This document shows, in pieces, positions 1-64,000 of a DNA stretch of 64,000 nt (positions are counted from its first letter, which is position 1; each line of letters begins with the position of its first letter). The stretch covers positions 248,001 through 312,000 of the forward strand of contig JAUJMO010000003.1 in assembly GCA_030446805.1 (NCBI GenBank), in the 5' to 3' direction. A program made the translations under genes and the position numbers. Source of the DNA: Caulobacteraceae bacterium. GTDB taxonomy: Bacteria; Pseudomonadota; Alphaproteobacteria; Caulobacterales; Caulobacteraceae. Below the pieces are notes generated by a model. That model saw only the letters and a list, made by a program, of their open reading frames with translations, was not told the origin of the DNA and did not search any database.

Positions 1-418
1 GCCACTCGAGCACGCCGAAGCTGGCGCCGAACACCAAGAGCCGGGCCGGTCCGGCAACGGCTAAGCGGCGGTACAGAACCGCGGCGGTCCCCCAGAACAG
101 GCCCATGCCCGCGGGCAGCACGCAAACGATGATGGGCGCCATCCAGCCGTGCTGCTCGGCGTCGACCAGAAAAGCCTCCACCACCCACCAGGTGCCCACC
201 AGGAAGTAGGCGAGGGAGAACCACCAGGCGCGCCAGAAAGCGGAGCGGAGCGGACGCTGCGGCTCCCGCTTGCCCCGCCCGTCCAGCAACCAGAGCAGCC
301 CGGCCCATCCCAGGACGCCCGGCAGGATGTCGAAAGGCGGATGGGCGAAGCCGGCCGCCGCGCCGAAGCCCAGGGCCAACAGAGCCGAGCCCGCCCGGCT
401 CAGGGCGGGGTGCGTCAT
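1..418 (-). CDS. lnt: Apolipoprotein N-acyltransferase, N-terminal part (cut by window edge)
   Basis: The reverse strand from the ATG at 418 reads MTHPALSRAGSALLALGFGA and continues with HPPFDILPGVLGWAGLLWLL and VGTWWVVEAF. This is the hydrophobic start of Lnt, the inner-membrane enzyme that adds the third acyl chain to lipoproteins. Only about 139 of an expected 500 or more residues are present, so the nitrilase-like catalytic domain lies outside the window. The start overlaps the corC stop by 4 bp (ATGA), which places it last in the visible co-directional run. The corC-lnt order is the usual one in Caulobacter relatives and supports the call. Confidence 0.85.
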   Translation of the reverse strand, partial: MTHPALSRAGSALLALGFGAAAGFAHPPFDILPGVLGWAGLLWLLDGRGKREPQRPLRSAFWRAWWFSLAYFLVGTWWVVEAFLVDAEQHGWMAPIIVCVLPAGMGLFWGTAAVLYRRLAVAGPARLLVFGASFGVLEW

Positions 419-1305
419 GCGGCCGTGTCGCTCACGGCCGGCCGCTCCAGCCGGCGCACCCGCAGCCGTTTCACGCGGCGCGGATCGGCGTCGACGACGT
501 CGAACTCATATCCGGCGGGGTGGGCCACGATCTCGCCGCGTTGGGGCACGCGCCCGGCCAGGGTGGCGACCAGCCCGCCGACCGTGTCGACCTCCTCTTC
601 GTGATCCTCCAGCGCCAGGCTTTCGCCCGCCATGGCCTCCAGGTCTTCGAGCGGGGCCCGCGCGTCGGCCTCCCAGCCTCCCGGGCGCTCGATGATCTCC
701 GGCGTGGTCTCCACATCGTGCTCGTCTTCGATCTCGCCCACCACCGCTTCCAGCAGATCTTCAATAGTGACCAAGCCGTCGGTGCCGCCGAATTCGTCGA
801 TGACCAGGGCCATGTGGATGCGGGTGGACTGCATGCGGACCAGAAGGTCGGCCGCGCGCATGGAGGCGGGAACATAGAGCGCCTCTCGCCGGAGCCCGTC
901 CAGGACGGCCGCGCTCCAGTCCGGCGCCGCGTGCTCGGGGCCGGGGGTGAGCAGCTTGACCAAGTCCTTGATGTGGACGACGCCCAGCGGCTCATCCAGG
1001 GTCTCGCGGAACACCGGCATGCGCGAGTGTTCGGTTTCAGCGAAGCGGCGCCAGACCTCGTCCAGCGGCGTGTCGAGATCCAGGGCGGCCACGTCGGCGC
1101 GGGGCGTCATGACGTCCTGGACGCGGATGCTCTGAAAGGCTTGAGCCTGATCGACCAGGTCGCGTTCGGCTTCCGACACGGGCCGGGCGGCCTCGTCGGA
1201 CTCGCTTTCCCCCAGCGCCCAGCGCCCCAGCACCCGCAGAATGCCCGGTCTTCGGGCGGACTCGTTCCCGGGACTCGGGCTTGTTGAACTGTCTGTGTCA
1301 GCCAT
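415..1305 (-). CDS. corC: CorC/HlyC-type CBS-domain protein (YbeX)
   Basis: The 296-residue soluble protein has a tandem CBS pair (about residues 65-190, beginning RVQDVMTPRADVAALD and including SRMPVFRETLDEPLGVVHIK) followed by a CorC_HlyC domain (about 205-285, VGGLVATLAGRVPQRGE). There is no DUF21 membrane domain, so this is the cytoplasmic YbeX/CorC form linked to magnesium or cobalt efflux and to ribosome-related phenotypes, rather than a transporter itself. It overlaps ybeY by 8 bp and lnt by 4 bp, as expected for the conserved ybeZ-ybeY-ybeX-lnt order. The acidic, Ser/Pro-rich first 20 residues are probably disordered. Confidence 0.85.
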   Translation of the reverse strand: MADTDSSTSPSPGNESARRPGILRVLGRWALGESESDEAARPVSEAERDLVDQAQAFQSIRVQDVMTPRADVAALDLDTPLDEVWRRFAETEHSRMPVFRETLDEPLGVVHIKDLVKLLTPGPEHAAPDWSAAVLDGLRREALYVPASMRAADLLVRMQSTRIHMALVIDEFGGTDGLVTIEDLLEAVVGEIEDEHDVETTPEIIERPGGWEADARAPLEDLEAMAGESLALEDHEEEVDTVGGLVATLAGRVPQRGEIVAHPAGYEFDVVDADPRRVKRLRVRRLERPAVSDTAA

Positions 1306-1762
1306 GGGGAGGGACGTCGCGATCGCGATAAGGGTCCGGCGCGCCCAGCCCGGCGAGGATCAGGCGCTCGCGCCCTTCCATCGCCTCGGCCTCCGCCTCG
1401 GTCATGTGGTCCCACCCTAGCAGATGAAGCACGCCGTGCGCCACCAGGTGCTGCAGATGGTGCTCCAGCCTCTTGCCCTGATCGGCCGCTTCGCGCGCGC
1501 AGGTCTCGCGAGCCAGGGCGATGTCCCCAAGGTGGGGCGCCGCCGAAGGGGCGGCGGGGAAGGACAGGACGTTGGTGGGCCCGTCGCGACCCCGGTGATC
1601 GCGGTTCAGTTGGTGAACGCCCGCGTCGTCCGTGAGCAGCACGACGACGTCGCCCGTCGCCGCCCGATCGGAGAGAACCGCCTCCGCCGCGGCCCGTACC
1701 AGGCTTTCGACCTGGGGCAGGGCGGCGGTCCAGCTGTCCGCCTCGATCTCGACCTCGATCAT
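1298..1762 (-). CDS. ybeY: Endoribonuclease YbeY (rRNA maturation factor)
   Basis: The 154-residue protein carries the UPF0054 zinc motif HGVLHLLGWDH near residue 112, with three histidines that hold the catalytic zinc. The upstream block LNRDHRGRDGPTNVLSFP is also family-typical. YbeY is a single-strand endoribonuclease acting in 16S rRNA 3'-end maturation and late 70S quality control. It overlaps phoH upstream (4 bp) and corC downstream (8 bp), so translational coupling is likely. Length and motifs are normal. Confidence 0.92.
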   Translation of the reverse strand: MIEVEIEADSWTAALPQVESLVRAAAEAVLSDRAATGDVVVLLTDDAGVHQLNRDHRGRDGPTNVLSFPAAPSAAPHLGDIALARETCAREAADQGKRLEHHLQHLVAHGVLHLLGWDHMTEAEAEAMEGRERLILAGLGAPDPYRDRDVPPHG

Positions 1763-2720
1763 TCGATGGGCTGGCCTGCGCGCCGGGCCGCATCGGCGTC
1801 ATAGGCCTTGACGATGCGCTCGACGAGCGGGTGGCGCACCACGTCCTCGGCGGCGAAACGAGCGATGGCCACGCCCTCGACCCCGTCCAGAATGCCCAGA
1901 GCGTGGGCCAGGCCGCTGTCGCGCGGATTGACCAGGTCCACCTGCGTGGGATCGCCGGTGACCACCATGCGGGCGCCTTCGCCCAGGCGGGTCAGCACCA
2001 TCTTCATCTGCAGGCGCGAGGCGTTCTGCGCCTCGTCCACGATGACAAAGGCGTGGTTGAGGGTCCGCCCGCGCATAAAGGCGATGGGCGCCACTTCGAT
2101 CTCGCCCTTTTCGCGACGCCGTCTCAGGGCGTCGGCCCCCACGATGTCGCTCAGCGCCTCCCAGATGGGCGCCATGTAGGGGTCGACCTTTTCGTTCATG
2201 TCGCCGGGTAGGAAGCCCAGGCGTTCGCCGGCCTCCACCGCCGGGCGGGTGATCACCAGCCGGTCCACCTCGCCGCGCAGCAGCAGGCCTGCGCCATAGG
2301 CCACCGCCAGGAAGGTCTTGCCCGTTCCGGCGGGCCCCACCCCGAACGTCATGGCGTGGGCGGTGAGCATCTCGAGATAACGGGCCTGGGCCGCCGTCTT
2401 AGGGGCCACGGCCCCCCGACGCCCCACGGGAAGCGGGGCTCCGTGGTCAGGAGACGCCTCGCCGCTCCGCGCCGACCCGATCGCCACCCGCACATCCGCC
2501 TCCGTAACCTCGCTGCCGGCGTCCGCGCGCTTGGCCACCGATTCGATGGCCCGGCGTGCCCCTGTGCGCCCCTTCATGTCGCCGCGCACCGACACGCCGC
2601 CCCCCGGAGTCTCGATGAGCACGCGAAAGGCGTCCTCGATCAGGGCGGCGTGCCGGCTGTTCGGGCCGGCGACGGCGCGGGCCGCGGTGTCGGTGAGCGG
2701 AAGGTAGTCCTGGGCTGCGC

Positions 2721-2724
<4 letters not shown>
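1759..2724 (-). CDS. phoH: PhoH family ATPase (YbeZ)
   Basis: The 321-residue cytoplasmic P-loop ATPase has Walker A GPAGTGKT near residue 137, Walker [10 protein letters not shown] near 227 and the typical [21 protein letters not shown] block after it. PhoH/YbeZ proteins are RNA-helicase-like ATPases that work with YbeY, which is encoded directly downstream with a 4-bp overlap. The ATG at 2724 overlaps the miaB stop by 4 bp. No unusual features were seen. Confidence 0.92.
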
Positions 2725-4084
<1,360 letters not shown>

Positions 4085-4088
<4 letters not shown>

Positions 4089-4531
4089 GCCTCGCCGCCC
4101 TCCCCCTTGGGCTTGCTGCTCGTGTCCGGCTCCATCTTCACGCCGTAGAGCTCCAGCCGGTGATCGACGAGCCGATAGCCCATCCGCTCGGCGATCTTGT
4201 GCTTCAGCGCCTCAAGCTCCGCGTCGAAGAATTCGGTCACCTGCCCCGTGTTCAGGTCGATCAGGTGGTGGTGGTGGTACTCGGTCGCCTGCTCATAGCG
4301 CGACCGGCCGTCGCGGAAATCGTGGCGCTCGATGATCCCGCCTTCCTCGAACAAGCGCACGGTGCGGTAAACCGTGGCTATGGAGATGTGCGGATCCACC
4401 GCCGAGGCCCGGCGGTAGAGCTCCTCCACGTCCGGGTGGTCGTCGGCCTGGGACAGCACGCGGGCGACCACCCGGCGCTGCTCCGTCATGCGCATGCCCT
4501 TCTCGAGAGCCAGCTGTTCGATGCGGTCCAT
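4085..4531 (-). CDS. fur: Fur-family iron-responsive repressor
   Basis: The 148-residue protein has an N-terminal winged helix ([20 protein letters not shown] through [18 protein letters not shown]) and a C-terminal dimerisation and metal domain with [13 protein letters not shown] and a four-histidine run [11 protein letters not shown] near residue 91. There are no CxxC zinc pairs in the C-terminal domain, which is common in alphaproteobacterial Fur/Mur. It is likely a metal-dependent repressor of iron uptake, but Mur-type manganese sensing cannot be excluded from sequence. It sits between rimI (18-bp gap) and miaB (overlap). Confidence 0.88.
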
Positions 4532-4549
4532 CGCGCTCAGCCTATAGCC

Positions 4550-4993
4550 TCAGGCGGCGGGGCTTGGAAGCCGAAGGCGCAGCGTCACGGCGTCCACCGC
4601 CGACCCTCCAGCACGGAGGTAATAGCCGCGGCGCAGGCCCACGGGGGTGAAGCCGGCCGCGGCGTAGAGCGCCGCGGCCGGCGCATTGTCGGCCGCGACC
4701 TCCAGGAAGACCGCCTCGACGCCGCGCTGGCGAGCTGTGCTGAGGCCCGCGGCGAGCAGGGCCCGCCCGAGCCCCTGGCGCCGAAGCTCGGGGGCCACGG
4801 CCAGGGTCAGGATCTCCGCCTCCGGCCCTACGAAGCGGAGGAGGATGAAACCGGCTTCGGCGGCCAAGGCCAAGGCGCCCTCACCGTCCAGCATCCCGGC
4901 CACATCCTCCGCCGACCAGGGCCGCTCGAAAGATCGCGCATGCAGGGCGGCTAGGCGGGGGGCGTCCTCGGGGCCGGCCCGCGTGGGGGTCAC
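4550..4993 (-). CDS. rimI: Ribosomal-protein-alanine N-acetyltransferase RimI-like (GNAT)
   Basis: The 147-residue protein has a GNAT fold with the acetyl-CoA binding block LAVAPELRRQGLGRALLAAGL (R/QxxGxG/A loop) at about residues 77-97, then VFLEVAADNAPAAALYAAAGF, the RimI-type substrate and beta5 region. It acetylates the N-terminus of ribosomal protein S18 in E. coli; other N-terminal alanine substrates are possible here. The start overlaps tsaB by 4 bp. The tsaB-rimI pairing is common across bacteria and strengthens the assignment. Confidence 0.88.
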   Translation of the reverse strand: MTPTRAGPEDAPRLAALHARSFERPWSAEDVAGMLDGEGALALAAEAGFILLRFVGPEAEILTLAVAPELRRQGLGRALLAAGLSTARQRGVEAVFLEVAADNAPAAALYAAAGFTPVGLRRGYYLRAGGSAVDAVTLRLRLPSPAA

Positions 4994-5616
4994 GCCGGAA
5001 GCTTGGCGTCGGGCGCCCGGAGGTACACGGGCCTGGCGGGCGCCAGCGGGGCGAAGGCTGCGATCCGTGCGATCACGACCGGATCGGGAGCAAGGCGCCC
5101 ATCCGCTTCCGAACGGTCCAGCAAGGGCGCGAGCAGCGGCCCGCCCGACCCGACCAATCTCCAGCCCCGACCAAGAGCGGCGAGGCGTCCCGCAGCATCG
5201 CAGGTCGTGAGCGCCTCGGCCTCAGCCAGGGGCGCACCATCAAGGAAAGGCTGGACGTAGACCTGCTCGCGCCGCGCGTCCACAATGGCGGCGACCAGTC
5301 CCGCCTCGCTGGCGCTCGCCGCCAAGGCTTGAAGCGTGCCGACGCCCACGACCGGCCGCTCGAGCGCCAGTCCCAGGCCCTTCGCGAACGCCAGCCCCAC
5401 CCGCAGGCCGGTGAACGATCCCGGCCCTGTGGTGACGGCGATCCGCTCGATCCGACCAAATGCGACCCCGGCGGCGCCCACCACCTCGGCCACCAGAGGC
5501 GCCAGCCGCTCTTGGTGACCGCGGTCCATCGGCTCGGAGCGAGCGGCCAGCAGCCGTCCGCCCTCCGTCAAGGCGGCCGAGCAGGCGCCCAGGCAGGTGT
5601 CGATGGCCAGGATCAA
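4990..5616 (-). CDS. tsaB: tRNA threonylcarbamoyladenosine biosynthesis protein TsaB
   Basis: The 208-residue ASKHA-fold protein opens with MILAIDTCLGACSAALTEGG and carries VTTGPGSFTGLRVGLAFAKGL near residue 63, both diagnostic of TsaB. It is the scaffold partner of TsaD and TsaE in forming t6A37 on ANN-decoding tRNAs. It lacks the metal-binding histidines of TsaD, as expected. It overlaps rimI by 4 bp and follows the NifU-type gene with a 15-bp gap, so the three are probably co-transcribed. Confidence 0.92.
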   Translation of the reverse strand: MILAIDTCLGACSAALTEGGRLLAARSEPMDRGHQERLAPLVAEVVGAAGVAFGRIERIAVTTGPGSFTGLRVGLAFAKGLGLALERPVVGVGTLQALAASASEAGLVAAIVDARREQVYVQPFLDGAPLAEAEALTTCDAAGRLAALGRGWRLVGSGGPLLAPLLDRSEADGRLAPDPVVIARIAAFAPLAPARPVYLRAPDAKLPA

Positions 5617-5631
5617 GCGCCCGGTCCGGGC

Positions 5632-6204
5632 CTAGAGCGTTTGCTCGACCGCGGTCACTTCTGGAACATAGTGGCGCAACATGTTCTCGACCCCGGCCTT
5701 GAGCGTCATGGCGGACGACGGGCACCCAGCGCAGGCGCCGCGCATGTGCAGCCAAACCACGCCCGTGTCCGGCTCGAAGCGGCTAAAGGTGATGTCGCCC
5801 CCGTCCTGGGCCACGGCCGGGCGGATGCGCGTGTCCAGCAGGTCCTTGATCTCGTCCACGATGGCGGCCGCGTCCTCATCGTACTCGCCTTCGGCATGAC
5901 CGGCTGGCGCTTCGGCCGCTTGGGAGATGAGCGGCGCGCCCGACTGGTAGTGATCCATCACGGCGGCCAGGATGGGCGCGCGGATGGTCTTCCAGTCCAC
6001 GCCGAACTCCTTGGTCACCGTCAGGAAGTCCGGCCCGAAGAAGACGCGGCGCACGCCGTCGATGTCGAACAAGGCCTCGGCCAGGGGCGAAGCCTGGGCC
6101 TCATAGGGGGAGCCGAACTCGCGCGCGCCTTCCGCCATGACCTCGCGCCCGGGGATGAGCTTGAGCGTCAGCGGATTGGGCGTGTCTTCCGTTTGGATGA
6201 ACAT
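5632..6204 (-). CDS. NifU-family Fe-S scaffold/carrier (NfuA-type)
   Basis: The 190-residue protein has an N-terminal Nfu_N domain (MFIQTEDTPNPLTLKLIPGR, DGVRRVFFGPDFLTVTKE) and a C-terminal NifU domain with the cluster-binding CAGCPSSAMTLK near residue 160. It should carry a 4Fe-4S cluster bridged between two monomers and deliver it to apo-proteins. This N-plus-C architecture is typical of alphaproteobacteria and mitochondria (NFU1). The neighbouring MiaB is an Fe-S enzyme, which is a plausible but unproven client. Confidence 0.92.
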   Translation of the reverse strand: MFIQTEDTPNPLTLKLIPGREVMAEGAREFGSPYEAQASPLAEALFDIDGVRRVFFGPDFLTVTKEFGVDWKTIRAPILAAVMDHYQSGAPLISQAAEAPAGHAEGEYDEDAAAIVDEIKDLLDTRIRPAVAQDGGDITFSRFEPDTGVVWLHMRGACAGCPSSAMTLKAGVENMLRHYVPEVTAVEQTL

Positions 6205-6243
6205 GAAGCCGATGTGGCCCGCCGCGGGGCGCCTCGCAAGCTT

Positions 6244-6750
6244 TCAGGACAGCTCGGCGATCTCCGCGTCGGTCAGGTCGCCGGGCACCACGGTGACGGG
6301 CAGTTTGCGACCATGATGGTTCACGCCCTCCTTGCACACGGCGCTCACGAGCGGGCCGGGGCCGCGGCCATGGGTGGCGGCCGCCAGCACCAGGATCTTG
6401 ATCTCGGGATCCTCCAGAACCAGGGCGCGGATGGCGCCGCGGATGTCGCCGTTCTCCCGCACGACGAATTCGGGAGGGTGCCCGGTCGCTTCCATCACCT
6501 GGGCGGCGAACTTCTGCAGCAGGCTTTCCGCTTCCGCGCGCTGTTGGCGCTCCATCTCATCGCGGACGCCGGACCAGTGCTCGAACACGGCGGGCTCCAG
6601 CACCCGCAGCAGGGTGATGCGGCCTCCAGTGGCCTTGGCTCGGGCGCAAGCGTAGCGCAGGGCGGCCGAGAACTCGGGGCTGTCGTCGGCCACGACCAGG
6701 AACTTCCGCAGATGCGGCCCGGCGGTCCCGGCGGGGTCGGCGTCGCTCAT
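6244..6750 (-). CDS. Universal stress protein (UspA family)
   Basis: The 168-residue soluble protein matches the UspA fold: an opening strand KFLVVADDSPEFSAALRYACARAKA and a distal KILVLAAATHGRGPGPLVSAV, then KLPVTVVPGDL. The ATP-binding GxxGx9G(S/T) loop is not clear, so it may be a non-nucleotide-binding member. It begins the minus-strand run that continues to the left edge of the window. I saw no EcfG-type GGAAC promoter directly upstream. Confidence 0.85.
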   Translation of the reverse strand: MSDADPAGTAGPHLRKFLVVADDSPEFSAALRYACARAKATGGRITLLRVLEPAVFEHWSGVRDEMERQQRAEAESLLQKFAAQVMEATGHPPEFVVRENGDIRGAIRALVLEDPEIKILVLAAATHGRGPGPLVSAVCKEGVNHHGRKLPVTVVPGDLTDAEIAELS

Positions 6751-6852
6751 GGAGCCACGGTGACAGGCCCCGGTCGGGCCGACAAGCTGAACGCCTGTTC
6801 AGAAACTTGAATGGGAGGGGAACAAAGGCCGCTTCCCGCGCGCTAGGCAGGG

Positions 6853-7074
6853 ATGCCACGCATCCTGACCAAGTGTCCCCAGACGGCCCGCACCGTTCCC
6901 ACCGTGCTGCGCATGAGAGAGGCGGCCTTCGAGGCGCTCAGCGGCTCCCACGCTTTTCGCTGCCCCGCCTGCAACGACATCCATCACTGGGAGAAGGGCG
7001 ACGCCTGGCTTGAGGGTTCGCCGGTCGTGGCCGCCGGTGCGGTCGGCGCTCCAGGGGCGGCCGTAGCCGCCTGA
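6853..7074 (+). CDS. Small hypothetical protein with a single CxxC
   Basis: This 73-residue protein starts MPRILTKCPQTARTVPTVLR and contains one compact CPACNDIHHWEKGDAWLE motif near residue 41. Cysteine 8 and the two histidines could complete a small metal-binding site. It has no signal peptide or membrane segment, and the C-terminal 20 residues are low-complexity Ala/Gly/Val. A GGCAGGG sequence sits directly ahead of the ATG. It is followed by a perfect hairpin shared with the convergent lipoprotein gene. I do not recognise a named family. Confidence 0.6.
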   Translation: MPRILTKCPQTARTVPTVLRMREAAFEALSGSHAFRCPACNDIHHWEKGDAWLEGSPVVAAGAVGAPGAAVAA

Positions 7075-7082
7075 ACGAAAGC

Positions 7083-7108
7083 GGCGGCGCTTCCGCAGAA
7101 GCGCCGCC
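7083..7108. terminator. Bidirectional hairpin between convergent genes
   Basis: GGCGGCGCTT at 7083-7092 pairs perfectly with AAGCGCCGCC at 7099-7108 across a 6-nt loop. It lies between the stops of the convergent genes at 7074 and 7119. The flanking T tract is weak, so efficiency in either direction is uncertain. Confidence 0.65.
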
Positions 7109-7118
7109 TCCATTCGGT

Positions 7119-7433
7119 TTAGTGAGCCGGTTCGGCGGTGGTCGCTGCGCCTGCAGCCGGAGCGGCAGCCCCGCCCGCCGCAGCCGCGCCCGTCGCCGGC
7201 ATGTCGCTCGTGGTCGTGGCGCTGGCGCCCGTCGCAGCGGCGGCCGCCGCGGCGTCGGCGCTGTTCTGCAGCTGTTGGTCGCTGACCATGGACGCCGGAG
7301 CCTCGGTCTTCACCTCGGCTTCGGAGACGCCCGTTTCCGCCTCGGCTTCGCGTTCGCCGCTGCAGGCGGCCAGGCCGCTGGCCGACATAGCCAGCACGGC
7401 CGCGAGGGCCAGGAACTTGTTACGGTCGATCAT
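7119..7433 (-). CDS. Small Ala-rich lipoprotein, function unknown
   Basis: With the start at 7433 (SD GAGGAAAA just upstream) the product is 104 residues: MIDRNKFLALAAVLAMSASG, then LAAC, a lipobox, then an acidic Glu-rich stretch and an Ala/Thr/Gly-rich tail. It should be exported and lipid-anchored. A longer reading from 7514 would bury the signal peptide and is less likely. It lies downstream of polA in the same direction and converges on the small gene at 6853 across a hairpin. No family is recognised. Confidence 0.7.
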   Translation of the reverse strand: MIDRNKFLALAAVLAMSASGLAACSGEREAEAETGVSEAEVKTEAPASMVSDQQLQNSADAAAAAAATGASATTTSDMPATGAAAAGGAAAPAAGAATTAEPAH

Positions 7434-7527
7434 GGTCTTTTCCTCAGAGATCACGAACTCGTGATGTGTGATCAGATGCACGTGATCGGTGCGGGTTGCA
7501 AGCGCCTTCAACAAAGGCCGGGGACCG

Positions 7528-10299
7528 TCAGTGCGCCTCGTCCCAATTCAGGGCCGCGCGCGCGTCGACCACCAGGGGCACGCTGAGCGCTACGGCGGGA
7601 TCGGCGGCGCGCTCCATCACCGGTCGGATCGCCGCAATCGCCGCTTCGCATTCGGAGTCGGGCGCCTCGAACACCAGCTCGTCGTGCACCTGCAGCAGCA
7701 TGCGGGTCCGCAGCCCCGCCTCCGCCAAGGCGGACGGCATGCGGATCATGGCCCGTCGGATGATATCCGCCGCCGTGCCCTGGATCGGAGCGTTGATCGC
7801 CGCCCGTTCGGCGAACTGGCGCTGGGCCGCCGACTTGGAGCGGATGTCGGGCACGTGGACCTTGCGTCCGAACAGTGTCTGTACATAGCCGTGCCGCCGG
7901 ACATACTCCTTGGCGCCGTCCATGTAGACCCGGATGCCGGGGAAGCGCTCGAAATAGGCCTTGATGTAGGCCCCGGCTTCCGACTGGTCGATGCCAAGCT
8001 GGTTGGACAGTCCGAACGCGGAGATTCCGTACACGATGCCGAAATTGATCGCCTTGGCCCGGCGGCGGGTCTCGGCCAGCATCCCCTCCACCGGCACCCC
8101 GAACATCTCGGAGGCCGTGGCGGCGTGGATGTCCAGCCCTTGGGCGAAGGCGCGCTTCAGCTCGGGGATGTCGCCCATGTGAGCCAGCAGCCGCAACTCG
8201 ATCTGGCTGTAATCGGCGCTGATCAGCTTGTGACCAGGCGCGGCCACAAAGGCCTGCCGGATGCCTCGACCGATTTCCGTCCGTATGGGGATATTCTGGA
8301 GATTGGGGTCCGACGACGACAGCCGGCCCGTGGTCGATGCCGCGAGGTGGAAGGTCGTGTGCACCCGTCCCGTGCGGGGATGGATCGCGGCCGTGAGCGC
8401 GTCCGTGTAGGTGCCCTTGAGCTTGGACAACTGCCGGTGCTCCAGCACGGCCTTGGGCAGGGCGTGGCCCTGGGCGGCCAGGTCCTCCAGAGTCTGGGCG
8501 TCGGTGACCCACTGCCCGGTGGCCGTCCGCTTGCCCCCGGGCAGCCCCTGCTCGTCGAACAGCAACTCGCCCAACTGTTTGGGCGAACCCAGGCCGAACG
8601 GCCGGCCCGCCAGGGCGTGCGCCTCCGTCTCCAGTTCGGCGATGCGCGTCCCGAACGTCTGGGACAGACGCCGCAGCCGGTCGGGGTCCACCGCGATCCC
8701 CTCCGCCTCCATGGCGGACAGAACCTGCGGCAAGGGCCGCTCCAGCGTCTCATAGACGCTCAGCACTCGAGCTTCGCGCAGCTTGGGCCTGAGCACCGCG
8801 TGCAAGCGCAGAGCGATGTCCGCGTCCTCGGCGGCGGCCCCTTCCCCGAGGTCCAGCTCGGCGAAGGTCTTCTGCGCCCTGGCCGAGGCGGCCTGACGGG
8901 CGCCGGCGAGGGGTTCGTGGCCGAGGTGAAGCTTGGAGAGCTCCGCCAGGCCGTGACCGTGCAGCCCGCCTTCCAGGGCGTAGGACATCAGCATGGGGTC
9001 GTCGATCGGAGCGACCGCTACGCCCTCGCGCGCCAGAACCGCCAGATCGTACTTGCAGTTGGAGGCCACCTTCAGCACGCCGGGATGCTCCAGCAGCGGC
9101 TTGAGGCGCGCCAGGGCTTCGTCCTTGCCCAGCATGGGCGGACCCTCGGACTCCAGCTCCAGACCTTCCGGCGTGACCATGGGGATGAAGCAGGCCTGAC
9201 CGGGCCCGACCGCGAGCGACACGCCCTGGAGATGGGCGTTGGCGGCGGTCAGCGCGTCGGTCTCGGCGTCCAACCCGATCACGCCGGCGCGCATGGCGCG
9301 GGCCACCCAGTCATCCAGGGTCTGCAGGTCGCGTATGACCGGGTAGGACCGCGGATCGATGGCTTGCGGCTCGGCCGGGGCACGGGCGCCGGGCTCCACC
9401 CAGGGCTTCACGGCCGGCTGCGCCGGGCGACCCTCGGCGATGCGCCGCGACAGGCCCTTGAACTCCATCGTCTCGAGAAACGCGTGCAGCGCCGGACCGT
9501 CCGGCTCGCGAACCCGCAGCTCCTCCAGCGGAGCGGGCAGAGGGGTGTCGCAGTCCAGGGTGACCAGTCGCCGCGACAGGCGGATCTGGTCGGCGTAGTC
9601 GATCAGCGTCTCCCGGCGCTTCTGCTGCTTGATCTCGCCGGCGCGCTCCAGAAGCGCGTCGAGATCGCCGAACTCGTTGATCAGGGCCGACGCCGTCTTG
9701 ATCCCGATGCCGGGCGCCCCGGGAACATTGTCCACGCTGTCGCCCACCAGCGCCTGGACGTCGATCACCTTTTCGGGTGGGACGCCGAACTTCTCCAGGA
9801 CCTGCTCGCGGCCGATCAGCGTCTGCTTGATCGGGTCCAGCATGGCCACATGGTCACCCACCAGCTGCATCAGGTCCTTGTCGGACGAGACGATGACCAC
9901 CTGCGCCCCGCTTTCGCGGGCCCGGCAGGCGTAGGCGGCGATGATGTCGTCCGCCTCATAGCCCGCCAGCTCCAGGCAGCTCACGCCGAAGGCGGCCGTG
10001 GCTTCGCGGATGATGGGGAACTGCTGCACCAGATCATCGGGCGCGGGCGGGCGGTGCGCCTTGTAGTTGGGGTCGATCTCCGTCCGGAATGTGCGCTCGG
10101 AGGCGTCGAACACCACCCCCAGATGGGTGGGCGCCGTGTCTCCCTTCACCTCGTTCAGGAACTTCCACAGCATGTTGCAGAAGCCCGACACCGCCCCGAT
10201 CGGCAGCCCGTCCGACTTCCGCGTCAAGGGCGGCAGGGCGTGGTAGGCGCGGAAGATGTAGCCGGAGCCGTCGATGAGGTAGAGGCGGGGGGTGGTCAT
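7528..10299 (-). CDS. polA: DNA polymerase I
   Basis: The 923-residue enzyme has all three domains. The 5'-3' exonuclease starts RLYLIDGSGYIFRAYHALPP and includes IVSSDKDLMQLV. The 3'-5' exonuclease has Exo I LDAETDAL near residue 341 and Exo II SNCKYDLAVL. The polymerase has motif A DYSQIELRLLAH near 694, motif B RRRAKAINFGIVYGI and motif C QVHDELVFEA near 868. The polymerase and flap-nuclease sites look intact. In Exo III the usual Tyr of YAAED is absent: the sequence reads GEGAAAEDADIALRL near 488. Proofreading may therefore be weaker than in E. coli, which is inference. It functions in repair and Okazaki-fragment processing. Confidence 0.96.
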   Translation of the reverse strand: MTTPRLYLIDGSGYIFRAYHALPPLTRKSDGLPIGAVSGFCNMLWKFLNEVKGDTAPTHLGVVFDASERTFRTEIDPNYKAHRPPAPDDLVQQFPIIREATAAFGVSCLELAGYEADDIIAAYACRARESGAQVVIVSSDKDLMQLVGDHVAMLDPIKQTLIGREQVLEKFGVPPEKVIDVQALVGDSVDNVPGAPGIGIKTASALINEFGDLDALLERAGEIKQQKRRETLIDYADQIRLSRRLVTLDCDTPLPAPLEELRVREPDGPALHAFLETMEFKGLSRRIAEGRPAQPAVKPWVEPGARAPAEPQAIDPRSYPVIRDLQTLDDWVARAMRAGVIGLDAETDALTAANAHLQGVSLAVGPGQACFIPMVTPEGLELESEGPPMLGKDEALARLKPLLEHPGVLKVASNCKYDLAVLAREGVAVAPIDDPMLMSYALEGGLHGHGLAELSKLHLGHEPLAGARQAASARAQKTFAELDLGEGAAAEDADIALRLHAVLRPKLREARVLSVYETLERPLPQVLSAMEAEGIAVDPDRLRRLSQTFGTRIAELETEAHALAGRPFGLGSPKQLGELLFDEQGLPGGKRTATGQWVTDAQTLEDLAAQGHALPKAVLEHRQLSKLKGTYTDALTAAIHPRTGRVHTTFHLAASTTGRLSSSDPNLQNIPIRTEIGRGIRQAFVAAPGHKLISADYSQIELRLLAHMGDIPELKRAFAQGLDIHAATASEMFGVPVEGMLAETRRRAKAINFGIVYGISAFGLSNQLGIDQSEAGAYIKAYFERFPGIRVYMDGAKEYVRRHGYVQTLFGRKVHVPDIRSKSAAQRQFAERAAINAPIQGTAADIIRRAMIRMPSALAEAGLRTRMLLQVHDELVFEAPDSECEAAIAAIRPVMERAADPAVALSVPLVVDARAALNWDEAH

Positions 10300-10357
10300 C
10301 GCCGGCCTATCTAGGCCAGCGCGCGCGGCAGGTCACCGGCGCCGGAGGTCGGGGGGC

Positions 10358-10609
10358 TCAGGCCGACTCCGGATAGCCTTGGGTCGCCGGCGCAGCGAGC
10401 TCCGACGGCTCGGCCGGCGCGCCGCGCAGCACGAAGCGGCGGTCGCAATAGCCGCATTCCACAGAGCCGCTGTCGCCCATCTCCATGAACACCCGGGGAT
10501 GGCCCAAGGCCCCGCCCACGCCGTCGCAGCTGACCCGGGTGGAGTCCACCAGCACCACCTCGGGCGGGTCGGCCAGCATGGCGTAGGGCGCTTCGTTGGG
10601 AACGGGCAT
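10358..10609 (-). CDS. Zinc-finger protein of the zf-CHCC (NDUFS6-like) type
   Basis: The 83-residue protein has SCDGVGGALGHPRVFMEMGD followed by SVECGYCDRRFVLRG, giving the C-x8-H ... C-x2-C pattern of the zf-CHCC family, which is related to the mitochondrial complex I accessory subunit NDUFS6. In alphaproteobacteria such proteins are conserved but poorly characterised. It stands 58 bp upstream of polA on the same strand and is divergent from the ABC ATPase gene. It probably has its own promoter in the 93-bp divergent gap. Confidence 0.85.
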   Translation of the reverse strand: MPVPNEAPYAMLADPPEVVLVDSTRVSCDGVGGALGHPRVFMEMGDSGSVECGYCDRRFVLRGAPAEPSELAAPATQGYPESA

Positions 10610-10702
10610 GGCTCTGTTGGCAGGGGCTGCGGTCGGGCCTAACTAGGCGGCCCGTCCCCGGCGCGTCAACGACGCGGACAGGCGGCTCCGTTTGAAAGCG
10701 CC

Positions 10703-11677
10703 ATGGCCCAGCACTCCCCACTCCCCGAATGGGCCATCGAAGCCGAAGGCTTGGTCAAGACCTATGCGGCGGGCAAGACCTCGCCCGCCAAACAGGCGCT
10801 CCGCGGGGTGGACCTGCGCATCCGGCGAGGCTCCATCTTTGGGCTCCTGGGTCCGAACGGCGCGGGCAAGTCCACCTTCATCAACATCCTCGCGGGCCTG
10901 GTGCGCAAGACCTCCGGCACGGTGCGCATCTGGGGCGTGGACGTGGACGAGCACCCCCGCCAGGCGCGGGCCGCCATCGGCGTGGTTCCCCAGGAGCTGG
11001 CCGCCGACGTCTTCTTCACGCCCCGCGAAAGCCTTGAAGTGCAGGCCGGCTTCTACGGCGTGCCCAAAAGCGAGCGGCGCACGGAGGCCATCCTGGGCGC
11101 GCTGGGTCTGAGCGACAAGGCGGACAGCTATGTCCGCGCCCTGTCGGGCGGCATGAAGCGGCGGTTGATGGTGGCCAAGGCCATGGTCCACGCCCCGCCC
11201 GTGCTGATCCTCGACGAGCCCACAGCCGGGGTGGACGTCGAGCTGCGTCGCCAGCTCTGGGACTATGTCCAGGGGCTGCACGCGCAAGGCGTGACCATTG
11301 TCCTCACCACCCACTACCTCGAAGAGGCCCAGGCCTTGTGCGACCACATCGCCATCGTGAACCGGGGCAAGGTGGTGGCCAGCGAGCCCACGCCGCAGCT
11401 CCTGTCCCGCCTGGACACGCGGGCGGTGGTGATCGCGCCCCAGGAGCCGCTGGCCGCCGCGCCGATCATAAACGGGTTCGACGCTAGGCTGCGCTCCGAC
11501 GGGCGTCTGGCGGTGACCTACAAGACCGGCCAGGCCAGCGTGGAGCAGGTTCTGGCGGCTGCGCGCACCGCCGGCGTGGGGATCAGGGACCTGTCCACCG
11601 AGGAGCCGGACCTCGAGGACGTCTTCCTGGCCCTCACCTACGCCGACGAGACCCAGCCCAGCCCGCTGCAGGACTGA
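10703..11677 (+). CDS. ABC transporter ATP-binding protein (ABC-2 type exporter class)
   Basis: The 324-residue ATPase has Walker A GPNGAGKST near residue 52, the signature LSGGMKRRL near 149, Walker B VLILDEPTAGVD and the switch region LTTHYLEEA. A C-terminal extension of about 90 residues (QEPLAAAPIINGF to EEPDLEDVFLALT) resembles the DrrA/CcmA-type regulatory tail of multidrug or polysaccharide ABC-2 exporters. The first residues after the ATG at 10703 fit a normal start (AIEAEGLVKTYAAGK follows). No permease gene is adjacent: the next gene is convergent 11 bp away, so the membrane partner must be encoded elsewhere. Confidence 0.9.
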   Translation: MAQHSPLPEWAIEAEGLVKTYAAGKTSPAKQALRGVDLRIRRGSIFGLLGPNGAGKSTFINILAGLVRKTSGTVRIWGVDVDEHPRQARAAIGVVPQELAADVFFTPRESLEVQAGFYGVPKSERRTEAILGALGLSDKADSYVRALSGGMKRRLMVAKAMVHAPPVLILDEPTAGVDVELRRQLWDYVQGLHAQGVTIVLTTHYLEEAQALCDHIAIVNRGKVVASEPTPQLLSRLDTRAVVIAPQEPLAAAPIINGFDARLRSDGRLAVTYKTGQASVEQVLAAARTAGVGIRDLSTEEPDLEDVFLALTYADETQPSPLQD

Positions 11678-11688
11678 GCGGCCGGGTC

Positions 11689-12204
11689 TCAACTGTACTG
11701 GGCCGGGTCCGCCTTGCGCCGCATGAACAGGGCCGCCACTGCGCTGATGATCAGGCCCATGGCGAACTGACCGGCGGCGCCCAGCCCGGAAGTCCCGCCC
11801 GGGGTCATCATGGAGCTGCTCATCGCCTGAGCCTGGGCGACCTCCCGGGCGGAAAAGCCCCGGGCCTGCAACTGAGCCGCCGTGGCCTCGCGCACAGCCT
11901 CAAGATAGCCCGGGTTGATCGCGGTCAGGTAAAGGTAGCTCAGCAGCCCGCCCAGGACGGCCGCCACCAGCGACACTGCGGCGCCTTCCTTGAAGCCGTC
12001 GCCGAAGGTGAATTCCCCGCTTTCCGCACGCTTGGCGGCGCGGATCGCCAGAACGATCCCCACGATGGGGAAAACTACGCCCAAAAGCCCGACCCACTGG
12101 CCCGAGTCCGGGTTCGTGTGCAGCCCCGCCGCAGCCATGACGGCGGTCAGAACCGCGCCGGCGATCGCGATCGCCGCGCCGTAGATCAAGGCTCGCTTCC
12201 ACAT
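11689..12204 (-). CDS. DUF4199 membrane protein
   Basis: The 171-residue protein is predicted to have four membrane segments: about residues 5-25, 38-56, 78-97 and 142-160. They are separated by polar stretches such as AKRAESGEFTFGDGFKEGA, which is characteristic of DUF4199. The function of the family is unknown. It is convergent with the ABC ATPase (11-bp gap) and its start is about 100 bp from the tRNA gene. It could in principle be that ATPase's partner, but it lacks ABC-2 permease character. Confidence 0.75.
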   Translation of the reverse strand: MWKRALIYGAAIAIAGAVLTAVMAAAGLHTNPDSGQWVGLLGVVFPIVGIVLAIRAAKRAESGEFTFGDGFKEGAAVSLVAAVLGGLLSYLYLTAINPGYLEAVREATAAQLQARGFSAREVAQAQAMSSSMMTPGGTSGLGAAGQFAMGLIISAVAALFMRRKADPAQYS

Positions 12205-12305
12205 GGTCCGTCCCCGCCCGGACGGAAAGCTTAGCTTTGCTTTTCGCGCCCTGTCGAGGCGCCCGGTTGAGGCGGGGGGCGTTGTCGTCTAGAACCCCGC
12301 CCCAC

Positions 12306-12382
12306 GCACCCGTAGCTCAGCTGGATAGAGCGTTGCCCTCCGAAGGCAAAGGTCACACGTTCGAATCGTGTCGGGTGCGCCA
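12306..12382 (+). tRNA. tRNA-Arg (anticodon CCG)
   Basis: The 77-nt cloverleaf has the acceptor stem GCACCCG / CGGGTGC, D arm GCTC / GAGC, anticodon stem TTGCC / GGCAA with loop CTCCGAA (anticodon CCG), T arm ACACG-TTCGAAT-CGTGT, discriminator G and an encoded CCA. It reads CGG arginine codons. Its anticodon arm contains the left copy of the island's 25-bp direct repeat, so it is the integration site. The gene is intact. Confidence 0.97.
12333..12357 (+). repeat. Left att core (in tRNA anticodon arm)
   Basis: A 25-bp sequence (beginning TTGCCCTCCGAAGGCAAAGG and ending TCACA) is identical to 21602-21626 and lies inside tRNA-Arg. Tyrosine recombinases commonly cross over in tRNA anticodon loops, which fits this position. 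Confidence 0.85.
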
Positions 12383-12429
12383 AGCGTTTCAATGACTTAG
12401 ATGGACGCCGCCTAGCCGCTTTCCGCGCG

Positions 12430-12449
12430 GGTCATCACATGGTCATCAC
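12430..12449 (+). repeat. Paired arm-type integrase sites, left
   Basis: GGTCATCAC occurs at 12430-12438 and again at 12441-12449, with an 11-bp period (one helical turn). The same pair with the same period and orientation is found near the right end at 21468-21487. This is the expected layout of arm sites bound by the integrase N-terminal domain. Confidence 0.6.
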
Positions 12450-12586
12450 GCAGACGTGAGTTCGCCAGCGTTGGGCCGCTGCTTCCGCAGCCGCACGCCC
12501 GGCCCTTCCCCGTTCTCGTCAATGAACAGAACGCTCGCTTCCCCAGGAATCCGAGGAGCCTGAAATCCGGTTTAAGGGCTTCCGCT

Positions 12587-12958
12587 CTAGCCGAGCAGAC
12601 CCGCGATCCACCCCTGCAAGCCTCCGGCCTTCGCGCCGGAGCAATTCTTCGCGGCCTGAGCTTGTCGTAGCCCCGAGATCCGGCCGGTGATCGCTTTGTC
12701 GGCGTCGGATCGCGCCATAGCGTTGCCGATGCCGAAGTCACCGAGGAAGCCCGCTGCCGAACGCCAGTCAGGGTTCGCCGTATCCGCGATCTGAGCCTGC
12801 ACCTGCTCGGCCCGGATCATCTCCAGCCTGATGTCGCCGCAGTCCATGGCAGCGGCTTCCGCAGCCGAAAGCGGCGTGGCTATCGGGTAGCGCTTCGTCG
12901 CGCACCCCACGACGGCAACAAGAGCAACGGCGCAAACAGCGAGTGTGGCTTTCGACAT
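12587..12958 (-). CDS. Small lipoprotein of the island, function unknown
   Basis: From the ATG at 12958 the 123-residue product starts MSKATLAVCAVALVAVVGCA, a lipoprotein signal with lipobox VVGC, then a soluble part with two more cysteines (MDCGDIRLEM and KNCSGAKAGG). It is the leftmost gene of the island and points toward the tRNA. Upstream ATG 12982 would put eight residues before the signal and is less likely. A lipoprotein near the end of an element could act in surface exclusion, but there is no direct evidence. No family is recognised. Confidence 0.6.
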   Translation of the reverse strand: MSKATLAVCAVALVAVVGCATKRYPIATPLSAAEAAAMDCGDIRLEMIRAEQVQAQIADTANPDWRSAAGFLGDFGIGNAMARSDADKAITGRISGLRQAQAAKNCSGAKAGGLQGWIAGLLG

Positions 12959-13256
12959 CGGTTCCCCCTCCCAAGGCCTCACGAGCCGCGAGGCCCGCTC
13001 ACATGAGGGAGAACCGTCAAGGTTGTCTAGCCTCTCGCTTCGCCTTCATCCACTCGCGATAACAGCGCGTGTCCTACGGCTCGCTCGTCACCGCCCCGCT
13101 GCACGGGTTGGCGTCCGGCTCCAGCGGCCACCGCCGCACGGGCATCACCACCAGCCGCCTGGGCGCTTGAGCCCGCAAACCCGCTGGGACGGACGCTCCG
13201 CCCTCGAAACCGAGCGCCCGCCCCGGTCACAGCCCTAACCGGAGGGAGATCAGACC

Positions 13257-13550
13257 ATGACCACCGCCACCACTACCACCGACGCACCGACCGCCACCAC
13301 CGAGGGCGACACCCGAAGCAACGTTCTCCCCTTCCCGACCACCCGCAAGCCCGCCTACCCGAACCCCGTCGTGAAGGTGGCCGATCTGCCAGCGAACGCG
13401 ATCCGTCTTTATGACGAGCGGCTGGCCCGCCAGCCGCGCATGACACCCGAGCTGGCGGCAGGGCTGGCCTATGTGGCGGTGCGCGACCTCAAGGAGGAAG
13501 TTGCGGCGCTTCGCAACCAAGTCGCCGCCCTCCAGCAGGGGGAGGGCTGA
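13257..13550 (+). CDS. Hypothetical island protein with Thr-rich start and C-terminal coiled coil
   Basis: The 97-residue protein begins with a Thr/Ala-rich stretch (MTTATTTTDAPTATTEGD), passes through NVLPFPTTRKPAYPNPVVKV, and ends in a heptad-like segment DLKEEVAALRNQVAALQQ that should form a short coiled coil. A strong ribosome binding site (GGAGGGAGAT) precedes the ATG. It is the first of three rightward genes in the left third of the island. Its function is not recognised. Confidence 0.6.
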   Translation: MTTATTTTDAPTATTEGDTRSNVLPFPTTRKPAYPNPVVKVADLPANAIRLYDERLARQPRMTPELAAGLAYVAVRDLKEEVAALRNQVAALQQGEG

Positions 13551-13697
13551 GGATGGCCCGTCTTCGCACTGGCAACCGTCGCCGCCGTTCTGCCCCGCTT
13601 CGGGCCGCGTGGCGCACCATCACGAACGAGGGCCGAGCGGCAAGACGGCCTCCGGAGCGGCGCTGGTCGGTGACGCAGGCCAGCGCTAAGAGCAGGC

Positions 13698-14759
13698 ATG
13701 AACCGACAAGTCGAGGTGGCGCTCTGCAACCGGCCCTGGCTGGCCAGCATGGCCCTTTGTACGGGCTTCACCCAATCCAAAACAGAGTTCAGCCTCGAGA
13801 TCGTCGGGCGGGTTAGGGCCGCCTACCATCGGGCGCTGGCGGACAATCCTCCCGAGCTGCCGAACGACCTCTGGAGAGGCATCGCCGCAAGCTACCATGG
13901 CGACCTCGCGGCCTTGCTGCTGAGCGACGACCTAGAGGCGTTGGACGGCTACCTGCGTGACCTGCCGAAGCAGTCGGCTGCTCAGGGCTTTTTCCAAGGA
14001 CGGGCTTTCTACGACCAGTGCGTCTCCGACCCGGAAGCCCTGAGCGATCACGCAAGGCTGTCTGCGGACGCCCTTGCTGGGCTAGCAGAGCTTGTCGGGG
14101 CGCTGAACGTCCGCAACCCTCAACAAGGAGAGTGGACTGCCCTGCCCTTCCCCGACACGACGGAGATGCAACGAGCGGCCGAGGCGAAGATTGGCCACTC
14201 GCTATCCATTCCCGATGTGTTCAACGGCTGCTTGTTCGTCGGGGATCGCGTTCATTCCAGGGTCTGCAACGCCGCCTCGGCGGTTTTTGGGGCGGCTCGG
14301 CTCAAGCCGGCGAGCATCGCGGAGATCGGCGCTGGCCTCGGCTTCACCGCGCTCTACACACGACAGAGGGGGATCCAACACACCCTTTACGACCTGCCCT
14401 TGATGTGCGCTGTGCAGGGCTACTTTCTGCTGCACGCGCTAGGCGATGTTCGTCTATACGGAGAAGGTGATGACTCTCCGACGACGCGGATTCTTCCTTG
14501 GCACCGCTATGGTGAAGAGGTGCCTACTGATCTTACGCTCAACGTTGACAGCTTTCCCGAGATCAACCGGGCCGTCGTCGAAACTTATCTGCGGAAGACG
14601 AAGGGCTGGCTGTACAGCGTGAACCAGGAGGCTCAAGCTTGGATCACGGGAGAAACGCGGCAGCTCGTCGTTCGAGAGATTGTCGGCAAAGACCCGCTCT
14701 GGCGGACGCCGAACTGGACCCGCCGCGGATATGTCGATGAGGTTTTCTGGATCGATTGA
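13698..14759 (+). CDS. Putative sugar O-methyltransferase (SAM-dependent), island cargo
   Basis: The 353-residue protein has an all-helical N-terminal half and a Rossmann-like SAM motif IAEIGAGLGFTALYTRQRGI near residue 210, followed by HTLYDLPLMCAVQGYFLLHA. This arrangement resembles the putative sugar O-methyltransferase family found in polysaccharide loci, where the acceptor is often a hexose of a surface glycan. GC and codon use are less extreme than in housekeeping neighbours, which suggests transfer. It is followed by a sulfotransferase gene in the same direction (76-bp gap). The acceptor is unknown and other small-molecule methylation cannot be excluded. Confidence 0.65.
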   Translation: MNRQVEVALCNRPWLASMALCTGFTQSKTEFSLEIVGRVRAAYHRALADNPPELPNDLWRGIAASYHGDLAALLLSDDLEALDGYLRDLPKQSAAQGFFQGRAFYDQCVSDPEALSDHARLSADALAGLAELVGALNVRNPQQGEWTALPFPDTTEMQRAAEAKIGHSLSIPDVFNGCLFVGDRVHSRVCNAASAVFGAARLKPASIAEIGAGLGFTALYTRQRGIQHTLYDLPLMCAVQGYFLLHALGDVRLYGEGDDSPTTRILPWHRYGEEVPTDLTLNVDSFPEINRAVVETYLRKTKGWLYSVNQEAQAWITGETRQLVVREIVGKDPLWRTPNWTRRGYVDEVFWID

Positions 14760-14835
14760 GGCGCAACTCGTAAGCGCTCTGGGGTTCTAGCTGAACAGTC
14801 GTGCGCCGGCAGCTCCGGCAAGCGGATGGGTCTCA

Positions 14836-15681
14836 ATGGCGGCCGCCTCCACCAGTGCAGCTGGCGGTGGAACGCAGCCCATGCAGGGTGCCCTTTATAT
14901 GCTAAGCCCGCCCCAAACTCGGATCGGAGGCTTCTTGCGGCGGATCGCTCACGTTCACTTGCCCAAGACGGCGGGGAACTCCGTCCACGCCGCGTTCTTG
15001 GAGCAACTGGGCGCTGACCGCTGCGCCCTGTTCGTCACAGAACCTGCAAACCACCCCGAGGCCGCCTTCGTGTCAGCCCATGCCCCAGCCGCCTGGTTCG
15101 CTAGGGTTTGGCCTGACGCTTTCAAATTCACGTTCTTCCGCGAGCCGGTAGCTCAACTCGTGTCTCACATCCGCTGGATTGATCACTACAACGAGGCCGA
15201 GTTCGCTCACGAAAAGGCCGGCTTCCCACAGGACGTGCGCGATCAGATGGCGATTATTGGGGCGGCGGACTTCAGCAACCCAGCGTCGCTCGACCAGATG
15301 TTCCGGAGCTTGTCAGGCATCGGGATCACGCTGTTATGCGACAACCAAACACGGGGGCTCCTACCCAAGCAAATTCCTGGACGGCTCGATCCAACGGCGG
15401 CTTCCGTCGCTACGGATTACGCCCTGCTGACTCTAGATTTCTTCGGCTTCGTTGAGACGCTGGAAGAGGACTTGCCGGCGTTGATGAGCGTGTTGGGCCT
15501 ACAGCCTCCGGCGACAATCCAGCGGGACAACGCCGCGATGGCGACCCGCAGAATCGACATCGCTAACCCCGAGATCGCCGAGGTGCTTGGCCGCGAGGTC
15601 GTTGTAGACACCCTCCTGTATCGCGGGCTCTGGGCCGCGAAACGAGCGACGCAGGCTCAAAGGGCGACAAGCGCCACCTAA
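14836..15681 (+). CDS. Sulfotransferase family protein, island cargo
   Basis: The 281-residue frame contains HVHLPKTAGNSVHAAFLEQL near residue 40, the 5'-phosphosulfate loop of PAPS-dependent sulfotransferases, and FTFFREPVAQLVSHI near residue 98, the 3'-phosphate site. It should transfer sulfate from PAPS to a hydroxyl, plausibly on a glycan, given the methyltransferase gene before it. The start is uncertain: ATGs at 14836, 14881 and 14899 are in frame and the first 15 residues are low-complexity, so 14881 is a reasonable alternative. No PAPS synthesis genes are in the window. Confidence 0.7.
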   Translation: MAAASTSAAGGGTQPMQGALYMLSPPQTRIGGFLRRIAHVHLPKTAGNSVHAAFLEQLGADRCALFVTEPANHPEAAFVSAHAPAAWFARVWPDAFKFTFFREPVAQLVSHIRWIDHYNEAEFAHEKAGFPQDVRDQMAIIGAADFSNPASLDQMFRSLSGIGITLLCDNQTRGLLPKQIPGRLDPTAASVATDYALLTLDFFGFVETLEEDLPALMSVLGLQPPATIQRDNAAMATRRIDIANPEIAEVLGREVVVDTLLYRGLWAAKRATQAQRATSAT

Positions 15682-15855
15682 GTGTTGGCCGTAGAATAGC
15701 GTGCTATGCGCCCGCCCAGGTGCTCGTGAGCTTGCTCGACTGCACCGCCAACGATGCGGGGCGCAGCTAGTCCCCGATACGCGACGGAAGCTAAAGACGC
15801 ACGTAAGTAAGCCCACGAGCGGCCAGCTTCCCGTCTAGGGCGGCGGTGCTCCGGC

Positions 15856-16227
15856 TCACGCGTCCCTGGTCTTTCGCCACGCCGCCAGCGTCCGCGACAC
15901 GTCGCGCCGGAGCGCCTTCGCTTCGTTCGTCCATGCTCCGCCCTTCCAGCTACCGTTCGCCGCCCCGGTCGGAGCCCCCGACCCCTTCGCACAGCCGTGC
16001 AGGACGCAGCGGGGCCTCCCCTTCTTTGCCGGTCGTTGACACTCTGTCCCGCGTCGGGTCCGGGCCAGGCAGCGCGGCGCAAGGTTCGCCAGGCGGAGTG
16101 CATCGAGCTTCGATAGTTTCGGCACCGGAGCCCCTTCCGCGTGCTGTGCGTCCTTGGGCTTGGGTGTCGATTTCCGCCCCTCCCCCCTCGTGGTGGACAT
16201 GGACATGCTTGTGCTCGTGTCGCTCAT
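15856..16227 (-). CDS. HGGxxxGAP-type mobile-element protein
   Basis: From the ATG at 16227 the product is 123 residues, with a cysteine-bearing motif LAPRCLARTRRGTECQRPAK, then GRPRCVLHGCAKGSGAPTGA and NGSWKGGAWTNEAKALRR. This C-x7-C-x8-CxxH layout followed by GSGAPxGxxN and a KxGxxTxEA tail is very common in alphaproteobacterial prophages and islands, next to a gene like the one upstream here. The role is unknown; small zinc-binding DNA-associated protein is a guess. It overlaps the upstream gene by 278 bp in another frame. Confidence 0.6.
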   Translation of the reverse strand: MSDTSTSMSMSTTRGEGRKSTPKPKDAQHAEGAPVPKLSKLDALRLANLAPRCLARTRRGTECQRPAKKGRPRCVLHGCAKGSGAPTGAANGSWKGGAWTNEAKALRRDVSRTLAAWRKTRDA

Positions 16228-16777
16228 ATTTGACCGTGATGTGCTGGCGACCGCCCTTGCTCTTGAGCTTCCGCAGGGTGTTGGTCTGATCGCAGAAGGC
16301 TCGCGACAGCCGCGCGGTGAGGGCGGCCAACTCCACACGGGGCGGCCCACCGTCGCCTTCATTCAGCGCATAGGAGCTGGCCCTCATGGTCAGGACGTGC
16401 GTCGCAGCCATCTGCGCCACCAAGCACGCCTGCAGCTCATCCCGAGGTTTCGATCCGTGGACTATCGCCAGGAGCGCGTTCAGCTCGAACTCATTCGGGC
16501 GCCACGCCCTGCCGTCGTGGTAGTTGTTCACCAACCCCCGGAGTTGATCGAGGAAGGTCCAGGCCGCCGATTCGGAGCGGGTCCCGAACGCCTCGCAGAC
16601 CATAACCTCCCACGCCTCCCGGTCGCGGTGAGGCGGCTCGATCCGCCACAGGCCGTCCACCTCCTCGCGCATGAGGACGCCGGGGTTGGGCGGTCGCCGC
16701 CTGTGGCGCGCTCGCGCCTTCTCCACGAACGGCCGGTCGGCTTCGTTGAACGGCGGCTTGAAGTCCGGTTCGCTCAT
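15950..16777 (-). CDS. Hypothetical mobile-element protein with His-rich VKYERHEHKHVHVHH segment
   Basis: The 275-residue protein has a helical N-terminal region (NEADRPFVEKARARHRRRPP, EAWEVMVCEAFGTRSESAAW) and a striking histidine-rich segment ITVKYERHEHKHVHVHHEGG near residue 180. A related V-x-V-x-H-V-x-V-H segment precedes the HGGxxxGAP gene in many rhizobial and caulobacterial elements. The C-terminal 60 residues overlap the next gene in another frame and may be less constrained. The start overlaps the upstream small gene by 4 bp. Function unknown. Confidence 0.6.
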   Translation of the reverse strand: MSEPDFKPPFNEADRPFVEKARARHRRRPPNPGVLMREEVDGLWRIEPPHRDREAWEVMVCEAFGTRSESAAWTFLDQLRGLVNNYHDGRAWRPNEFELNALLAIVHGSKPRDELQACLVAQMAATHVLTMRASSYALNEGDGGPPRVELAALTARLSRAFCDQTNTLRKLKSKGGRQHITVKYERHEHKHVHVHHEGGGAEIDTQAQGRTARGRGSGAETIEARCTPPGEPCAALPGPDPTRDRVSTTGKEGEAPLRPARLCEGVGGSDRGGER

Positions 16778-16974
16778 TTCGGCGCACCCGACTGTTCTCG
16801 CCTCCGGTCCGCTTCCGCAGCCCTCAACCCGCGCTGGAGCGCATGGCGGAGCATCGCGGACGTTTTCACCCCCCGATAAGCCGCCTCTACCTCGGCGCGG
16901 TCGCGGTCTTGGTCTGTGACGCGGAACGCCACCTTGGCGCTCAGGCCTCGATTGTCACCGCTCAGAGGAGCCAT
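16774..16974 (-). CDS. Small DNA-binding-like protein (ribbon-helix-helix type suspected)
   Basis: The 66-residue protein reads KVAFRVTDQDRDRAEVEAAY then RGVKTSAMLRHALQRGLRAA: a beta strand with alternating residues, then two helices, similar to small RHH or mobilisation-accessory proteins. It overlaps the downstream gene by 4 bp (ATGA). The upstream 230 bp contain the iteron-like repeats, so it could be their ligand or be regulated from there. The fold call is inference from pattern only. Confidence 0.55.
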   Translation of the reverse strand: MAPLSGDNRGLSAKVAFRVTDQDRDRAEVEAAYRGVKTSAMLRHALQRGLRAAEADRRREQSGAPK

Positions 16975-17151
16975 AGAGCCTCCCCTTCCGGGCAGATCAC
17001 AACGCGGCGCGCGAGGCCAAAAATTGGTTGCTGGAGTTCAGAGGCCCATTTCGAGCCCTCTTGGCTTGGCTCCGGCCCTTGAGGGCCAGCCAAGCCGGGC
17101 GGCTGCTGCTCCCGCTCTCTGACCCTACCCAGCCCGAGATATAGAAGGTGC

Positions 17152-17259
17152 CTTGCATTTGCGGGGCGAAGTGCACCTTGCAAATGGGGGGTCGTCAGGC
17201 CGGAAATCATGCGCCCCGCGCCTTGCACTTGAGGGGCACCACGACTTGCAAATGGGGGG
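17152..17259 (+). repeat. Four iteron-like repeats CTTGCAnnTGnGGGG
   Basis: Direct repeats start at 17152 (CTTGCATTTGCGGGG), 17177 (CTTGCAAATGGGGGG), 17222 (CTTGCACTTGAGGGG) and 17245 (CTTGCAAATGGGGGG). Spacings are 25, 45 and 23 bp; the second and fourth copies are identical. They sit at the 3' end of, and just beyond, the winged-helix gene. Short direct repeats at about two-turn spacing beside a possible initiator gene suggest a replication origin or an operator array. Confidence 0.6.
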
Positions 17260-17788
17260 CTGCTCCCGCAGTAGCGGGCGGCCTCACGGGCGTTTTCCGG
17301 CGCACCGTCTTGACCTCGCGAGCTAGCCACGCCCGTGCCTGCGCGTAGCTTCCGACGCCATCACGGGCGATGCGGTCCCGAACCTTCGTCCAGTCATGTG
17401 TAGGCGGGGCCTCATCGGCAGAACCGGCCCGGGTCGGGAGCCAGGTCAGGGCGTAGCGAGCGGGTTCCCGCTGGCCTTCAATGCGCTTCCCCTCACGCGT
17501 GAGCCGGACAAAGCCGGTGACGTACAGCTCCTCCAGGCCCTTTCTGATGTCGTTGGCGGTGACGCCCCAGACCTCAAGCTGGCGATAGGTGGCGGCGAGG
17601 TTGCCGTTCTCCCGGCCGCCGTGGCTCGCGTGCTCGTACAGGAGGAAGTCGAGTGTCCTGCGGGCGTGGATGCTGAGAGCGCGATAGGTAGTGCTCGCCA
17701 ACATGGTGTTCGTTACCCAGGTCCACTGCTCCCCTTCCGGGGGGCGGAGGCTTTGGGTTCGGCCGGGCTTGTGCCTGCGTGAGGACAT
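17207..17788 (-). CDS. Winged-helix protein, possible replication initiator or regulator
   Basis: From the ATG at 17788 the product is 193 residues. It contains WTWVTNTMLASTTYRALSIH, LDFLLYEHASHGGRENGNLA and VTANDIRKGLEELYVTGFVR, then a wing-like VRLTREGKRIEGQREPARYA. This family of winged-helix proteins is widespread in alphaproteobacterial prophages and islands; some relatives are annotated as replication proteins. The C-terminal coding region and the DNA just beyond it contain four iteron-like repeats, which supports a DNA-binding or initiation role, but this is inference. Earlier starts up to 17881 give a poor Arg-rich extension. Confidence 0.6.
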   Translation of the reverse strand: MSSRRHKPGRTQSLRPPEGEQWTWVTNTMLASTTYRALSIHARRTLDFLLYEHASHGGRENGNLAATYRQLEVWGVTANDIRKGLEELYVTGFVRLTREGKRIEGQREPARYALTWLPTRAGSADEAPPTHDWTKVRDRIARDGVGSYAQARAWLAREVKTVRRKTPVRPPATAGAAPHLQVVVPLKCKARGA

Positions 17789-17855
17789 AGAGCGATCAGC
17801 GACGCGGAGTTGGGCGTGTCGGCCGACGACGGAGACCGTCGCCGACCGCACGGGC

Positions 17856-18122
17856 CTAGGCCGCCTTGCGCCCCTCCTCATGCAGGAGCCCTAGCTCGCG
17901 GGCGTGGGCCTCTGCCCTTTGCAGCGCGGCGATCACGTCCGGCAGCATATGAGGCTGGAAGGCGACCCCCTTTTTGGTCGGGCTCCAGATTCCGGAGCTT
18001 TCGGTCAGCTTCACCACGACCCGGAGCTGAACGAGGGGAACCCCCTGATAGACCTCGCTGGAGATGCGCAGCTGCTCGCGGTTGTTCTTGACGAGTTGCG
18101 CGTGCGTCAGGGGCTCGGTCAT
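17856..18122 (-). CDS. PC4/p15-like transcriptional coactivator family protein
   Basis: The 88-residue protein shows NNREQLRISSEVYQGVPLVQ, LRVVVKLTESSGIWSPTKKG and VAFQPHMLPDVIAALQRAEA. This is the curved beta sheet plus C-terminal helix of the PC4 single-strand DNA-binding fold, with the typical PTKKG before the final strand. Bacterial and phage PC4-like proteins bind ssDNA or melted promoters. The ATG at 18122 overlaps the upstream stop by 4 bp, so translation is probably coupled. Confidence 0.7.
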   Translation of the reverse strand: MTEPLTHAQLVKNNREQLRISSEVYQGVPLVQLRVVVKLTESSGIWSPTKKGVAFQPHMLPDVIAALQRAEAHARELGLLHEEGRKAA

Positions 18123-18496
18123 GCCGCAGTCCTTTCCGCGTCCCGCGCAGCCCGCGCGGCCTGCACCGCCCGGAACTCGTCGGGCGTGGACAATCGCCAG
18201 CGGATCACATGGACCCGGCCGCTTTCGCCTAGGCCGCGCGTGCCGTCGTCCACCACCATGCCCAGCGCCCGGAGCTGACAGCACCGAGCCCGCACGGTAG
18301 TCAGGAGCACTCGCTTTGGGGCGAACTGCTGGAGCTTGTCGGTCAGCTCCTCCGGCGTGGCGGGACCTTCCCGGAGGCAGGCCAGCACATCGGCGCACAT
18401 ACCGGCGACATGGGGAGCGACGAAGTCCGCGGCGGCTTGGGAAGTCTCGCCAGTTGCGCCGGGACGGACCCCCGGCCCCGTGGGATAGCCGATCAT
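18119..18496 (-). CDS. Hypothetical island protein, winged-helix-like
   Basis: The 125-residue protein has a central segment MCADVLACLREGPATPEELTDKL, VRARCCQLRALGMVVDDGTR and VHVIRWRLSTPDEF that resembles a winged helix (helix, turn, recognition helix, then two strands). It overlaps neighbours on both sides by 4 bp (ATGA). It probably binds DNA and may regulate island replication or excision genes; no named family is recognised. Confidence 0.55.
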   Translation of the reverse strand: MIGYPTGPGVRPGATGETSQAAADFVAPHVAGMCADVLACLREGPATPEELTDKLQQFAPKRVLLTTVRARCCQLRALGMVVDDGTRGLGESGRVHVIRWRLSTPDEFRAVQAARAARDAERTAA

Positions 18497-18717
18497 GCGG
18501 CACCGCCATTGAGGCTGTAGTGCGCGGCCAGGGCCAGCGCCGCGTGAGCGGACGCGCCGTGCAGCTCGCGGGCTTCGCGATAGTGGCGCAGAGCTTCCGG
18601 CGAGAGTTGAGAACGCTTCGCCGCTGCGCTATCTTGGATGGGTTCGAGGCCGCCAACACGTCGGACAGATTGGAGGGGCCGCCCCGCGAAGGCGGCCCCT
18701 TTGCTTTGCGGGTTCAT
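18493..18717 (-). CDS. Small hypothetical island protein
   Basis: The 74-residue product (starts MNPQSKGAAFAGRPLQSVRR; ends with ALALAAHYSLNGGAA) has a helical region SPEALRHYREARELHGASAH. Its stop overlaps the next start by 4 bp and its start abuts the stop of the AlpA-like gene, so it belongs to the operon. A 10-bp perfect inverted repeat lies inside its first 15 codons, which is unusual for coding sequence. Function unknown. Confidence 0.5.
   Translation of the reverse strand: MNPQSKGAAFAGRPLQSVRRVGGLEPIQDSAAAKRSQLSPEALRHYREARELHGASAHAALALAAHYSLNGGAA
18674..18700. repeat. Perfect 10-bp inverted repeat at start of a small island gene
   Basis: AGGGGCCGCC (18674-18683) and GGCGGCCCCT (18691-18700) form a hairpin with a 7-nt loop; on the plus strand it is followed by TTGCTTT. 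It could be an intrinsic terminator for plus-strand transcription, or a structure in the leftward mRNA that damps translation of the small gene. Confidence 0.5.
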
Positions 18718-18951
18718 CTATGCGGCCTCCCGCTGGTCGGAGGTCGAGCAGGCCGACTTGGAGTCCGCCCAGGCCAGCAGGTCCGCCACCCGGTATCGGA
18801 TAGCCTTGCGGGCCAAGGCGCTGTAGCGCGGCCCGCCACCCCGAACCCGGAGCTGGCGCAGGTAGGATCGGCTGAGGCTTAGAAGCTCTGCCGCTCTTTC
18901 GTCGTCGATGAAGTGGTCAGGGGATAGCCCCTGCGCTTCCTGGTTGAGCAT
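18718..18951 (-). CDS. AlpA/MerR-type helix-turn-helix regulator (excisionase-like)
   Basis: From the ATG at 18951 the 77-residue product has FIDDERAAELLSLSRSYLRQ, LRVRGGGPRYSALARKAIRY and RVADLLAWADSK, the standard winged HTH_17/AlpA fold found in excisionases and in prophage activators of integrase genes. Its position between the integrase module and the downstream operon fits a directionality or switch role. The upstream ATG at 19008 would add 19 residues of little sense. Confidence 0.75.
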   Translation of the reverse strand: MLNQEAQGLSPDHFIDDERAAELLSLSRSYLRQLRVRGGGPRYSALARKAIRYRVADLLAWADSKSACSTSDQREAA

Positions 18952-19082
18952 GTGCCCGTTCCCAGCGCTCCACCGGCTAGCCCGGTAAGAACCGCTGAGT
19001 GCAGGCATGAACCGATGCTAAGCTGTTGAAACGGAAGGGCTGACGAAGATACGGGCGCGTTGTCCGGTGCCCGGTCGGCGCG

Positions 19083-20168
19083 TCAAGCAGCCGGTAGGCT
19101 GGACAGCGTTACCCCCTTCTTCGGCAGGTAGCCGGAGCCTCTCCGGGCCTTTACGAACAGCGGCTCTTTGATGATCCCGCGAAGTCGGCTGTTGTCATAG
19201 TTGGCGAAGCGCTCAAGCTCCGGGTCGGACGCTATCAGCTCCTCCACCCGGTCAGCGCAGGCGGTCAAACTGATAAGCTCCCCGGCCTCCTGAATTACAG
19301 CGAGCGCCAATTCGAAAATTGGGCGGTGCTTCTCTCTGGCCTCGCGCTTAGAGCGCTCGCGCTTGTCGTCTAGGGGCTTCCGCGTCCGCTTTGCGGCGTC
19401 GGCGTCCCGCTCCAATGGGCGACCCTCTCCGACGCCCAGCATGTAGCCAGCCAGCGCCGCCTGGTTGATGACGTGCCGCATTAGGTCGACGGTTGGGCCA
19501 TCTGCCCCGTCCCTAGCCCCCAGGAACCGGACCATCGTGGAGTAGGCCGCGACGGACGCGATGTTGTAAGGGGCTGACGACTCCGGCCCCCAGTCCCTTT
19601 CGTCCAGCTCGGCCCCGCGGTGCCTACAGATGCGCTCCACCAGAGAGTCGAAGAATTGCAGGGTGGGGGCACCTAGCAGCTGTGCTGTGCCGCTGAACCT
19701 CACGGGCCGCTGCACGTCCACCTCATCGCCAGAGGCTCGGGTCACTCGCAGGTAGGCCAGGCGCTGTTCCCGGTCGTGAGGGTGCCTGTGCGGCCCCGCT
19801 CCGGGGATCATCTCAGCGATGACACTTCGAACCGTAACCCGGTCCCCGGGCCGAACCATTACGAGCTCCGACAGGTCGGCCACGGTCCCGGCCTTCCGCT
19901 CCCGCAGCGCTTCAACCCCAAGGACAGCTTCGCCGGGAAACAACAGCGACGTGTGCCCCCAGACATACCAGAAGAACGGCGCGGCCCAATCTTCGGCGGG
20001 CAGCTCCGGGTGCCTGAAATCTACATGGACACCTTGTAAATCCCCAACTCGCCCCGCACCGGCGATGTCCGCAGCAATGGCCCTGTCGCCCTCATATCTC
20101 TCCGCCCATGTCGGGTTCACGCGGGGTCGACTTCCCCGTACAATTCTCTCAACTTCGTAGGTTGGCAT
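19083..20168 (-). CDS. Unknown 361-residue protein coupled to the integrase
   Basis: The protein is soluble with no signal peptide. Notable stretches are APFFWYVWGHTSLLFPGEAV, EMIPGAGPHRHPHDREQRLA (histidine-rich, near residue 120), a charged segment RTRKPLDDKRERSKREAREK near 270 and a C-terminal RLRGIIKEPLFVKARRGSGY. Its ATG shares one base with the integrase stop (TGATG), so the two are translationally coupled. It could assist recombination or replication, but I recognise no family. Codon use is similar to the rest of the island. Confidence 0.65.
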   Translation of the reverse strand: MPTYEVERIVRGSRPRVNPTWAERYEGDRAIAADIAGAGRVGDLQGVHVDFRHPELPAEDWAAPFFWYVWGHTSLLFPGEAVLGVEALRERKAGTVADLSELVMVRPGDRVTVRSVIAEMIPGAGPHRHPHDREQRLAYLRVTRASGDEVDVQRPVRFSGTAQLLGAPTLQFFDSLVERICRHRGAELDERDWGPESSAPYNIASVAAYSTMVRFLGARDGADGPTVDLMRHVINQAALAGYMLGVGEGRPLERDADAAKRTRKPLDDKRERSKREAREKHRPIFELALAVIQEAGELISLTACADRVEELIASDPELERFANYDNSRLRGIIKEPLFVKARRGSGYLPKKGVTLSSLPAA

Positions 20169-21460
20169 CAGCTGCGCCCTCCCTTCCGAATTGGCAGCAC
20201 ATCCGCCGACGCCCCCGACAACGCCCCTGCGATTACTCCCGAGACCTGCTCCGCCGCCGCCTTCACCGGGTCGTCCCCGAGGTGTGCGTACTTGCTCGTC
20301 GTCTTCACGTCGGCATGGCCGAGCAGCTTGCCGATCAGGGGTAGGCTGGACCCCCCCGCCACGGCGGCGCTGGCGAAGGAGTGACGCAGATCGTGCAGGC
20401 GCACATCATCCAGATCCGCCACTTTCCGGACCCGCAGCCAGACCTTCTCGACGCCCTGAAACGCCCGCTCGGGCGCACCCTCGGCCGGGAAGACGAAGGG
20501 GCTCTTGGCCGTGCGCTTTTGGCCGTCCAACACCAGCATGGCCGGCGCGCCTAGCGGGATGATCTTCGCGCCCGTCTTGCTGTCGCCCAGGCGGAGGCAC
20601 CCGGCGTTGTGGTCTATCTCAGACCAGCGCAGCCCGACGACTTCACCCTTGCGCGCGCCGGTCAGGGCCAGCAAGCGGATGATCGCGAGCGCCTTAGGGT
20701 TTTCGCCGCGCGCCTGGGCATCGGCCAGGGCCGCGCCCAGCGCGCCTAGCTCCTTTGGCGACAGGAACCGCTCTTTGGCCCCGTCGCGGAACCTCTTAAC
20801 CCCGCGCACCGGATTGTCCGGGCGCATCTTGCGACTGACGGCGAACTGAAACACGCCACCCAGCAAGCCCACCGTGCGCGAGGCTGCGCCCCGCCCACCA
20901 CGCACGACGGCCTTGCCCCGCTTCTTGGTCTTCTCCGTCGTCGCGGTCTTGCCCTCGGCAACGTCGGACAGGAAACCTTCGATGTGGGCCTGCGTCACGG
21001 CCGACACCTTCAGCTTCCCCAGCAGCGGCTTGATGTGGCGCTCTATACGGCCCTTGTCCGTGTAGAGCGTGGACGCCTTCTTGGTGGTGCAGCCCTCCGC
21101 TACGTACAGGTTGCACAGATCAGCGACCGTCAGCTCCTTTCGCTGGGTCGCCTTGTCCGCCTGGGGGTCCTCGCCAAGGGTGGCCTTCGCCAGCAGGCCG
21201 ACCGCCTCATCTCTCGCCTGATCGGCTGTGAGCGGGCCGTGCCGCCCGACCATGAGCTGGCGCAACGTGCCGGAGCGGCCACCGCCTGCGCGGTAGCGGA
21301 CCAGATAAGTCTTAGTCCCAGTCGGAGCCACGCGCAGGCCGAACCCGCGCAGGTCCGTATCCCAAAGCGTATAGCGCGCGGGCTCTGGATGCGCCGCATC
21401 CACTGTCCTCTTAGTGAGCCTCGCTGTGCGCGGAGGTTCCTTGTCCATGTTGGTCGCCAA
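20168..21460 (-). CDS. Tyrosine integrase of the island (DUF4102/P4-like)
   Basis: The 430-residue recombinase has an N-terminal arm-binding DUF4102 region (LWDTDLRGFGLRVAPTGTKT), a SAM-like core-binding domain and a catalytic domain. Catalytic residues visible are Arg in TGARKGEVVGLRWSE, the HDLRHSFAS box, the second His in GKLLGHADVKTTSKYAH and the nucleophile Tyr in that block. It lies at the right end of the island, 142 bp from the att repeat, and reads inward. The start may be 21460 or the ATG at 21448. The set looks catalytically complete. Confidence 0.93.
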   Translation of the reverse strand: MATNMDKEPPRTARLTKRTVDAAHPEPARYTLWDTDLRGFGLRVAPTGTKTYLVRYRAGGGRSGTLRQLMVGRHGPLTADQARDEAVGLLAKATLGEDPQADKATQRKELTVADLCNLYVAEGCTTKKASTLYTDKGRIERHIKPLLGKLKVSAVTQAHIEGFLSDVAEGKTATTEKTKKRGKAVVRGGRGAASRTVGLLGGVFQFAVSRKMRPDNPVRGVKRFRDGAKERFLSPKELGALGAALADAQARGENPKALAIIRLLALTGARKGEVVGLRWSEIDHNAGCLRLGDSKTGAKIIPLGAPAMLVLDGQKRTAKSPFVFPAEGAPERAFQGVEKVWLRVRKVADLDDVRLHDLRHSFASAAVAGGSSLPLIGKLLGHADVKTTSKYAHLGDDPVKAAAEQVSGVIAGALSGASADVLPIRKGGRS

Positions 21461-21467
21461 GCCTGTT

Positions 21468-21487
21468 GGTCATCACCGGGTCATCAC
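21468..21487 (+). repeat. Paired arm-type integrase sites, right
   Basis: GGTCATCAC occurs at 21468-21476 and 21479-21487 with an 11-bp period, the same arrangement and direction as at 12430-12449. The pair lies directly upstream of the integrase start, so integrase binding could also repress its own gene. Confidence 0.6.
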
Positions 21488-21601
21488 GCTTGATCGCACC
21501 CGCGCGAACAACTGCGGCGGAGTGTAGCGGTTAAAGATGAGGAAAGGGAAGGGGTTGTGAGCGGGCGAGAACAGGCGCGAACGGCTGTGGCGGAACCGGA
21601 T

Positions 21602-21626
21602 TTGCCCTCCGAAGGCAAAGGTCACA
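21602..21626 (+). repeat. Right att core
   Basis: This is a perfect 25-bp copy of the tRNA-Arg anticodon-arm sequence at 12333-12357. The DNA to its right does not match the rest of the tRNA, which is unexpected for a simple tRNA integration. Confidence 0.8.
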
Positions 21627-21639
21627 AGCCCTCGGGGCT

Positions 21640-22050
21640 GTGGCCTCATCCATCAGCGTGGCGCTGAAGGAGATCACCGACGCTTCGAAGTCGCCGCCGA
21701 TTGCGGACGAGCGAATCGAGTCAGCCCTCACCATGCTCAAGGATGCAGACCGACTCTTGCACGCCATTCCTTTGATTGCAGCACCAGGACCGGCTTTGGT
21801 GCACTATCTCGCCTTGAACACACATGTCGCGCGTATCCAGCGCCTTCTGAACTTGATGCTTTCGGGTGAGTTGATGGCCCTTAAGTGTGATCCACCTCCG
21901 AAATTTCTGGAAGATGTCGCCGGTGAGCTGCGAGGGACAATGCTCCACTTAGACCTCGGCAGAGCTTTCTATATGGAGGGAAAAGGCCGCGAGGAGCACA
22001 TGAAGGATGTCCTCCAAAGCTACCCTCCGGACGATCTACAGCGTCTCTGA
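21640..22050 (+). CDS. Hypothetical helical protein directly right of the island
   Basis: The 136-residue frame starts with GTG 13 bp after the att core. It is rich in helices (MASSISVALKEITDASKSPP, DADRLLHAIPLIAAPGPALV, VARIQRLLNLMLSG) and ends EEHMKDVLQSYPPDDLQRL. The frame is open upstream through the att sequence to about 21541 without an ATG, so the real N-terminus may have been lost or changed when the island inserted. There is no signal peptide or recognised domain. Confidence 0.45.
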   Translation: MASSISVALKEITDASKSPPIADERIESALTMLKDADRLLHAIPLIAAPGPALVHYLALNTHVARIQRLLNLMLSGELMALKCDPPPKFLEDVAGELRGTMLHLDLGRAFYMEGKGREEHMKDVLQSYPPDDLQRL

Positions 22051-22206
22051 GCTGCGGGTCCTCCCACGCTGCCGACGTGCGGGTGACGCGCGAACCGCAC
22101 ACGTGCCCCTAGGCAAAGCGCAAGACGCACACTTTTTCTACGGATGCCCCGGCTTCCGCTTGGCTTCCCCTCATCCCCTCGCCGCGAAGGATGATTGAAC
22201 GTCAGC

Positions 22207-22400
22207 TTACTTCTGGCAGGCCAAAGTGACGGCGCCTTCGAGCAGGGTTCCCGGAGGAGCGAAAATCCAAGGCCCAGTCTGGTCGAATGAGAATGTTACG
22301 TCACCCTCTAGATTGGGACGGCTGAAACCGGTCGCACTCAATGGCCGGAACCGTATCTCCACGCAGTCGAACTCCGTGAGCGCCCTCGACGAAGTGTGGT
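22207..22400 (-). pseudogene. Orphan C-terminal fragment of an unknown protein
   Basis: The reverse strand reads in frame EFDCVEIRFRPLSATGFSRP, then NLEGDVTFSFDQTGPWIFAP and GAVTLACQK before TAA at 22207-22209. The amino-acid pattern (alternating strands, conserved-looking aromatics) suggests a genuine beta-rich domain. The frame runs upstream into the transposase remnant with no start, so the gene has lost its 5' part, probably through that insertion. Confidence 0.4.
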
Positions 22401-22835
22401 TAACAGCTGCGGCGAACGGCGGGGCTCTTGCGCAGGCGGGCGACCGTCTGGACGCGGCCCCGCTGCATCAGGCTCTGGAGGATGCGGCCCACGGTGGAGT
22501 TGTAGACCTCGAACCCCTCTTCCCGGAGCAGCGTCCCCAACTTGGCCTTGCCCCACATGGGAAAGTCGTCCCGCAGCCGTTCCACCGCCCGGATCAGGGC
22601 GCGGCTCCAGGTCTTGGGCCGCACCCGGAGCGGCCGGCGGCTCCTGGGCTCCAGCCGCTCGGACCAACGGTGCAGGCTGGCCCGGCTCGCCCCACGGCGC
22701 GGGCCGCCTGCTCCGCACTCAGTCCATCCCGGCGGGCCCGCTCAAACCGGCCAAGAGCGTCACGCCTGGCCGCTCCGATGTCTGAGGTCTGCGGGCCAGG
22801 CGTGACGCCCAGCTCGCGCCGCGATGGATCGACCC
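22400..22835 (-). pseudogene. Degenerate IS481-like transposase, N-terminal part
   Basis: The reverse strand shows RRDALGRFERARRDGLSAEQ and AARAVG, then, after a frameshift, SLHRWSERLEPRSRRPLRVR and PKTWSRALIRAVERLRDDFP, MWGKAKLGTLLREEGFEVYN and STVGRILQSLMQRGRVQTVA. This is the tandem helix-turn-helix start of IS481/IS3-group transposases. The DDE catalytic domain is missing: a stop follows RLRKSPAVRRSC. The frameshift near 22690 and the truncation make it non-functional. Confidence 0.65.
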
Positions 22836-22926
22836 TTGTAGGCTAAAAACCTGCACGGGGTCTCCTGTCCCTTGAGTCGGCAAACCCAAGCTTCAGGGAC
22901 CCCCACCCTCAATCAAGAGGGCCGTC

Positions 22927-23100
22927 TCACATCTGTCTGAGCGCGGTCAGCCGCTTCAGGCTAGCCAGGACGGCGTCGCTGCTCACCTCGACCCCACGCT
23001 GGGGGAGCAGCTCCTCCACATCAAGGAAGCTCAAGGTCAAGCGGAGGCATGGCGGATCACCTCCGGCGGGAACCGGTGACGCTGGTAGGAGATCGGCTGG
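22927..23100 (-). pseudogene. IS6-family transposase remnant
   Basis: The reverse strand reads QPISYQRHRFPPEVIRHASA then stop, and in a shifted frame RLTLSFLDVEELLPQRGVEV SSDAVL. This corresponds to the start of IS6-type transposases (RHRFPPEIIxHAVWLYxRF, LSFRDVEELLAERGxxVSYET). The frameshift and the loss of everything after the HTH show it is dead. Confidence 0.6.
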
Positions 23101-23160
23101 GCGCGTCCTCGCCCCCGGTCGAGCCGCCGAGCGGAGACAAGTCAGCTTGTGCTCGCGATC

Positions 23161-23913
23161 CTAGCCGGGAGCTTGAACAGTGAGAACTTCGCTGGGACCG
23201 CCGGGCCTGTCGGATCGGAAAACTCCAACGGTGAGCACGTCCGTGTAGTAGGCGCCGGTGTCGAGGTTCGTCCGGTGCGGGAGCAGCTCCGGGCGACGCG
23301 GGTCCTTCTTGCCCGCCCAGTGCGGCGTGTGCCCGTGGACCACGTGTGCGGGAAACGCCTCGGCCTCCGCACGCAGGAATTTCTCCCGGATCCAGAGGCA
23401 GGTCTCTTCCGGTTGCTGCTCAAGCGGGACGCCCGGGGCGAGGCCCGCATGGACATAGACCCGGTGCGGGTCGCGCGCGAGCAGCGGGAGCCCCTCCATC
23501 CAGCCGATGTGCTCAGGCGGCGCAGCCCAGAGGTCGGTGGATTGCAGGATGCCGTATGAGCGCAGAGCCTCTACTCCGCCGTTGCCCAGCCAGAGGCTGA
23601 GGGCGGAGCCCCCGCTTCGAACCGCCTGCACCATCATCTGCTCGTGGTTGCCCTTCAGGCAGGTCACGTTCCCGCGCTGCTGCGCCTGCATCAGGAAATC
23701 GACAACACCCCGGCTGTCGGGCCCGCGATCCACGTAATCGCCCAGCAGCAGCAGATGCGCCGTCTCTCCGGCGGCATGGGCTTCGATCCGGCTGAAGGCG
23801 TCCGTCAGGAGATCGAGACGACCGTGCACGTCCCCAATGGCGTAGATCAGGCCCTGCAGCTCCACCGACGCTCGGGGCTCGGGTTTGGCCCGCCTGAAAA
23901 ATGACTTCAACAA
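23161..23913 (-). CDS. Serine/threonine protein phosphatase (PPP-family metallophosphoesterase)
   Basis: The 250-residue enzyme has all PPP signature motifs: AIGDVHGRLDLL near residue 26, LLLGDYVDRGPDSRGVV near 56, LKGNHEQMM near 86 and HVVHGHTPHW near 190. It should bind two metal ions and remove phosphate from Ser/Thr or Tyr of proteins, or act on small phosphoesters. It is the first intact gene beyond the remnants and lies at the edge of the polysaccharide locus. A link to Wzc dephosphorylation is only a speculation. Confidence 0.88.
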   Translation of the reverse strand: MLKSFFRRAKPEPRASVELQGLIYAIGDVHGRLDLLTDAFSRIEAHAAGETAHLLLLGDYVDRGPDSRGVVDFLMQAQQRGNVTCLKGNHEQMMVQAVRSGGSALSLWLGNGGVEALRSYGILQSTDLWAAPPEHIGWMEGLPLLARDPHRVYVHAGLAPGVPLEQQPEETCLWIREKFLRAEAEAFPAHVVHGHTPHWAGKKDPRRPELLPHRTNLDTGAYYTDVLTVGVFRSDRPGGPSEVLTVQAPG

Positions 23914-24085
23914 CCAACGCTCCCGAGACTTCAGGCTGGATCGGACCTCACCGCCCGCGTCTAGATGGAAGGCCCTGCGGTGAAGTCCATTGGACGCGCC
24001 CTCCTGGCCCGCTCTTTGCTGCAGGCGACTGGAGCCGAACGGCCATTCCGCGCTAAGGGTTCAAAGGACATCCCGGGGGAAGGTC

Positions 24086-24547
24086 GTGAGCGGTCGAGCA
24101 CGATCCGACGGGCCGGACCGACAGCGACAGCTCTGCGTCGCGGCGCTTGAACAGTCGGCCTGGGCCGTCGAGCAGATCTGGAAGGTCGCCACCGTGCTGA
24201 CCGCGGCGGAGCGTAAGTCACTGGCCATTCCGCCGCACTTTCCCTGGCCCCAGCTCGAGGCCGCCGACATGGCTCTGGGCGCGATTCCAATCCGAAGACT
24301 TCGTGACGCCCGCGCACGACGCGCGCTTGCCTCGCTACAGGCGAGCCTGGCCCAAACGCGCCCGCTTTGCGTTCTGATCGTGAAGCGTCTGGCCGACGGC
24401 GAGGATGCCGCCGCGGGGCTTCGGCGGCTCGTGCGCCTGAGCGACCAGCAGGTCCTTCTGCTGCGCAAGCTGCAGGTGAGGCTGGAAGGCGGCGCCAGGG
24501 AGAAACTGGGACGTGCGCAGGCGCCAGCCCGGCCCAGGAATGCATAG
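24086..24547 (+). CDS. Hypothetical helical protein upstream of a glycosyltransferase
   Basis: The likely start is GTG at 24086, preceded by GGGGGAAGG, giving a 153-residue protein. It is mostly helical (QLCVAALEQSAWAVEQIWKV, ARRALASLQASLAQTRPLCV, LRRLVRLSDQQVLLLRKLQV) with no signal peptide or membrane segment. Its end overlaps the ATG of the next gene by 8 bp, so translation is probably coupled to the glycosyltransferase. Function unknown; the 23990 start in the same frame lacks a ribosome site. Confidence 0.6.
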   Translation: MSGRARSDGPDRQRQLCVAALEQSAWAVEQIWKVATVLTAAERKSLAIPPHFPWPQLEAADMALGAIPIRRLRDARARRALASLQASLAQTRPLCVLIVKRLADGEDAAAGLRRLVRLSDQQVLLLRKLQVRLEGGAREKLGRAQAPARPRNA

Positions 24548-25691
24548 CGCCGCCCCGGGCGCCAAGGTCGCCCTTTTCGCCAACACCGAGTGGTACCTCT
24601 TCAACTTCCGCCTTCCTCTCGCCCGACGGCTGAAGGACTTGGGCTATGAGGTGCTGCTGCTTTCGCCGCCCGGACCTTACGGCCAACGGCTTCGGGAGCT
24701 TGGATTCGACTGGCGGCCGGTCCCGCTCCGCCGGCGCAGCCTCAATCCGCTCGGGGAGTTGGCCTTCCTGCTCCGCCTCGCCCGCCTGCTCAGGACGGAG
24801 CGACCGAGCCTGATCCACAACTTCACGCTGAAGTGCGCGATCTACGGCTCCCTGGCCGGTCGGCTCGCCGGGGTGCAACGGCGCATCAACGCCGTGGCGG
24901 GCTTGGGATATGTGTTCAGCAGCTCGGACGGACGCGCGCGGGTTCTCCGACCCCTCGTGCGGGCCTTGATCCAGCTGGCGCTTCTGGGCCGGTGGAGCCG
25001 CGTCGTCCTTCAGAACAGCGACGACTTCGCGGTTTTCGAACGCACAGGCCTGGCGCGTCGGGCGGACCTTCGGCTGATCCGCGGATCCGGAGTCGACTGC
25101 TCCCGTTTCACGCCGCCGCCCGAGTGCGGTGACGCGGGTCCGCTGCGGGTCCTCCTGGCGGCGCGGCTCCTCATCGACAAGGGCGTACTCGAGTTCGTCG
25201 AAGCGGCCCGGGCGCTGAGGGCGCCGGAGCGCCGGATCGACTTTCTGCTCGCCGGCGAGCCGGACGAGGGCAACCCCGCCGCGATCGCGAGCTCCGTGAT
25301 CCGCGGATGGGTCAACGAAGGCCTGATCCAATGGCTGGGCCACGTCGAGGACATGCCGACTCTGGTCCGTAGCGTCGACGTGGTGGTTCTGCCGAGTTAT
25401 CGCGAGGGGCTGCCCAAGTCCCTGATCGAGGCCGCCGCCTGCGCCCGGCCGCTGGTGACGACCGACGTCCCCGGCTGCCGCGAGGTGGTTGAGGATGGCG
25501 TCGACGGACTGCTGGTCCCGCCTCGCACGGTGCAGCCGTTGGCCGAAGCCATCGCCCGCCTACACGACGACCCGGAGCTGCGCAGGCGCCTCGGGAAGGG
25601 CGCTCGCGCCAAGGCTTTGTCGCAATTCGACCAGGAGATCGTACTCGCCAAGACAGTGGCGGTGTACGAAGAGCTGCTGAACCGCACCTAG
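24540..25691 (+). CDS. Glycosyltransferase family 4 protein
   Basis: From the ATG at 24540 the 383-residue enzyme has the N-terminal acceptor domain (VALFANTEWYLFNFRLPLAR) and C-terminal nucleotide-sugar domain with LRVLLAARLLIDKGVLEFVE and the E-x7-E motif in SYREGLPKSLIEAAACARPL, all typical of GT4 GT-B enzymes that build exopolysaccharides. It is expected to be cytoplasmic or peripheral on the inner membrane. The gene converges on the TPR gene with a 4-bp overlap of 3' ends. Confidence 0.9.
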   Translation: MHSAAPGAKVALFANTEWYLFNFRLPLARRLKDLGYEVLLLSPPGPYGQRLRELGFDWRPVPLRRRSLNPLGELAFLLRLARLLRTERPSLIHNFTLKCAIYGSLAGRLAGVQRRINAVAGLGYVFSSSDGRARVLRPLVRALIQLALLGRWSRVVLQNSDDFAVFERTGLARRADLRLIRGSGVDCSRFTPPPECGDAGPLRVLLAARLLIDKGVLEFVEAARALRAPERRIDFLLAGEPDEGNPAAIASSVIRGWVNEGLIQWLGHVEDMPTLVRSVDVVVLPSYREGLPKSLIEAAACARPLVTTDVPGCREVVEDGVDGLLVPPRTVQPLAEAIARLHDDPELRRRLGKGARAKALSQFDQEIVLAKTVAVYEELLNRT

Positions 25692-26935
25692 CCGCCGGCC
25701 CGGCGGCTCACCCGCAGGTCATCGAACCAAACCGGCGCCAGGCTTTCGACGGCGCTGGGCGGTGCAGCTGCGGCCTCCAACGCGAGCCGCTGCGCCGGGC
25801 AGCCTCCGCTGGGGACCCGAAACGGCACGACGACCGAAGCCCAACCGGCGGCTCCCTCGAGGGGCCCGCTGGCCCCGAGTTCGGTCTGGCTGTCCGCGCA
25901 TCTCACCACCCAGCTCATCGCCGCGGTCCCACCCGCCTGCTCCGCGCGGGTCTTGAAGGCCAAAAGGTAGTCGCCGGGCGGCAGGAGCAGCAGCTGCTCC
26001 AGCCAGTGCCCGACAAGGCGGCCGGAGGGGGCCACGCGCAAGGCGTATCCTTGGCGGCTTTCGCCGGAAGGTGCGATCAACGCCTCTCCCGCAGCCGCTG
26101 CGGGGATTGTCCAGGCGAAAGGCGAGGGACCTTCACCGGGATCGAACCCGCCGTTGTTGGGCCAGCCCAGCAAGACGCGTCGCTCTCTCGGGAGACCCCC
26201 GCGCCAGAGCTCCGCCGCCTCGGCGTAGCGGCCTTCGTCCACAAGCCGGCGGAGCCAGCACTCGAGCTCCGCGGAAGTCGGAGGCGCCCTTGTGGTCTGG
26301 AGGGACGTGAAGCTGCTGCGCAGCACTTCCGGGTTGCCCCCCCGGCAGAGCTCCCGCAGAATCCCTTCACGCCAGTAGGGCCGCAGGGCAAGGCGTGCGG
26401 CCAGGCCTTGGCCGGAGCCCGGTAGGCCGCTCAATTCGGACATGAGGGGCGCAAGCTCTTCGGCGATGTACGGATCGCTCCGCAGCAGCATGTCCGCGTG
26501 GAACCAGGCGCGGTCCGGCCGCAGGCCGGCCAGGTGGTGTTCGAACAGCCAGGCGTGCGCCGCCCGGTCTCGGAGCGAACGGCGCGCCGCCCGCTCCATG
26601 AGAGTTCGTGCCCGCCCCTCTCGCCCGCGAGCATCCGCGACCAGGCCCAGCGCGCTGATCGCGCGGACCTGAAGCGGGCTGGCCAGGAGCGCCCGGCGCG
26701 CCAAAGCCTCGGCTTTGCGCAGGTCCGCTTCGCTTTCAGTTTGCGTCCGCTCGAGGGCCAGCCGCTGCAGCGCATCTGGATGTGCTGAGCGCCACGCAAG
26801 GGCGCGGTCGGGGCTCTCGCGAACGGCGCGGTCGGCCAGGGTCCCCGAAACGATCAGCCACGCGAGACCGGCGAGGGCCAGAAGCAGGACGCCTCCGGCC
26901 AGGGCTTCGCCGATCAGTCGTCCTGCGCGCGTCAC
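25688..26935 (-). CDS. TPR-containing membrane-anchored protein of the polysaccharide locus
   Basis: The 415-residue protein has one N-terminal membrane segment (about residues 11-30, ALAGGVLLLALAGLAWLIVS), TPR-like helical pairs between about 60 and 260 (LRKAEALARRALLASPLQVR) and a C-terminal beta-rich domain (PPGDYLLAFKTRAEQAGGTA, VSRRAGG end) that resembles a carbohydrate-binding jelly roll. It should face the periplasm. It follows wzc with a 13-bp gap in the same direction, so it is probably an accessory factor of chain assembly or export; exact role unknown. Confidence 0.7.
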   Translation of the reverse strand: MTRAGRLIGEALAGGVLLLALAGLAWLIVSGTLADRAVRESPDRALAWRSAHPDALQRLALERTQTESEADLRKAEALARRALLASPLQVRAISALGLVADARGREGRARTLMERAARRSLRDRAAHAWLFEHHLAGLRPDRAWFHADMLLRSDPYIAEELAPLMSELSGLPGSGQGLAARLALRPYWREGILRELCRGGNPEVLRSSFTSLQTTRAPPTSAELECWLRRLVDEGRYAEAAELWRGGLPRERRVLLGWPNNGGFDPGEGPSPFAWTIPAAAAGEALIAPSGESRQGYALRVAPSGRLVGHWLEQLLLLPPGDYLLAFKTRAEQAGGTAAMSWVVRCADSQTELGASGPLEGAAGWASVVVPFRVPSGGCPAQRLALEAAAAPPSAVESLAPVWFDDLRVSRRAGG

Positions 26936-26948
26936 GTTCGCTCCGGGC

Positions 26949-29249
26949 TCAGGAAGCGGAGGCCCCGAGGCGTTTGCGTGCGAACAGCTTCTTGGGAGCC
27001 TCTGCGCCGTAGTCGTAGCCGTACTCGCTGCCGTATTCGTAGCCGTAACCGGCTCGCCGGGCGTCGAACTTGGTGAGCAGGGCGCCCAGAAGGCGCCCGC
27101 GCCCGATCTGAAGGCGCCGAACCGCGGCGCGTGCGGCGCCCACGCGGGTCCCCCCGGCTTCGATCACCAGCAGCACGCCGTCTGTCACTCCGCCCAGGAG
27201 CGCGGCGTCCGCAAGCCCCATTACAGGAGGGCCGTCGACGATGACGAGGTCGTACTCCTCCTGGGCGTGTTCCAGAACCTCCCGCAGCCGGGCGCGGGCC
27301 AGGAGCTGGGCCGGGTTGGGAGGCAGAGGGCCGCAGGGGACCACCCACAGCGATCCGCCCACGGCTGCGGCGGCCTCCGACATCCGCATGGCGCCGGCCA
27401 GGACGTTGCTGGTTCCCGCCGTATTGTCCAGGTTGAAGGCCTTGTGCAGCGAAGGATTGCGCAGGTCGGCGTCGATCAGGAGCACGCGGCGGCCAAGTTG
27501 GGAGAAGTTCACAGCCAAGGTTTGCGCCGTGGTCGATTTCCCCTCGCCTGGCCGCGAGCTGGTGACGAGGAGCGACCTGGGCAGCCCTTCGTCGGTGGCG
27601 AAGCTCAAGGCCGTCCCGGCGGAATAGTAGGCTTCGGCGAAGGGGGATCGCCGATCGTTCATCGCTTCCGCCGCGCTCTGCCCGCGGGCCAGCGTCGGAA
27701 TAGAGCCGATCAGGGACAGACCGACCTTCTGCTCCACATCCTCCGGCGACCTGACGGTCTCGTCGATGTTCTCGAGGATGAAGGCCAGGAGCACGCCCGC
27801 GAAAAGCCCAAGCACCCCGGCGATCGCCAGGATCAGCAGCTTGTTGGGCTTGGTCGGACCGCGAGGCGCTTCCGCCCGGTCCACGATGGAGATGTTGTTC
27901 GCCCCGACGCCGCCGGCGACGCCGATCTCCTTGTAGCGTTGCAGAAGCCCATCATAGAGCGAGCGGTTGGTGTCCACCTCGCGCTGGAGGATGGTGTATT
28001 GAATGCTGCGGCCCTGAAGGTTGAGCACGCCAGACTTCAGCCCCGCGACCTGGGCCGCCAGGGCGGCCTCCTGCCTCCGGGCCGCTTCGTAGTTGTTTCG
28101 GATCGAGCTGCGGATGTTCGAAACTTCTGTGCCGATCTGGCGATCAAGCTCGGCGATCTGAGCCTGGAGCTGGACCATGTCCGGATACTCGGGCTTGAAG
28201 GTGCTCAGCTTCTGCTGGTACTCGGCCGCTAGCCGCGCACGGGCTTCCCGTGTCACATTGATGGACGAACTCTGCAGCACCGCGGGCAGGGTCATCCCGC
28301 CCGCGACTTGGGCTTGCCGCCACTGGGCCTCGGCCCTGATCCGCTCCGCCTTGGCGGCGGACAGCGAATCGTTGAGCGAGGTCAGGCTTGAAGCATCGAC
28401 GGAGCGACCTTCGCCCGCGCCCTCGCCGCTGGGGATGTTCACGATGCCTTGCGCCTGGGCGTAGGCCACGAGTTGCCGCTCGGACGCCTCCAGTCGCTGC
28501 CTCACCTGGGCCAAGCGGTTTTCGAGGAAGTTCCGCGCATAGGCCGAGGCGTCGAACCGCCGCGCCAGGGTCGACTCGATAAAGGAGTCGGCCACCGCGT
28601 TCGCCACCCGCGCCGAAAGCGCCTTGTCCGGACTGGTGAAGCTCACGCGCACCAGGCGCGAATTTCGTACCGGCTCCACCTCGAGCCTGCTTAGAAGCTG
28701 GCCGACCGCCGCCCGCTCTTGCGCCACGGGGTCCTGCGGAACTTCTGGTCGCGAATTCCGCCTCAGTCTCGCGAGGGGGCCCGAGGGCTGGTCCATGCTC
28801 TGGAAGGCGGCGTCCTGCCCCAGGTTCAGGGAACGCACCACACGCTCCGCGAGGGAGCGGCTCTTCAGGAGCTGATATTGGGTTTCGTAGAACTCCCGGT
28901 CTCCTGAGGCTGACTCCGAAGCCTCCACCCCCTGGACGTCGATGATCTTGGCGGCTTCCCGCTCGATCTGCAGGGTGGTGGTGGCCCGGTACTCGGGGGT
29001 GGTCAGCAGGATCACCAGGACGCCTAAGGCCAGGGCGCCCGCCAGGACGGCGAGAATGCTCCACCGGCGCTTGAGCAGCATGCGCCAGTAGCCAAGCAGG
29101 TCCAGCTCCCCCCCGCCGCCGCCTTCCGACCAGCCCATCTGCTGCGGGAGCATGAGCGCATCGCTTCCGCGCGCGGCCAGGCCGCCGGCGCGGTGCGCGG
29201 GGACTCCGTAACCCTGGCGCCTGGACGGGTCTTCGCCGGTGTGCTTCAT
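26949..29249 (-). CDS. wzc: Polysaccharide co-polymerase / tyrosine autokinase (Wzc type)
   Basis: The 766-residue protein has a Wzz domain with TM1 (SILAVLAGALALGVLVILLT, about 63-82), a long periplasmic coiled-coil region, TM2 (LLILAIAGVLGLFAGVLLAF), and a cytoplasmic BY-kinase. Kinase motifs are Walker A SSRPGEGKSTTAQT, Walker A' VLLIDADLRNPSLHK and Walker B LVIVDGPPVMGLADA. The tail has a tyrosine cluster YGYEYGSEYGYDYG, the autophosphorylation site. It controls chain length and export with Wza, encoded just upstream. No phosphotyrosine phosphatase (Wzb) is adjacent. Confidence 0.94.
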   Translation of the reverse strand: MKHTGEDPSRRQGYGVPAHRAGGLAARGSDALMLPQQMGWSEGGGGGELDLLGYWRMLLKRRWSILAVLAGALALGVLVILLTTPEYRATTTLQIEREAAKIIDVQGVEASESASGDREFYETQYQLLKSRSLAERVVRSLNLGQDAAFQSMDQPSGPLARLRRNSRPEVPQDPVAQERAAVGQLLSRLEVEPVRNSRLVRVSFTSPDKALSARVANAVADSFIESTLARRFDASAYARNFLENRLAQVRQRLEASERQLVAYAQAQGIVNIPSGEGAGEGRSVDASSLTSLNDSLSAAKAERIRAEAQWRQAQVAGGMTLPAVLQSSSINVTREARARLAAEYQQKLSTFKPEYPDMVQLQAQIAELDRQIGTEVSNIRSSIRNNYEAARRQEAALAAQVAGLKSGVLNLQGRSIQYTILQREVDTNRSLYDGLLQRYKEIGVAGGVGANNISIVDRAEAPRGPTKPNKLLILAIAGVLGLFAGVLLAFILENIDETVRSPEDVEQKVGLSLIGSIPTLARGQSAAEAMNDRRSPFAEAYYSAGTALSFATDEGLPRSLLVTSSRPGEGKSTTAQTLAVNFSQLGRRVLLIDADLRNPSLHKAFNLDNTAGTSNVLAGAMRMSEAAAAVGGSLWVVPCGPLPPNPAQLLARARLREVLEHAQEEYDLVIVDGPPVMGLADAALLGGVTDGVLLVIEAGGTRVGAARAAVRRLQIGRGRLLGALLTKFDARRAGYGYEYGSEYGYDYGAEAPKKLFARKRLGASAS

Positions 29250-29270
29250 CCTGCTTAGCTCTGCCTGGCG

Positions 29271-29990
29271 CTAGAAGGGTCGGAACACCGACAGGATCGG
29301 TAAGGAGCTGACGATCGCGCGAAGAACGTCTCGCCCGCGCGTGCCGGCATCATCCACCACGACGATGTCGTTGGGATAGATATCCGGATCGGCGGCCTGG
29401 CCCTTGCGGATGGCGCCCAAGTCGAAGCGGGCCGCCATGCGCTGGTTGTCCACGTTCCGGAAGACGATCACGCCTTTCAGGTTCGCCGACTCCTCCAGGC
29501 CGCGGGCGAGGGCGATCGCCTGAAGCAGCGTCACGGGCTCCTTGATCTCGAAGACACCGGGCTGCTTCACCGCGCCTTCAACGGTCAGCCGTTGGGCCAC
29601 GACGTCCGCCTTGTGCTTTTCCTTGATGAAGACCGTGACGTTGGGATTGCGCATGTACTTCTGGCGCAGCCGCTCGGCTATCTCGAGTTCCACCTCGCGC
29701 ACGGTCTTGCCGCCCGCGGCGATCGAACCGACCAGAGGCAGGGATATCTCGCCCGCGAGGTTCACCCGCACGGTACGGGTGAGGTCGGGCACCTGAAACA
29801 CAGCGACGTCGAGCACGTCCTGAGGCGCTACCTGGTCGGCGGGGGTGTCGGCGGCAGCGGAGGCCGCGGACGCGGACGCGGGAGCGGGCAGCTGGGAGGT
29901 GACGACCGCCACGTCCGGAGACATGGGTGCGGGCGTCGAGGACGCGCAGCCTGCCAGCAGCAGGGCTCCCCAGAGCCACATCCCCTTCAT
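29271..29990 (-). CDS. wza: Outer-membrane polysaccharide export lipoprotein (Wza type)
   Basis: From the ATG at 29990 (SD GGAGG upstream) the 239-residue product has a lipoprotein signal MKGMWLWGALLLAGCASS, a Poly_export domain (DVLDVAVFQVPDLTRTVRVN, EISLPLVGSIAAGGKTVREV) and one SLBB domain (VTVEGAVKQPGVFEIKEPVT). It is shorter than E. coli Wza, with one SLBB domain and no clear C-terminal amphipathic helix for a barrel, so it is a Wza-like periplasmic/outer-membrane component. It precedes wzc by 21 bp. Confidence 0.9.
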   Translation of the reverse strand: MKGMWLWGALLLAGCASSTPAPMSPDVAVVTSQLPAPASASAASAAADTPADQVAPQDVLDVAVFQVPDLTRTVRVNLAGEISLPLVGSIAAGGKTVREVELEIAERLRQKYMRNPNVTVFIKEKHKADVVAQRLTVEGAVKQPGVFEIKEPVTLLQAIALARGLEESANLKGVIVFRNVDNQRMAARFDLGAIRKGQAADPDIYPNDIVVVDDAGTRGRDVLRAIVSSLPILSVFRPF

Positions 29991-30300
29991 ACCAAGCCTC
30001 CTGACGTCCACATTACACGCATCGCGGATGCACGGCACCGACCTTTAGGTGAATCATCGCGCCCGTCCCTTGCAGGACCTGCGCCAAGCGCTGAGCCGGG
30101 CTTGCCCGCACCGGACTGCTGTGTCTGCGCGGCCTTATTGTGTCAGTTCCGTCGAGAGGGGCGCAGCGTGCGCCGTTCGGCCGCAGGCCGTCTCGCAGGT
30201 CGCCTCGTGGTTGACCCGCCTTGATGTGGACTTTTATCAATAGGATAAGGGAGCGCGGTAAAAACTTTCTTACCCCGAGCACCGCGTCGGGGGAGGGTTC
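29991..30300. other. Divergent intergenic region between wza and the WecA-like gene
   Basis: No supported gene was found. The stretch 30220-30275 is markedly more AT-rich than the surroundings (GGACTTTTATCAATAGGATA) and probably carries the promoter of the WecA-like gene. The wza-wzc promoter should be in the left part. No EcfG-type sequence was seen. Confidence 0.5.
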
Positions 30301-31413
30301 ATGTCGGAAATCGCCAACACCACCATCTTCGGAGTGTCGCTCGCCTTTACGGTCACGCTGGCGCTCGCGGGGCTGCTTGCGCCCGCCGCCAGCAGACTCC
30401 GGCTCGTCGACACGCCGAAGGGGCGCAAGGCTCACGCCGCGCCCACCCCCGTGGTGGGCGGCTTGGCCATGTTCGTCGGCGCAACGGTCGGACTGCTTCC
30501 CGCCATCCTGATGCTGGGCCTGGTTCCGGCGAACCTGGTCGGCCTGGGCTTGGCCGGCGTGGTGGTGATGGTCGCCGGGGTGCTCGACGACATGTACGAC
30601 CTCCGCTGGTATGTCAGGCTGCTGGCCCAGGTGGTCGCGGCGCTGAGCATGGTCTACGTGGGCGATGTCCGCGTTGAACACGTGGGCGCCCTTTTCGGGC
30701 TCGAGGATCTGGCGCTCGGGCCGATCTCGGTGCCCTTGACCGTTTTCGCGACTGTGGGCCTGATCAACGCGTTGAACATGGTCGACGGAGTGGATGGCCT
30801 GGCCGGCTCGCTTTCGGCGGCCGCCTTGCTCATGCTGCTGGTGGCCGCGCTTTATTCAGGCAACGTCCTCCTCGCCAGCGGGCTGGCCGTCGCCATCAGC
30901 GCCGTCTGCGCCTTTCTGGTGTTGAACCTGCGATGGCCGTGGCAGAAGCGTGCGCGAGTCTTCATGGGCAATTCAGGGAGCGCGCTGCTCGGTTTGATCA
31001 TCGCGTGGGCGACGTTCCGGCTTACCCAGTCGCCGGAACACCCGGTGTCGCCCATCCTTGCGCCGTTCTTCGTTGCTATCCCGCTTCTCGACTGTGTCAC
31101 CCTGATCGCGCGCAGGTTGGGTGCGCGACGCTCGCCTTTCCACGCCGACCGGGAGCACGTGCATCACCTCCTGCTTGATGCGGGGCTCGCGCCCTCGACC
31201 ATCGTGATCCTGCTGACCTCCGTGTCCCTGCTGCTCGGTCTGGCCGCGTCGGCCGCCTTGCGGATGGGGGCTCCGGAGTCTGCCCTGGTGCTGGTCTTCG
31301 CCGTGGTCGCCGCGGGGTACGCCTGGTTCACCGGCTCTCGCCGGCGAGTGACCGCAGTGTTCGGACCGGTTGGAAGCTTCAGGCCATCCGAGTTCGCGCC
31401 GCAGACCGCCTAG
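30301..31413 (+). CDS. WecA-like undecaprenyl-phosphate sugar-1-phosphate transferase
   Basis: The 370-residue polytopic membrane protein of the MraY/WecA/TagO superfamily has about ten to eleven TM segments. Diagnostic motifs are LVDTPKGRKAHAAPTPVVGG, the Asp-rich AGVLDDMYDLRW, NALNMVDGVDGLAG, VFMGNSGSALLG and the cytoplasmic loop DREHVHHLLLDAG. It should transfer a HexNAc-1-phosphate from UDP-sugar to undecaprenyl phosphate, the first step of the repeat unit. An SD-like GGGGGAGGG sits before the ATG. It converges on the epimerase gene with almost no gap. Confidence 0.92.
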   Translation: MSEIANTTIFGVSLAFTVTLALAGLLAPAASRLRLVDTPKGRKAHAAPTPVVGGLAMFVGATVGLLPAILMLGLVPANLVGLGLAGVVVMVAGVLDDMYDLRWYVRLLAQVVAALSMVYVGDVRVEHVGALFGLEDLALGPISVPLTVFATVGLINALNMVDGVDGLAGSLSAAALLMLLVAALYSGNVLLASGLAVAISAVCAFLVLNLRWPWQKRARVFMGNSGSALLGLIIAWATFRLTQSPEHPVSPILAPFFVAIPLLDCVTLIARRLGARRSPFHADREHVHHLLLDAGLAPSTIVILLTSVSLLLGLAASAALRMGAPESALVLVFAVVAAGYAWFTGSRRRVTAVFGPVGSFRPSEFAPQTA

Positions 31414-31415
31414 CC

Positions 31416-32426
31416 TCAGCCTACCTTGTAGTAAGCCCGGTACCAGTCGACGAAGCGGCCCACGCCCACTTCGACGGTGGTGGTGGGCTGGTAGCCCACG
31501 TCCCTCGCAAGGTCGCTCACGTCCGCCTCCGTGGCCGGTACATCGCCGGCCTGGAGCGGCAGCATGTTCAGCGTCGCCTTCCGTCCGAGCTTCTCCTCGA
31601 GGACCTCGATATAGCGCATCAGCTCGACCGAGCGCTGGTTGCCGATGTTGTACAGGCGGTACGGCGCCGTGCTGCTGCCCGGGTCGGGGTCATGGCCGTT
31701 CCACTCCGGCGAGGGGGAGGCCGGTCGATCGAGGGCGCGGATCACGCCTTCCACGATGTCGTCGACGTAGGTGAAGTCCCGCCTGTGGCGCCCTTCGTTG
31801 AAAACGTTGATCGGCTCGCCCGCCAGGATCGCCTTGGTGAACAGGAACAGCGCCATGTCGGGCCTGCCCCACGGCCCGTAGACGGTGAAGAACCTCAGCC
31901 CGGTGGACGGGATCGCGAACAGGTGCGCGTAACTGTGGGCCATCATCTCATTGGCCTTCTTGGTCGCCGCGTACAGCGTCAGGGGGTGCTCGGCGCCTTG
32001 GTGAACCGAGAACGGAAGGCGGGTGTTGGCGCCGTAGACCGAACTCGTGGAGGCGAACACAAGGTGCTCCACCCCGATCGACCGGCAGCCCTCCAGCACA
32101 TGGAGAAAGCCGGTGACGTTGCTGGCGACGTAGATGTGCGGGTTCTCCATCGCGTACCTCACCCCGGCCTGGGCCGCCAGATTGACGACGCGTTGGGGGC
32201 GGTGCGTTGCGAACACCTCGGCCACGCCCTCACGGTCGGCAAGGTCGACCTGCACGTGGGTATAGCCGGGGTGATGAAGGTGACGGGCTAGTCGATCCCG
32301 CTTCAGCTGGACGTCGTAGTAGTCATTCAGGTTGTCGAGGCCGACCACCTCGTCGCCGCGCTCCAAAAGCCGCAGCGCCAGAGTGGATCCGATAAAGCCC
32401 GCGGTTCCGGTGACAAGCACTTTCAT
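31416..32426 (-). CDS. UDP-glucuronate/UDP-sugar 4-epimerase (extended SDR)
   Basis: From the ATG at 32426 the 336-residue protein has the NAD-binding [20 protein letters not shown], then [16 protein letters not shown], which is highly typical of UDP-glucuronate 4-epimerases (LspL/Gae type), the catalytic Ser in [10 protein letters not shown] and YAATKKANE as YxxxK. It should convert UDP-GlcA to UDP-GalA, or the N-acetylated equivalents. It lies 41 bp downstream of a nucleotide-sugar dehydrogenase on the same strand, which would supply its uronic-acid substrate. The longer frame up to 32681 is only read-through. Confidence 0.88.
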
Positions 32427-32467
32427 CTGGTACGTACGCCTCGGGTGGTTGGCTCCCCTGCGGCCTG

Positions 32468-33745
32468 TCAGAGGCGCGCGTCGACCGTATCGGCGGGCAG
32501 CAGGGATTTGACGTCGTAAAGCACGCCCCCGGCGCGACAGAAAGCCCGCACCCCGATCGGGCCCATCTCCGCGTACTGGCGGTGCGGCACGGCCAAGACA
32601 ACCGCGTCGTAGGCTCCATTCACGGGAACGGCCACCAGGGTCTCCCCGTGCTCGCGCAGCGCCTCTTCCGCGCCAACCCACGGATCATGCACCTCGACCT
32701 CGGCGCGGTAGAGCCTCAGCTGGCGGAGGAGATCCACCACGCGGGTGTTCCGCACGTCGGGGCAGTTCTCCTTGAACGCGAGGCCAAGGACCAGAATCCG
32801 CGCTCCGATAGGGTTGATGCCGCGCCGCGCCATCAGGCGCAGAACCTGGTCGGCGACGTAGCCGCCCATACCGTCATTGATCCGTCGCCCGGCCAGGATC
32901 ACCTCCGGGTGATAGTCGAGCTCCTGCGCCTTGTGGGTGAGGTAATAGGGGTCGACACCGATACAGTGCCCGCCGACCAGCCCGGGGCGGAACGGAAGGA
33001 AGTTCCACTTTGTCCCGGCGGCCTCCAGCACCTCGGTGCTATCCAGCCCTAGGCGGTTGAAGATCATGGCCAGTTCGTTGACCAGCGCGATGTTCAGGTC
33101 GCGCTGCGTGTTCTCGATGACCTTGGCGGCCTCGGCCACTTTGATGGAACTGGCCCGATACGTGCCCGCCTCGACGATGGAGGCGTAAAGCGCGTCCACA
33201 AAGGCGGCCGCCTCTGGCGTGGAACCGGACGTGACCTTCGTGATGGTCGTCAGCCGATGCTTTGGATCGCCCGGGTTCACCCGTTCCGGGCTGTAGCCCA
33301 CGAAGAAGTCCCGGTTGAACGTGAGCCCGGACGCCTGCTCCAGCACGGGAACGCAGACTTCCTCCGTAGCGCCCGGATAGACTGTGGATTCATAGATGAC
33401 GTAGTCGCCTGGCTTCAGCAGGCCGCCCACCGCGCTGCTCGCCGCAATCAGCGAGCGCATGTCGGGGCGCTTCGCAGCATCGATCGGCGTCGGAACGGTG
33501 ATGACGAAGACGTTGCAGTCCCGCATCTCCTCCGGGCGGGGGCTGAAGCTCAGCCCCGTCGCCGCGGCGAGTTCATCCGGGCTGACCTCGCCGGTCCGAT
33601 CGAAGCCTTCGCCGAGTTCCCGCACACGGCCTTGGTCCAGGTCGAAGCCGCGCGTCTCGTAGCGGCGACCGAACTCGACCGCCAGCGGCAAACCGACGTA
33701 TCCCAGCCCGACGACCCCGACGCGGGCCTGTTCAACTTTCAGCAT
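32468..33745 (-). CDS. Nucleotide-sugar 6-dehydrogenase (TviB/WbpO-like)
   Basis: From the ATG at 33745 the 425-residue enzyme opens with [20 protein letters not shown] (Rossmann fold) and contains the catalytic Cys block [20 protein letters not shown] and the [20 protein letters not shown] segment. The exact wording around these, with [15 protein letters not shown], is closest to the TviB/WbpO class that oxidises UDP-HexNAc to the uronic acid, rather than to UDP-glucose dehydrogenase; this is a pattern judgement. Product would feed the adjacent epimerase. Confidence 0.88.
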
Positions 33746-33876
33746 GCAGAATCCGTTAAGCGATGTGGCTGCGCCAACACGCCCCGTGCAAGATTCGCGC
33801 GCATCCGGGGCGGAGCATTGCACCTGGCGCCATTCTACGGTAGAGGACGACTGTAGCAATCCCGAAAGGGCTCGAC

Positions 33877-34158
33877 ATGCGTAGCCTTTCCCTAGCCTTC
33901 CTACTGAGCGCCGCCGTCGCTTCAACCGGCCCGACCGTGGCTTTTGCGGCCCCGGGCAAGGCGAAAACGGGCGCGGCGGCCAAGCCCGCGGCTGCACCGC
34001 AGAGCACCAACGCCCGGAACAACGCCCGGGGCGGCAGGGGCGTGAGCAAGGTCAACCCGAACTGCGGCAACGGTCGCGGCAGGGGCGGCGCCGACGGGGC
34101 TGGTCTTGGAAACGGCAGGGGGAACACCTGCGCGCAAGACCGGGGCGAAAGCCCGTAA
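33877..34158 (+). CDS. Small secreted Gly/Asn/Arg-rich protein
   Basis: The 93-residue product has a signal peptide (MRSLSLAFLLSAAVASTGPT VAFA, cleavage after AFA) and a basic mature part of Gly, Asn, Arg and Ala with two cysteines (VNPNCGNGRGRGG and GNTCAQDRGESP). It is flanked by its own promoter region, divergent from the dehydrogenase gene, and ends at a strong terminator, so it is a separate transcription unit. I recognise no family; it may bind the anionic polymer made by this locus, but that is only inference. Confidence 0.65.
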   Translation: MRSLSLAFLLSAAVASTGPTVAFAAPGKAKTGAAAKPAAAPQSTNARNNARGGRGVSKVNPNCGNGRGRGGADGAGLGNGRGNTCAQDRGESP

Positions 34159-34178
34159 GGACTGCGAGGGATCGAAAC

Positions 34179-34205
34179 GAAGGGCCGCGCTGCGGCCCTT
34201 TTTTT
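34179..34205 (+). terminator. Strong intrinsic terminator after the small secreted gene
   Basis: AGGGCCGC (34181-34188) pairs with GCGGCCCT (34192-34199) over a 3-nt loop and is followed by seven T. The GTG that could begin the next gene at 34206 lies just after the T run, which argues for a later start there. Confidence 0.9.
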
Positions 34206-34238
34206 GTGTCCGCAGCTGGGGTCGGTCGCGCCACTTCC

Positions 34239-35591
34239 ATGAGGGGCCTGGTCTTATTTTCCGCCGCCGCGTTCGGCCTGACCGCGGCGCTCCTGTTCGG
34301 CGGCGCAACGCGTGCCGGGTACCTGTCGACCGGGGTGGCCCAGCTCGCCTGCCTGCCGGCGCTTGGTCTTTCCGCCCGGACCCTGCTGAAAGGCGGCGTT
34401 TGGCGCGAGATGCGAGCGCCGCTGCTGATCGCCACGGGCGGCGTCCTCCTCCCGGCAGCGCAACTGATCCCCATGCCGCCGACGCTGTGGAGCGCTCTCC
34501 CGGGACGGACCGAATTCGCCGATCTCTATGGGGTGGCCGGCCTCGCGCTTCCCTGGGCTCCAGTGAGTCTCGACCCGTACGCCACGCTGCGCAGCGCCGT
34601 CGCCCTGATCCCGGGCCTGGCGATCTTTCTCGCCGTCGCCCAGTTGGAGGCGCGCTTCCGCCGCCGACTCGTCCTGCTCCTCGCGGCTTTGGCGGCGCTG
34701 CACGCCACCTTGGGGCTCGTTCAGCTGACCGCCGGTGAAGGGGCGCTTCGGCCGTACACCATCACCAACGACACCGAAGCGGTTGGTCTGTTCGCCAATC
34801 GCAATCACTTGGTGGCCCTCCTGACTGCCGCCCTGCCCCTGTTCGGCGCCTGGGCCGCCTTCGCCGGCAAGGATGCCGGCTCAGGGCGGGCTCGGCGCTG
34901 GCTCCTTTGCGGAACCCTCTGCGCGCCGGTTGCGGTCGTTCTACTTCTCAGCGGGTCTCGGGCGGGACTTCTGCTAGCGATCCCGGCTGCGGTTGCAAGC
35001 GCCGCCCTGGCCGCCTACGGCGTTCGCCGCCACGAACCGGCCTTCGCCATGGCCTTGGCCGCTGGAACCGTCGGGCTGGCGTTGCTCGCGCTGACGCAAG
35101 TGCTCGCTCCGGGCCTCGTTTCGGGCCTGACCGGCGGACTCGACCCCGTCCGCTCCGAATTTGTGGCGATCACCGGCCAGGCCGCGAGGCGTTTCGCACC
35201 TCTCGGCTCGGGCTTCGGCACCTTCGTGCCGGTGTACCAGGTCTTTGAGCAGCCCGAGCGCCTGCGGCCGGCCTTCGCCAATCACGCCCACAACGACTGG
35301 CTGGAGCTCTGGCTGGAAGGAGGCCTGCCCATGCTCCTGCTGTTAGCGGCCTTTCTGGCGTGGCTTACACGGACCTGCCTGCATTTGCGAAGGACGGAAG
35401 GGCGAAGCCGTGACTACCTACGGCGGCAGGCCATTCCCGCTGCGGGAGGCTGCGTGATCCTGCTGCTGCTGGCCCATTCCCTCGCTGAGTACCCGCTCCG
35501 CACCCCGGCGCTCATGGCCCTCTTCGGGTTCGCCTGCGCCCTCCTGGTCCGCGCGCCCGAAGCCTCCAGGACCCGGGAGTTGGCGCGTTAG
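34239..35591 (+). CDS. O-antigen ligase / Wzy-family membrane protein
   Basis: From the ATG at 34239 the 450-residue protein has about 11 predicted TM segments and a Wzy_C-type periplasmic loop. Conserved points are GLFANRNHLVALLTAALPLF, LLSGSRAGLLLAIPAAVASA and the NHAHNDWLELWLEGGLPMLL block near residue 350, the usual ligase/polymerase signature. It may polymerise repeats or ligate the glycan to lipid A core or another acceptor. Its 3' end overlaps the convergent EpsG-like gene by 4 bp. Confidence 0.85.
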   Translation: MRGLVLFSAAAFGLTAALLFGGATRAGYLSTGVAQLACLPALGLSARTLLKGGVWREMRAPLLIATGGVLLPAAQLIPMPPTLWSALPGRTEFADLYGVAGLALPWAPVSLDPYATLRSAVALIPGLAIFLAVAQLEARFRRRLVLLLAALAALHATLGLVQLTAGEGALRPYTITNDTEAVGLFANRNHLVALLTAALPLFGAWAAFAGKDAGSGRARRWLLCGTLCAPVAVVLLLSGSRAGLLLAIPAAVASAALAAYGVRRHEPAFAMALAAGTVGLALLALTQVLAPGLVSGLTGGLDPVRSEFVAITGQAARRFAPLGSGFGTFVPVYQVFEQPERLRPAFANHAHNDWLELWLEGGLPMLLLLAAFLAWLTRTCLHLRRTEGRSRDYLRRQAIPAAGGCVILLLLAHSLAEYPLRTPALMALFGFACALLVRAPEASRTRELAR

Positions 35592-36646
35592 AACAGCGCC
35601 GAGTCGTAGGGCACCCAGCAGTAGGCGTGGTCGGCGAACTGCAGCCAGACGAACAGCACCGCGGCGTAGGCGCCGCCAACCCCCGCCTTGGCCGCCAGCC
35701 TCAGCCGGCCGGGCAGCAGCAGAGGCAGGCGCGAGAAGGCGGCGATCTGCAACGGTATCAGATACAGGCTCAGCCGATCGGCCCCGACAGAGGAGATCGC
35801 CATCAGCGGGATGGTCGCCACGGAGGCTAGGGCGAGAACGGCGTAGAGCTTCGCATCTCCGAACTGGTCTCGCCAGCGCCTGCGAAATATGAGGAAGATG
35901 AGACCGGCAGCCGAGTTCAACGCAATACGGTAGACATCGCCCGCAGCTCGGTACTCGGACTCTACGTAGGCGTAGGAGTACTGTTCGATGTGGCCGCCGA
36001 TGAACACGGCCAACAAGGCGCTGCTGGCCACGGCGCCCGCTCCCATCGCGAAGGCCCGCTGCGGACGCCAGCGGCGGAGCTCTCCCGGCGGGGTGACGAA
36101 GGCCACCAGCGGCGCGAACATGATCGCTGAGCGGTGAAAGCTCGCGGCCGCGACCACGAACAGCAGAAACAGCCAACGCCGGCCGTCCGTGAAAGCGTTG
36201 AACGCGATCATCAGAAGACCCACCGCGGTCGCCTGGCGCGTGTAGCCCATGGACACCACCACCACGAGGTAGGGGATCGCCACTACGGCGGCGAGCAGGG
36301 GCGCCGGCTGCCGGCGGCAGAAAAGAAAGAGCCCGGTGACGAAAATCACCGCACAGACGGTGTTGACCGTGTGGATCTGCAAACCCGCGAGGGCGGAAAG
36401 CCAGTTCACGAAGGCGTAGGCCGGGTCGGTGGTGGTGAGCGCATAGGCGAGGTCTTCGCCCTGCGTGGCGTAGAAGTGCTCGAGATAGCTGCCCCAGTCG
36501 CACCCGACCTCCTCTCGGGCCCCGATCACGAGGGCCAGGAGGAGACCGGCCAGAAGGGTCAGCACCCTTCGCCCGACCCGGTTCAGCCGGAAGGGCGAGG
36601 TGCTGGCCAAGAGCGGCGTGACGAACATGGTCCAGTAGATGAGCAT
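35588..36646 (-). CDS. EpsG-family (Wzy-like) polysaccharide polymerase
   Basis: The 352-residue polytopic protein with about ten TM segments contains GAREEVGCDWGSYLEHFYAT near residue 43 and FVNWLSALAGLQIHTVNTVC, both typical of EpsG/Wzy polymerases (R-x-x-x-G-x-D-W/Y-x-x-Y). It should join lipid-linked repeat units on the periplasmic side. It precedes no partner on its strand within 50 bp but follows the glycosyltransferase gene downstream of 36705 in the same direction. Confidence 0.82.
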   Translation of the reverse strand: MLIYWTMFVTPLLASTSPFRLNRVGRRVLTLLAGLLLALVIGAREEVGCDWGSYLEHFYATQGEDLAYALTTTDPAYAFVNWLSALAGLQIHTVNTVCAVIFVTGLFLFCRRQPAPLLAAVVAIPYLVVVVSMGYTRQATAVGLLMIAFNAFTDGRRWLFLLFVVAAASFHRSAIMFAPLVAFVTPPGELRRWRPQRAFAMGAGAVASSALLAVFIGGHIEQYSYAYVESEYRAAGDVYRIALNSAAGLIFLIFRRRWRDQFGDAKLYAVLALASVATIPLMAISSVGADRLSLYLIPLQIAAFSRLPLLLPGRLRLAAKAGVGGAYAAVLFVWLQFADHAYCWVPYDSALF

Positions 36647-36704
36647 CAGCGGGCGCTGCTCTCTTTGTGAGAGTGAGACTCGGGCCTGCGCGCGCCTCTG
36701 AGGA

Positions 36705-37904
36705 TCACAGCGACGCTCGCGCAGCGACTTGGCCGTAGAGCTCGTTGTAGGCTCTCACACCTCGATCTAGCGAGAAGCACTCCTCGGCAGCCCGCCTGCA
36801 GCGGTCCGAAAGTTGCGGATCCCGCAACAGATCATCAAGCCGACGCGCGCCCTGCACCATGTCCGTCTCTGAGGCGTCTTCCACCACCACCCCGACGTTA
36901 TAGCGGCGCACGATCTCGGCCGCGTCCCCCACCCCGGCATTGATCACCACGGGGCGCCCGCAGGCCAGGACTTCGCCCATGCGCGTGGGCGCACGGGCGA
37001 GACTCGCGAGCCCCGTCTGGTAGAACATGGCGCAGGCGACAAGGTCGCGAATGACCTCTGGAATCTCCGGCCGGTGAACGCCGAACACCTTCAGCTTGCT
37101 CGGCGGGAGCAAGGCGGCCCCGGCGGTATCGGTCACGGCATCGGGGTCCTCCGTGGTGACGATCCGAAACTCCGCGTTGGGCTGCAGTGCGTCGAAGGCG
37201 CTAAAGAACGCCGCCAGCCAGTCGAAAAGGAACCAGCCGCTCAACACGGTTCCCACGGAGCCGATCACCGCCCGCCCCAGGTGCTGCTCGGCGGCCGGCT
37301 TGAAGTGGTCAAGATCGACGCAGGTAGGTATCACCACGGTCGTGGGGTGACGCCGCCCCGCTTGCCGTTGCTCCGCCATGTAATCAGCCGCAGCCTGCGT
37401 CAGCGAAACCACTCCTGCGGCATGCTGCAGGCATGCTGCCTCACCGCTTTTCAGAAGTTTGTAGAGCCTGGACCCGGACTGCAGACGGCCGGCCGCAACC
37501 ATCTCCTCCGGCCAGAACGCCCGCATGTCGAAGATGAAGGGCGCTCCCAGAACACGCCTAAGGACCAGCGCGACAAAGGCCGGGATGTAGCTCCGGGCGT
37601 GCACCAGTTGCGCCCGTCCGCGCAGCCGTTGCCAGGCCGCGAGCGCTAAGAAGACGGTGAGATCCCAGGCGGTCGCCAGCATCCTCGGTGACTGATGGTA
37701 GCGCTGCGGCAGCCAGCGGACACCGAGCGCCTGGCAGTCGCGGCGCATGGCGGTGACCCGTTCGGGGTCGTCGAGGTCGGCGCTCTTTTCGAAGCTGATG
37801 AGGGTGAACGAATGGTGCTCGGAGAGCCCGCGCAGGTAGGCGAGCACCTGCGACTGCCCGAGCGGCTCCAGCAGGCCGGTGTAGGAAAGGTACAGGACCT
37901 TCAT
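36705..37904 (-). CDS. Glycosyltransferase family 4 protein
   Basis: The 399-residue GT-B protein starts MKVLYLSYTGLLEPLGQSQV and has the acceptor-domain segment LVHARSYIPAFVALVLRRVL and a C-terminal donor domain with TRMGEVLACGRPVVINAGVG. Similar proteins begin with YLSYDGMTDPLGQSQVLPYL in other polysaccharide loci. Expected to be a cytoplasmic face sugar transferase. It is divergent from the gene at 37997 with a 92-bp shared promoter region. Confidence 0.88.
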   Translation of the reverse strand: MKVLYLSYTGLLEPLGQSQVLAYLRGLSEHHSFTLISFEKSADLDDPERVTAMRRDCQALGVRWLPQRYHQSPRMLATAWDLTVFLALAAWQRLRGRAQLVHARSYIPAFVALVLRRVLGAPFIFDMRAFWPEEMVAAGRLQSGSRLYKLLKSGEAACLQHAAGVVSLTQAAADYMAEQRQAGRRHPTTVVIPTCVDLDHFKPAAEQHLGRAVIGSVGTVLSGWFLFDWLAAFFSAFDALQPNAEFRIVTTEDPDAVTDTAGAALLPPSKLKVFGVHRPEIPEVIRDLVACAMFYQTGLASLARAPTRMGEVLACGRPVVINAGVGDAAEIVRRYNVGVVVEDASETDMVQGARRLDDLLRDPQLSDRCRRAAEECFSLDRGVRAYNELYGQVAARASL

Positions 37905-37996
37905 GTAAAGCGACCCCGAACGCAGCTCACGCGCGCGCCGCTCTGCATAGAGGGCGCCGTCCTCGCTGCACAGAACCCGAAGGTCCGCGGCGCTCG

Positions 37997-39070
37997 ATGA
38001 AGGTTTTGGCCCTTACCCGCTATAGCCAAAGCGGCGCAAGCAGCCGCGTGCGCCTGTTCCAGTTCACCCCCTTTCTGGAGCAGCAGGGCGTCAGACTCAC
38101 CGCCGCGCCGCTGTTCGGCGACGGCTATATCGAGACCTACAACAGGACGTCGGGCCGTTCCCTGAGACAGGTGGCCCAGAGCTATGCACGGCGATTGTCG
38201 GGCCTGCTCCTGAGCGGAAGGTACGACGTCGTCTGGCTGGAGAAGGAGCTCTTGCCGCTGGCGCCCGCCCTTTTCGAGCGCGCCTTGCTCCACAGGGTCG
38301 GGCCGGTGGTGGTCGACTACGACGACGCAACTTTTCGGTGGTACCGAGGCCACCGCAACGTCCTGGTCCGAAAGGGGCTTGGCCGAAAGATCGAACGGGT
38401 CATGGCCGCTTCGGCCGTGGTGATCGCGGGAAACCGCTACCTCTCACAGCAGGCGACCAGCGCAGGAGCCACCGACGTCCGGCTGATCCCCTCCGTGGTC
38501 GATGTGGAACGCTACAAGCCGCGCCAGACGTGGGCAGGCCCGGTGGAGCCGTTGGTGGTCGGCTGGATCGGTTCGCCGAGCACGGCCACCTACCTTCGTG
38601 GCGCGGTTCCGGCCTTGGCCACACTGCAGCAGGAGCGACGCGCCGAAGTGCGCCTTGTGGGCGCGGGCGAGACCGACCTCGGCCCTGTGACGCACACCAC
38701 CACGCCCTGGTCGTATGCAATGGAGGCCTCGCAAGCCGCCTCATTCGACATCGGGATCATGCCTCTCAGGGACGACCCCTGGACCCGGGGCAAGTGCGGA
38801 TACAAGCTGGTCCAGTACATGGCCGCCGGTGTGCCCGTGGTCGCCGACGCGGTGAGCGCGAACAACGACATCGTGGTCCACGGAGAGACCGGCTTCCTGG
38901 TCCGGGGAGAGACGGAGTGGCTCGACGCCCTGCGCCGCCTAGCCGCCGATCCCGACCTCCGTCGCCGCATGGGGGCGGCCGGCCGCCAGCGCGCGGAGCA
39001 GTTCTACTCGGTGGCCGCGGCGGCCCCCCTCCTCCACGCCGCTCTGCGCTCCGCGACCCAGGTGCGCTGA
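37997..39070 (+). CDS. Glycosyltransferase family 4 protein
   Basis: The 357-residue GT-B protein has the N-terminal KVLALTRYSQSGASSRVRLF, the acceptor-domain VVVDYDDATFRWYRGHRNVL and the donor-site block GKCGYKLVQYMAAGVPVVAD. Relatives with VDYDDAxFHxY occur widely in exopolysaccharide loci. It is transcribed toward asnB (171-bp gap), so the two may share an operon. Confidence 0.87.
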   Translation: MKVLALTRYSQSGASSRVRLFQFTPFLEQQGVRLTAAPLFGDGYIETYNRTSGRSLRQVAQSYARRLSGLLLSGRYDVVWLEKELLPLAPALFERALLHRVGPVVVDYDDATFRWYRGHRNVLVRKGLGRKIERVMAASAVVIAGNRYLSQQATSAGATDVRLIPSVVDVERYKPRQTWAGPVEPLVVGWIGSPSTATYLRGAVPALATLQQERRAEVRLVGAGETDLGPVTHTTTPWSYAMEASQAASFDIGIMPLRDDPWTRGKCGYKLVQYMAAGVPVVADAVSANNDIVVHGETGFLVRGETEWLDALRRLAADPDLRRRMGAAGRQRAEQFYSVAAAAPLLHAALRSATQVR

Positions 39071-39241
39071 CCGAGTGTCGCCCGATGCCCCGCCGCGCTT
39101 GGCGGCGCCGACTATCCTCAGTTGCCCCGCACCCGCTCCGGTGCGAAGGAGAGACAAGGCGCAAACCTTGGACGGCGCGCCGCGTAACAGCGCTACAGAG
39201 TGCAGCGAGGCCAAGGCCTCTGCGCCTGAAAGGACTCCGGT

Positions 39242-41269
39242 TTGTGCGGCATAGTCGGGCTGCTGTCCTCTAGGCGAGGCGATCAGGGGACGGAGATCGT
39301 CGCGACCATGCGCGATGCGCTGGTCCACCGGGGACCTGACGCCGAGGGGGTGTGGAGCGACCCGGCCGCCGGCGTGACGCTCGGCCACCGCAGGCTGGCC
39401 ATCATCGACATCTCGCCGGGCGGCGCCCAGCCGATGGCCTCTCGGTGCGAGCGCTTCGTGATCGTCTTCAACGGCGAGATCTACAACTATCGGGACCTGC
39501 GCCGGGACCTCCAAGCGACGGAGAACATCGCTTGGCGCGGAAGCTCCGATACCGAGGTCCTGCTCGAGGCGGTCGGCCGCTGGGGTTTCGAGGGCGCCCT
39601 GGCCCGTCTCCAGGGCCAGTTCGCCTTCGCCCTGTGGGACCGGGCGGAGCGGCGCCTGCGGCTGGCCCGCGACCGCTTCGGCGAGAAGCCGCTCTACTAC
39701 GGTTGGGCCGGCGATGAGTTCGTCTTCGGATCCGAACTCAAGGCGCTCCGACGGCACCCGGACTTCGACGGGGCATGGGACCGCGACGCCGTCGCGGCCT
39801 ACCTCAAGTACGGCTACGTGCCCCAGCCCCTCAGCATCTACCGCAGCTTTCGCAAGCTGGCGCCTGGCGGCTGGCTCTCGATCGGGGCTGAGCGGCTGGA
39901 AGAAGAGGGCGTCGAGCGGGGCGCCTTCTGGTCTGCCAGCGCAGAGATCGCGGCCGCGCGCCGGAACCCGTTCCTAGGCGCACGTGAGGACGCCGTGGAG
40001 GAATTGGACCGGCGGCTCCGATCGTCGGTGGCGGCCAGCATGGTCGCCGACGTGCCGCTGGGCGCCTTCCTCTCCGGCGGCATCGACTCCTCGACGATCG
40101 TAGCCCTGATGCAGGCCCAGGCCTCCGGCCCTGTCAGGACCTTCACCATCGGCACGCGCGACGCAGGGCTCAACGAAGCCGAGCACGCCAAGGCGGTGTC
40201 CCGTATCCTAGGCACGGAACATACAGAACTTTATGTGGAGCCTGGCGACGCGCTGGCGGTGGTGCCCAGGCTTCCGCACATCTACGATGAGCCCTTCGCC
40301 GACTCATCTCAGATCCCGACCTTCCTGGTATCGGCCCTCGCCCGGTCACAGGTCACGGTCGCCCTGTCAGGAGACGGCGGGGACGAGTTGTTCGGCGGCT
40401 ATAATCGCTACACCTACGGCGGCCGCTGGGGGATGCTGAAGCGGATACCCCGCCCGCTCAGGGCCGCGGGCGCTTCGGCGTTGATCCGGATATCTCCGCA
40501 AGCCTGGTCGACCGGGCTGAAAAGCATCGGCCGTTACGCGCCGGCAGCCCTCCGCAGCGGTCGTGGCGGCGACAGGGTCCACAAGATCGCGGCCAAGGTG
40601 GCTGCGCATTCGGGCGACCAGCTTCTGGACCAGCTGATCTCGGTCTGGGAGCATCCTTCCGACCTGCTCGGGGAGGGCGCGCCGGACCCGCTGTTGAGGG
40701 TGGACGAGGAGCTCTTCTGTGCTGACGCGGAGTTCGTCGAGCGTGCGATGCAGCTGGACGCGCTCTACTACCTCCCCGACGACATTCTGGTGAAGGTGGA
40801 TCGGGCGAGCATGGCCAGCAGCCTGGAGGTGCGTGCGCCCTTTCTCAACTCGGACCTCTTCCGATTCGCCTGGTCGCTTCCCCAGGCGATGAAGATCGAA
40901 GCGGGCCAGGGTAAACGGGTCCTGCGGGACGTCGTTGCGAAGTACGTGCCCAGAGCGCTGTTCGAGCGGCCGAAACAGGGGTTCGCCATCCCGATCGGCG
41001 ATTGGCTGCGCACCGACCTGCGGGAGTGGGCTGCGGAGCTCCTGAGCGAAGAAGGTCTGGCCAGGACCGGCGTGTTCGATCCGGCGGCGGTGAGGAAGAC
41101 CTGGGACGAGCATCAGAGCGGCGCCCGCAACTGGGACACGCGGCTCTGGACCCTGCTGATGTTCCAGGCCTGGGCGGAGGCTCAAGCTTCCGACGAGATC
41201 ACGGCCGCAAAAGCCGTGCAGGCGACCCGCAACCATGGCGGAGCCGACAGCTCGGTTCGCCCCACCTGA
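39242..41269 (+). CDS. asnB: Asparagine synthetase-like glutamine amidotransferase (AsnB family)
   Basis: The 675-residue protein starts with a rare TTG (SD AAAGGA eight bases earlier); this start is fixed because Cys2 (MCGIVGLLSS) must become the N-terminal nucleophile. The class II amidotransferase domain includes LVHRGPDAEGVWSD and FNGEIYNYRDLR. The synthetase domain has the PP-loop LSGGIDSSTIVAL near residue 280 and SGDGGDELFGGYNRY. Inside a polysaccharide locus such proteins often amidate uronic acids of the glycan rather than aspartate, which would fit the dehydrogenase here; the substrate cannot be read from sequence. Confidence 0.9.
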   Translation: MCGIVGLLSSRRGDQGTEIVATMRDALVHRGPDAEGVWSDPAAGVTLGHRRLAIIDISPGGAQPMASRCERFVIVFNGEIYNYRDLRRDLQATENIAWRGSSDTEVLLEAVGRWGFEGALARLQGQFAFALWDRAERRLRLARDRFGEKPLYYGWAGDEFVFGSELKALRRHPDFDGAWDRDAVAAYLKYGYVPQPLSIYRSFRKLAPGGWLSIGAERLEEEGVERGAFWSASAEIAAARRNPFLGAREDAVEELDRRLRSSVAASMVADVPLGAFLSGGIDSSTIVALMQAQASGPVRTFTIGTRDAGLNEAEHAKAVSRILGTEHTELYVEPGDALAVVPRLPHIYDEPFADSSQIPTFLVSALARSQVTVALSGDGGDELFGGYNRYTYGGRWGMLKRIPRPLRAAGASALIRISPQAWSTGLKSIGRYAPAALRSGRGGDRVHKIAAKVAAHSGDQLLDQLISVWEHPSDLLGEGAPDPLLRVDEELFCADAEFVERAMQLDALYYLPDDILVKVDRASMASSLEVRAPFLNSDLFRFAWSLPQAMKIEAGQGKRVLRDVVAKYVPRALFERPKQGFAIPIGDWLRTDLREWAAELLSEEGLARTGVFDPAAVRKTWDEHQSGARNWDTRLWTLLMFQAWAEAQASDEITAAKAVQATRNHGGADSSVRPT

Positions 41270-41310
41270 GACCCCGGCGCCCAGGCGACGCTACCGCGCA
41301 CCCTGGCTGA

Positions 41311-42438
41311 CTAGCCGACCCGCGCGGCGCTGGCGAAAGGTGTGGGGAATAGCAGCTCAAGGTATTTCTCGGCGGCGATGGCCGGTGAGAAGTCGGCAGC
41401 GCGGCGCTTCAGCGCGTCGCGGTCCGGCTCGGTTCCGAGCGCCTCCACCATGGCTCGGGCCAGTGCCGGGGAGTCGCCGACCGGCACGAGGGCCCCGTAG
41501 CGTCCGTGCTGCAGGATCTCAGCAGGTCCGCTCATACAGTCGGTGCTGACCACCGGCGTCCCGCAAGCGAGCGCTTCGACGATCACGTTGCCGAAGCCCT
41601 CCCAGCGCGAGGACAGCACGAAGAGATCTGCCCGTTGGAAAAAGGGGAAGGGATTCTTCCGGAAGCCGGGAAAGCGGACCCGCTCGGTAACGCCGAGGCG
41701 CTGAGCCTCAAGCTCGAGCTGGGATCTCAGGGCGCCTTCACCAAGAATGAGAAGCCGCGCATCGACTTTGGACTGAGCCTGCGCGAGCGCCCGTACGAGC
41801 ACGTCAAACGCCTTGGGCTCCTTGAGGGCTCCGACCGCCAGCAGACGATTTGGCGAGCCAGCCCACCATTCCAACAGACCTGCGTCGGCGGGCTCGGGGT
41901 CTTCCGAGCCGAAAACCCGGATGGGGTTATAGATCACCCGAACGCGATCGCGTGGCAGCCCCGTCGTCTCCGCCAGCGCATCGGCGGCGCCTTCAGATAC
42001 GGCCACCAGGTGATCCGCCGCACCGTAAAGCTGGCCTCCAAAACGTTTCAAGACCAGCGCATCACGATCGCTGCCGCCCCCCCCTCCCAAGCGGAAGTCG
42101 GTGTGCTCGCTCACGACCAGAGTGGCGGGGCTTCGTGCGGTCCGCTTGGCGATGCAGGCCACTCCCGTCACCGGCCACATGGCCGCAAGGACAGCCTCGG
42201 GTCGATCGTTGCGGAAGTACCGGTGCAGAGCCGGCCAAACATTCCGTAGCCGGGGCGCGCCCAGGTCCACGATGCTGCAACCTGCCGGCGCCTGCTCCAG
42301 GAGTTCTCCTACCCGGCGCATGAGGACAAGTTCGACGGCATAGCCCCGGCACACGAACTCCTCGGCCAAGCTGATGCTGACGCGCTCAGCGCCGCCGCCC
42401 CGCAGGTCGGGCAGGAGCATGGAGATTCGCCTGCTCAT
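41311..42438 (-). CDS. Glycosyltransferase family 4 protein
   Basis: The 375-residue GT-B enzyme opens with ISMLLPDLRGGGAERVSISL, the usual GGAERV loop, and has LLILGEGALRSQLELEAQRL plus the E-x7-E motif in SRWEGFGNVIVEALACGTPV. It is one of two glycosyltransferase genes in a leftward group that starts with fdtC, wzx and others. It ends 40 bp from the convergent asnB stop. Confidence 0.9.
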   Translation of the reverse strand: MSRRISMLLPDLRGGGAERVSISLAEEFVCRGYAVELVLMRRVGELLEQAPAGCSIVDLGAPRLRNVWPALHRYFRNDRPEAVLAAMWPVTGVACIAKRTARSPATLVVSEHTDFRLGGGGGSDRDALVLKRFGGQLYGAADHLVAVSEGAADALAETTGLPRDRVRVIYNPIRVFGSEDPEPADAGLLEWWAGSPNRLLAVGALKEPKAFDVLVRALAQAQSKVDARLLILGEGALRSQLELEAQRLGVTERVRFPGFRKNPFPFFQRADLFVLSSRWEGFGNVIVEALACGTPVVSTDCMSGPAEILQHGRYGALVPVGDSPALARAMVEALGTEPDRDALKRRAADFSPAIAAEKYLELLFPTPFASAARVG

Positions 42439-42444
42439 CTCTGC

Positions 42445-43683
42445 CTAATGAGTCCGTTGGGCGCTACGATCAGCGATTGCGCGGCCGACGCGCTTGAGCA
42501 CCCCTGTGCTCTGATACATGCGCCACAGCTTGGCGAGTACCAGCAGCCGCCACTCGAGCCTCCAAGACCAGGTGGGGACATCTCTGAACAGCTCCCGTGT
42601 GTCTAGGACAGCTTCCGACCGCGTCACGACCGCTCCATGACATGCCTCTCCAATGCGCTTCCGCTCCTCCGGGGTCATTGCCGCATAAGTGCGCAGCAGC
42701 TCGCCTATGTCGCGTTCCGGCGGCGGCCCGACGACCTCTCCCACCGAGTCCTCCGGCGCCTCGTGCAGGTAGCCGTAAGTCAGCCTGGGCTGCTGGTCGA
42801 CGGCCATGATGCTGGGCATCTTGGCGCTGGCGGCTTCCAACAGAGCCGTCCCCATACCGACGAAGATGTCGAAGCGCACCAAGGTGTCAAAGAGCAGCTC
42901 GTAGCCGAGCGCGCCGGCAAATTGAACGGAGCCGGTTACGCCGAGCTCCTCCGCAGTCGCCCGCAGCCTCTCCATCTCCGGCCCGTCGCCAAACAGGAAC
43001 CACTGCACATCCAGGCCCTGAGCGAGCAGTTTACGCGTAATGTGTATCGCGCCTTCGTTGTAGGCCTTGAATGGGACCAGCCTTCCAACAGAGACGACCC
43101 TCAGAGGTGAAGCATGTTCGGCCGGGGCCCAAGTTATCGGAGCCGTGTGGGGGACCGTTATCGGGACCACCTTGTATTCGCTCAGAGAACGTTTCCACTC
43201 CGCCTCATGAGAAGTTCGGCAGGCCTGATTCATGAACAACCACTGCTCAGCAGGCGTAACCTGGAGGACGAGTTTGCACAGCCAGTGTATAAGGGGATGA
43301 TCCCGCTCCCGAAAGCATTCTCGCGGGTGGTATATGCCGCAGATGACCTTCGAATCCGCCTTCGTTCGCGAGCGGACAGCCCGTCTCACCAAGCTGACCG
43401 GCAACATCTGGTGGGGATCAAAGACCCAGAACAGGACCGTGGTCGGAGCCACCTCCAGGCCGGACAGATATGCGGGGACGGACTGGACAAGATCGTAGAC
43501 GTCATCGTGCTCGATGAACCGCACGCTCTCGGAGAACATCGACCTCAGTTCGCCGGGGTGGGCGCATACCACGACGTCCAGCCCTTCGGAGACAGCGTGG
43601 TTCGCAATCCTCAATAGCAAGGTCTCGGCCCCGCCTAGCCTCAGTCGGCCGTAAACCAGCATCAATAAGGGTCGTGAACGCAT
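42445..43683 (-). CDS. Putative glycosyltransferase (GT4-like)
   Basis: The 412-residue protein has YGRLRLGGAETLLLRIANHA at the start and RVVSVGRLVPFKAYNEGAIH, FLFGDGPEMERLRATAEELG in the donor half, typical GT-B elements. The usual E-x7-E is replaced by MGTALLEAASAKMPSIMAVD, so the family match is less strict. Base composition is a little lower in GC than neighbours, suggesting a different origin. The start is 22 bp downstream of the wzx stop. Confidence 0.8.
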   Translation of the reverse strand: MRSRPLLMLVYGRLRLGGAETLLLRIANHAVSEGLDVVVCAHPGELRSMFSESVRFIEHDDVYDLVQSVPAYLSGLEVAPTTVLFWVFDPHQMLPVSLVRRAVRSRTKADSKVICGIYHPRECFRERDHPLIHWLCKLVLQVTPAEQWLFMNQACRTSHEAEWKRSLSEYKVVPITVPHTAPITWAPAEHASPLRVVSVGRLVPFKAYNEGAIHITRKLLAQGLDVQWFLFGDGPEMERLRATAEELGVTGSVQFAGALGYELLFDTLVRFDIFVGMGTALLEAASAKMPSIMAVDQQPRLTYGYLHEAPEDSVGEVVGPPPERDIGELLRTYAAMTPEERKRIGEACHGAVVTRSEAVLDTRELFRDVPTWSWRLEWRLLVLAKLWRMYQSTGVLKRVGRAIADRSAQRTH

Positions 43684-43705
43684 CTCGTCCTTCGGCCGGT
43701 TGGCC

Positions 43706-45241
43706 TTAATTCCGGCTTCTGGGACGGGCGTGCCGCGAGAGCGCGAACATGCTCAGCCTCCCCGGAAGGGGCGCGCTGACGCCCAGGCGCTGCAAGCGGA
43801 TCAGTCCAAACGAACCATAGGCGACACTGAGTACGATCCCCACGGCCGGCGCCATTGCCGGCGCCAGCCACAACACGAGGGCGACAACCCCACAGGCCGA
43901 GGCGACAGCCGCCGCGCTGAGTAGGACCAGTCGCGACCATGCGAAGGCGATGCGTCGAACCGCCAGCGCCAGCACCATCGGAAGGTAGAACAGGTAGGCC
44001 AGAAAATAGGCTTGGCCAGCCCCTTCGAGGCCGAACCGCGGCAAGAGCAGCGTTGTGGCGCCCGCCATCAGTACAAGCGTGGCGACCTCGGAGAGGAAGA
44101 AAGTTCGCCCCTTGCCGGCGGCCAGAAGGATGAAGCCGAGAGGCCAGGACATCACTTTCAGCAGGGTTCCGGCGGCCTGCCAACGGAGCACGGCCGCGGC
44201 GGGTGCGAACTCCGGCGCGTACAGGAGGCGGATCACCCAAGGCGCCAGGGCGAACATGGCGATGACCAGCGCGCCCGCCAGAAGCAGCGCGATTTCGGTC
44301 TGCTGGTTGACCAGCCGGCGGGTCGCCTGCCGGTCGCCGATCACCCCCGTCAGGCGCGGATAGTAATCCGCCGCCATCGCTCCCAGCACCAGGCCCACGT
44401 ACTGCATCGCGATGGTGTTCGCGGCCACGAACCACCCGAGGGCCGCCATCCCCAACTGCGCCTTCACCTCGCTCTGGATCCAGAGGTTCGCGAAGGTGAA
44501 CGCCACGCCGGCGCCCATCATGGGCAGGCCGAGGGTCAGGAACACACGCCACTGTGCGCGCAGCTGAGGAAGCCTGACCTGGACTTCGCCGGGCGACGGG
44601 ATGCGCGAAACGAACCAGCGGCCCAGGAGAAAGCTCGTCAGTGGGACCAGGACGACAAACGCGGGGATCGCGCGCTCGCCGAAGGCGAGTACAAGCGGCA
44701 GGCCGACGGCGGTCGTCGCCAAACCTCCGACAACCTGCAAGGCCGCCATGGCGCGGATGCGGCGCAGACCCTGAAGCAGGGCCGTTTGGCCCATGGCGAG
44801 TACCGAGAGTGCGACGCCCACGGCGATCCAGGCCACCTCGTCCGCCAGGGCGGGGTTGCGCAAGGCATAGCGGGCGAGAACGTCTCGCAACAGCCACACG
44901 CCGAGGGCGCCGACGGCGGCCAGCATCACCGTCGCCAGGACCAGCGCCCGCCGGGCGACCGCAAGCTTTTGCCCATCTTCCGCAGCATGAGCTTCCGCGA
45001 TCTGGCGCGTGCCCACCGTGGTGACGCCCATCTGCACCACGGTGGCGGCCGCCGAAAGCAGCGCGGTCAGCAGGCCGACGAGACCGACGCCGGCTGGCCC
45101 GAGCAGGAGCGCAACGACCTTGGTCCTCACAAGGCCGATCAGGATGTTGAGCACCGACGCCCCGCCGATCACCGAGGTGCTCGTCAGGATGCGCGCGTAA
45201 GATTTCTTGTCTTCGTCGAGGGTTGAGGTCGCATTGGTCAC
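43706..45241 (-). CDS. wzx: Wzx-type lipid-linked oligosaccharide flippase
   Basis: The 511-residue protein of the MOP/polysaccharide-transport superfamily has 12-14 predicted TM helices. It begins SYARILTSTSVIGGASVLNI and VRTKVVALLLGPAGVGLVGL, the usual start of the O-antigen translocase class, and has WIQSEVKAQLGMAALGWFVA in the middle. It should move the undecaprenyl-linked repeat unit across the inner membrane for the polymerase. It lies between fdtB (9-bp gap) and the glycosyltransferases on the same strand. Confidence 0.92.
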   Translation of the reverse strand: MTNATSTLDEDKKSYARILTSTSVIGGASVLNILIGLVRTKVVALLLGPAGVGLVGLLTALLSAAATVVQMGVTTVGTRQIAEAHAAEDGQKLAVARRALVLATVMLAAVGALGVWLLRDVLARYALRNPALADEVAWIAVGVALSVLAMGQTALLQGLRRIRAMAALQVVGGLATTAVGLPLVLAFGERAIPAFVVLVPLTSFLLGRWFVSRIPSPGEVQVRLPQLRAQWRVFLTLGLPMMGAGVAFTFANLWIQSEVKAQLGMAALGWFVAANTIAMQYVGLVLGAMAADYYPRLTGVIGDRQATRRLVNQQTEIALLLAGALVIAMFALAPWVIRLLYAPEFAPAAAVLRWQAAGTLLKVMSWPLGFILLAAGKGRTFFLSEVATLVLMAGATTLLLPRFGLEGAGQAYFLAYLFYLPMVLALAVRRIAFAWSRLVLLSAAAVASACGVVALVLWLAPAMAPAVGIVLSVAYGSFGLIRLQRLGVSAPLPGRLSMFALSRHARPRSRN

Positions 45242-45250
45242 GGTCGAAGG

Positions 45251-46372
45251 CTAGCCCGCGTCAGGGAGTCGGGCCAGGGCCCCGTGCATCGCCTCAAGAA
45301 CCGCATCCTGCTGCTCAGCCGACAAGTGCGGTCCTATCGGAAGGCTGAGCACCTCCGCCGCCAGCTGTTCGGCTATAGGCGCCGGGGGGAGGCTCGGGGC
45401 CAAGTCGGCGTAGGCCTCCTGCCGGTGCGGCGGGATTGGATAGTGGATCAGGGTTCCGATCCCCAACTCCCCAAGCTGACGCTGCAACTCGTCGCGGCAA
45501 GAGTTCCGGATCACGTAGAGGTGCCAAACCGGCTCCGCCCAGGGAGCAGCCTGCGGCAGGACAAGTCCGGTTCCGGCCAGAGCTTCCCCATAACGAGCAG
45601 CCATGGCGCGACGCCGGTCGTTCCAGGTGTCCAGATGGGTCAGCTTGACCCGCAGAACTGCGGCAAGAATCGGATCCAGCCGACTGTTCACACCCCTCTC
45701 CAGGTGCACGTACTTCCGCCGAGAGCCGTAGTTTCCCAGCAGGCGAACCCGCTCGGCGAGGCTCGGGTCGTTCGTGGTGACCGCGCCCGCGTCGCCAAAG
45801 GCGCCAAGGTTCTTCCCCGGGTAGAAGCTCCAGCAGACCAGATCCCCGTGCCCGCCTATGCGTCGGCCTTTGTAGCGTGCGCCGTGACACTGGGCGGCGT
45901 CTTCCACCACCCTGAGCCCATGACGCCGCGCCACGTCGAGGATCGGGTCGAGGTCGGCAGGGTGCCCGTAGAGGTGCACTGGCAGCACCGCCCGCGTACG
46001 GGGCGTGATCGCCGCCTCCACGAGAGCCGGGTCCATGGTGTGGGTGATCGGGTCCGGCTCCACCGGCACGGGACGCGCGCCCACCTGGCTCACCGCTAAC
46101 CAAGTGGCGATGTAGGTGTTCGAGGGGACGAGAACCTCGTCTCCCGCGCCTATGTCCAAGGCCCGCAGCGCCAGCACCAGGGCGTCGAGCCCATTGCCGA
46201 CACCGATCGCGTGCTCCGCCTCGCAGTAGCGCGCGAACTCGGCTTCGAAGGCGGCGACCTCCTCACCCCCGATGTACCAGCCGCTGTCCAGCACCCGCGC
46301 AACAGCGGCGTCGAGTTCGGACTTCAGCTCCAGGTAGGCTGCGCGAAGGTCAAGGAAGGGAACTCTTGTCAT
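45251..46372 (-). CDS. DegT/DnrJ-type sugar aminotransferase (FdtB/QdtB-like)
   Basis: The 373-residue PLP enzyme has the schiff-base lysine K187 in SFYPGKNLGAFGDAG, Asp158 in VVEDAAQCHGARYKG and the N-terminal VPFLDLRAAYLELKSELDAA. Sequence pattern and context next to FdtA- and FdtC-like genes suggest it aminates C3 of a dTDP-3-keto-6-deoxyhexose to give dTDP-Fuc3N or dTDP-Qui3N. Its start overlaps the ketoisomerase stop by 4 bp. Confidence 0.88.
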   Translation of the reverse strand: MTRVPFLDLRAAYLELKSELDAAVARVLDSGWYIGGEEVAAFEAEFARYCEAEHAIGVGNGLDALVLALRALDIGAGDEVLVPSNTYIATWLAVSQVGARPVPVEPDPITHTMDPALVEAAITPRTRAVLPVHLYGHPADLDPILDVARRHGLRVVEDAAQCHGARYKGRRIGGHGDLVCWSFYPGKNLGAFGDAGAVTTNDPSLAERVRLLGNYGSRRKYVHLERGVNSRLDPILAAVLRVKLTHLDTWNDRRRAMAARYGEALAGTGLVLPQAAPWAEPVWHLYVIRNSCRDELQRQLGELGIGTLIHYPIPPHRQEAYADLAPSLPPAPIAEQLAAEVLSLPIGPHLSAEQQDAVLEAMHGALARLPDAG

Positions 46373-46812
46373 AGCCCTTTGGCAGCCAGGAACTCGTGGT
46401 AATCCCGGTAGTAATCGCTCTCGTCGTAACGATGCGACGCCACCACCAGGCAGACCGAACCGGACGAGAAGTTGTCCAGCTCGCGCCAGATCATCGGGAC
46501 GATCTCCAGGCCGAAGTACGAGCGGTTGAGGTGAACGCGCTTCTTCTCGCGGCCGTCGTCGAGCACCACGTCGAAGCTGCCGCTCATCGCGATCAGGAGT
46601 TGTCGCAGCTCCTTGTGCGCGTGCCCGCCCCGTTCGGCGCCGCCCGGGACGTCATACAGATAATACACCCTGGCGATATCGAAGGGCACGTGGTTGCCGC
46701 CCTCGACAAATGTCAGGTTGCCTCGAGGATCTGCGATCTGCGGCAGTTGAACGAGGCGGCAGTCCTCAAGCGTGTTGGTGAGCCCCGTCGGTAAGACTGC
46801 AGGGGGTTGCAC
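46369..46812 (-). CDS. dTDP-6-deoxy-3,4-ketohexulose isomerase-like (FdtA/QdtA)
   Basis: The start is GTG at 46812, which shares one base with the upstream stop (TAGTG), giving a 147-residue cupin. It contains DCRLVQLPQIADPRGNLTFV, ARVYYLYDVPGGAERGGHAH and KELRQLLIAMSGSFDVVLDD, the WxcM/FdtA pattern with its conserved R-G-x-H-A-H active site. It interconverts the 4-keto and 3-keto forms of dTDP-6-deoxyglucose. A longer frame from 47091 overlaps the acetyltransferase gene entirely and is not needed. Confidence 0.88.
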   Translation of the reverse strand: MQPPAVLPTGLTNTLEDCRLVQLPQIADPRGNLTFVEGGNHVPFDIARVYYLYDVPGGAERGGHAHKELRQLLIAMSGSFDVVLDDGREKKRVHLNRSYFGLEIVPMIWRELDNFSSGSVCLVVASHRYDESDYYRDYHEFLAAKGL

Positions 46813-47258
46813 TAAAGCACTTCCCGCGCAGGGTTTCCTACAACGGTGACGCCCGCCGGCACGTTGCGCGTGACCACGGCGCCGGCCCCGACCAGCGCCC
46901 CTTCGCCCACGATGAGGCCTGGCAGGATCACGGACCCGCCGCCGAGCGACGCCCCTCGCTTGATCACCGTGGTTTCGAACGCAGCCGGTCGAACGCGCGA
47001 CCTCGGCCTGTTGTCGTTGGTGAAGGTGACGTTCGGCCCCACAAAGACATCGTCCTCCAAACGCACGCCGTCCCATATGTAATTGCCGCACTTCACCGTG
47101 ACGCGGTCGCCGATGACGACATCGTTCTCGATGAAGCAGTGCGAGCAGATGTTGCAGTTCGAGCCGATCCGGGCTCCGCTGAGAACCACCACGTACTGCC
47201 AGACGCGTGTACCCACGCCGATCGCGGTGGATTGAACGTCGGAGGTCGGGTGGATCAT
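46812..47258 (-). CDS. Left-handed beta-helix N-acetyltransferase (FdtC/QdtC-like)
   Basis: The 148-residue protein is a hexapeptide-repeat acyltransferase: [57 protein letters not shown] and the coenzyme A region [23 protein letters not shown]. It resembles enzymes that acetylate the 3-amino group of dTDP-3-amino-3,6-dideoxyhexoses. It heads the leftward group fdtC-fdtA-fdtB-wzx-GT-GT. The rmlA/rmlB genes for the dTDP-sugar precursor are not in the window. Confidence 0.88.
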
Positions 47259-47670
47259 CGCGCTAGCACCTTCGACGCCCTGCCCGGTACGAGGAGATGC
47301 AGGACGGGTGACCTACGCCTCTCACAATCGGGGAGTCCCATCCTGACCGGCCTCTTTCAGATTCCTCGATCAGGTGCCGGAAGCATGCCAACCCCGGACC
47401 GCTCACACCTCACCCGAGCCGCTGCTGGAGTCCCGGCCAGAGCTAACCCCAAAGGTCAAGACGGGGCCCGAGCGGAAGGGCGCCTCGCGTTGCGTCGTCT
47501 ATGATACTCGTCGAAGGCTACGCGAGCACGCGCGCCCTTGTCCATCGATGTCACCGCAGCGTAGAGGCGTTTTCCTTTCGGGATCGCCCCGTCGGAGCGC
47601 CGCTTTCGCACCGAGATATCCAGCGGCTCGGCAATCCCGGCTTGAACTTGGTTGGCGCACAGTCGACGGT
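47259..47670. other. Intergenic region with no supported gene
   Basis: The 412 bp between the acetyltransferase start and the VanZ-like stop have open frames but none with a credible start, ribosome site or protein-like composition. The right part probably contains the promoter of the leftward fdtC-wzx group. No repeats or RNA structure stood out. Confidence 0.5.
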
Positions 47671-48054
47671 TTAACGTCGCTCGGTGGGGGAAGCCCGTCC
47701 CCGGAGCACCCGCTCACGGATCCACAGCAGCAGCATGGGCGCCAGCGCCGCGCCGACCCCGGCGGCGGAGCCCAGCCAGTCACTCCACTCGGCCGAGCGG
47801 CCCACCAGCGGCTGCACCCCTTCCGCCGCCGCGCTGAGCACCAGCAGCACGCCGGCGATCAGCAGCGCCCGCGTCCGCGGAAACGCGGCCACGCCCAGGA
47901 CGGTGAGCCCATAGGCCCAAAGCCCATGCTCAAGGTCGTCTTTGGCGATGACCAGGCCGGGCTCGTGGGACGGCTCGATCGCCTCGTGCAGAAGCACGGC
48001 GACCGCGAGGGCGAAGAGGAGGCGCGTTCCGAGCCTGGCGAAGCGTTTCAGCAT
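47671..48054 (-). CDS. VanZ-like small membrane protein
   Basis: From the ATG at 48054 the 127-residue protein has a TM segment at about 8-26 (LGTRLLFALAVAVLLHEAIE), then KDDLEHGLWAYGLTVLGVAA and three more TM segments with GVQPLVGRSAEWSDWLGSAA GVG. The D-K-x-x-H...E-x-x-Q...R-x-x-x-x-x-D-x-x-x-N/S pattern is that of VanZ-family proteins, found near exopolysaccharide genes in many proteobacteria. The longer frame from 48159 adds a Pro-rich stretch with no support. Confidence 0.75.
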   Translation of the reverse strand: MLKRFARLGTRLLFALAVAVLLHEAIEPSHEPGLVIAKDDLEHGLWAYGLTVLGVAAFPRTRALLIAGVLLVLSAAAEGVQPLVGRSAEWSDWLGSAAGVGAALAPMLLLWIRERVLRGRASPTERR

Positions 48055-48234
48055 GTCGGGGCCCGAAGGGTGGGCGCTTGGGGCGCTCCCCGCAAGTTCG
48101 CCCTCTGGCCGCCTGGCCCAAGTCCGACTAGCTCTAGGGTGCGGCGGCGTGGGAGACAAACTTGGCGCAGCCTATGCAGGGCGCCTTCGTTCCGTGGGTC
48201 GGAATAGCGCGCCGGCGGCTAGGAAGGCAGAGGA

Positions 48235-48921
48235 ATGCAGACGTTTCGCCCCTCAGGGTCGTCTCTGAAGACCTTGGCGGTGATCTCCAGCAAAGGGGGC
48301 AGCGGCAAGACCACTCTCTCCCTGCACCTCGCGGTGGCCGCCGAGGCCGCTGGGCGACGCACCTTTATCGCCGACACGGATCCTCAGAAATCAGCTTGGG
48401 AGTGGAGACAGGTCCGCTCCGGCCCCGCCCCTGAGGTGGCGGTGGTCCAGCCGGCCATGCTCAATCGGCTGAAGGACGGTCTCGAACGCGCCCGTTTTCA
48501 GCTCATGATCGTCGATACGGCCCCTTTCGCAGGTCCGGGAGTGCTGGACACGGTTCGGGCGGCCGACTTCACCATCATTGTGGCGCGGCCATCCATGCTG
48601 GACCTGTGGTCGGTGGAGTACTCCGCTGAGCAGGTCCGCTCTGCGCGGGGTCGAGCCATGTTCGTGCTGACCCAGGCCCCGCCCCGTCGCGGCGACAAGG
48701 AGGCTCCCGCCCTTCTGAAGGCCGCGGAGCGGTTGAACACCTATGGGTTTCCTGTGGCCAGCATTGGTCTCCGCAGCCGTGTTGCTTTCAGCCACTCGGT
48801 CGGGAACGGCCTGACGGCGCTTGAAACCGAACCTTCCGGGACTGCCGCCCGCGAGATCTCGCGGCTTGCCGAGCTGGTGTTCGGGCGCTTGTGGCCCGAC
48901 TCGGTTCCTCGAAACTTATAA
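48235..48921 (+). CDS. ParA-family ATPase, without ParB partner
   Basis: The 228-residue protein has the deviant Walker A ISSKGGSGKTTLSLHLAVAA, TDPQKSAWEWRQVRSG as Walker A' and the Walker B LMIVDTAPFAGPGVLD. It is a short ParA/Soj type with no N-terminal DNA-binding domain. No ParB or centromere-like repeats are seen near it. It may position an envelope or polysaccharide machine, or be a leftover from a mobile element: it sits beside a dispersed repeat and an IS. Start is ATG 48235 with weak upstream SD (AGGCAGAGG). Confidence 0.85.
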   Translation: MQTFRPSGSSLKTLAVISSKGGSGKTTLSLHLAVAAEAAGRRTFIADTDPQKSAWEWRQVRSGPAPEVAVVQPAMLNRLKDGLERARFQLMIVDTAPFAGPGVLDTVRAADFTIIVARPSMLDLWSVEYSAEQVRSARGRAMFVLTQAPPRRGDKEAPALLKAAERLNTYGFPVASIGLRSRVAFSHSVGNGLTALETEPSGTAAREISRLAELVFGRLWPDSVPRNL

Positions 48922-49092
48922 GGACGCGAACCCCGGCTCGTGCGGCTCGCCTGCGCGGGATCGCACGACTTGAACTTCGCCCCCTGGTACGGCCACCCCG
49001 TATTGATCAAGACGGCTTCGGTATCCGTCAACGGTCGAAAGCGGACCCTGTGGCAGAGCCGAAAAGCGGACCTTCCGAACGTCCGATTCCGA

Positions 49093-49281
49093 GTCAGCAG
49101 CAGACATGGGCACGTGGTCGGGAAGCGGCCTTGCGCGCACAGGCTGGTGGCCGCCTGCCTACAAGTTCCGCCTCCAAGCTCGCTCCGCCGAGCTCTTCGT
49201 TGTGGCTTCAGGTGGGAGGATTCGCCTCTCGCGCGGGATTTGAACCAGACATCCAGCCCCCCGGTCCCGAACCTGCGGCTA
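49093..49281 (+). repeat. Dispersed ~190-bp repeat, copy 1 (interrupted by IS630)
   Basis: This region is closely similar to 51181-51377: both share GGGCACGTGGTCGG, GCCTCCAAGCTCGCTCCGCC and CGCGCGGGATTTGAACCAGA at the same relative places. Copy 1 is cut at its CTAG by the IS630 element, and its last bases resume at 50301. It is non-coding as far as can be seen. Confidence 0.75.
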
Positions 49282-50300
49282 GAGCGGTTTTCGATCACGT
49301 AGGGCCGTATCCGCAAGCGGTGAAGTAGTTGGCGCATTCGGTGGGGGTGAAGGCGTCGAGGAAGCGGCCGATGGCGGTCCAGAGGCCCTCGACGGTTCGC
49401 TCGGCGGCCTTGCGCAGCAGCGCCTTGAGCTTGGAGAAGGCCTTCTCGATGGGGTTGAAGTCGGGGCTGTAGGGCGGGAGGTAGAGCAGTTGAGCGCCGG
49501 AAGCGTGGATCATCTCGCGCACTCTCGGCCCTTTGTGGCTGGACAGGTTCGGGCACGAGCACCTTCTTGAGGTAGACCTCGAAGGCGTCGCGGTTGATCG
49601 GGCCGTCGAGCACGAAGGGGGCGACCAGGCCGCAGGTGCGGATGCCCGCCACGAAGGTGGTGGTCTTCCAATGGCCGTGCGGCGCCCCGGCCCGCAGCCG
49701 CTTGCCTTGCGGCGCCCGCCCGTGGGTGCGGGTCATGTTGGTTGACGCCCAGGTCTCGTCGATGAACACCAGGCGCTCAGGGTCGAGGTCGAGCTGGCCC
49801 TCGAACCAGTCCTGGCGCCGCTTCAGGATGTCGGGACGGTCCTGCTCTTGAGCGTGCGCGATCTTTTTTTGCGCGTGATCTTGTGGCGGCGGAAGAAGCG
49901 CCAGAGCGCGGCGATGCTGACGGGAGCGCCCTGGCCGGCGAGCTTCTCCTTCAACTCCGAGAGGGTGGCGTCGGGAACCTCCGCCAGCGCCGCATGGATC
50001 AACGCCGCGTGGGCCTCGGTCTTGTGTGAGAGCCGGTCCCCGCCCTGCGGCCGGGGCCGGGCGTCGCCGCCCGACCGACGCAGGGCCACCCAGCGGATCG
50101 CACTCGACGGGCTAACCCCGAAGCGCTCCGCCGCCTGACGGCACGACAGCCCTCCATCCACGGCGGCCAGAACACGCGAGCGAAGGTCGAACGACAGCGG
50201 CTTGGGCATGCGGGCCAGCCTCCCTCGCCAGCCTCAACCCTGAATCAGATCAGACCCGGCTTGGGAATCCAAAACGACTCCACCCGCGCGAAAACCGCTC
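49282..50300 (-). mobile_element. IS630-family element, inactive copy, about 1.02 kb
   Basis: The terminal inverted repeats are GAGCGGTTTTCG (49282-49293) and CGAAAACCGCTC (50289-50300), flanked on both sides by the TA target duplication typical of IS630/Tc1 elements. It encodes a transposase in two frames on the minus strand. An internal deletion removes the second catalytic aspartate, so the copy should be immobile unless helped in trans. Confidence 0.88.
49295..50209 (-). pseudogene. IS630 transposase, split by a -1 frameshift and broken by an internal deletion
   Basis: ORF A (50209-49823) holds the HTH region SFDLRSRVLAAVDGGLSCRQ and SIAALWRFFRRHKITRKK. At 49870-49864 there is an A7 run followed by G on the coding strand, a classic -1 slippery site; shifting gives KKKIAHAQEQDRPDILKRRQ, then LDPERLVFIDETWASTNM with the first catalytic Asp. 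Near 49555 the frame breaks again: VLVPE is joined to a shifted LSSHKGPRVREMIHASG, so the segment holding the second Asp (normally MDNLSSHK) is missing. The end PYSPDFNPIEKAFSKLKALL keeps the catalytic Glu. Confidence 0.85.
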
Positions 50301-50548
50301 TAGCGTCCGCTCAAGCGAGCAGCGACCGCTCTGCGCCAGGGCGGACCTCCTCCCGCGGACCGAAAGCGCACTTCCGGCCTCGGATCCTGCGTAAGGATCA
50401 TCCGAGAGGTCCCGAGAGTGGGCATCCCAGCGTCCGTTCGGCGCCTCACGCCAAGGTGATGGGTTTGCAACATGCTCAAGGAGGTGCTGCCCAATACCCC
50501 ACCAGGGGCGAACCGTTCTGCAAGGATTTGTAACTACGTCTTCTCCTG

Positions 50549-51028
50549 GTGAACCGTGTTCCAAACACACGTCAGCTCATTGTGCTCCGCCAGGTGAAGG
50601 ACGCTGGCGGCACAAGCGACGCTGTGGCTGACGCTAAGGCGGCCGAGGAATGTTTAGACTGGGGCTGGCTCCTGCCGGAAGGGGCCGAGGCTTTTCGGCT
50701 TACGCAGGAGGGATGGGCGGCTGTCGGCGGGTGTGCGCGTCAGAGCGGTGGCCTAGCCGAGGGTCCGGACAAACGGGCACACCCGCGACTGGAAGTCATG
50801 CGGCGCGGAACCGTGGTCCATGAGTCCAGCGGGCGGGCCTACCGGTGCACGATCCTAGACCTCTCCATCGGGGGCGCCCGCTTGCAGCTCTATGCGCCAG
50901 ACTTGCCCAAAGAGGAGCTCACGCTTCTGGATCCAGAGATGAGCACCGTTCACCGGCTGCGCCTCGCATGGCGCGTCGGCCCATTCATCGGAGTTTCATT
51001 CACCACGACAACGGCGCTGCCCAGCTAG
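50549..51028 (+). CDS. PilZ-domain protein (c-di-GMP receptor type)
   Basis: The 159-residue protein (GTG start at 50549) has a short helical N-terminal region and a C-terminal PilZ domain with the c-di-GMP signature: PDKRAHPRLEVMRRGTV (RxxxR) near residue 76 and CTILDLSIGGARLQL (DxSxxG) near 103. It likely binds cyclic di-GMP and affects surface behaviour, which would suit a polysaccharide and pilin-like neighbourhood. No output domain is fused. It lies between the IS element and repeat copy 2. Confidence 0.82.
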   Translation: MNRVPNTRQLIVLRQVKDAGGTSDAVADAKAAEECLDWGWLLPEGAEAFRLTQEGWAAVGGCARQSGGLAEGPDKRAHPRLEVMRRGTVVHESSGRAYRCTILDLSIGGARLQLYAPDLPKEELTLLDPEMSTVHRLRLAWRVGPFIGVSFTTTTALPS

Positions 51029-51180
51029 TCGGGGCATGCCCGCCGGCGGTGAAGGTGCGCGTCAGCTCCAAAACGAGCCGCTATACAGCGCGACACGCCC
51101 GGTGCGGTCTCTCCACCCGCCAATCCCCAGGGGCTCGAATGAGCGGCCACTTCGTTCCGCACCAAGGAGGTCCGTTGCGC

Positions 51181-51377
51181 GTCAGCGGCAGACACGGGCA
51201 CGTGGTCGGAAGCGGGCCTCGCGCGTCCAGGCTAGCGGGCGCCTGCCTCCGAGTTTCGCCTCCAAGCTCGCTCCGCCGAGCTCTTCGGAGCGTGTGGCCT
51301 TGAGGTGGGAGGATGCGCCCCTCGCGCGGGATTTGAACCAGACCTCCAGTCCCTCGTTCCGGAGCGCGCGGCTAGCG
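51181..51377 (+). repeat. Dispersed ~190-bp repeat, copy 2
   Basis: This intact copy corresponds to 49093-49281 (plus a few bases beyond the IS630 insertion). It ends about 20 bp before the start of the NPGTNN-repeat gene and so may contain that gene's promoter. The rest of the gap 51029-51396 holds no supported gene. Confidence 0.75.
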
Positions 51378-51396
51378 CATCACGGAGACCTGAACG

Positions 51397-51702
51397 ATGA
51401 AGAAGCTTCTCGCCACGAGCGCCATAACGGCGGCGACCATCGCCCTGCTTGCGGGCCCGGCTTTGGCCCAATCCCGGGGCAACCCCGGCACGAACAACTC
51501 GGCCGGAAATCCGGGTACGAACAACTCAGCCAGTGCGGGCAACCCCGGAACCAACAACGCCGCCCGCGGCGGCAACCCCGGCGCGCGGCAGTCGCGGGGC
51601 AACCCCGGCACGAGCAACTCGGCAAGCGCCGCGAACACGAGCAATCGTGCGGGCAATCCGGGAACGGCGAACCGCGCCCGCAACGGACGGCCTGGTCAAT
51701 AG
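51397..51702 (+). CDS. Secreted NPGTNN-repeat peptide
   Basis: The 101-residue product has a clear signal peptide (MKKLLATSAITAATIALLAG PALA) and a mature part made of about seven imperfect copies of [R/A]GNPGTNNSA: GNPGTNNSA, GNPGTNNSASA, GNPGTNNAARG, GNPGARQSR, GNPGTSNSASA, GNPGTANRA. It has no cysteine and few hydrophobic residues, so it is probably disordered or forms a repetitive turn structure outside the cell. A Lys/Arg-poor middle and Arg-rich end give a net positive charge. No family is recognised. Confidence 0.72.
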   Translation: MKKLLATSAITAATIALLAGPALAQSRGNPGTNNSAGNPGTNNSASAGNPGTNNAARGGNPGARQSRGNPGTSNSASAANTSNRAGNPGTANRARNGRPGQ

Positions 51703-51916
51703 GCTGATCCTGAGACGGCGCGGCAGCTTTGGCGCTGCGCCGTCCTCTGTTCTTGCAGAACGCTGGAGTTTCTCGAGAAGGTCTGCTCTTCCGGGGGTGT
51801 TTCCGGGTCCTGGGTCCCGGCATGCGGCTCTCCGGCGGCAAGGATGTTGCAGATGCTCTGGTCGGTCCGGCCGTGTGTTCGGCCTGGATCGCCCGCACCG
51901 GCGAGCGTATTCGGGC

Positions 51917-53176
51917 CTAGTTCACCAGGCGCGTGCCGCCCTCGCCCGCGGTCCCGCCCGGAAGGGGCACGCTGGACGCCGCGTAGTTGGAGTTCAACAC
52001 GAAGGAGAGCGCGTCGGTGATGGTGAGGCGCTTGACCACGGCGATGGTCCATTTCGACTCACCCGCCACCTGGAAGACATTGCCGCCGCCCACGTTTAGC
52101 TCAGCGGCCGGCAAGTAGATCACGCCCTCCAGCCGACGGATGGCCTTGCTCGACAGCTTCCATTGCTTGGCGTTGTCGCGAGCGGCGATCATCAGCATGC
52201 CCGCATCGTCCCCGGCCTTGCGGCCCAAAAGGTCGATGTCGGCCTGGTCGCGGACTTCGAATTTGGAGTAGGCGCTGAAGTAGAGAACCACGTCCTCACC
52301 GACCAGTTTTCCCTGGTTCTTGATGGACAGCTTGCCGGCCTCGCTCGGCAGGCCGGTGAAATAGTGCTTGCCGGGCTTGAGCTTCAGCACCGCGTCGGCG
52401 CCCACGACGAAGTCGCCGCAATGCACGCCGGGCTCCACTTCGGTCACCCCGCTGGTGTACTCGACCAGCCCCTTCCAGCTGTCGCAGGCCGGGATGCTGA
52501 TGGATCTGACGCCGAAAGGATCGGCCACCTTCAAGGCGCCGGTCTGGGCCGCCGGATTGATGGTCCCCGTCGCGGTCCCCACCGCCTGAATCGATTCGGC
52601 ATCGATCCTGGCCGTGTTTGTCACGGTGATGTTGCTGTTGGAGTGCACTCGGCATCCCGGCGCGTTGATCTTGGACTTGTTCTTGAGGGAGATGTGAGCG
52701 CCTGTGTTGGTGTCGAGCGCCAGCACGCACAGCGAGGACCCCGCAGCCATCTTCATCGCCGTGGCCTCCGCGCCCACCAGGAAACCGCCCGGTGGAAGCA
52801 TGTTGCCGAAGAACGAGCTCCGGTGGCTGGTCAGCCTTACCTTTACGGCCCCGCCCTCTTGCAAGGCGGTCGCGTCCACGGTCACGGTCGAACGCTTCGC
52901 CAGCTCGGCCAGCTCGGCCGTCGCGTAGGCCTTCACCTGCTGGATCGCGTCATCCGGCGCGATGGCCGTCAGCTGGTTCGCGCCCAACAGCGCCGCGGCG
53001 TCCGCCACATCCTGCATCTGCGACTTGTCCGTCTGCAGAACCGCCAGTTCAGTCGCGCCGATCGCGAGCAGGCTGACTGCGGGGACGGCGAACGCCGCCC
53101 ATACAACGATCCCGCCATTTTCCGACTTCCACAGCCGTCGTCCGAACTTCGCGACGCCCGGCACTCCCTTGGTCAT
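51917..53176 (-). CDS. TadG-like pilus/envelope protein, paralogue 1
   Basis: The 419-residue protein has a TadE/TadG-type N-terminal helix (GGIVVWAAFAVPAVSLLAIGATE then QMQDVADAAALLGANQLTAI) followed by a large periplasmic or outside part rich in beta strands (ISLKNKSKINAPGCRVHSNS NITV; GKLSIKNQGKLVGEDVVLYF) and four or so cysteines. The middle resembles a right-handed beta-helix. It is 26 percent or more alike by eye to the next gene, with shared FFGNMLPPGGF, LCVL, GCxxHSNS and RRLEGVIYLPAAEL blocks. No tad secretion genes are nearby. Confidence 0.8.
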   Translation of the reverse strand: MTKGVPGVAKFGRRLWKSENGGIVVWAAFAVPAVSLLAIGATELAVLQTDKSQMQDVADAAALLGANQLTAIAPDDAIQQVKAYATAELAELAKRSTVTVDATALQEGGAVKVRLTSHRSSFFGNMLPPGGFLVGAEATAMKMAAGSSLCVLALDTNTGAHISLKNKSKINAPGCRVHSNSNITVTNTARIDAESIQAVGTATGTINPAAQTGALKVADPFGVRSISIPACDSWKGLVEYTSGVTEVEPGVHCGDFVVGADAVLKLKPGKHYFTGLPSEAGKLSIKNQGKLVGEDVVLYFSAYSKFEVRDQADIDLLGRKAGDDAGMLMIAARDNAKQWKLSSKAIRRLEGVIYLPAAELNVGGGNVFQVAGESKWTIAVVKRLTITDALSFVLNSNYAASSVPLPGGTAGEGGTRLVN

Positions 53177-53307
53177 CGCCTTTGCATCCCGATCGCCGCC
53201 GAATACCGAGGCCTAACCCGGAGCGCTGACGATCACGTTAACTCCAGCTGGATCACCGATCGCCCGGCGGCGCGGCTCCCAGCTTGCTCGCCGCCTCCGG
53301 TCACGTA

Positions 53308-54555
53308 TCAGTCAAGCAGGCGCGTCTGGCCGAACCCGCCCTGCACGTAGGCGGGCACGGGGACGCTGGACTCCCCATATCGCTTGTTGATCTTCAGCTT
53401 GGCGCCGCGCCGCAGCAGGACGCCCAAGGCCACCGTCACCGTCCAGTCGGAGTCCTGCGCGACTTGGAACTCGCCCGTGGCGGTTAGAGCGGCGGACGGA
53501 AGATATATGATGCCCTCGATACGGCGGGCGTTGGTGCTGTTGATCTCCATCCACTTGGTGTTGTCGCGTGCGGACACCAGGACCATGCCGGCCATGGCTC
53601 CGGACTGGCGGCCCGTCAAGTCTATGGCCGCCATATCTTGCGTCTTGAGCGTCGTGTCACGACCGAAGACCAGGACGACGTTCTGCCCTCGAAGGGTGGA
53701 GCCGCCTCGGAGTTTGAGATCGCCAGCCCCGTCGGCGCCTTCGCCGAAATAGTGCACGCCCGGCCCGAGGGTCACGGTCGCCGTCTTGTCGACGATGATC
53801 CCGCCGCAATGGAAGCCCGCGTTCACATAGGTGTCCGTCTCGAAGCTCCTCTCGGGCTCGGTCCCGCGGCAGGTCGCGGTGGGGATGTCGCGGTCGGCCA
53901 GCGGATCGCTCATGAGCGGAACAGGCACAATGGCGGTAGGGGTGATGTTGCCCGTGGCGCCCTTGACCGCCTGGTTCCGGTCCGAAGCCAGGCTGGCCTT
54001 CCTGTCCACGTAGATGGAGCTGTTGCTGTGCGCCGCGCAGCCCGGAGCCGTGAGGCTTGAGCTGTCCTTTATGTAGAGGTTGGCGCCCGAACCCGACCAG
54101 AGATTCAGGACGCAAAGGGGCGTCTGGCCGCCGGTCAGGACAGCCGTGGCGCTCGCACGCATGTTGAATCCGCCGGGCGGGAGCATGTTGCCGAAGAAGC
54201 TCAGGCGGTTGCTGGTCACGAGCACCTCGACAGAGGCCGTCTCTGCAGTTGCTTCCGCCGTAAGCGTGGACCGCCCGGCGAGCTCGGTCAGATGCTCGAG
54301 CACAGCTTCTTCCGCACGCTCCTCGACGCCTTCCGCGCCCGCGACCTTGAGCTCGCTGACGGCGTTCAAGGCGGCGGCGTCGGCGGCGTCCTGCAGCATG
54401 ACCTGTTCGGTGTTGACGGAGGCGAGCTCGACGGCGCCGATGGCCAGCAGCGCGAGGCAAGGGAAGGCGATCCCCGTGATGATGGCGATCCCGCCACGGC
54501 GGCACAGCAGAAAGGCCGAGGTGCTTCGGCGCAATAATCTGAGATGGCGCAGCAT
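53308..54555 (-). CDS. TadG-like pilus/envelope protein, paralogue 2
   Basis: The 415-residue protein has the same design as paralogue 1: N-terminal RRGGIAIITGIAFPCLALLA helix with VMLQDAADAAALNAVSELKV, then shared blocks RLSFFGNMLPPGGFNMRASA, APGCAAHSNSSIYVDRKASL, GVHYFGEGADGAGDLKLRGG and RRIEGIIYLPSAALTATGEF. It precedes paralogue 1 by 131 bp on the same strand. Tandem duplication is likely. Function may be in Flp-type pili or a distinct surface structure. Confidence 0.8.
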   Translation of the reverse strand: MLRHLRLLRRSTSAFLLCRRGGIAIITGIAFPCLALLAIGAVELASVNTEQVMLQDAADAAALNAVSELKVAGAEGVEERAEEAVLEHLTELAGRSTLTAEATAETASVEVLVTSNRLSFFGNMLPPGGFNMRASATAVLTGGQTPLCVLNLWSGSGANLYIKDSSSLTAPGCAAHSNSSIYVDRKASLASDRNQAVKGATGNITPTAIVPVPLMSDPLADRDIPTATCRGTEPERSFETDTYVNAGFHCGGIIVDKTATVTLGPGVHYFGEGADGAGDLKLRGGSTLRGQNVVLVFGRDTTLKTQDMAAIDLTGRQSGAMAGMVLVSARDNTKWMEINSTNARRIEGIIYLPSAALTATGEFQVAQDSDWTVTVALGVLLRRGAKLKINKRYGESSVPVPAYVQGGFGQTRLLD

Positions 54556-54756
54556 TGGCCCCTGGTCCGCCTGCTACGAGCCATACGGGCGCAACCGTGA
54601 AGAAAAGACCAAGCTACCAGCAACGCTCAAGTGTCTTGAACCAGCTTGGTTAAGGAAGAGTCTAGACCTACCACAGAACCGGTCAGGGTTTGTTATGAGC
54701 TGATGCCCTAGTCTGGACGTTCGCGGACAGCGCCCTGCGTAGTTAAGAGATCTATC

Positions 54757-56274
54757 TTGCCGGCTGACTTCGCAATGCTGAGGCGCTCGTTCACCGGCAA
54801 GGTCGCCAGCCTGGCCGTGATCATCGTGGGAGTGGCGCTGCTGGGCGGGTTCGGGTCCTTCCTGGCTCGGGAGTGGCGCGTGGAGCGTCAAGAGCTTGTT
54901 GAGCGCCGGACGACCATCACCTCGGTCATGGCGGCCAATAGCGCGGCGCCCTTGACCTTTGGCGACAAGGCCACGGCGCAACAGGTGTTGCGCTCAGCGC
55001 GCGGGGTGCCCGACGTGGAGGCTGTGATCCTGTTCGACAGCGCCGGCCGCCCCTTCGCCCGATATGGAACAGGGGAGGCCGCGCCGGCGGCTCGAACGGT
55101 GGCTCCGGGCTGGAAGTTCAGTCACGGATCGCTGGAGGTGCGCGTGCCCGTCCGGATGGACGGGGATCCTGTGGGCGAGCTGGTCATGGTCTCCAGTCTT
55201 GGTGGGCTGCACAAGACCTTTGCAGGTTATGCTCTGTTTGCGGGGCTCATGTTCCTGGTGGTGGGCGGAGCCGCGGCCCGTGCGGCCCTGGTGCTCGCGC
55301 GCCGGGTGATCCGGCCGGTCAACGACCTATCGGCCGCCATGCGTACAGTGCGGGAGAGCGGCGATTTCGATCAGGTGGTGGAGCCCGGGCGAGATGCGGA
55401 ACTGGCCAGCCTGGCCGATGAGTTCAACCTGCTTCTGACCGAACTGGCGCGCCGCAATGCAGCGCTGGTGGACGCGCGTGATTCGGCCGAAGCCGGCAGT
55501 CGGGCCAAGACGGAGTTCCTGGCCAATATGAGCCACGAGCTTCGCACGCCTCTCAACGCGGTGGTCGGGCTCACCCCTCTGCTGGCGGCGGAGCCTCTGA
55601 CCCCGACGCAGCAGGAATATCTGGAGGTGATCGAAAGCTCGGCCGACACCCTGTTGCAGATGCTCAACCACGTGCTGGACATGGCCAAGCTCGAGAGCGG
55701 CCGACTGGAGCTCGAGCACATCGTATTCCAGCCCCGGGAGATGGTGGCGGAGACCTGCGCTGTTTTCCGCAAGCTTGCGCAGAGCAAGGGCGTCCAGTTG
55801 AAGGTCGACATCGCCCCGGAACTTGCCGGATCCTACCGGGGCGATCCGCTACGGGTGAAGCAGATCGTCACCAACCTCGTTTCCAACGCGGTGAAGTTCA
55901 CGGGCGCGGGCGAGGTGCGCGTCACGCTCGAGCCAGAGCTCGCCCAGGCCGGCATGGTGAAGCTGGTGGTGGCCGACACCGGCCTGGGCATAGCGCCCGA
56001 CCAGATCACGACCCTGTTCGACAAGTTCGTCCAGGCCGACCTGACAACCACCAGGCGGTTCGGGGGCACCGGGCTGGGGCTGGCGATCTGCCGCGAGCTG
56101 GTCGAGATGATGGGTGGCCATATCGACGTGGAAAGCCGTCCAGGCGAAGGCGCGCGGTTCACCGCCATCCTCATGCTTGAGCCGGTGGACGCCTCGCCGG
56201 CGCGCTCCCGCACCGGCGGGACTCGAACGAGCTCTCCTAGGGTGCAGGCCGAGTTTGCCGGCGCTGCATCGTAA
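54757..56274 (+). CDS. Membrane sensor histidine kinase (CHASE8-like sensor, HAMP, HisKA)
   Basis: The 505-residue kinase has TM1 near residues 15-37, a periplasmic CHASE8-like domain (NSAAPLTFGDKATAQQVLRS, AVILFDSAGRPFARYGTG), TM2 (YALFAGLMFLVVGGAAARAA), HAMP (RVIRPVNDLSAAMRTVRESG) and HisKA with His260 in ANMSHELRTPLNA. The ATPase domain has NLVSNAVKFTG, DTGLGI and GGTGLGLAICRELVEMMGGH. The start is TTG 54757 (AAGAGA upstream) or ATG 54775, which lacks a good SD. No response regulator is adjacent on its strand; the neighbouring hybrid gene is convergent. Confidence 0.88.
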   Translation: MPADFAMLRRSFTGKVASLAVIIVGVALLGGFGSFLAREWRVERQELVERRTTITSVMAANSAAPLTFGDKATAQQVLRSARGVPDVEAVILFDSAGRPFARYGTGEAAPAARTVAPGWKFSHGSLEVRVPVRMDGDPVGELVMVSSLGGLHKTFAGYALFAGLMFLVVGGAAARAALVLARRVIRPVNDLSAAMRTVRESGDFDQVVEPGRDAELASLADEFNLLLTELARRNAALVDARDSAEAGSRAKTEFLANMSHELRTPLNAVVGLTPLLAAEPLTPTQQEYLEVIESSADTLLQMLNHVLDMAKLESGRLELEHIVFQPREMVAETCAVFRKLAQSKGVQLKVDIAPELAGSYRGDPLRVKQIVTNLVSNAVKFTGAGEVRVTLEPELAQAGMVKLVVADTGLGIAPDQITTLFDKFVQADLTTTRRFGGTGLGLAICRELVEMMGGHIDVESRPGEGARFTAILMLEPVDASPARSRTGGTRTSSPRVQAEFAGAAS

Positions 56275-56502
56275 AAGGCCACCCAAGGCTGCCGCGAGCG
56301 ACTCGGCTTTTGGCTCATGTTCAGTTCCGACATCGGGTGTCTGCATCGTCTCCGGGTCGGTCCGGCTGGTCCGCCCAGGAGTGAGAAGGACTGAGCCGCT
56401 CGGCGAACCGGTCGTGGCGCAAGGGCGCAGCACCTGTCCCATTACGGGCGCAGGAAACGCGATCAGCTAAGCTGATGGCCCCACACTCCGGGACCACACA
56501 CC

Positions 56503-57681
<1,179 letters not shown>

Positions 57682-57708
57682 GCGCTCTGGTCCGAAGGCT
57701 CCGACCAT

Positions 57709-58140
57709 ACTGAACCGCGCAGGTTAATCGGCGGTGGATCGCGCCAGGAAGTTGCGAGTGGTTCTCGGGCGGAGCGAAACCATCTACATCGGGTCCGGCA
57801 ACGCCACGGATCGGGGCTCGATGAGCGACGAACTCGCCCCACGAGCTTACAGCGTCTCGCCTTGTTCGCCCTTCGAAACGCCTGGCCCCGGAAGTCCTCG
57901 AGGTGGAGAGCGCAGTTATGTTAAGAGAACGTTGACGAAAGAGGTTAACTGTCGATTAAGGACAGTGGGGCTGTTTCAGAGGTCTGAACCCCTGCTGAAC
58001 GGCGGGGTCGGTGATGCAGCTTCGCAACAGAACAGCGCGGACGAAGTCTTGCGGCCCGGGTTGTGCAACAGGACGGGCTGGAAGCCGTTCTCTCTTCCGA
58101 GAACAGCAGCTAGGCTGGCAAAGTTCTAAGGATTCGCTCC
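57709..58140. other. Intergenic region with no supported gene
   Basis: The 430-bp stretch contains an open plus-strand frame (57734-58129), but its composition (Arg/Ser/Pro-rich, no SD) is not convincing. A lower-GC patch near 57910-57970 (GTTAAGAGAACGTTGACGAA) may hold the promoter of the small gene at 58141. Confidence 0.45.
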
Positions 58141-58425
58141 ATGACCCCGTCGCACCTCAGCGTCGTCACCTCCGACTACCAAGAGAGCCACTCCACTCGG
58201 GCCAAGCGCCTCCTGGCCGAGGCCAAGGCCGCGGCCCTCGAGCACACGGCCGCCCTTGAGCACGCCCTGGAAGCCGTTGCGACCCTGTCGAACGAGATTT
58301 CGGAGGGCGGCGACGCCTATCCGGTCGGGGTCCGCGAGCTGTCGCGTCAGCTGACGGACGACACCGTCTCCCGCCTCCAGACGCTCAACGCCATCCTGAA
58401 CCGCAACACGGCCGCCAAGGGCTGA
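58141..58425 (+). CDS. Small helical hypothetical protein
   Basis: The 94-residue acidic, soluble protein is almost all helix: RAKRLLAEAKAAALEHTAAL EHALEAVATLSNEISEGGDA, then VRELSRQLTDDTVSRLQTLN. An SD (AAGGA) precedes the ATG by 8 bp. Such short Ala/Glu-rich helical proteins are common hypothetical genes in Caulobacterales. It ends at a hairpin shared with the convergent PYRTGP gene. No function is assigned. Confidence 0.7.
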   Translation: MTPSHLSVVTSDYQESHSTRAKRLLAEAKAAALEHTAALEHALEAVATLSNEISEGGDAYPVGVRELSRQLTDDTVSRLQTLNAILNRNTAAKG

Positions 58426-58433
58426 GCGGACAG

Positions 58434-58452
58434 CCCCGGCAGAACGCCGGGG
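58434..58452. terminator. Hairpin between convergent genes
   Basis: CCCCGGC (58434-58440) pairs with GCCGGGG (58446-58452) over AGAAC, between the stops of the genes at 58425 and 58453. There is no T tract on either side, so termination may be inefficient. Confidence 0.5.
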
Positions 58453-59166
58453 TCAGCGGCGGCGCATGATCACCGGCGATGGCGAAGCCTCGTCTCGCCG
58501 GAGGTCGCCGCGCCATGAGCCGTCGGTAGCCATCGACACCGTCACCACAGTGGGCGTGGCTGATCCCGGTTCCAAGAACCTCAAGACCACACGGCCGGAC
58601 TCCCGTGCGATCAGGGCGATGAAGCCGGACGGGGAGGGAGCCCTATTCGACGAGCGGCGGATCGCCCGCCAGGCGCCGTCCACCACGCCCTCGCCGTTGT
58701 CGGCCAGCTGTAGTGCGTAAAGCGGCGCCCCGTCCGCGCCGGCCAGCGTCCATCCACCATCGAGAGCGCCTTGCCGGCTTTGAGCCGCAGCCGCCCCGCC
58801 GCGCACGGTGGCGGCGTAGAAGGGGTCGTCCGCGCCCCACCGCGCCTCCACCCGTCGGTCGTAGGCGTCGACGAGCACGCCCGTCCGGGCAAGCGCCGGG
58901 GCCGAAGGAGAGGCGACGCCATAGGACGCTGTAGGGCCAGGCCCGGACGAATAGGCCGGCGGGGAGGGAAGCGTCGGACCGGTCCGATAGGGCGCGTGCT
59001 GCGGAGTCGGCCCCGTGCGGTAGGGCGCCGTTTGCAAGCCCGGGCCCGTCCGATAGGGTCCCGTCTGCGGTGCCGGCCCTACGCCATAAGGCGTAGCCTG
59101 AGGACTCGGGCCCGTCCGATAGGGCGCGGCTTGCAGCAGGAGAAGGGCGAGGACGGGGGTCAGCAC
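58453..59166 (-). CDS. Secreted protein with PYRTGP tandem repeats
   Basis: The 237-residue protein has a short hydrophobic start (MLTPVLALLLLQAA), then about six 12-residue repeats of the form APYRTGPxPQ (PYRTGPSPQAT, PYGVGPAPQTG, PYRTGPGLQTA, PYRTGPTPQHA, PYRTGPTLPSP). A globular domain follows from about residue 90 (VDAYDRRVEARWGADDPFYA, WTLAGADGAPLYALQLADNG) that looks like a small beta-rich enzyme inhibitor or lipocalin-like fold. Likely periplasmic. Function unknown; the repeat region may be a flexible linker through the cell wall. Confidence 0.65.
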   Translation of the reverse strand: MLTPVLALLLLQAAPYRTGPSPQATPYGVGPAPQTGPYRTGPGLQTAPYRTGPTPQHAPYRTGPTLPSPPAYSSGPGPTASYGVASPSAPALARTGVLVDAYDRRVEARWGADDPFYAATVRGGAAAAQSRQGALDGGWTLAGADGAPLYALQLADNGEGVVDGAWRAIRRSSNRAPSPSGFIALIARESGRVVLRFLEPGSATPTVVTVSMATDGSWRGDLRRDEASPSPVIMRRR

Positions 59167-59235
59167 GGAACGGCAAGCCTAGTCAGGCCGGGGACGAAAC
59201 TGTGGCGCAACCCCGTGGCGTGCGTCCCCGCATGC

Positions 59236-59268
59236 AAAAAGGCCCCCGCCGCATGCGCGGCGAGGGCC
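59236..59268 (-). terminator. Intrinsic terminator of the entericidin gene
   Basis: The hairpin GGCCCCCGCCGC (59241-59252) with GCGGCGAGGGCC (59257-59268), one mismatch, is followed on the minus strand by TTTTTGC. It lies 23 bp beyond the entericidin stop. Confidence 0.85.
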
Positions 59269-59290
59269 CCATTTGCTGGGTTGTAGGAGC

Positions 59291-59416
59291 TTACTTGGCC
59301 ACGTCCTGAACGGCTTCACCCGCCGCTTCCACGTCCTGACCCGCGCCGCGGACCGTGTTGCACGCGGCCGTCGCCATCAGACCGGCCGCCGCGAAAATCA
59401 TAACCAGCTTACGCAT
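59291..59416 (-). CDS. Entericidin A/B-family small lipoprotein
   Basis: This 41-residue gene reads MRKLVMIFAAAGLMATAACN then TVRGAGQDVEAAGEAVQDVA K. It has a lipoprotein signal with lipobox TAAC and the short amphipathic VRGxGxDVExAGxAVxDxAK helix that defines entericidins. Family members are toxin/antidote-type lipoproteins linked to programmed lysis and stress in enterobacteria; in alphaproteobacteria they are common stress-regulon members. An SD (AAGGAAGGCG) lies upstream and an EcfG-type promoter 36 bp before the start. It lies next to the GSR sensor kinase gene. Confidence 0.9.
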   Translation of the reverse strand: MRKLVMIFAAAGLMATAACNTVRGAGQDVEAAGEAVQDVAK

Positions 59417-59451
59417 CGTGTTCGCCTTCCTTGTGAACCCTCGCCACGACG

Positions 59452-59477
59452 AACGCCCAAGCTCCTCCCGGAGTTCC
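59452..59477 (-). promoter_or_regulatory. EcfG-type promoter of the entericidin gene
   Basis: On the minus strand GGAAC (59477-59473) is followed after 17 nt by CGTT (59455-59452), the alphaproteobacterial EcfG consensus. The start codon is 36 bp downstream at 59416. Confidence 0.72.
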
Positions 59478-59512
59478 CGCCAGATGCGAAAACCCGTGAG
59501 GTGGAACCGTAG

Positions 59513-61300
59513 TCAGGCCGCCTCGCTGCGGGTCTCGCTGACTCGGAATGGGCGTGGAGCGGGAAGGGCGGCCGTCTCCTCGTCAAGGGGCGGGTGCGGC
59601 TCCGGATCCGGCACGGGGAAGAAGAGGCGCGCCGCCATGCCGCCTCCCTCCAGGGCAGCCAGCTCGGCGCGGCCGCGCAGCTGACGTGCAAAGGCGGTCA
59701 TCAGGGTGCGGCCCACTCCGCCCGAAGCCGCCTCGGCGGCCCCGCCGACGCCGTCGTCGACGATCTCCAACCGGGCCTCCGCGCCCTCCACCACCAGGCT
59801 GACGGTGACCTGGCCGGCCCGACCGGGAAAGGCGTGTTTGAAGGCGTTGGTCAGGGCCTCAACGGCGAAAAGCGCGAAAGGCGCGAGCTTGTCCGGGTCG
59901 AGAAGCAGCTCGTCGCTCGTGATCGCCGTTCGGACCGGATACGCCTTTGGGCCTTCGCCGTTCAGCAGCTGAGCCACCAGCTCCTCCAGGAAGGAGTGAA
60001 CCTCGACGCGCCGCAGATCCGAGCTCTGGTAGAGCGCGCGATAGATCAGCGCCAAGGCGGTGATCCGCTGGCGCATGTCCCCCATGGCCGCCTTCGCCGC
60101 CGGGTCGGTCAACTGTCTCTGCTGCATGTTGAGCATGGAGGTGATGACCTGGAGGTTGTTCTTCACGCGGTGGTGGATCTCGCGCATCAGGGCGTCCTTC
60201 TGCGCCAGGCTGTCGCGCAGCGAGGCGTCCCGGGCCGTGATGGCCAGCCCCATTTCGTCCAGGGTGTGAGCCAGCGCACGGATCTCGTCGGGGGCTTTGG
60301 ACACCTGAACTGGGCGGCTGGTGAACCTGCCTTCCGCGTAGTCCTGGGCGATTCGATCGAGATAGCTCAGCCAACGGACCACCACCCGCTCGGTGGCGAA
60401 GCCAACCGCGATCAGGGCCAGCAGCCAGGCCAGCAGCGGCAGGCCGATGTTGCTGATCGGGTCCAGTCGCGCCCAGGACCAGACATTCGGCTCCGGGGCG
60501 GACAGCAGCACGAAGACGTCGTCGTCGACCAGCCGGGCGCCGGCGAAAACGCGCCGTTCTCCGGTGCGGCTGTCGGCCTCGAACAGGTAGGCGCCGCGTT
60601 TCAGGGTCTGTGCGGTCCAGTCCTGCGGGGCCGTGGTGAATGCGGCCCGGTTCGTCACGGTCAGCAGGGAGCCGTTACGATCGGCCAGCGCCACCTCCGT
60701 GCGATGCGGCAAGCCGGCTTCCCTGGGGTTGGGCCGCAGGCTGGACAGCCGGATCACGGCCACGAGGACGCCGTCGAAGCTCCCGTCCTGCTTTTCCGTA
60801 CGGACGGCCGCGACCACGGCAGCCTGTTCGTCGATGTGGCCGGCGGGTCCGCTGGTGATCTCCAGCCGCTCGCCCCGGGCGAGCGCCTGAAACCAGGGTT
60901 GGGCGGCCCGGTTCGGGTCGGCGGGCACGGCGTCAGCGGCGCAGCTGATTCGTCCGGCCGGGGTGAAGCGAACCAGGTTCTCATAGCCTTCCAGCTTGTC
61001 CCGGACCGCCCGCAGGCGCGGCAGGCAGTTCACGCCCAGGGTGTCGGGGGCGAGGGCCTCGAGCAGGGCCGCGGCGCTTTCCAGCTTGGCGCGCGCCAGC
61101 AGCGAGGCCGTTTCGGCCTCGGCGATCAGGGCCGACCGGCGTTGTTCGGTGTCCTCGCGGAAGCTGAACCAGGACTGGACGGCGCCCAGCAGCAGCACGG
61201 GAAGCAGGGCCGTCGCCAAAGCCAGGGTGAGCCGGCGCCGGATGGTGAGCCCCGTCACCGGACCGTCACCGCGCCCCGCTAAGGCGCTCCGCATCGGCAA
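59513..61300 (-). CDS. phyK: GSR sensor histidine kinase, HisKA_2 type (PhyK-like)
   Basis: The 595-residue kinase has TM1 (TLALATALLPVLLLGAVQSW), a periplasmic dCache-like sensor of about 240 residues, TM2 (LPLLAWLLALIAVGFATERV), HAMP and a HisKA_2 domain with DALMREIHHRVKNNLQVITS (His376/377) then the ATPase with EALTNAFKHAFPG and IVDDGVGG. It is the expected phosphodonor of PhyR. The frame overlaps ecfG by 35 bp; a GTG at 61258 is an alternative start that would avoid this. It follows ecfG on the same strand. Confidence 0.88.
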   Translation of the reverse strand: MPMRSALAGRGDGPVTGLTIRRRLTLALATALLPVLLLGAVQSWFSFREDTEQRRSALIAEAETASLLARAKLESAAALLEALAPDTLGVNCLPRLRAVRDKLEGYENLVRFTPAGRISCAADAVPADPNRAAQPWFQALARGERLEITSGPAGHIDEQAAVVAAVRTEKQDGSFDGVLVAVIRLSSLRPNPREAGLPHRTEVALADRNGSLLTVTNRAAFTTAPQDWTAQTLKRGAYLFEADSRTGERRVFAGARLVDDDVFVLLSAPEPNVWSWARLDPISNIGLPLLAWLLALIAVGFATERVVVRWLSYLDRIAQDYAEGRFTSRPVQVSKAPDEIRALAHTLDEMGLAITARDASLRDSLAQKDALMREIHHRVKNNLQVITSMLNMQQRQLTDPAAKAAMGDMRQRITALALIYRALYQSSDLRRVEVHSFLEELVAQLLNGEGPKAYPVRTAITSDELLLDPDKLAPFALFAVEALTNAFKHAFPGRAGQVTVSLVVEGAEARLEIVDDGVGGAAEAASGGVGRTLMTAFARQLRGRAELAALEGGGMAARLFFPVPDPEPHPPLDEETAALPAPRPFRVSETRSEAA

Positions 61301-61856
61301 GGATGCTGCTCATGGCCTCATCGGCGGGCGAGCCGTCGCGGATGTAGCCGCCCGACTCCAGAATGCCGTGCAGCGCCCGGCGCGCCCGGCTGACCCGGCT
61401 CTTCACCGTGCCCACGGCGCAGCGGCAGATTTCGGCGGCCTCTTCGTAGGCGAACCCGCCCGCGCCCACCAGGATCAAGGCTTCGCGCTGCTCGTCGGGC
61501 AAGGCGCCGAGCGCCTGACGAAGTTCGTCCAGAGCGATGGGCGAAGAGGGGTCGTCCGTAGCCACCAGGGTCCGCTCCGCGGCCTCCTGGTCGAGCTGGG
61601 TCGACCGCCATGAGCGACGCTTCTCGGAGTAGAATTGATTGCGCAGGATCATGAAGGTCCATGCCTTCATATTGGTGCCCGGCTGGAACGAGCTCCGCGC
61701 GTCCCACGCCTTCATCATCGCGTCCTGCGCGAGATCATCCGCCGCGGCGGCGTCACCCGCCAGAGTGCGCGCGAAAGCGCGCAGATGCGGTATCAGACCG
61801 ACGAGATCGCGCTTGAAGGCGGCCTCGTCAGCCGCGTCCAGGTCATAAGATCGCAT
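61266..61856 (-). CDS. ecfG: General stress sigma factor EcfG (SigT)
   Basis: The 196-residue ECF sigma factor has region 2 (AFARTLAGDAAAADDLAQDA MMKAWDARSSFQPGTNMKAW TFMILRNQFYS) and region 4 (LGALPDEQREALILVGAGGF AYEEAAEICRCAVGTVKSRV SRARRAL). These match the EcfG/SigT group. It directs RNA polymerase to GGAAC-N17/18-GTT promoters, several of which are in this window. The ATG at 61856 abuts the nepR stop. It is inhibited by NepR until PhyR is phosphorylated. Confidence 0.95.
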   Translation of the reverse strand: MRSYDLDAADEAAFKRDLVGLIPHLRAFARTLAGDAAAADDLAQDAMMKAWDARSSFQPGTNMKAWTFMILRNQFYSEKRRSWRSTQLDQEAAERTLVATDDPSSPIALDELRQALGALPDEQREALILVGAGGFAYEEAAEICRCAVGTVKSRVSRARRALHGILESGGYIRDGSPADEAMSSILADAERLSGAR

Positions 61857-62108
61857 TCACTTCCCAGCGCGGCGCTCATCCGCTCGCCGTAATATAGCGA
61901 GGAAGTCGTCAGGAACAGGCTCGCTGACCACCTCGTCGAACATTTGGCGAAGCTTCACGCCGATGGCCTGCTGGCGCAACCGTGCTTCGTCCAGCGGAAC
62001 GTCACGTGGCGGCGTGGCGGGTGCGGGCTCGCCGACGGAGAGGTTCACGCCGGGATCGCCGTCGATGGGTGGGGTCGCGCGCCCGGATTCGTCATGATCG
62101 TCGCTCAA
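61857..62108 (-). CDS. nepR: Anti-sigma factor NepR
   Basis: The NepR signature QQAIGVKLRQMFDEVVSEPV PDDFLAILRRAD lies near the C-terminus. I choose the TTG at 62108, 5 nt after the SD AGGTGAGG, which gives an 83-residue protein starting MSDDHDESGR. The ATGs at 62162 and 62153 would lie at or upstream of the likely transcription start from the EcfG-type promoter at 62155-62179. NepR binds EcfG and is released by PhyR-P, which mimics the sigma factor. Confidence 0.92.
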   Translation of the reverse strand: MSDDHDESGRATPPIDGDPGVNLSVGEPAPATPPRDVPLDEARLRQQAIGVKLRQMFDEVVSEPVPDDFLAILRRADERRAGK

Positions 62109-62154
62109 AGGCCTCACCTGGGCTGGTGCAAATGTTACGAGCCCGACACGCATA

Positions 62155-62179
62155 AACATCACAACTCGGGAACCGTTCC
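62155..62179 (-). promoter_or_regulatory. EcfG-type promoter of nepR-ecfG
   Basis: On the minus strand GGAAC (62179-62175) is followed after 17 nt by GTT (62157-62155). It gives positive autoregulation of ecfG. Its -35 shares the palindrome GGGAACCGTTCCC (62168-62180) with the divergent phyR promoter. Confidence 0.72.
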
Positions 62180-62193
62180 CAGGATCGCACGTT
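62169..62193 (+). promoter_or_regulatory. EcfG-type promoter of phyR
   Basis: On the plus strand GGAAC (62169-62173), a 16-nt spacer and CGTT (62190-62193) match the EcfG consensus. The likely start point is near 62200, about 70 nt before the phyR TTG. Confidence 0.75.
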
Positions 62194-62268
62194 TTCTTTG
62201 GGTCTGGACGCCCGGCGTCTCAGGCCGCATCGTCGTGTTCCAACAAGAAAAATATTCGGAGGGGGCCC

Positions 62269-63066
62269 TTGGGTCTGCTTGAACGATTGGCGCCGCACCT
62301 CCCCTATGTGCGGCGCTACGCCCGGGCCTTGACCGGAGATCAATCCACCGGCGACCGCTATGTCCGCGTGGCCCTTGAAGCTTTGGCGGCCGGGGACCGG
62401 GTTCTCGAGGCCCACCTCACGCCCCGCGTCGCCCTGTACCATGTGTTTCACACCATCTGGTGCTCCACCGGAGCTCAGTTGGAGAGCGGTCGCCAGGAGT
62501 CGCTGGATGCGTCCGACGCCGGCGGGCGGCTGATGCGCATCGCGCCCCGTTCGCGCCAGGCGTTTCTGCTGACCGCGCTTGAAGGCTTCACCCCCAACGA
62601 AGCCGCGCAGATATTGTCGGCCCGCATTGATGAGGTCGAGCAACTCATCGCCGAAGCCCAGGCCGAGATCGAGTCCGAACTGGCCACCGACGTCCTGATC
62701 ATCGAGGACGAGCCGGTGATCGCCGCAGACATCGAGGCCCTGGTGCGCGAATTAGGTCATCGGGTGCTGGACATCGCGGCCACGCGCACCGAAGCGGCCG
62801 AGGCCGTGGCGCGGCGCCAGCCGGGACTGGTCCTGGCCGACATCCAGCTCGCCGACGGATCCTCCGGGGTGGACGCCGTCAAGGACATCCTGGCCCAACT
62901 GGACGTGCCCGTGATCTTCATCACCGCCTTCCCCGAGCGCCTGCTCACCGGCGAGCGGCCGGAGCCCACCTTTCTGATCACCAAGCCCTTCCAGCCGGAA
63001 ACGGTGAAGGCGGCCATCGGCCAGGCGCTGTTCTTCCATCCCGCCCGGAGCGCCAAGGCGGCCTGA
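62269..63066 (+). CDS. phyR: Response regulator PhyR (sigma-like domain plus receiver)
   Basis: The 265-residue protein starts at TTG 62269 with the SD GGAGGGGG just upstream. Residues 1-135 form the sigma-factor-like domain (LLERLAPHLPYVRRYARALT, SRQAFLLTALEGFTPNEAAQ IL) and 140-260 the receiver (acid pocket Glu146/Asp147, phospho-acceptor Asp191 in VLADIQLADG, Thr219, Lys239 in ITKPFQP). When phosphorylated it binds NepR and frees EcfG. It is divergent from nepR-ecfG with 160 bp between the starts. Confidence 0.95.
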   Translation: MGLLERLAPHLPYVRRYARALTGDQSTGDRYVRVALEALAAGDRVLEAHLTPRVALYHVFHTIWCSTGAQLESGRQESLDASDAGGRLMRIAPRSRQAFLLTALEGFTPNEAAQILSARIDEVEQLIAEAQAEIESELATDVLIIEDEPVIAADIEALVRELGHRVLDIAATRTEAAEAVARRQPGLVLADIQLADGSSGVDAVKDILAQLDVPVIFITAFPERLLTGERPEPTFLITKPFQPETVKAAIGQALFFHPARSAKAA

Positions 63067-63084
63067 CCCCCTGGCCGGCCCGTG

Positions 63085-63111
63085 CCCTCAGCCGCTTTCG
63101 GTGGCTGAGGG
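63085..63111. terminator. Bidirectional hairpin after phyR
   Basis: CCCTCAGCC (63085-63093) pairs with GGCTGAGGG (63103-63111) over a 9-nt loop between the convergent stops at 63066 and 63122. T tracts are short on both sides. Confidence 0.65.
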
Positions 63112-63121
63112 GCGGTCGGCC

Positions 63122-63367
63122 TCAGTCTCCCTTGGGGGGTTGGGGCGTTTCGTTGAACAGCTCCGCATCCCGCCGGTCACGGCCCGCGTCCACGTCCAGG
63201 CTTTCCTGCTTGTCCGGCCGCCAGAGCATTGCGCCCATGACAAAGATCACCGCCAGCGCGAGCGAGGCGATCAGAACCCAGAGCACGGGCTTGTCGCGGA
63301 AACCCGCGCGGGCGCGGGTTTCCGAAACGCGCGGTCCGGGCGGTTGATCGCTGGGAATGTTGCTCAT
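63122..63367 (-). CDS. Small single-pass membrane protein, likely EcfG regulon
   Basis: The 81-residue protein has a Pro-rich cytoplasmic start, one TM segment (PVLWVLIASLALAVIFVMGAML, about residues 27-48) and a charged tail RPDKQESLDVDAGRDRRDAE LFNE. The gene is divergent from the PRC-barrel-like gene and both share a symmetric EcfG-type double promoter. The function is unknown; a stress-related envelope role is inferred from regulation only. Confidence 0.72.
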   Translation of the reverse strand: MSNIPSDQPPGPRVSETRARAGFRDKPVLWVLIASLALAVIFVMGAMLWRPDKQESLDVDAGRDRRDAELFNETPQPPKGD

Positions 63368-63396
63368 CGAAGGGTCCTGGCCTGATCTCGGGGAGC

Positions 63397-63422
63397 GGAA
63401 CGCCCGGCCGTCGCGCGCCGTT
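63397..63422 (+). promoter_or_regulatory. EcfG-type promoter, rightward half of a symmetric pair
   Basis: GGAAC (63397-63401), 17 nt, then CGTT (63419-63422) would drive the gene at 63479. Because GGAACG and CGTTCC are reverse complements, the same 28 bp also form a leftward promoter. Confidence 0.68.
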
Positions 63423-63424
63423 CC
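63399..63424 (-). promoter_or_regulatory. EcfG-type promoter, leftward half of a symmetric pair
   Basis: On the minus strand GGAAC (63424-63420), 17 nt, then CGTT (63402-63399) lies 32 bp upstream of the start at 63367. Confidence 0.68.
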
Positions 63425-63478
63425 GCTTGCATCGGCCCGAGGCGTCCCGACATGACCGGCTCACTCAGGACGTCGCCC

Positions 63479-63829
63479 ATGTTCCGATCAGCCCTCCTCA
63501 TCCTCGCCCTGAGCTTGCCCACATCGGCGTTGGCGGCAGCGTTGGCGGCGCCGGCCCGTGCGCCTGCTTCCGGGCTCGCGCAAGGAGGAGCGCCCGGCAT
63601 CGGCGCTCCGGTGCGGGGCGCGAACGGCGAGGTGCTGGGCCGCATCGAATCGGTCACCCGCGACAGCACGGGCCGCCCCGTCCAGGTGGTGGTCCGGACG
63701 CGCGGACTCACCGGCGTGCGCGCCCAATCCCGCGCCGTGCCGATCGCCAGCCTGCGCCCCGATGGGTCCGGCTGGGTGCTTCCGCTTCGCAGGGCGGAAT
63801 TCAATCTGCTTCCCCAGGTTCGCCCCTGA
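63479..63829 (+). CDS. Secreted PRC-barrel-like protein, likely EcfG regulon
   Basis: From the ATG at 63479 (AGGAC upstream) the 116-residue product has a signal peptide (MFRSALLILALSLPTSALAA) and a domain GAPVRGANGEVLGRIESVTR DSTGRPVQVVVRTRGLTGVR, AQSRAVPIASLRPDGSGWVL, which follows the PRC-barrel pattern (GxxVxxxxGExxGxIexv). The in-frame ATG at 63452 would add nine residues before the signal. Likely periplasmic; stress regulation is inferred from the promoter at 63397. Confidence 0.75.
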   Translation: MFRSALLILALSLPTSALAAALAAPARAPASGLAQGGAPGIGAPVRGANGEVLGRIESVTRDSTGRPVQVVVRTRGLTGVRAQSRAVPIASLRPDGSGWVLPLRRAEFNLLPQVRP

Positions 63830-63860
63830 GCCGCGCAGCCGATCTTTTTCGCCTCGGGGC

Positions 63861-63885
63861 GGAACCCCATCGCGGGAAGCGAGTT
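63861..63885 (+). promoter_or_regulatory. EcfG-type promoter of a candidate sRNA
   Basis: GGAAC (63861-63865), 17 nt, then GTT (63883-63885, within GTTTTC). It has the same spacing as the nepR promoter. No coding frame with a proper start follows; a structured, terminated RNA does. Confidence 0.72.
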
Positions 63886-63891
63886 TTCACG

Positions 63892-64000
63892 ATGCGGAGG
63901 CGGTGACGCCCCCCCGACTAGGCCTGCTACGCAGGCCTGCCGCCTCCGCACCCTATTCTCGATGATGCGCTGCGGCGGGTCCCCGGACCCGCCGCTTTTT
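63892..64000 (+). ncRNA. Candidate GsrN-like stress sRNA, about 105 nt
   Basis: Directly after an EcfG-type promoter the sequence folds into an 11-bp stem TGCGGAGGCGG (63893-63903) / CCGCCTCCGCA (63940-63950). It encloses an exposed run of seven C (63909-63915) and an 8-bp inner hairpin AGGCCTGC-TAC-GCAGGCCT (63920-63938). It ends in a perfect terminator, GCGGCGGGTCC / GGACCCGCCGC plus T5 (63972-64000). In Caulobacter crescentus the SigT-dependent sRNA GsrN has a C-rich loop that pairs with katG and other mRNAs, and this candidate matches in promoter, size, C-rich loop and neighbourhood. The identity is inferred from structure and context, not from an alignment. The 3' end may extend slightly past the window. 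Confidence 0.72.
63972..64000 (+). terminator. Intrinsic terminator of the candidate sRNA
   Basis: An 11-bp perfect stem GCGGCGGGTCC (63972-63982) / GGACCCGCCGC (63985-63995) is followed by at least five T up to the window edge. Confidence 0.88.

What the first reader, a model, noticed from the sequence alone, without database searches (positions are those of the whole stretch)
63861..64000. Candidate EcfG-dependent sRNA with an exposed C7 run, resembling GsrN
A GGAAC-N17-GTT promoter is followed, without any credible coding frame, by a perfect 11-bp stem enclosing CCCCCCC and an inner 8-bp hairpin, then by an 11-bp GC stem and a T run. Caulobacter GsrN is a SigT-controlled sRNA that uses a C-rich loop to pair with G-rich leader sequences such as katG. 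Finding such a unit next to phyR/nepR/ecfG suggests a homologous or convergent RNA arm of the stress response. The structure and promoter are seen in sequence; identity is inference.
Basis: partly seen in the sequence, partly recalled or inferred. Interest (0 to 1): 0.82.

Follow-up and report, generated by a model that had tools for sequence, protein, structure and literature searches.

The report
gsrN stress small RNA, known family
This is the gene for GsrN, an already described small RNA that the general stress sigma factor switches on in Caulobacter and its relatives; it sits in its usual place beside the stress regulators, so the find is correct but ordinary.

Summary
Window 63896-63994 (+) matches all 106 positions of Rfam RF01529 (CC3552) at 66.7 bits (cut-off 50). 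C. vibrioides rings in the same search. The sequence of the nearest Caulobacter genome carries the published GsrN landmarks (six C's, nucleotides C53/T54/T64, katG site GTCGGGG). In Caulobacteraceae, 78 of 149 genomes pass the cut-off. All 79 homologs with enough upstream sequence have GGAAC-N17/18-(G/A)TT in register, 68 of 81 loci carry the phyR/nepR/ecfG locus within 8 kb, and 18 of 24 stem pairs show compensatory change. Homology beats convergence. The promoter motif alone would prove nothing; it is not enriched in this genome. Tien et al. 2018 already reported Caulobacteraceae homologs beside the stress locus.

Two modest additions. First, the experimentally proven katG pairing is absent from this species and at chance level outside Caulobacter (3/38 genomes, 4.2 expected), while the C-loop is nearly invariant. 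Second, a 16-nt perfect complement of the loop lies about 110 nt upstream of alanine dehydrogenase in this genome. It is weakened in the sister species and absent elsewhere, so it is only a candidate target.

The parts
63861..63885 (+). EcfG-type promoter: GGAAC (63861-63865), N17, GTT (63883-63885)
   Evidence: sequence; same element in register in 79 of 79 homologs with 60 bp of upstream sequence, spacer 17 in 72 and 18 in 7
63894..64000 (+). gsrN sRNA gene; 5' end inferred by homology, terminator T tract ends 2 nt beyond the window
   Evidence: RF01529 66.7 bits over 63896-63994; own model R1 97.6 bits
63894..63904 (+). 5' arm of outer stem, pairs with 63939-63949
   Evidence: fold; compensatory changes at 6 of 11 pairs, 99.6% of cells paired
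63905..63919 (+). unpaired target-recognition loop GACGCCCCCCCGACT; C7 at 63909-63915
   Evidence: fold; C-run among the most invariant columns of 69 homologs; this loop is the proven katG-pairing element in C. crescentus (PMC5869019)
63920..63938 (+). inner 8-bp hairpin (3-nt loop)
   Evidence: fold; all five tested pairs of the homologous helix covary
63939..63949 (+). 3' arm of outer stem; the RNA cleavage site of GsrN (C53/T54) falls in this arm by homology
   Evidence: processing reported in PMC5869019
63950..63971 (+). single-stranded linker ACCCTATTCTCGATGATGCGCT, second exposed region
   Evidence: fold; ATTCTCGATGATGC block kept in most genera
63972..64000 (+). intrinsic terminator: 10-bp stem 63972-63995, loop of 4, then T7 (to 64002)
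62269..63066 (+). phyR, general stress response regulator
   Evidence: PF22029, PF22233, PF00072
61857..62162 (-). nepR, anti-sigma factor (true start probably inside)
   Evidence: PF18557
61266..61856 (-). ecfG/sigT, general stress sigma factor
   Evidence: Sigma70_r2, Sigma70_r4_2; 77-84% identical to the EcfG next to gsrN in most relatives
59513..61300 (-). HisKA_2/HWE sensor kinase of the stress locus
   Evidence: PF07568, PF07536

Best explanation
63894-64002 is the gsrN gene of this Caulobacteraceae species, an ortholog of Caulobacter GsrN (Rfam RF01529, CC3552). EcfG, released when phosphorylated PhyR takes up NepR, transcribes it from the GGAAC/GTT promoter. The roughly 100-nt RNA folds with the C7 loop exposed, and an intrinsic terminator ends it. 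By homology it is cut in the 3' arm of the outer stem to leave a stable 5' isoform, and the C-loop pairs with G-rich stretches of target mRNAs and so changes their translation or stability under stress. Identity, structure, promoter and synteny are shown here by sequence. Expression, EcfG dependence, processing and pairing are inferred from C. crescentus. The actual targets in this species are unknown, and katG is unlikely to be one by the published site.
For: RF01529 match, 66.7 bits, full model, above the gathering score. C. vibrioides is the only control genome of 14 that rings, and 78 of 149 Caulobacteraceae pass the cut-off. Link of RF01529 to GsrN: in the Caulobacter genome G129, counting from GCGAAGG, bases 53, 54 and 64 are C, T and T, nt 37 is in the hairpin loop, the loop has six C's, and katG carries GTCGGGG at -39. 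These fit the published C53 end, T54/T64 RACE ends, the nt 37 tag site and the katG site GUCGGGG (PMC5869019). Promoter in register in 79/79. Covariation: 18 of 24 pairs with changes on both sides, 97.9% of cells paired, 0/500 shuffles as high. Synteny: 68/81. Published homologs in Caulobacter, Brevundimonas and Phenylobacterium are typically next to ecfG/nepR/phyR.
Against: No transcript data for this species. katG here has no loop-complementary G tract, so the best-known function may not carry over. The genus shows some divergence: UUGAG after the C-loop is missing and the inner hairpin has a different sequence. It scores in the lower part of the family.
Confidence: 0.94

Rival explanations
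1. A convergent, unrelated EcfG-driven sRNA with a C-rich loop, as may be the case for the Rhizobiaceae RNAs found by position.
For: C-rich loops occur in several unrelated sRNAs (stated in PMC5869019); single promoter motifs are common by chance.
Against: Full-length RF01529 match and an alignment with 68 homologs sharing stem, loop, linker block and promoter register; same gene neighbourhood.
Confidence: 0.02
2. A pseudogene or non-functional remnant of gsrN in this genus.
For: Lower score than many relatives (66.7 bits), changed inner hairpin, no katG site. Decayed copies may exist in the family: a diverged copy in a Brevundimonas genome (G126) keeps the 3' part but not the C-run.
Against: Promoter, C7 loop, stems and terminator are all intact, and the sister species G017 has the same RNA and promoter letter for letter over the aligned part.
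Confidence: 0.03
3. A protein-coding frame or untranslated region of a neighbouring gene rather than an sRNA.
For: Several open frames cross the region.
Against: Such frames are typical of high-GC DNA. The real neighbours end at 63829 (PRC-barrel protein) and start beyond the terminator (tryptophan 2,3-dioxygenase). Compensatory stem changes and variable lengths across homologs do not fit a reading frame.
Confidence: 0.01

Closest known systems
GsrN of Caulobacter crescentus (ccna_R0081; Tien, Fiebig and Crosson 2018, PMC5869019)
   Same: EcfG/SigT promoter, exposed C-run in a large 5' loop, inner hairpin, linker, intrinsic terminator, about 100 nt; in most relatives next to phyR/nepR/ecfG as here
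   Different: C7 instead of six C's; no UUGAG after the loop; different inner hairpin sequence; adjacent to the stress locus (in C. crescentus it is distal); katG leader here lacks the GUCGGGG site
Rfam RF01529 (CC3552)
   Same: full 106-position match at 66.7 bits, above gathering score 50
   Different: nothing structural; the Rfam description shown does not use the name GsrN
GsrN-like RNAs of Rhizobiaceae (predicted by position in PMC5869019)
   Same: EcfG site, position near the stress locus, exposed C-rich loop (as published)
   Different: no sequence homology detected: model R1 finds nothing outside Caulobacteraceae in order- and class-wide samples

Membership tests
RF01529 / GsrN | score above the curated gathering threshold of the covariance model | tested here: met
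   66.7 bits against 50, model 1-106
RF01529 / GsrN | stem-enclosed loop with an exposed run of about six cytosines at the 5' end | tested here: met
   C7 at 63909-63915, unpaired in MFE and centroid folds; nearly invariant in the alignment
RF01529 / GsrN | EcfG/SigT promoter directly upstream | tested here: met
   GGAAC-N17-GTT ending 8 nt before the inferred 5' end; 79/79 homologs. Sequence evidence only
RF01529 / GsrN | intrinsic terminator at about 100 nt | tested here: met
RF01529 / GsrN | structure conserved by compensatory change | tested here: met
   18 of 24 pairs
RF01529 / GsrN | transcription dependent on EcfG | not testable with these tools
   needs RNA from wild type and ecfG mutant
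RF01529 / GsrN | endonucleolytic processing to a stable 5' isoform | not testable with these tools
   needs northern blot or 5' RACE
RF01529 / GsrN | pairing of the C-loop with the katG leader (a function in C. crescentus, not a family-defining feature) | tested here: not met
   no loop-complementary GGGG tract in katG -100..+6 here; duplex energy no better than shuffles. Positive control G129/G076 shows the published GTCGGGG
General stress response locus (PhyR-NepR-EcfG) | PhyR, NepR and EcfG encoded together next to the RNA | tested here: met
   Pfam hits; order kinase-ecfG-nepR / phyR, then gsrN 0.8 kb downstream of phyR

The most novel reading that the evidence does not exclude
GsrN keeps a nearly invariant C-loop while its targets are rewired between genera: the katG control proven in C. 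crescentus is a Caulobacter trait, and in this genus the loop acts on other mRNAs, for example the leader of alanine dehydrogenase (C5:228288-228302, minus strand), which carries a 16-nt perfect complement of the loop.
Probability: 0.25. Interest if true: 0.4.

Novelty: already known. Interest (0 to 1): 0.16.

Why it matters
It confirms a first-stage guess and gives a family-wide picture of gsrN: present in over half of sampled Caulobacteraceae genomes, promoter in register in every testable copy, and no hit outside the family in the genomes sampled. The one useful question it raises is why the loop is so constant when its only experimentally proven pairing, with katG, is not conserved beyond Caulobacter.

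Tried and rejected
Convergence with GsrN: rejected on the RF01529 match and alignment. Search for gsrN outside Caulobacteraceae with a covariance model from 69 homologs: no hit among the order (150 genomes) and class (240 genomes) samples except in Caulobacteraceae; strict filters could hide very divergent copies. Weak model hits in genus g15 (28-30 bits) looked like terminators with no C-loop or EcfG site and were set aside. katG as target in this species: rejected by the leader sequence. An early katG leader scan used the wrong frame and was redone. One parse failed on 22 genomes and was replaced with all 57 placed. Alanine dehydrogenase leader as a family-wide target: rejected, at most 7 nt of complement in the 28 other-genus genomes examined. 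A second gsrN copy at the alanine dehydrogenase site: no stem arms or EcfG promoter were seen there on reading the sequence. EcfG motif enrichment in the genome: none.

Full report
What is there. GGAAC (63861-63865) and GTT (63883-63885) lie 17 nt apart. After them comes an outer stem (63894-63904 with 63939-63949), an unpaired loop with C7 at 63909-63915, an inner 8-bp hairpin and a GC terminator followed by T7. The T run ends 2 nt beyond the window. The fold is far more stable than shuffled sequence (z = -5.8). Two small corrections: from the inferred 5' end the outer stem has 10 Watson-Crick pairs plus one G-U, and the terminator is 10 bp with a 4-nt loop. No protein gene covers the stretch. 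The PRC-barrel protein upstream ends at 63829, and tryptophan 2,3-dioxygenase starts after the terminator.

What it is. Rfam RF01529 (CC3552, a Caulobacter sRNA) matches 63896-63994 over the full model at 66.7 bits, cut-off 50. The same model rings in Caulobacter vibrioides among 14 control genomes and passes the cut-off in 78 of 149 Caulobacteraceae genomes. The Rfam description shown does not use the name GsrN, so I tested the link. In Caulobacter genomes G129 and G076 the RF01529 RNA has six C's in the large loop, and their katG leaders hold GTCGGGG 39 nt before the start. Counted from GCGAAGG, the G129 RNA has C at 53, T at 54, T at 64 and nt 37 in the hairpin loop. These are the published GsrN landmarks (processing near C53, RACE ends T54 and T64, tag at nt 37, six cytosines, katG site GUCGGGG; PMC5869019). 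RF01529 is therefore gsrN, and the window element is its ortholog.

Strength of the case. The EcfG promoter motif on its own is weak evidence. The looser form occurs 9 times in the window against 4.5 expected, and the consensus is not enriched in the genome. But in 79 of 79 homologs with 60 bp of upstream sequence it stands in the same register, spacer 17 (72) or 18 (7). In 69 aligned homologs, 18 of 24 pairs show changes on both sides that keep pairing, 97.9% of cells pair, and no shuffle or slid control comes near. In 68 of 81 loci the stress regulators lie within 8 kb, mostly with gsrN 0.5-1.8 kb downstream of phyR on the same strand, as here. Neighbours in the window: HWE-type kinase, ecfG, nepR, phyR.

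Already known. Tien et al. (2018, PMC5869019) reported gsrN homologs in Caulobacter, Brevundimonas and Phenylobacterium, typically next to ecfG/nepR/phyR, with C. crescentus the exception. The window is a further example of that. A covariance model from the 69 homologs found nothing outside Caulobacteraceae in order-wide and class-wide samples, in line with their BLASTn result.

How it most likely works. Stress leads to PhyR phosphorylation, PhyR takes up NepR, EcfG is freed and transcribes gsrN, and the exposed C-loop pairs with G-rich mRNA stretches. All of this is inferred from C. crescentus and the known PhyR-NepR-EcfG pathway; none of it was measured here.

Targets. In C. crescentus the proven target is the first 7 nt of katG mRNA. 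The present species has katG (C5:158547-160676), but its leader has no complementary G tract, and the predicted duplex is no better than shuffles. Over 57 genomes with both genes, a complement of at least 6 nt containing GGGG in the 100-nt leader occurs in 9 of 19 Caulobacter (2.8 expected) but 3 of 38 others (4.2 expected). The Caulobacter genomes are related, so 9 is not 9 independent events. The katG link thus looks like a Caulobacter trait, although other pairing modes are not excluded. In the own genome one site matches the loop perfectly over 16 nt, about 100-115 nt upstream of the alanine dehydrogenase start. The 15-nt core has an expected count of 0.002-0.008 in the genome by Markov models, and the duplex is -38 kcal/mol. 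The sister species G017, whose gsrN is identical over the aligned part, keeps only 9 nt, and no other genus examined has more than 7 nt. I rate it a candidate, not a finding.

Verdict. A correct observation of a known RNA. Interest is low, apart from the contrast between a constant loop and inconstant targets.

Noticed in passing
G000 C5:228288-228302 (-), L184 1501-1515: Perfect 16-nt complement of the GsrN loop (TAGTCGGGGGGGCGTC) about 110 nt upstream of the alanine dehydrogenase start; weakened to 9 nt in the sister species and absent in other genera.
   Followed up: yes
window 62155-62193: Overlapping divergent EcfG-type motifs (GGAAC...GTT) on both strands between nepR and phyR, sharing a GGGAACCGTTCCC stretch; likely self-regulation of the stress locus.
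   Followed up: no
window 63397-63424: GGAAC-N17-CGTT reads in both directions as an inverted repeat between the divergent small genes at 63122-63367 (-) and 63452-63829 (+, PRC-barrel); it may drive both as EcfG targets. Relatives of one or both small proteins occur beside gsrN in some other genera.
   Followed up: partly
L246 (G126, Brevundimonas) and L250 (G106): Diverged gsrN copies that keep the TTCTCGATGATGCGACT linker and terminator but have lost or altered the C-run; the linker block may have a role of its own.
   Followed up: no
alignment A1, linker columns (window 63950-63971): The single-stranded block ATTCTCGATGATGC is kept across most genera but replaced in many Caulobacter genomes (for example TTTGTTGATGCGAAC).
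   Followed up: no
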